A stretch of DNA of 17,421 nucleotides. Source: Gammaproteobacteria bacterium (lineage in GTDB: Bacteria; Pseudomonadota; Gammaproteobacteria; Chromatiales; Sedimenticolaceae). Made by a program: the position numbers and the translations under genes. The notes below the pieces were generated by a model. The model ran no database searches. It worked only from the letters and a program-made list of their open reading frames with translations, and had not been told where the DNA came from. The stretch spans positions 1 through 17,421 of the forward strand of contig JAGRHB010000007.1 of assembly GCA_020445245.1 (NCBI GenBank), read 5' to 3'. Each line of letters opens with the position of its first letter. Position 1 is the first letter of the stretch. Positions 1-17,421 of this stretch are shown here, piece by piece.

Positions 1-135
1 GTCGCTGCCGCGGTCGGAATGATCGGGGCAACCGTGTTTCTGGGCGAGCGATACAGTCTCACGACCTGGCTGGGCGCCGGCATCATCGCCATCGGTATTG
101 CAATAACAATTGCCGCACAGCGGACCGATCCCTGA
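1..135 (+). CDS. C-terminal end of an EamA/DMT-type transporter (partial)
   Basis: Frame 1 is open from the window edge to a TGA at 133-135 and encodes 44 residues. The fragment holds a conserved-looking FLGERYS segment and one hydrophobic helix (WLGAGIIAIGI), and ends in a short charged tail. A Gly-Glu-rich turn followed by a final helix is typical of the last two membrane segments of EamA (drug/metabolite transporter) proteins. The substrate cannot be read from this tail. The gene converges on the LysR regulator, with only 19 bases between the two stop codons. Family assignment rests on a short stretch, so other small multi-helix transporters are possible. Confidence 0.6.
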   Translation, partial: VAAAVGMIGATVFLGERYSLTTWLGAGIIAIGIAITIAAQRTDP

Positions 136-154
136 TCACTTCGCCGACGCACAT

Positions 155-1084
155 TCATCTGCGCACCGACGGTGCAGCGCCAGGTTCCCAGTATGGCGGA
201 TCCTTGATCCGATCCGACAGGAAATCGACAAACGCGCGGACTTTCGGGGAAAGATGCTTGCGCTGCGGATAAACGGCATAGATCGAGACTTCAAGGGCCT
301 TGTACTCCCTCAGGATGACCATCAGCCGCCCGGTTTGAATATCGGCTCCGACAACGAAGGTCGGCGTCAATGTCACACCGGCACCTTGTAGCAACGCCTC
401 GCGCAATGCGAGGCTGTTGTTCATCTGCAGCCGGCTATTGATGGCCACCTGGTGGTAATCGCCGTCACTGCCGACAAGCCGCCATTCGGCAGGTGCGTCC
501 TGATAGCGATATGTCAGGGCCGGATGATCGGCAAGATCTCCGGGCGATTGCGGCACACCGTGCCGGGCAAAATATTCGGGGGATCCGCACACGACATGGC
601 GGCAGGGTCCGAGGCGGCGTGCCACCAGTGATGAATCGGGCAACTCCCCTATACGGATGGCAAGATCGAATCCCTCGTCGACGAGGTCCGTCTTGCGATC
701 GTCGAGCACCATGTCCACGGTGACTTCCGGGTAACGCGCCTGAAACGCCGGCAACAATGGTGCCACATGCAGGATTCCAAACGTCATCGGACTGCTGAGC
801 CGAAGTTCACCACGTGGTTCGGCCTGCAACCGGGACACCTCGGCCTCGGCCTCCTCGATTTCACCAAGCGCACGCTGGCTGCGCTCGAAAAAGGTCTGCC
901 CGACCTCTGTCAGACTCAATTGGCGCGTGGTGCGATTGAGCAAGCGGGCCCCGAGCCTGTCCTCCAGCCGGGTGACGTACTTGCTGACCACGGACTTGGA
1001 CAGGGCCAGCTTCCCGGCAGCAGCCGTGAAGCTGCCACTACGCACCACCTGCACGAACACCGCAATGTCGCTGAGTGATTCCAC
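155..1084 (-). CDS. LysR-family transcriptional regulator
   Basis: The 309-residue protein has the normal LysR length and layout. An N-terminal winged helix-turn-helix covers about residues 4-63 (AAAGKLALSKSVVSKYVTRLE, then LLNRTTR). A linker helix follows, and from about residue 90 there is a periplasmic-binding-protein-like effector domain. The effector-domain sequence (MTFGILHVAPLLPAF, FDLAIRIGEL) resembles the CrgA-like LysR subgroup. The start is GTG at 1084, preceded on the minus strand by a GGGGGGAG ribosome-binding site. The gene is divergent from the exported-protein gene at 1197 and shares its 112-base promoter region, so that gene is a reasonable target besides autoregulation. The effector is unknown. 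Confidence 0.93.
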   Translation of the reverse strand: MESLSDIAVFVQVVRSGSFTAAAGKLALSKSVVSKYVTRLEDRLGARLLNRTTRQLSLTEVGQTFFERSQRALGEIEEAEAEVSRLQAEPRGELRLSSPMTFGILHVAPLLPAFQARYPEVTVDMVLDDRKTDLVDEGFDLAIRIGELPDSSLVARRLGPCRHVVCGSPEYFARHGVPQSPGDLADHPALTYRYQDAPAEWRLVGSDGDYHQVAINSRLQMNNSLALREALLQGAGVTLTPTFVVGADIQTGRLMVILREYKALEVSIYAVYPQRKHLSPKVRAFVDFLSDRIKDPPYWEPGAAPSVRR

Positions 1085-1196
1085 GTCTCCCCCCGATTAC
1101 TCAATTGGCATGGACAATGTTATTCCAGGAACCCTGATTATCAATCGCCTCCCGAGGCCTATCGTTGTCACCACACGACAACTGAGGAGGTGTGAA
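1085..1196. promoter_or_regulatory. Divergent promoter region with inverted repeat
   Basis: This 112-base gap separates the divergent LysR gene from the exported-protein gene. It contains an inverted repeat, GTTGTC at 1164-1169 and GACAAC at 1177-1182, with a 7-base spacer, directly before the GAGGAGG ribosome-binding site at 1184-1190. The arms could be a regulator site or a hairpin close to the translation start. I see no convincing -35/-10 pair. Its use by the LysR protein is inferred from position only. Confidence 0.35.
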
Positions 1197-2036
1197 GTGA
1201 AACCGAACATGCATTGGACGATCAGCGCCGCAGCCGGTGCCGCATTGCTGAACCTGGTCGGCGCCAACTCTGCGATTGCCGCAGATCGAACGGCTGCCAC
1301 CGACGACAGCAACCATATTGCGCTCTACTACAGCGACAACTCAGAACCCGCCTACGGTATACAGGCCGTCAACAAGCGACTCCTGGACATCGGGGTGCGC
1401 GTCAGCCAGGTCGTGATCCCGGGCAATGCAAAGCCGATTCTGAAGCAGTCTGAACACCGGGCGTTGTCCCAGAGGGAGTCCGACGAACTGATCCAATACT
1501 TCCATCTCGGAAGGCGCGAGTTGCTCGATGAGATTCGCGAGGCCGGCCGAAAACCGGAAATGCATCGAGGGGGCTACCTGCAGACCTCTGAACCCGGCGT
1601 GCCACCATATCCCAAGGTATACGACATGAAGGCACTCGATCGTGAAACCACCCAGTTCTTACAGCGAAAGTTCGGGAGACTGCACGTCAACAGCTCGGAG
1701 GCGGGTGTCGGGATCGATGAAGTGATGACCATCGTGTCGGGCGGTCCTTACACGTGGTTCTTCGTATTCGGGGGCGACGTCGTGGGGAAGCTCCGTTTCG
1801 GCGAGATCCACGAAAATGGAAAGGCTTGGCGCATCAGCTATCCCGGGTTGGTTCCCCACGGTGGTTACTTCGACGCGCCTCATGGTCTCGTCGTGGCCTA
1901 TGCCCACGGTCCCAGGCACTTCGTCATGCGATATGCGGACACCAGCGTGCAGGGACACAGAATGCTTGGAGATAATCCATGGATCGACTACTCGAGTGAG
2001 ACGCCCGCGCTTCTCACCCGGCTCGATTCGCATTGA
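1197..2036 (+). CDS. Exported protein of unknown function
   Basis: The 279-residue protein starts at GTG 1197, six bases after a strong GAGGAGG ribosome-binding site. The open frame extends further upstream but without a comparable site. Residues 1-29 look like a signal peptide: a short basic start (MKPNMHW), a hydrophobic core (AAAGAALLNLVGA) and a likely cleavage after AIA. The mature part has no CXXCH or CXXC motif and no further membrane helix. The C-terminal third is rich in aromatic, Gly and His residues (PHGGYF, APHGLVVAYAHGPRHF), which could form a beta-rich or metal-binding domain. I do not recognise the family. It lies 251 bases upstream of the electron-transfer operon on the same strand, with hairpin-capable sequence between, so co-transcription is uncertain. 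Confidence 0.75.
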   Translation: MKPNMHWTISAAAGAALLNLVGANSAIAADRTAATDDSNHIALYYSDNSEPAYGIQAVNKRLLDIGVRVSQVVIPGNAKPILKQSEHRALSQRESDELIQYFHLGRRELLDEIREAGRKPEMHRGGYLQTSEPGVPPYPKVYDMKALDRETTQFLQRKFGRLHVNSSEAGVGIDEVMTIVSGGPYTWFFVFGGDVVGKLRFGEIHENGKAWRISYPGLVPHGGYFDAPHGLVVAYAHGPRHFVMRYADTSVQGHRMLGDNPWIDYSSETPALLTRLDSH

Positions 2037-2071
2037 CGGATACCGCAGGAAACAGCAACCGGGGTCTTGAT

Positions 2072-2098
2072 GAGCCCGTGACGTCGGGACATGGGCTC
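2072..2098 (+). terminator. Hairpin after the exported-protein gene
   Basis: GAGCCCGTG (2072-2080) pairs with CATGGGCTC (2090-2098), giving a 9-bp stem with one G-T wobble and a 9-base loop. It begins 36 bases after the stop of the upstream gene. There is no T-tract, so this is a weak or Rho-assisted terminator candidate, or simply a structured leader. Confidence 0.35.
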
Positions 2099-2127
2099 GC
2101 GATCAGACCGCTTCGCCTGACACTCAG

Positions 2128-2160
2128 TCGCCCACTGCCACCGGTCACCACCTTGGGCGA
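2128..2160. promoter_or_regulatory. Inverted repeat upstream of the reductase operon
   Basis: TCGCCCA (2128-2134) and TGGGCGA (2154-2160) are perfect inverted arms 19 bases apart, in the 251-base gap before the reductase gene. The sequence could form a hairpin in the leader or be a two-half-site regulator target. Apart from this and the hairpin at 2072-2098 I see no gene or recognisable promoter in the gap. Confidence 0.25.
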
Positions 2161-2287
2161 ATCATCGAGAACGGCAATCTGAGCTGTCTTTCAGTTTCGA
2201 TTCAGGTAGCGATGCGATAAAGGGCGCGCAGGTGACTTGTCGCCGGCGAAACCCGACCTGAAACAAAAGCGAAGAATGGGCGATCCC

Positions 2288-3565
2288 ATGACCACCGGCA
2301 CGCTGGCCCTGACAATTCTCGTCGCGATCCTGGCACAGGTCGGCGTCGCGGCATTGATCGGAATCCTCCGGCACCGACGTCGATTCCGCGATCTCGATGG
2401 GCGCGGTGGCGAGTCGCGCACCCCTGCGGCCGCCCCCGACATACCGACGCCGGCTGCCGGGCCTTCCTCTATCGGTCAGCCCTGGTCGGGCTACAGGGAA
2501 TTCTCGGTGCAACGCCGGGAGTTCGAGGACCAAAGCCGGTCCGTCTGTTCCTTCTACCTGGCGCCGTGCGACGGAAAACCGCTGCCCGCCTTCCGGCCGG
2601 GGCAGTTCCTGACCTTTCGACTTGCCGTCAATGATTCGGCCACGGGCCGACCCGGCAACGTGGTGCGCTGTTATTCACTGTCCGATTCCCCGCGGCCGGA
2701 CCACTACCGGGTGTCGATCAAGCGCGTCCTGGCCCCGCCCGATCACCCAGACGTGCCGCCCGGCGTTTCGTCGGGGTTCTTCCACGATCACGTGCAGGCG
2801 GGTGATCGCCTGATGATCAGGCCACCCTCGGGACACTTTCACCTCATCGAGGATGAACCGCTGCCCATCGTGTTGATCGGCGGTGGCATCGGCATCACCC
2901 CGATGCTGAGTATCCTGAACAGCGTGCTGGAGCGTGGTATCGGACGAGAGATCTGGCTCTTCTATGGCGTTCGCAACGGTAGCGAGCACGTCATGAAGCG
3001 ACAACTGCAGACGCTTGCCGAACAACATGACAGTTTTCACCTGCATGTCTGTTACAGCGCCCCGCGCGAGGATGAGGTCGAGGGCGTCGATTATGACCAC
3101 CGCGGCCGGGTCGATCTGCCCCTGCTGCGCAACACGCTCAGGCTGACGCGCCACCAGTTCTACGTCTGTGGACCCAGGCCGATGATGGAGAGCCTGGTGC
3201 CGGGGCTGGAAGAATGGGGTGTCGATAGTGGTGACATCCACTATGAGTCTTTTGGCCCGGCGACACTGGCCAAACACGAAAAGCCCACGCCGGCAGCTAC
3301 GCAAGCACAACCTGTCAACATCACCTTCAGCCGATCCGGGAAACGTCTCACCTGGGATCCCGCGGCGGGTTATCTGCTCGAGTTCGCCGAGGCCAATGGT
3401 ATCGATGTGGATTCGGGCTGCCGCGCCGGCAGCTGCGGTTCGTGTCAGACAGTACTGACGGCCGGCAAGGTTGAATACGGCCAGCAGCCGGACGCCGACA
3501 TCGAACCCGGACACTGCCTGTTGTGTATTGCCACGCCCAGCTGCGATCTCGTACTGGAGGCCTAG
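2288..3565 (+). CDS. Membrane-anchored FAD/NAD(P)H reductase with C-terminal 2Fe-2S ferredoxin domain
   Basis: The 425-residue protein is modular. An N-terminal hydrophobic helix lies at about residues 5-27, followed by a Pro/Ala-rich linker. A ferredoxin-NADP reductase core carries the FAD motif RCYS (127-130), the nucleotide-binding loop GGGIGITPM (198-206) and YVCGP (292-296). The C-terminal plant-type ferredoxin domain has Cys378, Cys383, Cys386 and Cys413 in the C-x4-C-x2-C...C pattern of a 2Fe-2S cluster. This order matches NAD(P)H reductases that feed one electron at a time to a partner. The helix should tether it to the inner membrane with the catalytic part in the cytoplasm. It is the first gene of an operon with a heme-b-like membrane protein 10 bases downstream and a multiheme cytochrome. 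An alternative ATG lies at 2276; neither start has a strong ribosome-binding site. Confidence 0.9.
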   Translation: MTTGTLALTILVAILAQVGVAALIGILRHRRRFRDLDGRGGESRTPAAAPDIPTPAAGPSSIGQPWSGYREFSVQRREFEDQSRSVCSFYLAPCDGKPLPAFRPGQFLTFRLAVNDSATGRPGNVVRCYSLSDSPRPDHYRVSIKRVLAPPDHPDVPPGVSSGFFHDHVQAGDRLMIRPPSGHFHLIEDEPLPIVLIGGGIGITPMLSILNSVLERGIGREIWLFYGVRNGSEHVMKRQLQTLAEQHDSFHLHVCYSAPREDEVEGVDYDHRGRVDLPLLRNTLRLTRHQFYVCGPRPMMESLVPGLEEWGVDSGDIHYESFGPATLAKHEKPTPAATQAQPVNITFSRSGKRLTWDPAAGYLLEFAEANGIDVDSGCRAGSCGSCQTVLTAGKVEYGQQPDADIEPGHCLLCIATPSCDLVLEA

Positions 3566-3575
3566 AGGAACCGCC

Positions 3576-4154
3576 ATGGACCGATCACTGATCAGTAAAG
3601 AAGTCATCCCCTTTCTGTTGATGTTCGGCACGCTGATCCTGGCAACCATCGTCAGTGATGCCGTGTTGCACTATCTCGATCTGGTATGGATAGGTCGTTA
3701 CCTGGGGATTCCCGGCACCCTGCTGATACTGCTGTCCCTCTTCTATTCGATGCGCAAGCGAAAGGTGGTCAGTTTCGGCAGGCCGAAAACCCTGCTCAAG
3801 CTGCACGAGACCCTGGCCTGGCTGGGCGCGCTGATGATCCTGGTTCATGCGGGCATCCATGTCTACGCGATCCTGCCCTGGCTCGCTCTGGTTGCGATGC
3901 TGGTGAATGTGCTGAGCGGCATGACCGGCAAGTTCCTGCTCGATCGATCGCGCCGCTTCGTGGCAGAGAAAAAGGCTGCCTACGCAAACCAGGGGCTGCC
4001 CGAGAACGAGGTCGAAAAGCGGCTGTTCTGGGACGCCACGACCTTCGAGTTGATGAAGAAATGGCGTGCCGTGCACCTGCCGATCACGCTGGCCTTTGCC
4101 GTGCTTGGCGTCACCCACATTTTCAGCATCTTTCTATTCTGGCAATGGAAATGA
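3576..4154 (+). CDS. Histidine-rich integral membrane protein, probable heme b carrier
   Basis: The 192-residue protein has four or five predicted membrane segments, at about residues 10-31, 43-58, 76-98, 100-115 and 167-188. Histidines lie within or at the ends of the helices (His32, His77, His91, His95, His167, His181), as in heme-b proteins of the ferric-reductase and cytochrome b type. A basic cytoplasmic loop (RKRKVVSFGRPK) separates helices 2 and 3. The start ATG follows GAGGAA, and the gene is 10 bases from the reductase and overlaps the cytochrome gene. I infer that it carries electrons across the membrane from the reductase to the cytochrome. The specific family name is not certain, and heme binding rests on the spacing of histidines. 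Confidence 0.75.
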   Translation: MDRSLISKEVIPFLLMFGTLILATIVSDAVLHYLDLVWIGRYLGIPGTLLILLSLFYSMRKRKVVSFGRPKTLLKLHETLAWLGALMILVHAGIHVYAILPWLALVAMLVNVLSGMTGKFLLDRSRRFVAEKKAAYANQGLPENEVEKRLFWDATTFELMKKWRAVHLPITLAFAVLGVTHIFSIFLFWQWK

Positions 4155-4942
4155 AAACGAACAAAGCCCTGCTCATCGTAGCCGTCAATCTGGTCATTCT
4201 GGTGGCGCTGGCGGTTTTCGCACCTCACCTGATGATCGTCCCCGGAAAAGTCACTGAGGCCCACGACGAGATCGCCAAGGATTGCTTTGCCTGCCACACG
4301 CCATTCCTTGGCAGCAGCCCGGCCAAGTGCATCACCTGTCACAAGGTGGCGGAGATCGGCCTGAAGACGACCAAGGGGCTGCCCATCGCCAGGGAGAAGA
4401 AGAACGTCGCCTTTCACCAGAAGCTGATCGAGGACGATTGCGTCGCCTGCCACAGCGATCACAAGGGCGTGCAGGCCTTCCGCCCGATCGGTCAGTTCTC
4501 GCACACGCTGCTGCAGCCAGGGCTGCAGGAACAATGCGACAGCTGCCATAGCGGACCAGGGGACGCCCTGCACCTGAAGATCGAGGGAAACTGCGCGCAA
4601 TGCCATACGCAACAGGCCTGGCTGCCCGCCACCTTTGAGCACGAGAAGTACTTCCGCTTCGACCGGCACCACGACACCGACTGTGCGACCTGCCACGTCA
4701 ACAACGACTATGCCGGCTACACGTGCTACGGCTGTCACGAGCACTCCCGATCCAAGATCCGAGCCGAGCATGTCGAAGAAGGGATCTATGACTACGAAAA
4801 CTGCGTGGATTGCCATCGCAGTGGCGATGAGGACGAAGCGGAGCGGATCTGGCGCTCAGGATGGTTCGGGTCGGGAAACTCCAGGCCGCTTGATACCGAT
4901 CGCCATGAAAGCGAAAGACGCAGGCGCCATGACGACGACTGA
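4151..4942 (+). CDS. Membrane-anchored octaheme cytochrome c
   Basis: The 263-residue protein has an N-terminal uncleaved-looking helix (about residues 6-24) and eight CXXCH heme-attachment motifs. The first cysteines are at residues 45, 60, 97, 129, 148, 178, 192 and 218. Extra histidines before several motifs, such as RHHDTDCATCH, could be second axial ligands, as in class III (cytochrome c3-like) multiheme proteins. The domain should lie in the periplasm. The ATG overlaps the stop of the upstream gene (ATGA), which indicates translational coupling; an in-frame ATG at 4145 is also possible. The C-terminal tail is basic and then acidic (RRRRHDDD) and lacks motifs. As the last gene of the operon it is the likely electron outlet, to a periplasmic reductase or another cytochrome. 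The final acceptor is unknown. Confidence 0.93.
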   Translation: MKTNKALLIVAVNLVILVALAVFAPHLMIVPGKVTEAHDEIAKDCFACHTPFLGSSPAKCITCHKVAEIGLKTTKGLPIAREKKNVAFHQKLIEDDCVACHSDHKGVQAFRPIGQFSHTLLQPGLQEQCDSCHSGPGDALHLKIEGNCAQCHTQQAWLPATFEHEKYFRFDRHHDTDCATCHVNNDYAGYTCYGCHEHSRSKIRAEHVEEGIYDYENCVDCHRSGDEDEAERIWRSGWFGSGNSRPLDTDRHESERRRRHDDD

Positions 4943-4959
4943 GCGTCACCATAGGCTCA

Positions 4960-4983
4960 CGCACAGCTGCGACCCGCTGTGCG
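4960..4983 (+). terminator. Hairpin at the end of the cytochrome operon
   Basis: CGCACAGC (4960-4967) and GCTGTGCG (4976-4983) form a perfect 8-bp stem around an 8-base loop, 18 bases after the cytochrome stop. There is no T-run behind it, so it is a candidate terminator or RNA-stabilising hairpin rather than a classic intrinsic terminator. Confidence 0.45.
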
Positions 4984-4994
4984 CAATCAATAGA

Positions 4995-5360
4995 AATGCA
5001 GCGAACGCTGATTGCCGGTACGGCCGGCGGTCATCGACATGGAGCCAGCGGTTGGTTTTCGGTGGGATTACCAGTACACCTGCAGTGATTGGCGGAGGTT
5101 TCTCGAGGACCACGACCTGGAAGCCAGCATGAGTCGACGGGGCAACTGTCAGGAAATCACCGTGGCCGAAAGCCTCTTCCCGCTGCTGTAGACCGAACGC
5201 AGCAAGCGGAGGATCTGCAAGTCCCGCAACGAAATACGTGCGGATGTCTTCATCGACATCGCGTTTTCCTACATTCCGAACCGGCGGCGCGGCAACAGCG
5301 GTGGGCTGTCGCCGATTGCCTGCGAACAACGGCATTTCGGGAAGCTGTCAGCTGTCTGGA
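4995..5360 (+). pseudogene. Decayed IS3-family transposase (OrfB C-terminal fragment)
   Basis: Reading the plus strand in two frames recovers the end of an IS3-type DDE transposase. Frame 3 gives GRRSS and QRLVF up to about 5061. Frame 2 then gives QYTCSDWRRFLEDHDLEA, SMSRRGNC, VAESLFPLL, a TAG stop at 5189-5191, and then KSRNEIRADVF, YIPNRRRGN and GGLSP. These match the well-known IS3 pattern of SMSRKGNC, DNAVAESFF, a block resembling TREEARADIF, YNxxRRH and LGYLSP. The Asp-Asn after GNC is lost, a frameshift separates the halves, and there is an internal stop. No OrfA, N-terminal half or terminal inverted repeats were seen. It is a dead remnant between the cytochrome operon and the sulfatase. 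Confidence 0.85.
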
Positions 5361-5438
5361 AGACCTGGGGCTTGCCACCAGCAGGCGATCGGGATTGCCC
5401 GGACAAGGTGAGTCGTCTTCCCGGTATCAGACCTGGTT

Positions 5439-5462
5439 GGGGGCGCACCTCAGTGCGCCCCC
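5439..5462. terminator. Strong GC hairpin downstream of the sulfatase
   Basis: GGGGGCGCAC (5439-5448) and GTGCGCCCCC (5453-5462) form a perfect 10-bp stem with a CTCA loop. It lies 33 bases beyond the stop of the minus-strand sulfatase. No T-tract follows on either strand, but stem strength and location favour a transcription end, possibly Rho-assisted, or 3'-end protection of the sulfatase transcript. Confidence 0.55.
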
Positions 5463-5494
5463 CGGTGGTCGCATCAATGCAAATTGACGGCAGG

Positions 5495-7111
5495 CTATTG
5501 GCCGGGCGACGCGTACTGGATCTTGGCGAACAGGTCGCCCAGGCTGAGGCTGCTGCCACGTGCCGGCGGGAAATCCTTGAGCGATTGCAGTTCCTTCGCC
5601 ACGAGCGTCTGGGCGGCGCCCATCAGGAACATGTGCTTGCCCCACCAGTGGACGTACATATCGGACTGATCCTGCCAACGCTCGTACGGATCGAGACGCA
5701 GGTTGGTGATGATCGGCCAGCTCGGGCTCTTCTTCCACGCTGTCGGCAAGGCACCGGACATCAGGGTGAAGTTGAACTTCCATTTCTGCCATCGCACGGC
5801 GTTCAGATGACCGTCTGCATCGAAGTAGTAGATCTCCTCACGAGGATCTTCTGCTTTCCCGGTGAGATAGGGCACCAGGTTGTAACCGTCGAGATGGGCC
5901 TTGAAGGTCTTGCCGTCGGCCTTGAACCCGCCTTTTTTCAGATTCTCGTGGATACCCGAATCCTCGCCGCCGTTGGCCGCCGCGAGCAGGGTGGGCATCC
6001 AGTCGATATGCGAGGTAATGCCGTTGTAGATAGTGCCGGGTTTGATCTTGCCCGGCCAGCGGATCAGCTGCGGCACCCGGAAGCCACCCTCGGTGGTCAG
6101 GCCCTTCTCGCCGCGGAAGGCGTGCATGCCGCCCATGTCCGGGCCGGTGAAGATCTCAGCACCGTTATCGGTGGAAAACAGCACGATGGTGTTGTCGGAG
6201 ACACCCAGTTCGTCGAGCTTGTCGAGCAATACACCGGTCTCCCAGTCGAGCTCGTCCATCGCGTCCGGGAACATGCCTTTGCCGGTCTTGCCATCCTGCT
6301 CTTTGCTCAGGTGGACCCAGACGTGGCCGCGGGTCGAGTTGAACCACATGAAAAATGGCTTGTTGCCACCGGATTCCTTGTTGTTCTTGACGGCGCCTTC
6401 GAGCCATTCAACCGCTTTGGCCGTGATCTCTTTCTCCACGGTCTTCATGCGCTCGATGGTCAACGGGCCAGTGTCTGTGCACTTCTGCTTGCCGACCACA
6501 CCCCAACGCGGCTCGTCGGTCTTGTCGAACGCATCGGTCGCCACGCAGTCGAGCACGCCGCGCGGACCGAACTGCTCCTTGAAGCTCTTGCCCAAAAACT
6601 CTTTGGGATAATCTGGATTCTCCGGCTCTTCCTCGGCATTCAGGTGATAGAGGTTGCCGTAGAACCGGTCGAAACCACGTACCGTCGGCAGGTACTTGTT
6701 GAGGTCACCGAGGTGGTTCTTGCCGAACTGACCGGTCTGGTAGCCGTAGTTCTTCAGCAGTTCACCAATAGTGGGATCTGCCGGCCGCACGCCATGATCA
6801 GTACCCGGCATGCCGATGGTCAGCAGGCCTGTGCGGAAAGGATTCTGCCCCAACGCAAATGACGCCCGCCCGGCGGTGCAGGACTGCTGGGCGTAATGGT
6901 CAGTGAACAGGGCGCCCTCGTTGGCGATGCGGTCGATGTTGGGCGTGCTGTAATCCAGCATGCCGCGGTTATAGGCACTGATATTGTCGTGGCCAATGTC
7001 GTCGCCCCAGATCACCAGAATGTTGGGTTTCTGCGTTTCCGCCCAAGCCGTGCCAGCAGCCAGGAACACGGCCCAGAGCAAAAACGTGCACACACGTTTT
7101 CCAAAGTACAT
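5495..7111 (-). CDS. Exported arylsulfatase-type sulfatase
   Basis: The 538-residue protein belongs to the formylglycine-dependent sulfatase family, which hydrolyses sulfate esters. A signal peptide (residues 1-24, ending TAWA) predicts a periplasmic or secreted enzyme. Family marks in order are GDD with Asp37-Asp38 (metal), SCTAGR with Cys78 as the residue to be converted to formylglycine, GKNHLG (131; the usual form is GKWHLG), and STDNGAE with Asp315-Asn316 (metal). The formylglycine signature is CxAxR rather than the common CxPxR. Length is normal and no break is seen. The start follows a GGGAGGA ribosome-binding site. No sulfatase-maturing enzyme is encoded in the window, so it must be elsewhere. 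The gene is divergent from an AraC regulator, its likely controller. The substrate cannot be read from sequence. Confidence 0.94.
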   Translation of the reverse strand: MYFGKRVCTFLLWAVFLAAGTAWAETQKPNILVIWGDDIGHDNISAYNRGMLDYSTPNIDRIANEGALFTDHYAQQSCTAGRASFALGQNPFRTGLLTIGMPGTDHGVRPADPTIGELLKNYGYQTGQFGKNHLGDLNKYLPTVRGFDRFYGNLYHLNAEEEPENPDYPKEFLGKSFKEQFGPRGVLDCVATDAFDKTDEPRWGVVGKQKCTDTGPLTIERMKTVEKEITAKAVEWLEGAVKNNKESGGNKPFFMWFNSTRGHVWVHLSKEQDGKTGKGMFPDAMDELDWETGVLLDKLDELGVSDNTIVLFSTDNGAEIFTGPDMGGMHAFRGEKGLTTEGGFRVPQLIRWPGKIKPGTIYNGITSHIDWMPTLLAAANGGEDSGIHENLKKGGFKADGKTFKAHLDGYNLVPYLTGKAEDPREEIYYFDADGHLNAVRWQKWKFNFTLMSGALPTAWKKSPSWPIITNLRLDPYERWQDQSDMYVHWWGKHMFLMGAAQTLVAKELQSLKDFPPARGSSLSLGDLFAKIQYASPGQ

Positions 7112-7160
7112 CCTTGAGTCCTCCCATTAAGCGCCCCATGGGGGCCGGTATCGGTATATT

Positions 7161-7174
7161 GACGCTCGAGCGTC
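7161..7174. promoter_or_regulatory. 14-bp perfect palindrome in the sulfatase promoter
   Basis: GACGCTCGAGCGTC is its own reverse complement. It lies 50-63 bases upstream of the sulfatase start, immediately upstream of the TATACC hexamer that could be its -10. A site between -10 and -35 would suit a repressor or a distorting regulator. AraC-family proteins usually bind direct repeats, so the binder may be a different regulator. Confidence 0.4.
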
Positions 7175-7336
7175 GCAGGTACGTATGGTTCGCTAGAATT
7201 TGCAGTACAAGGTTCGGGTGAGTGCGCCTCTGACGCGGAGCGACCCAAACCCTTCGGTAACGGGCGAACTCCACGAAGAGCCATTCCGTCGTGTTCGCCG
7301 CGAGAGACCTTAGGCCAGCGAGGTGGAATGCCGATA

Positions 7337-7358
7337 TGCAATTCCGGCAAAGTGCAAT
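7337..7358 (+). promoter_or_regulatory. Direct TGCAAT repeats upstream of the AraC gene
   Basis: TGCAAT occurs at 7337-7342 and again at 7353-7358, 16 bases start to start; a related GCAATT lies near 7425. Two same-direction half sites are the typical layout for AraC-type regulators, though the spacing is shorter than the usual two helical turns. The assignment is tentative. Confidence 0.25.
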
Positions 7359-7455
7359 AACCTATTTGTGACGCTCAGGGATTGCTTCTTGTATCCAAAG
7401 GGTCGAAGCGAACAATCGTTTCGGCGCAATTGGCAAGTCATTCGGAGAGACGCAC

Positions 7456-8475
7456 ATGGAACGGATCGCTGAGCCCAGCCAGCAGCACAGGCCTGCAGAC
7501 AACGGTCATCGATCCTCGATCGGACACATCGAAGTCGACGACGTGTGTCAGTGGGAGGAGACATCGCGCCCCTGGGAACTGATCGCCCGCCAGCTCGACG
7601 GCGGCAAGCTCTACAATCGAAAGGATTACCTGGTGACCCCGTCGGTCGTCCTCTACCGGGAGACCCTGACCCCGGCGGTGCGCGTGCAGGGCTTTTCTCC
7701 GGCCGGCTATTTGTCCTTTGCGATCCTCCTGCGGTCCGGTCCGCGCACGACCTATTTTGGTGCTCACCCCGATGCGTCATCCCGGCTGATCGTGGCCGCG
7801 CCCGGTGGCATCGACGTGACATTGGACGCCGAATACAGCCACCTGATCCTGCTGGTACGCATGGAGTTGCTCCAGCGGCGACTGCCGGCGCAAAGCCTGG
7901 CCGGCCTGACCCGGGCCGCCGGTCAGCATGGTGTGCCCCTGGCACCGAGCACGCTGGCCGGATTCCGTGACTGGCTGTCTCGCGTCCTGCAGCGGGCCTT
8001 CGACAATCCCCAGGCCCTCGAGCACGCTGCCGCGATCGCGTCCCTGGAAGAAGACCTGTTGCATTGGCTGACCCTGATCTGTGCGCCATCGGACAGCAAC
8101 CCTCACACCGCCCGCAGGCGGCAGGGTCTTGGCCGGGCGTTGGAGTACCTGCGCACTGCCGACGTTTCACGGGTATCCGTCGCTGACCTGTGCCGCGAGG
8201 CGCAGGTCAGCGAACGGACGCTGCGATACGCCTTCCACGACGAGCTCGACCTGAGCCCGCTGGCCTTTCTGCGACGATTGCGGCTGCACGCCGCCCGACG
8301 CGAGTTGATGAATGCCGAGGGTGCGCTCCCCCGAGTCACCGACGTAGCCAACCGTCAGGGATTTCTGGAGCTCGGGCGCTTCGCCGCCGACTACCGCCGC
8401 CTGTTCGGGGAACTCCCCTCCGAGACCCTGGCCCATCGCCGCGCGGTCGCGCGCTCCCCCTTGCTTTTGGACTGA
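7456..8475 (+). CDS. AraC-family transcriptional regulator
   Basis: The 339-residue protein ends in an AraC-type DNA-binding domain with two helix-turn-helix units, at about residues 241-262 (SVADLCREAQVSERTLRYAF) and 294-317 (VTDVANRQGFLELGRFAADY, followed by RRLFGELP). The N-terminal 210 residues form an effector or dimerisation domain that resembles a beta-rich cupin-like fold (LYRETLTPAVRVQGF, then a hydrophobic SFAILL) and has no assigned ligand. The ATG follows GGAGAG at 7445-7450. The gene is divergent from the sulfatase, so local control of sulfate-ester use is the simplest reading. Nothing is encoded immediately downstream on its strand. Confidence 0.92.
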   Translation: MERIAEPSQQHRPADNGHRSSIGHIEVDDVCQWEETSRPWELIARQLDGGKLYNRKDYLVTPSVVLYRETLTPAVRVQGFSPAGYLSFAILLRSGPRTTYFGAHPDASSRLIVAAPGGIDVTLDAEYSHLILLVRMELLQRRLPAQSLAGLTRAAGQHGVPLAPSTLAGFRDWLSRVLQRAFDNPQALEHAAAIASLEEDLLHWLTLICAPSDSNPHTARRRQGLGRALEYLRTADVSRVSVADLCREAQVSERTLRYAFHDELDLSPLAFLRRLRLHAARRELMNAEGALPRVTDVANRQGFLELGRFAADYRRLFGELPSETLAHRRAVARSPLLLD

Positions 8476-8923
8476 TCGATGAGCGAGCGGGGTGCCGTGA
8501 TGGCGGCCACGAAGGCACCTTCGGGCGATGACCGCATTTTCTGGATCTGGCGTTTGCATCCTTCCGCCCGTCGGTGACCGCTGCAGCCAGGGAGCGGTTG
8601 CTGCCGCAGAACCCACCAACACCAGCCTGCTGTCGACAAGCGACGCCCTCGCCTGTCGCGCAGGTTTTGGCTTGGTTACAGATCGATTCAAGTGCCGCGA
8701 AAATCGAAGCGACCGACTCTCTTCCCCTACAAACAACCAACCCTCGGATTCGCACAGGCCTTGGTATTTCTGTGCCTACCCCAACCCGGCCTTCCTGGTG
8801 CTTCTGTGGCGCCAAGCAAACGCCTCCACCCGTCTTCACGCAACGTATCCAAAGTTACAGATCGCCCCAATCACGCCTCATAAGCTGATATCTCCTGAAA
8901 CACTGCTCTCAAGGAGATTGACG
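8476..8923. other. 448-base gap without a recognised gene
   Basis: I see no credible gene here. One frame is open into the next gene, but its translation is compositionally odd, lacks motifs and has no ribosome-binding site. Just after the AraC stop, GGTGCC and GGCACC (from about 8500) can pair over a 17-base loop and may end the AraC transcript. The 8700-8900 stretch is C-rich and A-rich with a strong strand bias. The promoter of the gene at 8924 should lie near its 3' end, but no clear hexamers or FNR-like TTGAT-N4-ATCAA box were found. Confidence 0.5.
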
Positions 8924-9154
8924 ATGAACCTGTTTGTGAAATTCATGGGGTCGACTGCCGGGCGTGCCATTCGCGTTGTCGCCGGCACAGGGTTGATCGC
9001 CTACGGCCTGATGGGGGTGGGCGGCTCCAACGGCTATATTCTGGCCGGAATTGGCGTGCTGCCGATCCTGACGGGTCTTTTCAATATCTGCATCATCGGA
9101 CCGTTGCTTGGCGAACCACTCAGCGGCGCAAAAGCGCGCGCAGCGCATTCCTGA
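8924..9154 (+). CDS. Small DUF2892/YgaP-like membrane protein
   Basis: The 76-residue protein starts at ATG 8924 behind a clear AAGGAG. It contains two hydrophobic helices, at about residues 15-34 (RVVAGTGLIAYGLMG) and 37-60 (ILAGIGVLPILTGLFNICII). The pattern GRAIRVVAG...IGVLPILTGLFNxC is typical of the DUF2892 family, the transmembrane part of E. coli YgaP without its rhodanese domain. Function in this family is poorly known; members often sit next to rhodanese or redox genes. A terminator-like hairpin at 9161 separates it from the next gene. The open frame continues upstream, but the ribosome-binding site and domain boundary support this start. Confidence 0.8.
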   Translation: MNLFVKFMGSTAGRAIRVVAGTGLIAYGLMGVGGSNGYILAGIGVLPILTGLFNICIIGPLLGEPLSGAKARAAHS

Positions 9155-9160
9155 CGGATC

Positions 9161-9188
9161 AGGGCTGCCACTCCCAGGGCAGCCCTTT
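9161..9188 (+). terminator. Hairpin after the DUF2892 gene
   Basis: AGGGCTGCC (9161-9169) and GGCAGCCCT (9178-9186) form a perfect 9-bp stem with an 8-base loop, seven bases after the stop, followed by TT. The T-run is short, but stem and position fit an intrinsic or partial terminator, making the DUF2892 gene a single-gene unit or attenuating read-through. Confidence 0.6.
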
Positions 9189-9232
9189 GGCGCGCGCCGC
9201 AGACTCGTTGTCGCATCCAGCCCGCAATCGAA

Positions 9233-9427
9233 ATGATCGTCTCGTTTCGCACCGACGAACCCCACGACGAGCGCTTGGCTGCCAAGGCTGCCAAGACGCT
9301 GCAAGGGCTACCAGGGGTCCGGTCTGTGAATCTCGAAGGGGGGAGGCTGGTGGTTGTTGCCGACAACGAGTACTCCCTGGAGGACATCGTCACAGCACTC
9401 GCCTCAACTGGGTTTCTCGGCGCGTGA
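9233..9427 (+). CDS. Small heavy-metal-associated-domain-like protein lacking CXXC
   Basis: The 64-residue protein has the size and pattern of a ferredoxin-like beta-alpha-beta-beta-alpha-beta metal-chaperone (HMA) domain: MIVSFRTD, then AAKAAKTLQGLPGVRSVNLEGGRLVVVAD, then YSLEDIVTALASTGF. The segment GLPGVxSVxL is characteristic of the HMA fold. The metal-binding GMxCxxC loop is replaced by RTDEPHDER and the protein contains no cysteine, so it should not bind Cu(I) in the usual way. The ribosome-binding site is weak. It lies between the DUF2892 gene and the peroxidase gene on the same strand. It may be a degenerate paralogue or an interaction module. Confidence 0.6.
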   Translation: MIVSFRTDEPHDERLAAKAAKTLQGLPGVRSVNLEGGRLVVVADNEYSLEDIVTALASTGFLGA

Positions 9428-9548
9428 AAGCACTGCCGAACCATTCCTCTTCGAGAAGAAGGGCATCGAGCGTAGCAAAAGCTACAGAAGGGCGAATACC
9501 GCTTGGGTAACTTCAGGACGACTGTCCCGTTCACTGCCGGAGTCCACC

Positions 9549-11000
9549 ATGGAGTTCTCGATTGGCCCCGTTCTATTGCTCGGCACACTGGCCGTGATTG
9601 CCGCCCTGGTCGTACTTCACCAAATGGTCCACTGGGACCTGGCTCCCGCTGCACGCCTTGCTGGAAAGCGGCGTTGGCTGCTCATCGGGGCACTCGGTGC
9701 CGGGGTAATCGCGTTTACTGTAAAGCTGACGGCCATCGTCGCAATCTTGGGGTTCTCGTACTTTGTCGACCCGGGAGCAGGCGTCGCCGGCAACACCGCA
9801 AGCCGGTCCTTGTCATCGGGCGGGCGGACTGGCTTTGGTTGGGTTTTTCTACCTGACGTCCAAACTGGCGTCGAAGCTGTTCCGCGAACCGCACAGCCTT
9901 ATGTCTGGGAAGCGCTTCCAGACGTAGCGCCGGCACCGGAAACGAACCCAACGACAGCAGAGAAGATCGCCTTGGGCAGGCAACTGTTCAACGACGCTCA
10001 TTTGTCGAAGGACAGGAGCATCTCCTGTGCCAGCTGTCACAATCTGCTTGAGAAGGGGGGTGGTGATGGCGAACCCACTGCGCTCGGGATTGGCGGAGCG
10101 ACCGGTCCGCGAAATACGCCGACCGTCTGGAATTCGGGATTCCAGAATCGTTTCTTCTGGGATGGCAGGTCGAGCTCTCTGGAAGACCAGGCCAAAGGCC
10201 CACTCCTCAATCCCCTCGAAATGGGCATGCCGTCTTTGGACGCTGTCGAGGATCGAGTGAAGACACGGCCGCATTACGCGGCAGCCTTCGCGTCGGCATT
10301 TGGTGCCGACGCGCCGATCACGATCGATCGCATCGTGGAGGCGATTGCCGCCTATGAGCGAAGTCTTGTGACATCCGACACGCCCTACGATCGATTCGTG
10401 AACGGCGATACACAGGCCCTCAGCCAGCAACAGATCCGGGGTATGGGGTTATTCGAATCACTCGGCTGCATCACTTGCCATCATGGCCCGAACTTCAGCT
10501 CCGCCAGCGTCTTTGATGGTGGCGCCCCGTTGCGGATATTTCCGGCGACCCCCACGCCATTCGAAAAAGACTATGAACTGCTCGAAAAGGCACATCACCG
10601 CGAGGGCGGGATCAGATCGGCTTGGCGTGTACCTTCCCTGCGAAATGTCGCCCTGACGGGGCCTTGGCTGCACAATGGAGCAGTCGACGATCTCTCGGAT
10701 ATGGTCAGGATCATGGCTGCCGCCCAGCTCGGCTGGTCCGGGCACTACCTGCTCTGGTCGGAACAAAAGAAAACTCTGCAGGAAATCGACAGACCGGTTC
10801 CCAGTGACGATCAGGTCGATGACATCGTTGCCTTCTTGCACAGCCTGAGCAGCGAACGCCTGGTCGCTGCGCAGTCGGACTCAGGGCATGCTCACATCAG
10901 CGATTCCGCACGGCACGACGAACTGGCTCACGAGCCCGGCCCCATGGTCGCTTACACTGCTCCACGCACCGAATCACACGTGGAAGAAATGAGTGACTAA
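9549..11000 (+). CDS. Membrane-anchored diheme cytochrome c peroxidase (CcpA/MauG family)
   Basis: The 483-residue protein joins two N-terminal hydrophobic helices (about residues 5-24 and 43-70) to a diheme peroxidase domain. Heme motifs are CASCH at 160-164 and CITCH at 307-311. Family blocks include GPRNTPTVWN, FFWDGRSSSLEDQAKGP, NPLEMG, PSLRNVALTGPWLHNGAV and, near the end, DDIVAFLHSL. These enzymes reduce hydrogen peroxide in the periplasm with electrons from small cytochromes; MauG relatives oxidise proteins instead. Ordinary CcpA proteins are soluble with a cleaved signal peptide, so the two-helix anchor is unusual. The tail after residue 440 is His-rich and specific to this protein. 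ATG 9549 follows GGAG. The stop overlaps the start of the Crp/Fnr gene. Confidence 0.92.
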   Translation: MEFSIGPVLLLGTLAVIAALVVLHQMVHWDLAPAARLAGKRRWLLIGALGAGVIAFTVKLTAIVAILGFSYFVDPGAGVAGNTASRSLSSGGRTGFGWVFLPDVQTGVEAVPRTAQPYVWEALPDVAPAPETNPTTAEKIALGRQLFNDAHLSKDRSISCASCHNLLEKGGGDGEPTALGIGGATGPRNTPTVWNSGFQNRFFWDGRSSSLEDQAKGPLLNPLEMGMPSLDAVEDRVKTRPHYAAAFASAFGADAPITIDRIVEAIAAYERSLVTSDTPYDRFVNGDTQALSQQQIRGMGLFESLGCITCHHGPNFSSASVFDGGAPLRIFPATPTPFEKDYELLEKAHHREGGIRSAWRVPSLRNVALTGPWLHNGAVDDLSDMVRIMAAAQLGWSGHYLLWSEQKKTLQEIDRPVPSDDQVDDIVAFLHSLSSERLVAAQSDSGHAHISDSARHDELAHEPGPMVAYTAPRTESHVEEMSD

Positions 11001-11664
11001 GCCCGATCTCGCGCAGTTCGTCCCGTTATCTCCGACCAATGCGGCGCTTCTCCAGCGCCGCGCCAAGGAGTTTGTTTTCGAGGAAGCGGGACCCGTCATC
11101 CACAAAGGACAACCAGTATCCGGTGCCTATCTGGTCATGGACGGCCAACTGCGTGTCTTCACCTATTCGCCAGATGGCAGAGAAGCAACCCTCTATCTGC
11201 TTCGACCAGGTGATACCTGCGTCTTGACGCTGAACTGCCTGTTCAATGACCTTCGCTACCCGGCTTGGGTTGAGGCAACGGCGAAAAGCCGTGTTGCACT
11301 GATCCCCGGCGATCTTTACCGGCAGTTCTTTGTGGAAGAGGCAGCGATTCGAGATACCACGATCAAAGCGCTCTCGACCCTGGTCTTTCGACTGATGGAC
11401 GAACTCGAGGAGGTCCACACCTGCAATCTCGAACAGCGGCTGGCGCGCTTCCTACTCAACAATGCTTCGGGTGACGGCGTCATCCGGATGACCCAACAGG
11501 CGATAGCCAGCCATCTGGGCACGACCCGGGAAGTGGTCGCCAGGATCATGCAAAGCCTCGCTGCCGATGGCCTGGTGGTTACGGCACGCGGGAAGGTGAC
11601 CGTGCAGAACGAGGCTGGATTGGCTGCTCTGGTTACGCCCGACGATGCCGAATGGCCCAGTTGA
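10993..11664 (+). CDS. Crp/Fnr-family transcriptional regulator
   Basis: The 223-residue protein has an N-terminal cyclic-nucleotide-binding-like beta barrel (about residues 25-115, with VSGAYLVMDGQLRVF and LLRPGD). It has a dimer helix around 120-145 and a C-terminal winged helix with RMTQQAIASHLGTTREVVARI as the recognition helix region. The four N-terminal cysteines of oxygen-sensing FNR are absent, so a 4Fe-4S sensor of that kind is excluded. Cys76, Cys82 and Cys144 are present and could sense redox, but this is conjecture. It starts at GTG 10993, overlapping the peroxidase stop (8 bases), so the two are translationally coupled. It probably regulates the peroxidase and neighbours; no FNR-like box was found. 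Confidence 0.9.
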   Translation: MTKPDLAQFVPLSPTNAALLQRRAKEFVFEEAGPVIHKGQPVSGAYLVMDGQLRVFTYSPDGREATLYLLRPGDTCVLTLNCLFNDLRYPAWVEATAKSRVALIPGDLYRQFFVEEAAIRDTTIKALSTLVFRLMDELEEVHTCNLEQRLARFLLNNASGDGVIRMTQQAIASHLGTTREVVARIMQSLAADGLVVTARGKVTVQNEAGLAALVTPDDAEWPS

Positions 11665-11792
11665 TCGACTTTGGCAGCGCGGTACGGCTGCACTCCGGAA
11701 CTCCAGGGCGAGTCCGTTGGGTTACCACCCGTCGTCACGGACGGCCGGCTACGGCGCCGGACTCCCGGATCCGGTTGATCGTAGGCAACGGC

Positions 11793-11805
11793 GACCGATC
11801 CGGTC
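11793..11805. promoter_or_regulatory. Second inverted repeat upstream of the tetR promoter
   Basis: GACCG (11793-11797) and CGGTC (11801-11805) flank ATC just upstream of the -35 element. The arms share the GACC/GGTC core of the main operator but with different spacing, so this may be a secondary, weaker TetR site. Confidence 0.35.
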
Positions 11806-11834
11806 TTGCACTTGACCGACCGGTCTAGTAGCAT
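11806..11834 (+). promoter_or_regulatory. tetR promoter, sigma70-like
   Basis: TTGCAC (11806-11811) as -35 and TAGCAT (11829-11834) as -10 are separated by exactly 17 bases. Nine bases separate the -10 from the tetR ATG at 11843, so transcription would begin at or next to the start codon. The transcript could be leaderless or nearly so, and no ribosome-binding site is visible. The operator fills the spacer. Confidence 0.6.
11812..11827. promoter_or_regulatory. TetR operator, copy 1 (in the tetR promoter)
   Basis: TTGACCGACCGGTCTA is a 16-bp near-palindrome of the form TWGACC-N4-GGTCWA. It lies exactly between the -35 and -10 elements of the tetR promoter, where bound repressor would block RNA polymerase. 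The same 16 bases, extended to 18 shared (with AC in front), recur at 12479-12494 before tusA. The form recalls TAGACC-type boxes bound by TetR regulators such as NemR and B. subtilis LmrA/YxaF, from memory of those sites. Confidence 0.75.
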
Positions 11835-11842
11835 ACTCGATC

Positions 11843-12451
11843 ATGAATCTCAGCGCCGATACACGATCCCGCATCCTCTCCACTGCCCGTGAACTCTTCC
11901 ACGGCCGCAGTTACGCCGACGTCGGCATCAAAGAGATATGCGAGATTGCACGGGTTCAGAAAGGCAGTTTCTACCACTTCTTCAAATCGAAGCAGGAACT
12001 CGCCATGGCCGTCATCGACGACATGGCCGAAGACTGGGCACACGGTTTCGTCGCCGAGGCATTCGACCGGAACCTGCCCCCGCTGGAACGACTCGACTAC
12101 CTGATCGACGCCGCTTACTACTGGCAGAAGGCGGCCAAGGATCTCGAAGGCCGCGTGCCCGGCTGCCTGTTCGGCAACCTGGCACTCGAGGTCAGCACCC
12201 GTGACGAGGTGATCCGCGCCCGCCTCAACGCGGTGTTCGACAAGGCCCGCGACCGATTCCTCGAGACGCTCGAGCAGGCGGTGGACGACGGGGACATCCC
12301 TCCCCTCGATTGCGAATCGACCGCCTCGGCGATGCTGGCCTACCTGGAAGGGATGATCCTGCTGGCGAAGACGCGCAACGATCCGGACGTGGTGCTCAAG
12401 CTCGGCCCAGCACTGAAGACGATCCGCATCGAAAAATCCGGGGCCCACTGA
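11843..12451 (+). CDS. TetR-family regulator, NemR-like
   Basis: The 202-residue protein has the usual TetR length. The N-terminal helix-turn-helix is at about residues 8-55 (ILSTARELFHGRSYADVGIKEIC, then VQKGSFYHFFKSKQEL). The all-helical C-terminal domain carries GCLFGNLALE at 107-116. Cys108 within GCLFGN and Lys176 in LLAKTR lie close to the positions of Cys106 and Lys175 in E. coli NemR, whose cysteine senses electrophiles and reactive chlorine. This is a positional resemblance, not an alignment. The gene has its own promoter with an operator in the spacer, and an identical operator precedes tusA-dsrE2, so it likely represses itself and those genes. Ligand and redox response are inferred. 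Confidence 0.92.
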   Translation: MNLSADTRSRILSTARELFHGRSYADVGIKEICEIARVQKGSFYHFFKSKQELAMAVIDDMAEDWAHGFVAEAFDRNLPPLERLDYLIDAAYYWQKAAKDLEGRVPGCLFGNLALEVSTRDEVIRARLNAVFDKARDRFLETLEQAVDDGDIPPLDCESTASAMLAYLEGMILLAKTRNDPDVVLKLGPALKTIRIEKSGAH

Positions 12452-12478
12452 AACGCTAAAAAAAATTTGCCTGTGTAC

Positions 12479-12494
12479 TTGACCGACCGGTCTA
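12479..12494. promoter_or_regulatory. TetR operator, copy 2 (upstream of tusA)
   Basis: The sequence is identical to the 16-bp operator in the tetR promoter and lies 42-57 bases before the tusA start. A TTGCCT hexamer at 12467-12472 could be the -35, with TCTATT or TATTTA overlapping or adjoining the operator as -10, but spacing is less ideal than in copy 1. An A-run directly upstream (12458-12465) may raise promoter strength. Exact repetition in two promoters is strong evidence for a shared regulator. Confidence 0.75.
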
Positions 12495-12535
12495 TTTATC
12501 GCGGCAGCGCCGCACTCAACGACAAGGAGAACGAC

Positions 12536-12766
12536 ATGAGCGACACCATCAACACCTTGGACGCCCGGGGCCTCAACTGCCCGCTACCCATCCTCCGGAC
12601 CAAAAAAGCCATCGCCGGCATGACTGTCGGCGACGTACTGGAGATCACGGCCAGCGACCCGGGGTCAGTCAAGGACCTCGCGTCCTTCTGCAGCCAGACC
12701 GGACACGAGCTGATCACCAGCGAAAAGGCCGGCGATCACTTCCTGTTCCGTATCCGCAAGAACTGA
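12536..12766 (+). CDS. tusA: TusA-family sulfur carrier protein
   Basis: The 76-residue protein has the TusA/SirA fold signature LDARGLNCPLPILRTKKAI, with the sulfur-carrying Cys15 in the CPxP motif at residues 15-18. A second cysteine (Cys52) lies in FCSQTG. TusA passes persulfide sulfur between a sulfurtransferase and downstream acceptors, for thio-modification of tRNA or, in sulfur oxidisers, towards cytoplasmic sulfur oxidation. Linkage to dsrE2 rather than to tRNA-thiolation genes points to the dissimilatory type. The ATG follows AAGGAGA. It is 14 bases upstream of the dsrE2 start codon and behind a TetR operator copy. No rhodanese gene, common in such clusters, is present. Confidence 0.93.
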   Translation: MSDTINTLDARGLNCPLPILRTKKAIAGMTVGDVLEITASDPGSVKDLASFCSQTGHELITSEKAGDHFLFRIRKN

Positions 12767-12780
12767 GCCGGGAGCAAGCC

Positions 12781-13386
12781 ATGATCACTACAAAGACACA
12801 AACAGATACGGTTCCCGCTGATCTCGACCAGTGGTTCGACCGACGCTTCGAAGAAAAGATGGTCGAACGCGAGGCATCGCGTATCCCGGCGATGACGATC
12901 ATCGCGACCAAGGGCACGCTCGACCAGGCCTACCCGCCTTTCATCCTCGCCTCGACGGCCGCGGCGCTGGGCTGGGAGGTCTCAGTCTTCTTCACCTTCT
13001 ACGGCCTGAATCTGCTGAAACGTAATCTCGATCTCCGGGTCACGCCTCTGGGCAACCCGGCCATGCCGCTGAAACTGCCCGAAGGTCCGACCTGGATCAA
13101 AGGCAAGGCCCTGCCCATCCCCACCTCGGTCATGAGCCTCATGCCCGGGTTCGAGAACATGGCCACCTACATGATGCGCAAGACCATGGACAGCAAAGGC
13201 ATTGCCCGCATCAACGAGTTACGCGACCTGTGCATCGAGGCCGAGGTCAAACTGGTAGCCTGCCAGATGACCGTGGATCTGTTCGATTACGGCAAGGATG
13301 AGTTCATCCCGGAGATCACCGAGTGGGTCGGCGCTGCCAGTTTTCTGCCCAGGGCATTGCAGGCGGATGTGAACCTCTTCATGTGA
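12781..13386 (+). CDS. dsrE2: DsrE2-type (DsrE/F-like) sulfurtransferase
   Basis: The 201-residue protein matches the DsrE2 group of DsrE/F-like proteins: a leading charged helix, the fold core MTIIATKGTLDQAYPPFILASTAAA, a GWEVSVFFTFYGL strand-loop, and the VKLVACQMTVDLF block. Cys161 in VACQM is the likely sulfur-binding cysteine, and Cys151 lies nearby. In sulfur-oxidising bacteria DsrE2 is usually encoded with TusA and a rhodanese and takes part in cytoplasmic persulfide transfer, though its exact role is unresolved. The start follows GGGAG with six-base spacing, and the gene is closed by a strong intrinsic terminator. The long hydrophobic stretches suggest membrane association, as reported for some relatives. 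Confidence 0.9.
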   Translation: MITTKTQTDTVPADLDQWFDRRFEEKMVEREASRIPAMTIIATKGTLDQAYPPFILASTAAALGWEVSVFFTFYGLNLLKRNLDLRVTPLGNPAMPLKLPEGPTWIKGKALPIPTSVMSLMPGFENMATYMMRKTMDSKGIARINELRDLCIEAEVKLVACQMTVDLFDYGKDEFIPEITEWVGAASFLPRALQADVNLFM

Positions 13387-13410
13387 AACCGGATGGAATT
13401 CCAAACCAAT

Positions 13411-13449
13411 GCTCTTCCCTCCGCACGCGGTGGGAAGAGCGGCGTTTTT
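13411..13449 (+). terminator. Intrinsic terminator of the tusA-dsrE2 operon
   Basis: GCTCTTCCC (13411-13419) pairs with GGGAAGAGC (13432-13440). An inner CCGC/GCGG pair lengthens the stem, and TTTTT follows at 13445-13449. It lies 25 bases after the dsrE2 stop and is the clearest Rho-independent terminator in the window. Confidence 0.9.
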
Positions 13450-13776
13450 CTGGTGCCCAATCCCCTTCCTCTGCGCTTGGGGCATGCTTCAAGAGCTCAT
13501 CGGCCAGTTCAACAGACTGAACGATTGCCGCCTCCTCATGATCTGGCCCGGATTACGGGGCTTGCCAACCATCCCGTACGGCGTCCCCCACGTTTCTTGC
13601 GGAATGACGGTAAGTGACCGCGCCGCGAAAAGTGCAGCCAAATATCTCTTAAATCAAAGGCTTAAATTTTTTTCAGATAGGACGCTGCGCGGGACGATGA
13701 CGGGACGCGCAGTCGCCAGAATAACCCCCAGCGTTACCTGACGACGCGAAATCAAATCGATATGGGGGAGTTTGAA
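13450..13776. other. 327-base gap before the FAD oxidase
   Basis: No gene is supported here; an open frame across the terminator lacks motifs and a ribosome-binding site. Near 13650-13680 there is an AT-rich island with CTTAAAT twice (about 14 bases apart) followed by a T-run. That is the most promoter-like part of the gap, but no clean hexamer pair was identified. Confidence 0.45.
13685..13712. promoter_or_regulatory. Inverted repeat upstream of the FAD oxidase
   Basis: CTGCGCG (13685-13691) and CGCGCAG (13706-13712) are perfect inverted arms around 14 bases. GGGAC is repeated inside the loop, at 13691-13695 and 13702-13706. The element lies 65-92 bases before the start codon, immediately after an AT-rich island, so it could be an operator or a leader hairpin. 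Confidence 0.35.
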
Positions 13777-15180
13777 ATGAGTGAGTCAACCAGAAACCAA
13801 CTGCTGCCGGGCAGCGAGCTTTTTGAAGCCTTCCGTGCCGGATTCGGCGGAGAGCTGATCACACCTCAGGACGCAGGCTACGACGAAAAGCGCCGAGTTT
13901 ATAACGGCATGATCGACCGCCACCCGGCACTGATTGCCCGCTGCGCCGACGTTACCGACGTGATCGCAGCCATCCACTTTGCCCGTGAACACCAGTTGCG
14001 GCTGGCGGTCAGGGGAGGCGGACACAACGGTGGCGGCCTGGGTACCTGCGACGATGGACTGGTGCTCGATCTTTCCCTGATGAACCGAGTGGAAGTGAAT
14101 CCTGACGACCGCACCGTGCGTGTCGGCGGTGGCTGCACCCAGGGTGAGGTCGACGCGGCAGCGCACGAGCATGGACTGGCGGTGCCGGCCGGAGTGATTT
14201 CGTCGACCGGGATCGGCGGCCTGACGCTGGGCGGTGGTCACGGGTACCTGGCCTGCAAGCACGGGTTGACGATCGACAACCTGCTTTCCGCAGATATCGT
14301 GCTCGCAGATGGCAACGTGGTCACCGCCAGTGACCAGGAGCACCCGGACCTGTTCTGGGCGATTCGCGGCGGCGGCGGTAACTTCGGGGTGGCCGTCTCG
14401 TTTGTGTTCCAGGCGCATCCGGTCGATACCATCATGGGCGGGCCTGTGCTCTGGGAACTGGACCAGGCAGCTGAGGTGATGCGTTGGTACCGTGAGTTCA
14501 CCCTCACCACCAGCCCGGACCTGTACGGCTTTTTCGCCTTCATGACGGTGCCGCCTGCACCGCCGTTCCCCGAGCATCTCCACAACCGGAAGATGTGCGG
14601 CATCGTGTTCTGCTACACCGGGCCCATGGAAGAAGCGGAAGCCGCCTTGGCGTCGATCAAATCTGTCGGTGAACCGGCGTTATACGGCATCCAGGAAATG
14701 CCTTTCACCATGCTGCAAGGCGCCTTCGACGGACTCTATCCCGCGGGCCTGCAATGGTACTGGCGCGGGGATTTTGTGAAGGAGCTGAGCGACCAGGCGA
14801 TCGAACGTCACCTTGAATTCGCAGGCAAACTACCCACGATGCATTCCACGATGCACATGTACCCGGTCAATGGCGCGGTGCACAACAAGGGCGCGGGTGA
14901 TACGGCCTTCAGCTACCGTGATGTCGTATGGTCCACCGTGTATGCCGGCGTTGACCCCGACCCGGCCAATGCCAGTGCCATAAAGGACTGGTGCGTCGAC
15001 TATTGGGAAGCCCTGCACCCCTATTCGGCGGGAGGCGCCTATGTCAACTTCATGATGAACGAAGGCGACGCACGGGTGCAGGCGACCTACCGCGACAACT
15101 ACCCGCGGCTGCGCGAGGTCAAGGGCAGATACGATCCGGACAATGTATTCCGCATCAACCAGAACATCACGCCTGCCTGA
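13777..15180 (+). CDS. FAD-dependent oxidoreductase of the berberine-bridge-enzyme-like family
   Basis: The 467-residue protein has an N-terminal PCMH-type FAD-binding domain and a C-terminal BBE domain. Key motifs are RGGGHNGGGLGT (79-90), where His83 is the expected site of covalent 8-alpha attachment to FAD, then GIGGLTLGGG (145-154) and the C-terminal YVNFMM and YDPDNVFRINQNI. The region that holds the second flavin-linking cysteine in bicovalent BBE enzymes reads GVISST here, so a single covalent bond is likely, as in 6-hydroxynicotine oxidase. Such enzymes oxidise alcohols, amines or sugars using oxygen; the substrate is unknown. No signal peptide is seen. ATG 13777 is preferred over 13762 because GGGGGAG precedes it by six bases. 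Confidence 0.92.
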   Translation: MSESTRNQLLPGSELFEAFRAGFGGELITPQDAGYDEKRRVYNGMIDRHPALIARCADVTDVIAAIHFAREHQLRLAVRGGGHNGGGLGTCDDGLVLDLSLMNRVEVNPDDRTVRVGGGCTQGEVDAAAHEHGLAVPAGVISSTGIGGLTLGGGHGYLACKHGLTIDNLLSADIVLADGNVVTASDQEHPDLFWAIRGGGGNFGVAVSFVFQAHPVDTIMGGPVLWELDQAAEVMRWYREFTLTTSPDLYGFFAFMTVPPAPPFPEHLHNRKMCGIVFCYTGPMEEAEAALASIKSVGEPALYGIQEMPFTMLQGAFDGLYPAGLQWYWRGDFVKELSDQAIERHLEFAGKLPTMHSTMHMYPVNGAVHNKGAGDTAFSYRDVVWSTVYAGVDPDPANASAIKDWCVDYWEALHPYSAGGAYVNFMMNEGDARVQATYRDNYPRLREVKGRYDPDNVFRINQNITPA

Positions 15181-15194
15181 TGCGTGTCCTGGGT

Positions 15195-15222
15195 GGCGGG
15201 GCCGTCGATATGCGGTCCCGCC
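15195..15222. terminator. Hairpin between the convergent oxidase and ATPase genes
   Basis: GGCGGGGCCG (15195-15204) and CGGTCCCGCC (15213-15222) form a 10-bp stem with one G-T wobble and an 8-base loop in the 49 bases between two convergent stop codons. It lacks a T-tract but is placed to end transcription from both sides. Confidence 0.55.
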
Positions 15223-15229
15223 TGCCCGC

Positions 15230-17421
15230 TCAGTCGCCGCCCGCCAGGAACATCCGCGCGGCAGTGACATCCCGGCTCTCGCCCACCGCCGCCAGTGATT
15301 CACATAGCGTCTCCAGTTGCGTGCGCACCTCATGATCGTCCGGCTGTAACCGCGCCAGGTCCAGCGTCGCACGCAGCTCCAGCGTCCGCGCATTCTGCTG
15401 CCGCGCCACCTCGATCGCGTGCAGGCAGGATGCCCGTACCGACTGCTTGTCCACACCCTGACGCAGCAGCAGTTCAGCTTTCAGACGATGCAGTTCGGCA
15501 TCCCACCAGTGATCCTGATGTGCTCTGCTCGAATCGAACGCCTCGGCAAGTAGTTGTTGCGCCCCGCGCAAGTCGTTTTGGCGCAGTTGAATCTCGACCA
15601 CCAGACTTAACCAGTAGGGCAACCTGGCGCGCGAATCCGTGGCCTTGAAATGCTCTATACCGCGCAACATGTCCTCCACGTCCACCGCATCCCTGTCACG
15701 AACACCGGTGGCCCACTGGCTGAGCAGGGCGCACCAGTGTTCGTAGTACGAGAACTGGTGGCGCGCGCTGGCCTGCACGGTAGCTTCACATTGTGCGCTC
15801 ATGGCATCGGCTTCGCGTTCGAGCTGATGCAGGACGGCCGAGTAACCGGCAGCGATGATCGCGCTCGAGGGTTTGTCGTCGTCGGCCGCAATGCGGCGGC
15901 CTTCACTGGCGCATTCCCGGGCTCGTCCGGGGTGGCCCAACAACCACATCACGTGCGCCAGGGTCACCAGGGCGTGGACCTCGCAATTGGTGGCGAAGGG
16001 CTCAATGCCGTCTTCGCCTGCGATCGGGCGGCGTGCGAGCGCCTGTTCCAGCCGACTGCGCGAGGCCTCGAGCTCCCCCTTCAGGAACAGCGCCATCCCG
16101 GTCATAAAGTCCGCGGCCAACAGGATGCTCTGGCTGTCCACCGTCTGCCCGAGGCGGCGCAGTTGCTCTGCAGCATCCAGCGTATTGGGGACATCGGCCC
16201 GCACAAAGTAAAAGGTACTCAAGCCGAACAGAATGTTGCGCAGGTGATCGGTGCGCTTGAGCGTTTGAGACAGCGCACGGGCGCGGCTCAATGCCTGCCA
16301 GATCTCGGATGAGGCCCAACCGTGGGTCAGGCGTAGCAGGGCCGACAGCCTGAGTTGCAGTTCGAACTCAGTTTCCACACGCCACGGGTCGCGATCAAAG
16401 TGTTCCAGCAATGCCAGGGCGCGGTAAAGGTGCGCGGTCGCCTCACGGTACGCGCCCAGGTCGCCGGCGGCCAGCGCGGCACGCTGGTAAAAGTCCATGG
16501 CCTTACGATACTCACCGGCCTGCGAAAAATGTGCGGCAATTGCCGCGTTCACCGCGTCGAGGTTGGCGGCATGTTGCCGCCGGATTGCCTCGGCAATGCG
16601 GCGGTGCCAGATGCGTCGACGGGCGGTGCCGATCTGCCGGTAGGCAACGTCCCGCAACAAGTCGTGCGAGAAATCGTAGCGTGCCGCAGATTCGACAAGG
16701 ATATTGCGCGCCACCAACTCGTCCAGGCAGTGCGCGAGCTTATCCTCGTCCTGTTGTGTGATGTCTGCGAACAACTCAAAACTGAAGCTGCGCCCGGCCA
16801 CTGCAGCCAAGCCGACGATCTCCTGCTGCCCGGCGCTCAGTTGCTGTATACGCGCGGCGATCAGCGCCTGGATCTTCTCCGGGATCACACCCTCGCGTTG
16901 GCCGAGCTCCGGCAACAGGTGCGGAAGATCGTCGCTGCCGCTATCCCACTTGGCATCCGTGCCGAAACCGGAACGAATACTCTCGATGACAAACAGCGGG
17001 TTGCCTGCCGAACGTCGGAACAATTCGGATAACGTACTGGCGACCAGGGGCTGGTCCGCCACCGACAGCGCCAGCTTTGCGGCATCGTCCTCGCCCAGGG
17101 GCTCCAACGCGATGTCGTGCAGAGCACCGTCGCGCTGCAATTCAGCCAGCAGGGTGTTCAATGTATTGCCGGTTGGGGTTTCGCCGGTGCGCATGGTGGC
17201 AAGCAGCAGGAATGCACCGTCACGCCGGACACGCGCAGCAGCAGTGCGCAATTGGAAATGCAGCCAGGACAGGGTGTCGTCATCGCACCACTGCAGGTCA
17301 TCCAGGACCAGCAAAAGCGGCTTGCGGTGGGCCATGATCGCGACGCTCAACGCCTCGAAGAAACGTTGCCGTTGCGAACCGCCGGTCAATGGCGGCAGCG
17401 GTGTCAGTTCGCGGCCCTCCA
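15230..17421 (-). CDS. Large AAA ATPase/TPR regulator, C-terminal part (5' end outside window)
   Basis: Some 729 residues are visible on the minus strand and the frame is open to the window edge; the first potential initiator inside, a TTG at 17389, is not a real start. Near the visible start LLLVLDDLQWCD is a Walker B-like motif of the STAND/AAA ATPases found in LuxR-type, SARP-type and adenylate-cyclase-linked regulators. The Walker A loop would lie outside. ATPase helical domains follow (NPLFVIES, LSAGQQEIVGLAAVAGR), then about 450 residues of TPR-like helices (YRKAMDFYQRAALAAGDL, HLYRALALL). No C-terminal LuxR helix-turn-helix is present, so any DNA-binding, cyclase or kinase domain must be N-terminal. 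The gene converges on the FAD oxidase. Confidence 0.85.
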   Translation of the reverse strand, partial: EGRELTPLPPLTGGSQRQRFFEALSVAIMAHRKPLLLVLDDLQWCDDDTLSWLHFQLRTAAARVRRDGAFLLLATMRTGETPTGNTLNTLLAELQRDGALHDIALEPLGEDDAAKLALSVADQPLVASTLSELFRRSAGNPLFVIESIRSGFGTDAKWDSGSDDLPHLLPELGQREGVIPEKIQALIAARIQQLSAGQQEIVGLAAVAGRSFSFELFADITQQDEDKLAHCLDELVARNILVESAARYDFSHDLLRDVAYRQIGTARRRIWHRRIAEAIRRQHAANLDAVNAAIAAHFSQAGEYRKAMDFYQRAALAAGDLGAYREATAHLYRALALLEHFDRDPWRVETEFELQLRLSALLRLTHGWASSEIWQALSRARALSQTLKRTDHLRNILFGLSTFYFVRADVPNTLDAAEQLRRLGQTVDSQSILLAADFMTGMALFLKGELEASRSRLEQALARRPIAGEDGIEPFATNCEVHALVTLAHVMWLLGHPGRARECASEGRRIAADDDKPSSAIIAAGYSAVLHQLEREADAMSAQCEATVQASARHQFSYYEHWCALLSQWATGVRDRDAVDVEDMLRGIEHFKATDSRARLPYWLSLVVEIQLRQNDLRGAQQLLAEAFDSSRAHQDHWWDAELHRLKAELLLRQGVDKQSVRASCLHAIEVARQQNARTLELRATLDLARLQPDDHEVRTQLETLCESLAAVGESRDVTAARMFLAGGD

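Follow-up and report, generated by a model that had tools for sequence, protein, structure and literature searches.

Three closely packed genes, hereafter designated RED, MEM, and CYT, were found at positions 2288–4942 of the stretch of DNA analyzed (17,421 nucleotides in full length; hereafter designated the window), with exactly the boundaries given in the original prediction:

2288..3565, + strand: RED gene, 425 aa; assigned from its translation, Pfam and NCBIfam domains, and a start at 2288 that is in line with the N-termini of relatives
3576..4154, + strand: MEM gene, 192 aa, proposed di-heme cytochrome b; assigned from its translation, alignment, AF2 model, and homology to PCC3-type proteins
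4145..4942 (alternative ATG at 4151), + strand: CYT gene, 8 CXXCH motifs; assigned from its translation and Pfam

RED and MEM are separated by 10 bp, and the stop codon of MEM is overlapped by CYT (an ATGA overlap if the start is at 4151). Because the gene order and the motifs recur in relatives, the locus is not a product of chance. The three genes had been said to lie without an adjacent terminal reductase, which is right for the window genes tested, and neither a porin nor an extracellular multiheme cytochrome was detected with Pfam and NCBIfam models among the window proteins tested. The window gave no match to tRNA or Rfam models, and a viral scan of it gave 25 pattern stretches and no relatives. 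A MauG/MbnH-like di-heme protein is encoded 4.4 kb downstream of the three genes. The host is probably a sulfur-oxidizing gammaproteobacterium, as judged from the TusA and DsrE2 proteins encoded in the window and from a protein attributed by name to a Sedimenticolaceae MAG, with which MEM shares 91% identity.

RED corresponds to the tethered FAD/2Fe-2S reductase anticipated at this locus and comprises an N-terminal anchor, an FNR-type FAD/NAD(P) domain, and a C-terminal [2Fe-2S] domain. Its hydrophobic peak (residues 6–24) is followed by an Arg-rich segment, and Pfam matches were obtained to NAD_binding_1 (E 1.3e-21) and, at residues 358–417 and thus after the FNR domain, to Fer2 (E 8e-11), together with a FAD_binding_6 match under the Pfam cut-off (E 0.007). 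The RCYSLS motif is conserved, five of its six positions being invariant in 34 sequences and the sixth being at least 90% conserved (R-C-Y-x-L-S). The nearest solved structures are flavohemoproteins, for the FNR part, and oxygenase reductases. RED also resembles NqrF of Na+-NQR in its N-terminal anchor, its FAD and 2Fe-2S cofactors, and the oxidation of NADH, but the order in NqrF is anchor, 2Fe-2S, and FNR, whereas it is reversed in RED with the 2Fe-2S domain at the C-terminus. The score of RED against the NCBIfam model of NqrF (TIGR01941) was 103.7 bits, with a cut-off of 295, and no other Nqr genes were found among the window genes tested.

The predicted histidine-rich membrane protein was recognized as MEM, in which six His residues (32, 77, 91, 95, 167, and 181) are invariant in 62 sequences. 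In the AF2 model (pLDDT 80.9), five long helices are predicted at residues 3–33, 44–59, 70–93, 99–138, and 158–188, and two HX13H pairs, H77/H91 and H167/H181, are located on helices 3 and 5, respectively. An SGXXG motif occurs at 114–118 (S114-G115-x-x-G118), and W163 precedes H167 on helix 5, residue 73 on helix 3 being Leu. The alignment (A3) was built without L063, with a 104-aa MEM stretch, and L040, with no clear start. In searches against Pfam, NCBIfam, and PDB sequences, MEM gave no match, and it has 4604 homologues at E ≤ 0.001. From its conserved His pattern, MEM is proposed to be a putative di-heme cytochrome b. Indeed, the b-heme sites of NOX and ferric reductases are formed by His pairs on helices 3 and 5 (PMC5566968; available part of PMC5676040). 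According to the latter part, NADPH oxidases and MsrQ with Fre likewise use an FNR-type NAD(P)H reductase to feed two b hemes, as is proposed for RED and MEM, and have His-x12/14-His pairs with the acceptor on the far side, as here. The present system differs from NOX and MsrQ in its split genes, its extra 2Fe-2S cluster, its multiheme cytochrome acceptor, and a MEM protein unmatched by PF01794: one of 62 MEM proteins matched this model, at E 0.011, below the cut-off. Profile comparison by hhalign of MEM with ferric-reductase families gave 1.9% and 2.5%, a test of low power in which the positive control, MsrQ versus FRD-FNR, reached only 10.7%; PCC3-type proteins gave 41% against FRD-FNR fusions, yet 27.6% against their own reversed set.

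CYT agrees with the anchored eight-heme cytochrome c predicted, having 8 CXXCH motifs and a hydrophobic peak at residues 8–26, and it exceeded the Pfam cut-offs for Cytochrome_C7, Cytochrom_CIII, and Cytochrom_c3_2. Nine His residues outside the CXXCH motifs are invariant in 23 sequences, a number sufficient for bis-His ligation. From the c-type heme attachment and the anchor, CYT would be placed in the periplasm. The cofactor order that had been read as a route, FAD, 2Fe-2S, two b-heme sites, and eight c hemes, fits an outward path as far as the motifs can tell.

The distribution of the genes was analyzed at 63 MEM loci obtained by a contig scan of genomes, mostly from Gammaproteobacteria, including many sulfur-oxidizing symbionts and Sedimenticola, and also from SAR324, Rhodospirillales, Bacteroidota, and Ignavibacteria. 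Outside Bacteroidota and Ignavibacteria, RED lies directly before MEM in 35 of 39 loci with at least 1300 bp of upstream sequence (the exceptions being L009, L020, L039, and L046), and CYT follows MEM in all 46 loci with enough downstream sequence. In a sample of 147 gammaproteobacterial genomes from one order, MEM (E ≤ 1e-40) was found in 40 and RED (E ≤ 1e-90) in 38, both being present in 37 genomes and adjacent by coordinates in 36 of these; in G412, RED sits at a contig end without MEM, and in the class of G013 (274 genomes), close MEM (E < 1e-80) occurs in 8, strong RED (E < 1e-100) in 9, and both in 7. RED-MEM-CYT is therefore a conserved operon in Gammaproteobacteria. In contrast to this near-constant adjacency, RED was found in none of the 15 Bacteroidota/Ignavibacteria loci with upstream sequence, while CYT followed MEM in all 15, with 8–12 CXXCH motifs per CYT. 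Among ten further loci read in the phylum sample, eight have CYT proteins with 10–18 hemes, and in the other two the cytochrome was unseen through wrong-frame picks. In the same phylum, that of G007 (296 genomes), MEM (E ≤ 1e-10) was found in 58 genomes, and 73 genomes encode the FMO protein PF02327, a marker of green sulfur bacteria; both occur in 54, so that MEM is present in 54 of 73 FMO genomes versus 4 of 223 others, suggesting a link of MEM with sulfur-oxidizing lineages. Within the gammaproteobacterial order, dsrA of the reverse dsr pathway showed no positive association (over the cut-off in 131 of 147 genomes; missing in 7 of 40 MEM carriers versus 9 of 107 others), and the pattern may thus reflect ancestry or habitat. 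The MtrB-type porin PF11854 was not associated with MEM in this order either (5 of 40 carriers versus 16 of 107 others).

The conserved core is MEM and CYT, a widespread pair, and not the three-gene set. FMO-bearing genomes have MEM and CYT without RED (eight loci read), and several Gammaproteobacteria carry MEM but no full RED at the locus (G370, G371, and G408, as well as G357, where a full-length RED match sits elsewhere). At these loci, RED is split into two pieces lacking the reductase core (L171 in G357) or reduced to an anchor stub (L160 in G370, L158 in G371, and L174 in G408), and a mere trace of RED was read by eye beside MEM in L009 and L020. At L173 in G408, a 168-aa protein composed only of the anchor, a linker, and the 2Fe-2S domain is encoded with an intact MEM. 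The dN/dS ratios of MEM and CYT, from simple Nei–Gojobori counts with some pairs near saturation, were 0.07–0.29 in pairs with reduced or lost RED (n = 5) versus 0.04–0.19 with RED (n = 7), which argues that MEM and CYT are still under purifying selection without a full RED. Thus, MEM-CYT works where a RED of its own is missing, and the 2Fe-2S domain can be retained by itself. The RED of a SAR324 genome is encoded away from MEM but is still anchored, and its gene adjoins that of a multiheme cytochrome. Orthologue-level RED was found neither in G001–G003 nor in the six Bacteroidota/Ignavibacteria genomes searched, weaker matches being present in G008 (32% identity, 3.7e-31) and G010 (9e-11). 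The PCC3-type flavoprotein, searched in 13 genomes, was strong in only 2 of 11 Bacteroidota/Ignavibacteria genomes, on contigs other than that of MEM, with weaker matches in G434 and G002. Since MEM and CYT often occur without RED, other donors must be possible and NAD(P)H through RED is not the sole input, although the RED and PCC3-type flavoprotein searches yielded no nameable donor for the RED-less forms. The original prediction is therefore partly supported: it outlines the gammaproteobacterial form, a conserved operon, correctly and is wrong in taking three genes as the unit, from which RED is often missing.

The MEM profile also found membrane proteins of 296–360 aa preceding cytochromes with 6–27 CXXCH motifs (one truncated by the contig end), often with a second cytochrome (15–43 CXXCH) at the locus. 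These proteins fit the description of the membrane proteins of PCC3, a putative conduit of iron bacteria, by He et al. 2017 (PMC5566968), namely about 300 aa and five helices with HX13H on helices 3 and 5 and SGXXG; both motifs were present in all 15 proteins examined. The PCC3-type set consists of 17 regions, of which L111 and L112 are absent from the hhalign set (15) and present in the neighborhood count. When 62 MEM sequences were compared with the 15 PCC3-type proteins, hhalign gave 98.9% with E 2.4e-17 over 111 columns, versus 0.6% for the reversed set and 2.8% for five b561 proteins, and a larger MEM set gave 99.2%. By these profile comparisons, MEM is homologous to PCC3 membrane proteins, a link that adds to He et al. 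2017, who noted porin-less pairs of a multiheme cytochrome and a short five-helix HX13H protein with no significant homology between the short and the PCC3 proteins. Moreover, a CXXCH-masked CYT profile (38 targets) retrieved four CYTs and 12 PCC3-region cytochromes at E ≤ 0.01, with a thirteenth of the latter scoring 3.4; the 228 reversed or shuffled controls gave no hit at E ≤ 10. The matches fell more often on the second, presumed extracellular, cytochrome than on the first, indicating family likeness and not orthology.

RED-MEM-CYT is thus not new in kind, since porin-less multiheme/HX13H pairs have been described before (PMC5566968). MEM-CYT shares with that class the short five-helix protein with two HX13H pairs, the adjoining multiheme cytochrome, the absence of a porin, and a further redox protein usually in the cluster, but there the membrane gene is often downstream of the cytochrome, whereas MEM is upstream of CYT. 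With PCC3 it shares the homologous membrane protein, the HX13H pairs, SGXXG on helix 4, and a related multiheme cytochrome. PCC3 differs in having a porin and an extracellular cytochrome, neither of which was detected among the window genes tested, a larger membrane protein (about 300 aa, versus 192 aa in MEM) and more hemes (about 21, versus 8 in CYT), a Pyr_redox-4Fe-4S flavoprotein in place of the FNR-2Fe-2S reductase, and WX3HX13H on helices 3 and 5, whereas MEM has the Trp on helix 5 only. The RED-MEM-CYT operon was not described in the main texts of the open-access literature searched, which is weak evidence of absence. The inner-membrane CbcL/Cbc complexes of Geobacter also combine a cytochrome b with a multiheme cytochrome c feeding periplasmic carriers, like MEM and CYT; they differ in being quinol-linked with an HydC/FdnI-type b domain.

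The neighborhoods of these membrane proteins are informative about possible donors. Within 2.6 kb of 13 of the 17 PCC3-type loci, there is a flavoprotein that either combines Pyr_redox with 4Fe-4S or is a Pyr_redox-cNMP-Fer4 fusion; among these 13, L112 has only a 113-aa match. At L113, the flavoprotein is 5.9 kb away, and none was found near L105, L110 (with 1485 bp of upstream sequence), or L116. In G168, a RED orthologue shares a single run of genes with a 4-heme protein, a cNMP-type protein, an HX13H membrane protein of 279 aa (without SGXXG and not found with the MEM profile), and a 10-heme cytochrome. The occurrence of two flavoprotein superfamilies beside HX13H membrane proteins points to pyridine-nucleotide input, and the count at the PCC3-type loci favors an outward flow from donors of the NAD(P)H type in the cytoplasm. 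On the acceptor side, 16 of the 71 non-redundant loci from outside Bacteroidota and Ignavibacteria have DHC at a distance of up to 6.5 kb, and in seven of these it immediately precedes RED in the same orientation; in the order, DHC (PF09626) was present in 38 of 40 MEM carriers versus 66 of 107 others, a comparison uncorrected for kinship. According to the accessible part of an SHP paper (PMC2909971), a quinol-linked cytochrome b gives electrons to DHC; DHC is a plausible candidate for taking electrons from CYT. Of 93 MEM loci (six duplicate copies included), 19 have a b561 within 6 kb, 10 and 9 have EF-hand proteins of two kinds, and 9 have a CDF metal-efflux protein. In the portion available of a study of A. 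vinosum on pyrite (PMC11267869), genes for a diheme cytochrome, b561, and a regulator are reported to be upregulated, and an 8-heme cytochrome is also reported; the available portion of PMC8238504 makes no mention of DUF4405 or multiheme proteins.

We consider it somewhat probable (roughly 0.58) that RED, MEM, and CYT constitute a NOX-like outward conduit of the inner membrane, with MEM and CYT as the core and RED as one of several exchangeable cytoplasmic donors. RED would oxidize NAD(P)H on the cytoplasmic side through its FAD and pass single electrons to its [2Fe-2S] cluster, which would reduce the inner of the two b hemes of MEM, that at H77/H167. After crossing MEM to the outer one, at H91/H181, the electron would be received by CYT, an eight-heme periplasmic wire, for delivery to a candidate acceptor such as a soluble carrier like DHC, S0, or metals. 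The motifs, the operon, the homologies, and the loss and exchange of the donor gene are observed here, and we infer from them the binding and pairing of heme b in MEM, the formation of a complex, the direction of flow, and the acceptor. Both the redox drop and the membrane potential favor the movement of electrons outward from NAD(P)H and counter their movement inward, which is the main reason for presuming outward flow. The conduit is further supported by the adjacency of RED, MEM, and CYT with the reciprocal co-occurrence of RED and MEM in the class sample, by the invariant HX13H pairs matching the b-heme pattern of NOX and ferric reductases, by the flavoproteins at the PCC3-type loci together with the RED orthologue in the G168 run, and by the natural variant with only the anchor and 2Fe-2S domain before an intact MEM.

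Several observations argue against the conduit, including the RED-less MEM-CYT units with no nameable donor, the standing of MEM below the PF01794 cut-off with negative or weak hhalign results for ferric-reductase families, and the G168 membrane protein without SGXXG that the MEM profile missed. Moreover, He et al. 2017 read the related proteins of PCC3 and PCC4 as quinone-linked, proposing inward electron flow for PCC3 (PMC5566968). If this published hypothesis were extended to MEM, it would be a quinone-reactive cytochrome b connecting CYT with the quinone pool by electron exchange, with RED as an auxiliary input; the RED-less units agree with such an enzyme, and the invariant pair H32/H95 near the outer face could form a quinone site or another heme. 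Nevertheless, flavoproteins at 13 of 17 PCC3-type loci and RED beside most gammaproteobacterial MEM genes are unexpected for a quinone-only enzyme, and we regard this reading as rather unlikely.

It is considerably less probable that periplasmic or extracellular electrons enter via CYT and MEM for NAD(P)H formation at RED. The carriers are often autotrophs needing NAD(P)H, and a role of PCC3 in taking up electrons from iron has been considered (PMC5566968; available part of PMC12442390), but for a pure electron wire this direction is uphill with respect to both the redox potential and the membrane potential. Least probable of all, RED would be an ordinary anchored reductase of the oxygenase type that works with a different partner and stands beside MEM incidentally, a role suggested by its flavohemoprotein- and oxygenase-reductase-like domains and by the unlinked RED of SAR324. 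Its membrane anchor, its near-constant place directly before MEM, and the second HX13H membrane protein linked with it in G168 argue otherwise, and even the SAR324 gene still adjoins that of a multiheme cytochrome.

Going beyond the outward conduit, one may speculate, with considerable doubt, that MEM and CYT are a plug-in outlet of sulfur-oxidizing autotrophs in two phyla, in which exchangeable donors (RED, Pyr_redox-4Fe-4S flavoproteins, and perhaps ferredoxin in green sulfur bacteria) would deliver electrons to periplasmic hemes for the reductive mobilization of stored extracytoplasmic S0 or for the dumping of excess reductant. The transfer of electrons across the inner membrane has been ascribed to PCC3-type membrane proteins, but the literature reached calls their function untested and shows no donor; if the outlet reading were true, PCC3 systems would be outward NAD(P)H-linked conduits instead of quinone-linked uptake systems. 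The three compact genes with their own NAD(P)H reductase would offer a small expressible system for measuring the donor, the heme b path, and the direction of flow, and would give a testable role to a common family of 'hypothetical proteins', that of the 4604 MEM homologues.

Shrinkage or loss of RED, the membrane-anchored FAD/NAD(P) and 2Fe-2S reductase, was found recurrently in other genomes immediately before an intact core of MEM, the five-helix membrane protein, and CYT, the anchored eight-heme cytochrome c (loci L171, L173, L174, L158, L160, L009, and L020). Elsewhere (L152, L155, L162, L163, L165, L166, and L172), a diheme cytochrome (DHC) gene adjoins RED on its upstream side and on the same strand, and genes for b561, EF-hand, and CDF efflux proteins were found repeatedly in the neighbourhood of MEM loci. 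A different run, consisting of RED, a 4-heme protein, a cNMP-type protein, an HX13H membrane protein, and a 10-heme protein, was observed in genome G168. A locus resembling PCC3, the related porin-bearing conduit clusters of He et al. 2017, lies approximately 16 kb from this run and encodes an 826-aa flavoprotein-cNMP-Fer4 fusion; the two together are covered by L142 (6096-13522) and L119.

The following features were also recorded in the window:

5030-5480, + strand: putative decayed transposase end with an internal stop, recognized by eye and presumably of the IS3-type family
9354-11000, + strand: MauG/MbnH-like di-heme protein (CCP_MauG, 7.8e-55), below the cut-off of TIGR04039
12467-13386, + strand: sulfur carrier genes, TusA followed by DsrE2 (DsrE2 over the NCBIfam cut-off)
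15230-17419, - strand: protein extending past the window end; what is visible of it resembles the TOMM-system kinase/cyclase fusion family in that family's later portion, with a match to TIGR03903 at 2.2e-74 that falls short of the cut-off

Alignment of MEM (window 3576-4154) with its relatives revealed an additional invariant His pair, H32 and H95, apart from the two HX13H pairs. Both residues are placed near the predicted outer face and could belong to a further heme or, alternatively, to a quinone site.

The C-terminus of CYT (window 4850-4942) is an Asp-rich tail beyond the last heme, containing HDDD and similar stretches, and such a tail is present in most of the 23 aligned relatives. Several CYT relatives (L041, L042, P0132, P0136, P0138, and P0155) are longer through additional heme repeats that leave the frame unchanged, the CXXCH motifs numbering 10 in L042 and 12 in L041, and the lengths of the P-numbered proteins lying at 305-450 aa. 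Judging from these sequences, it appears as if the heme wire were extendable by in-frame repeats.
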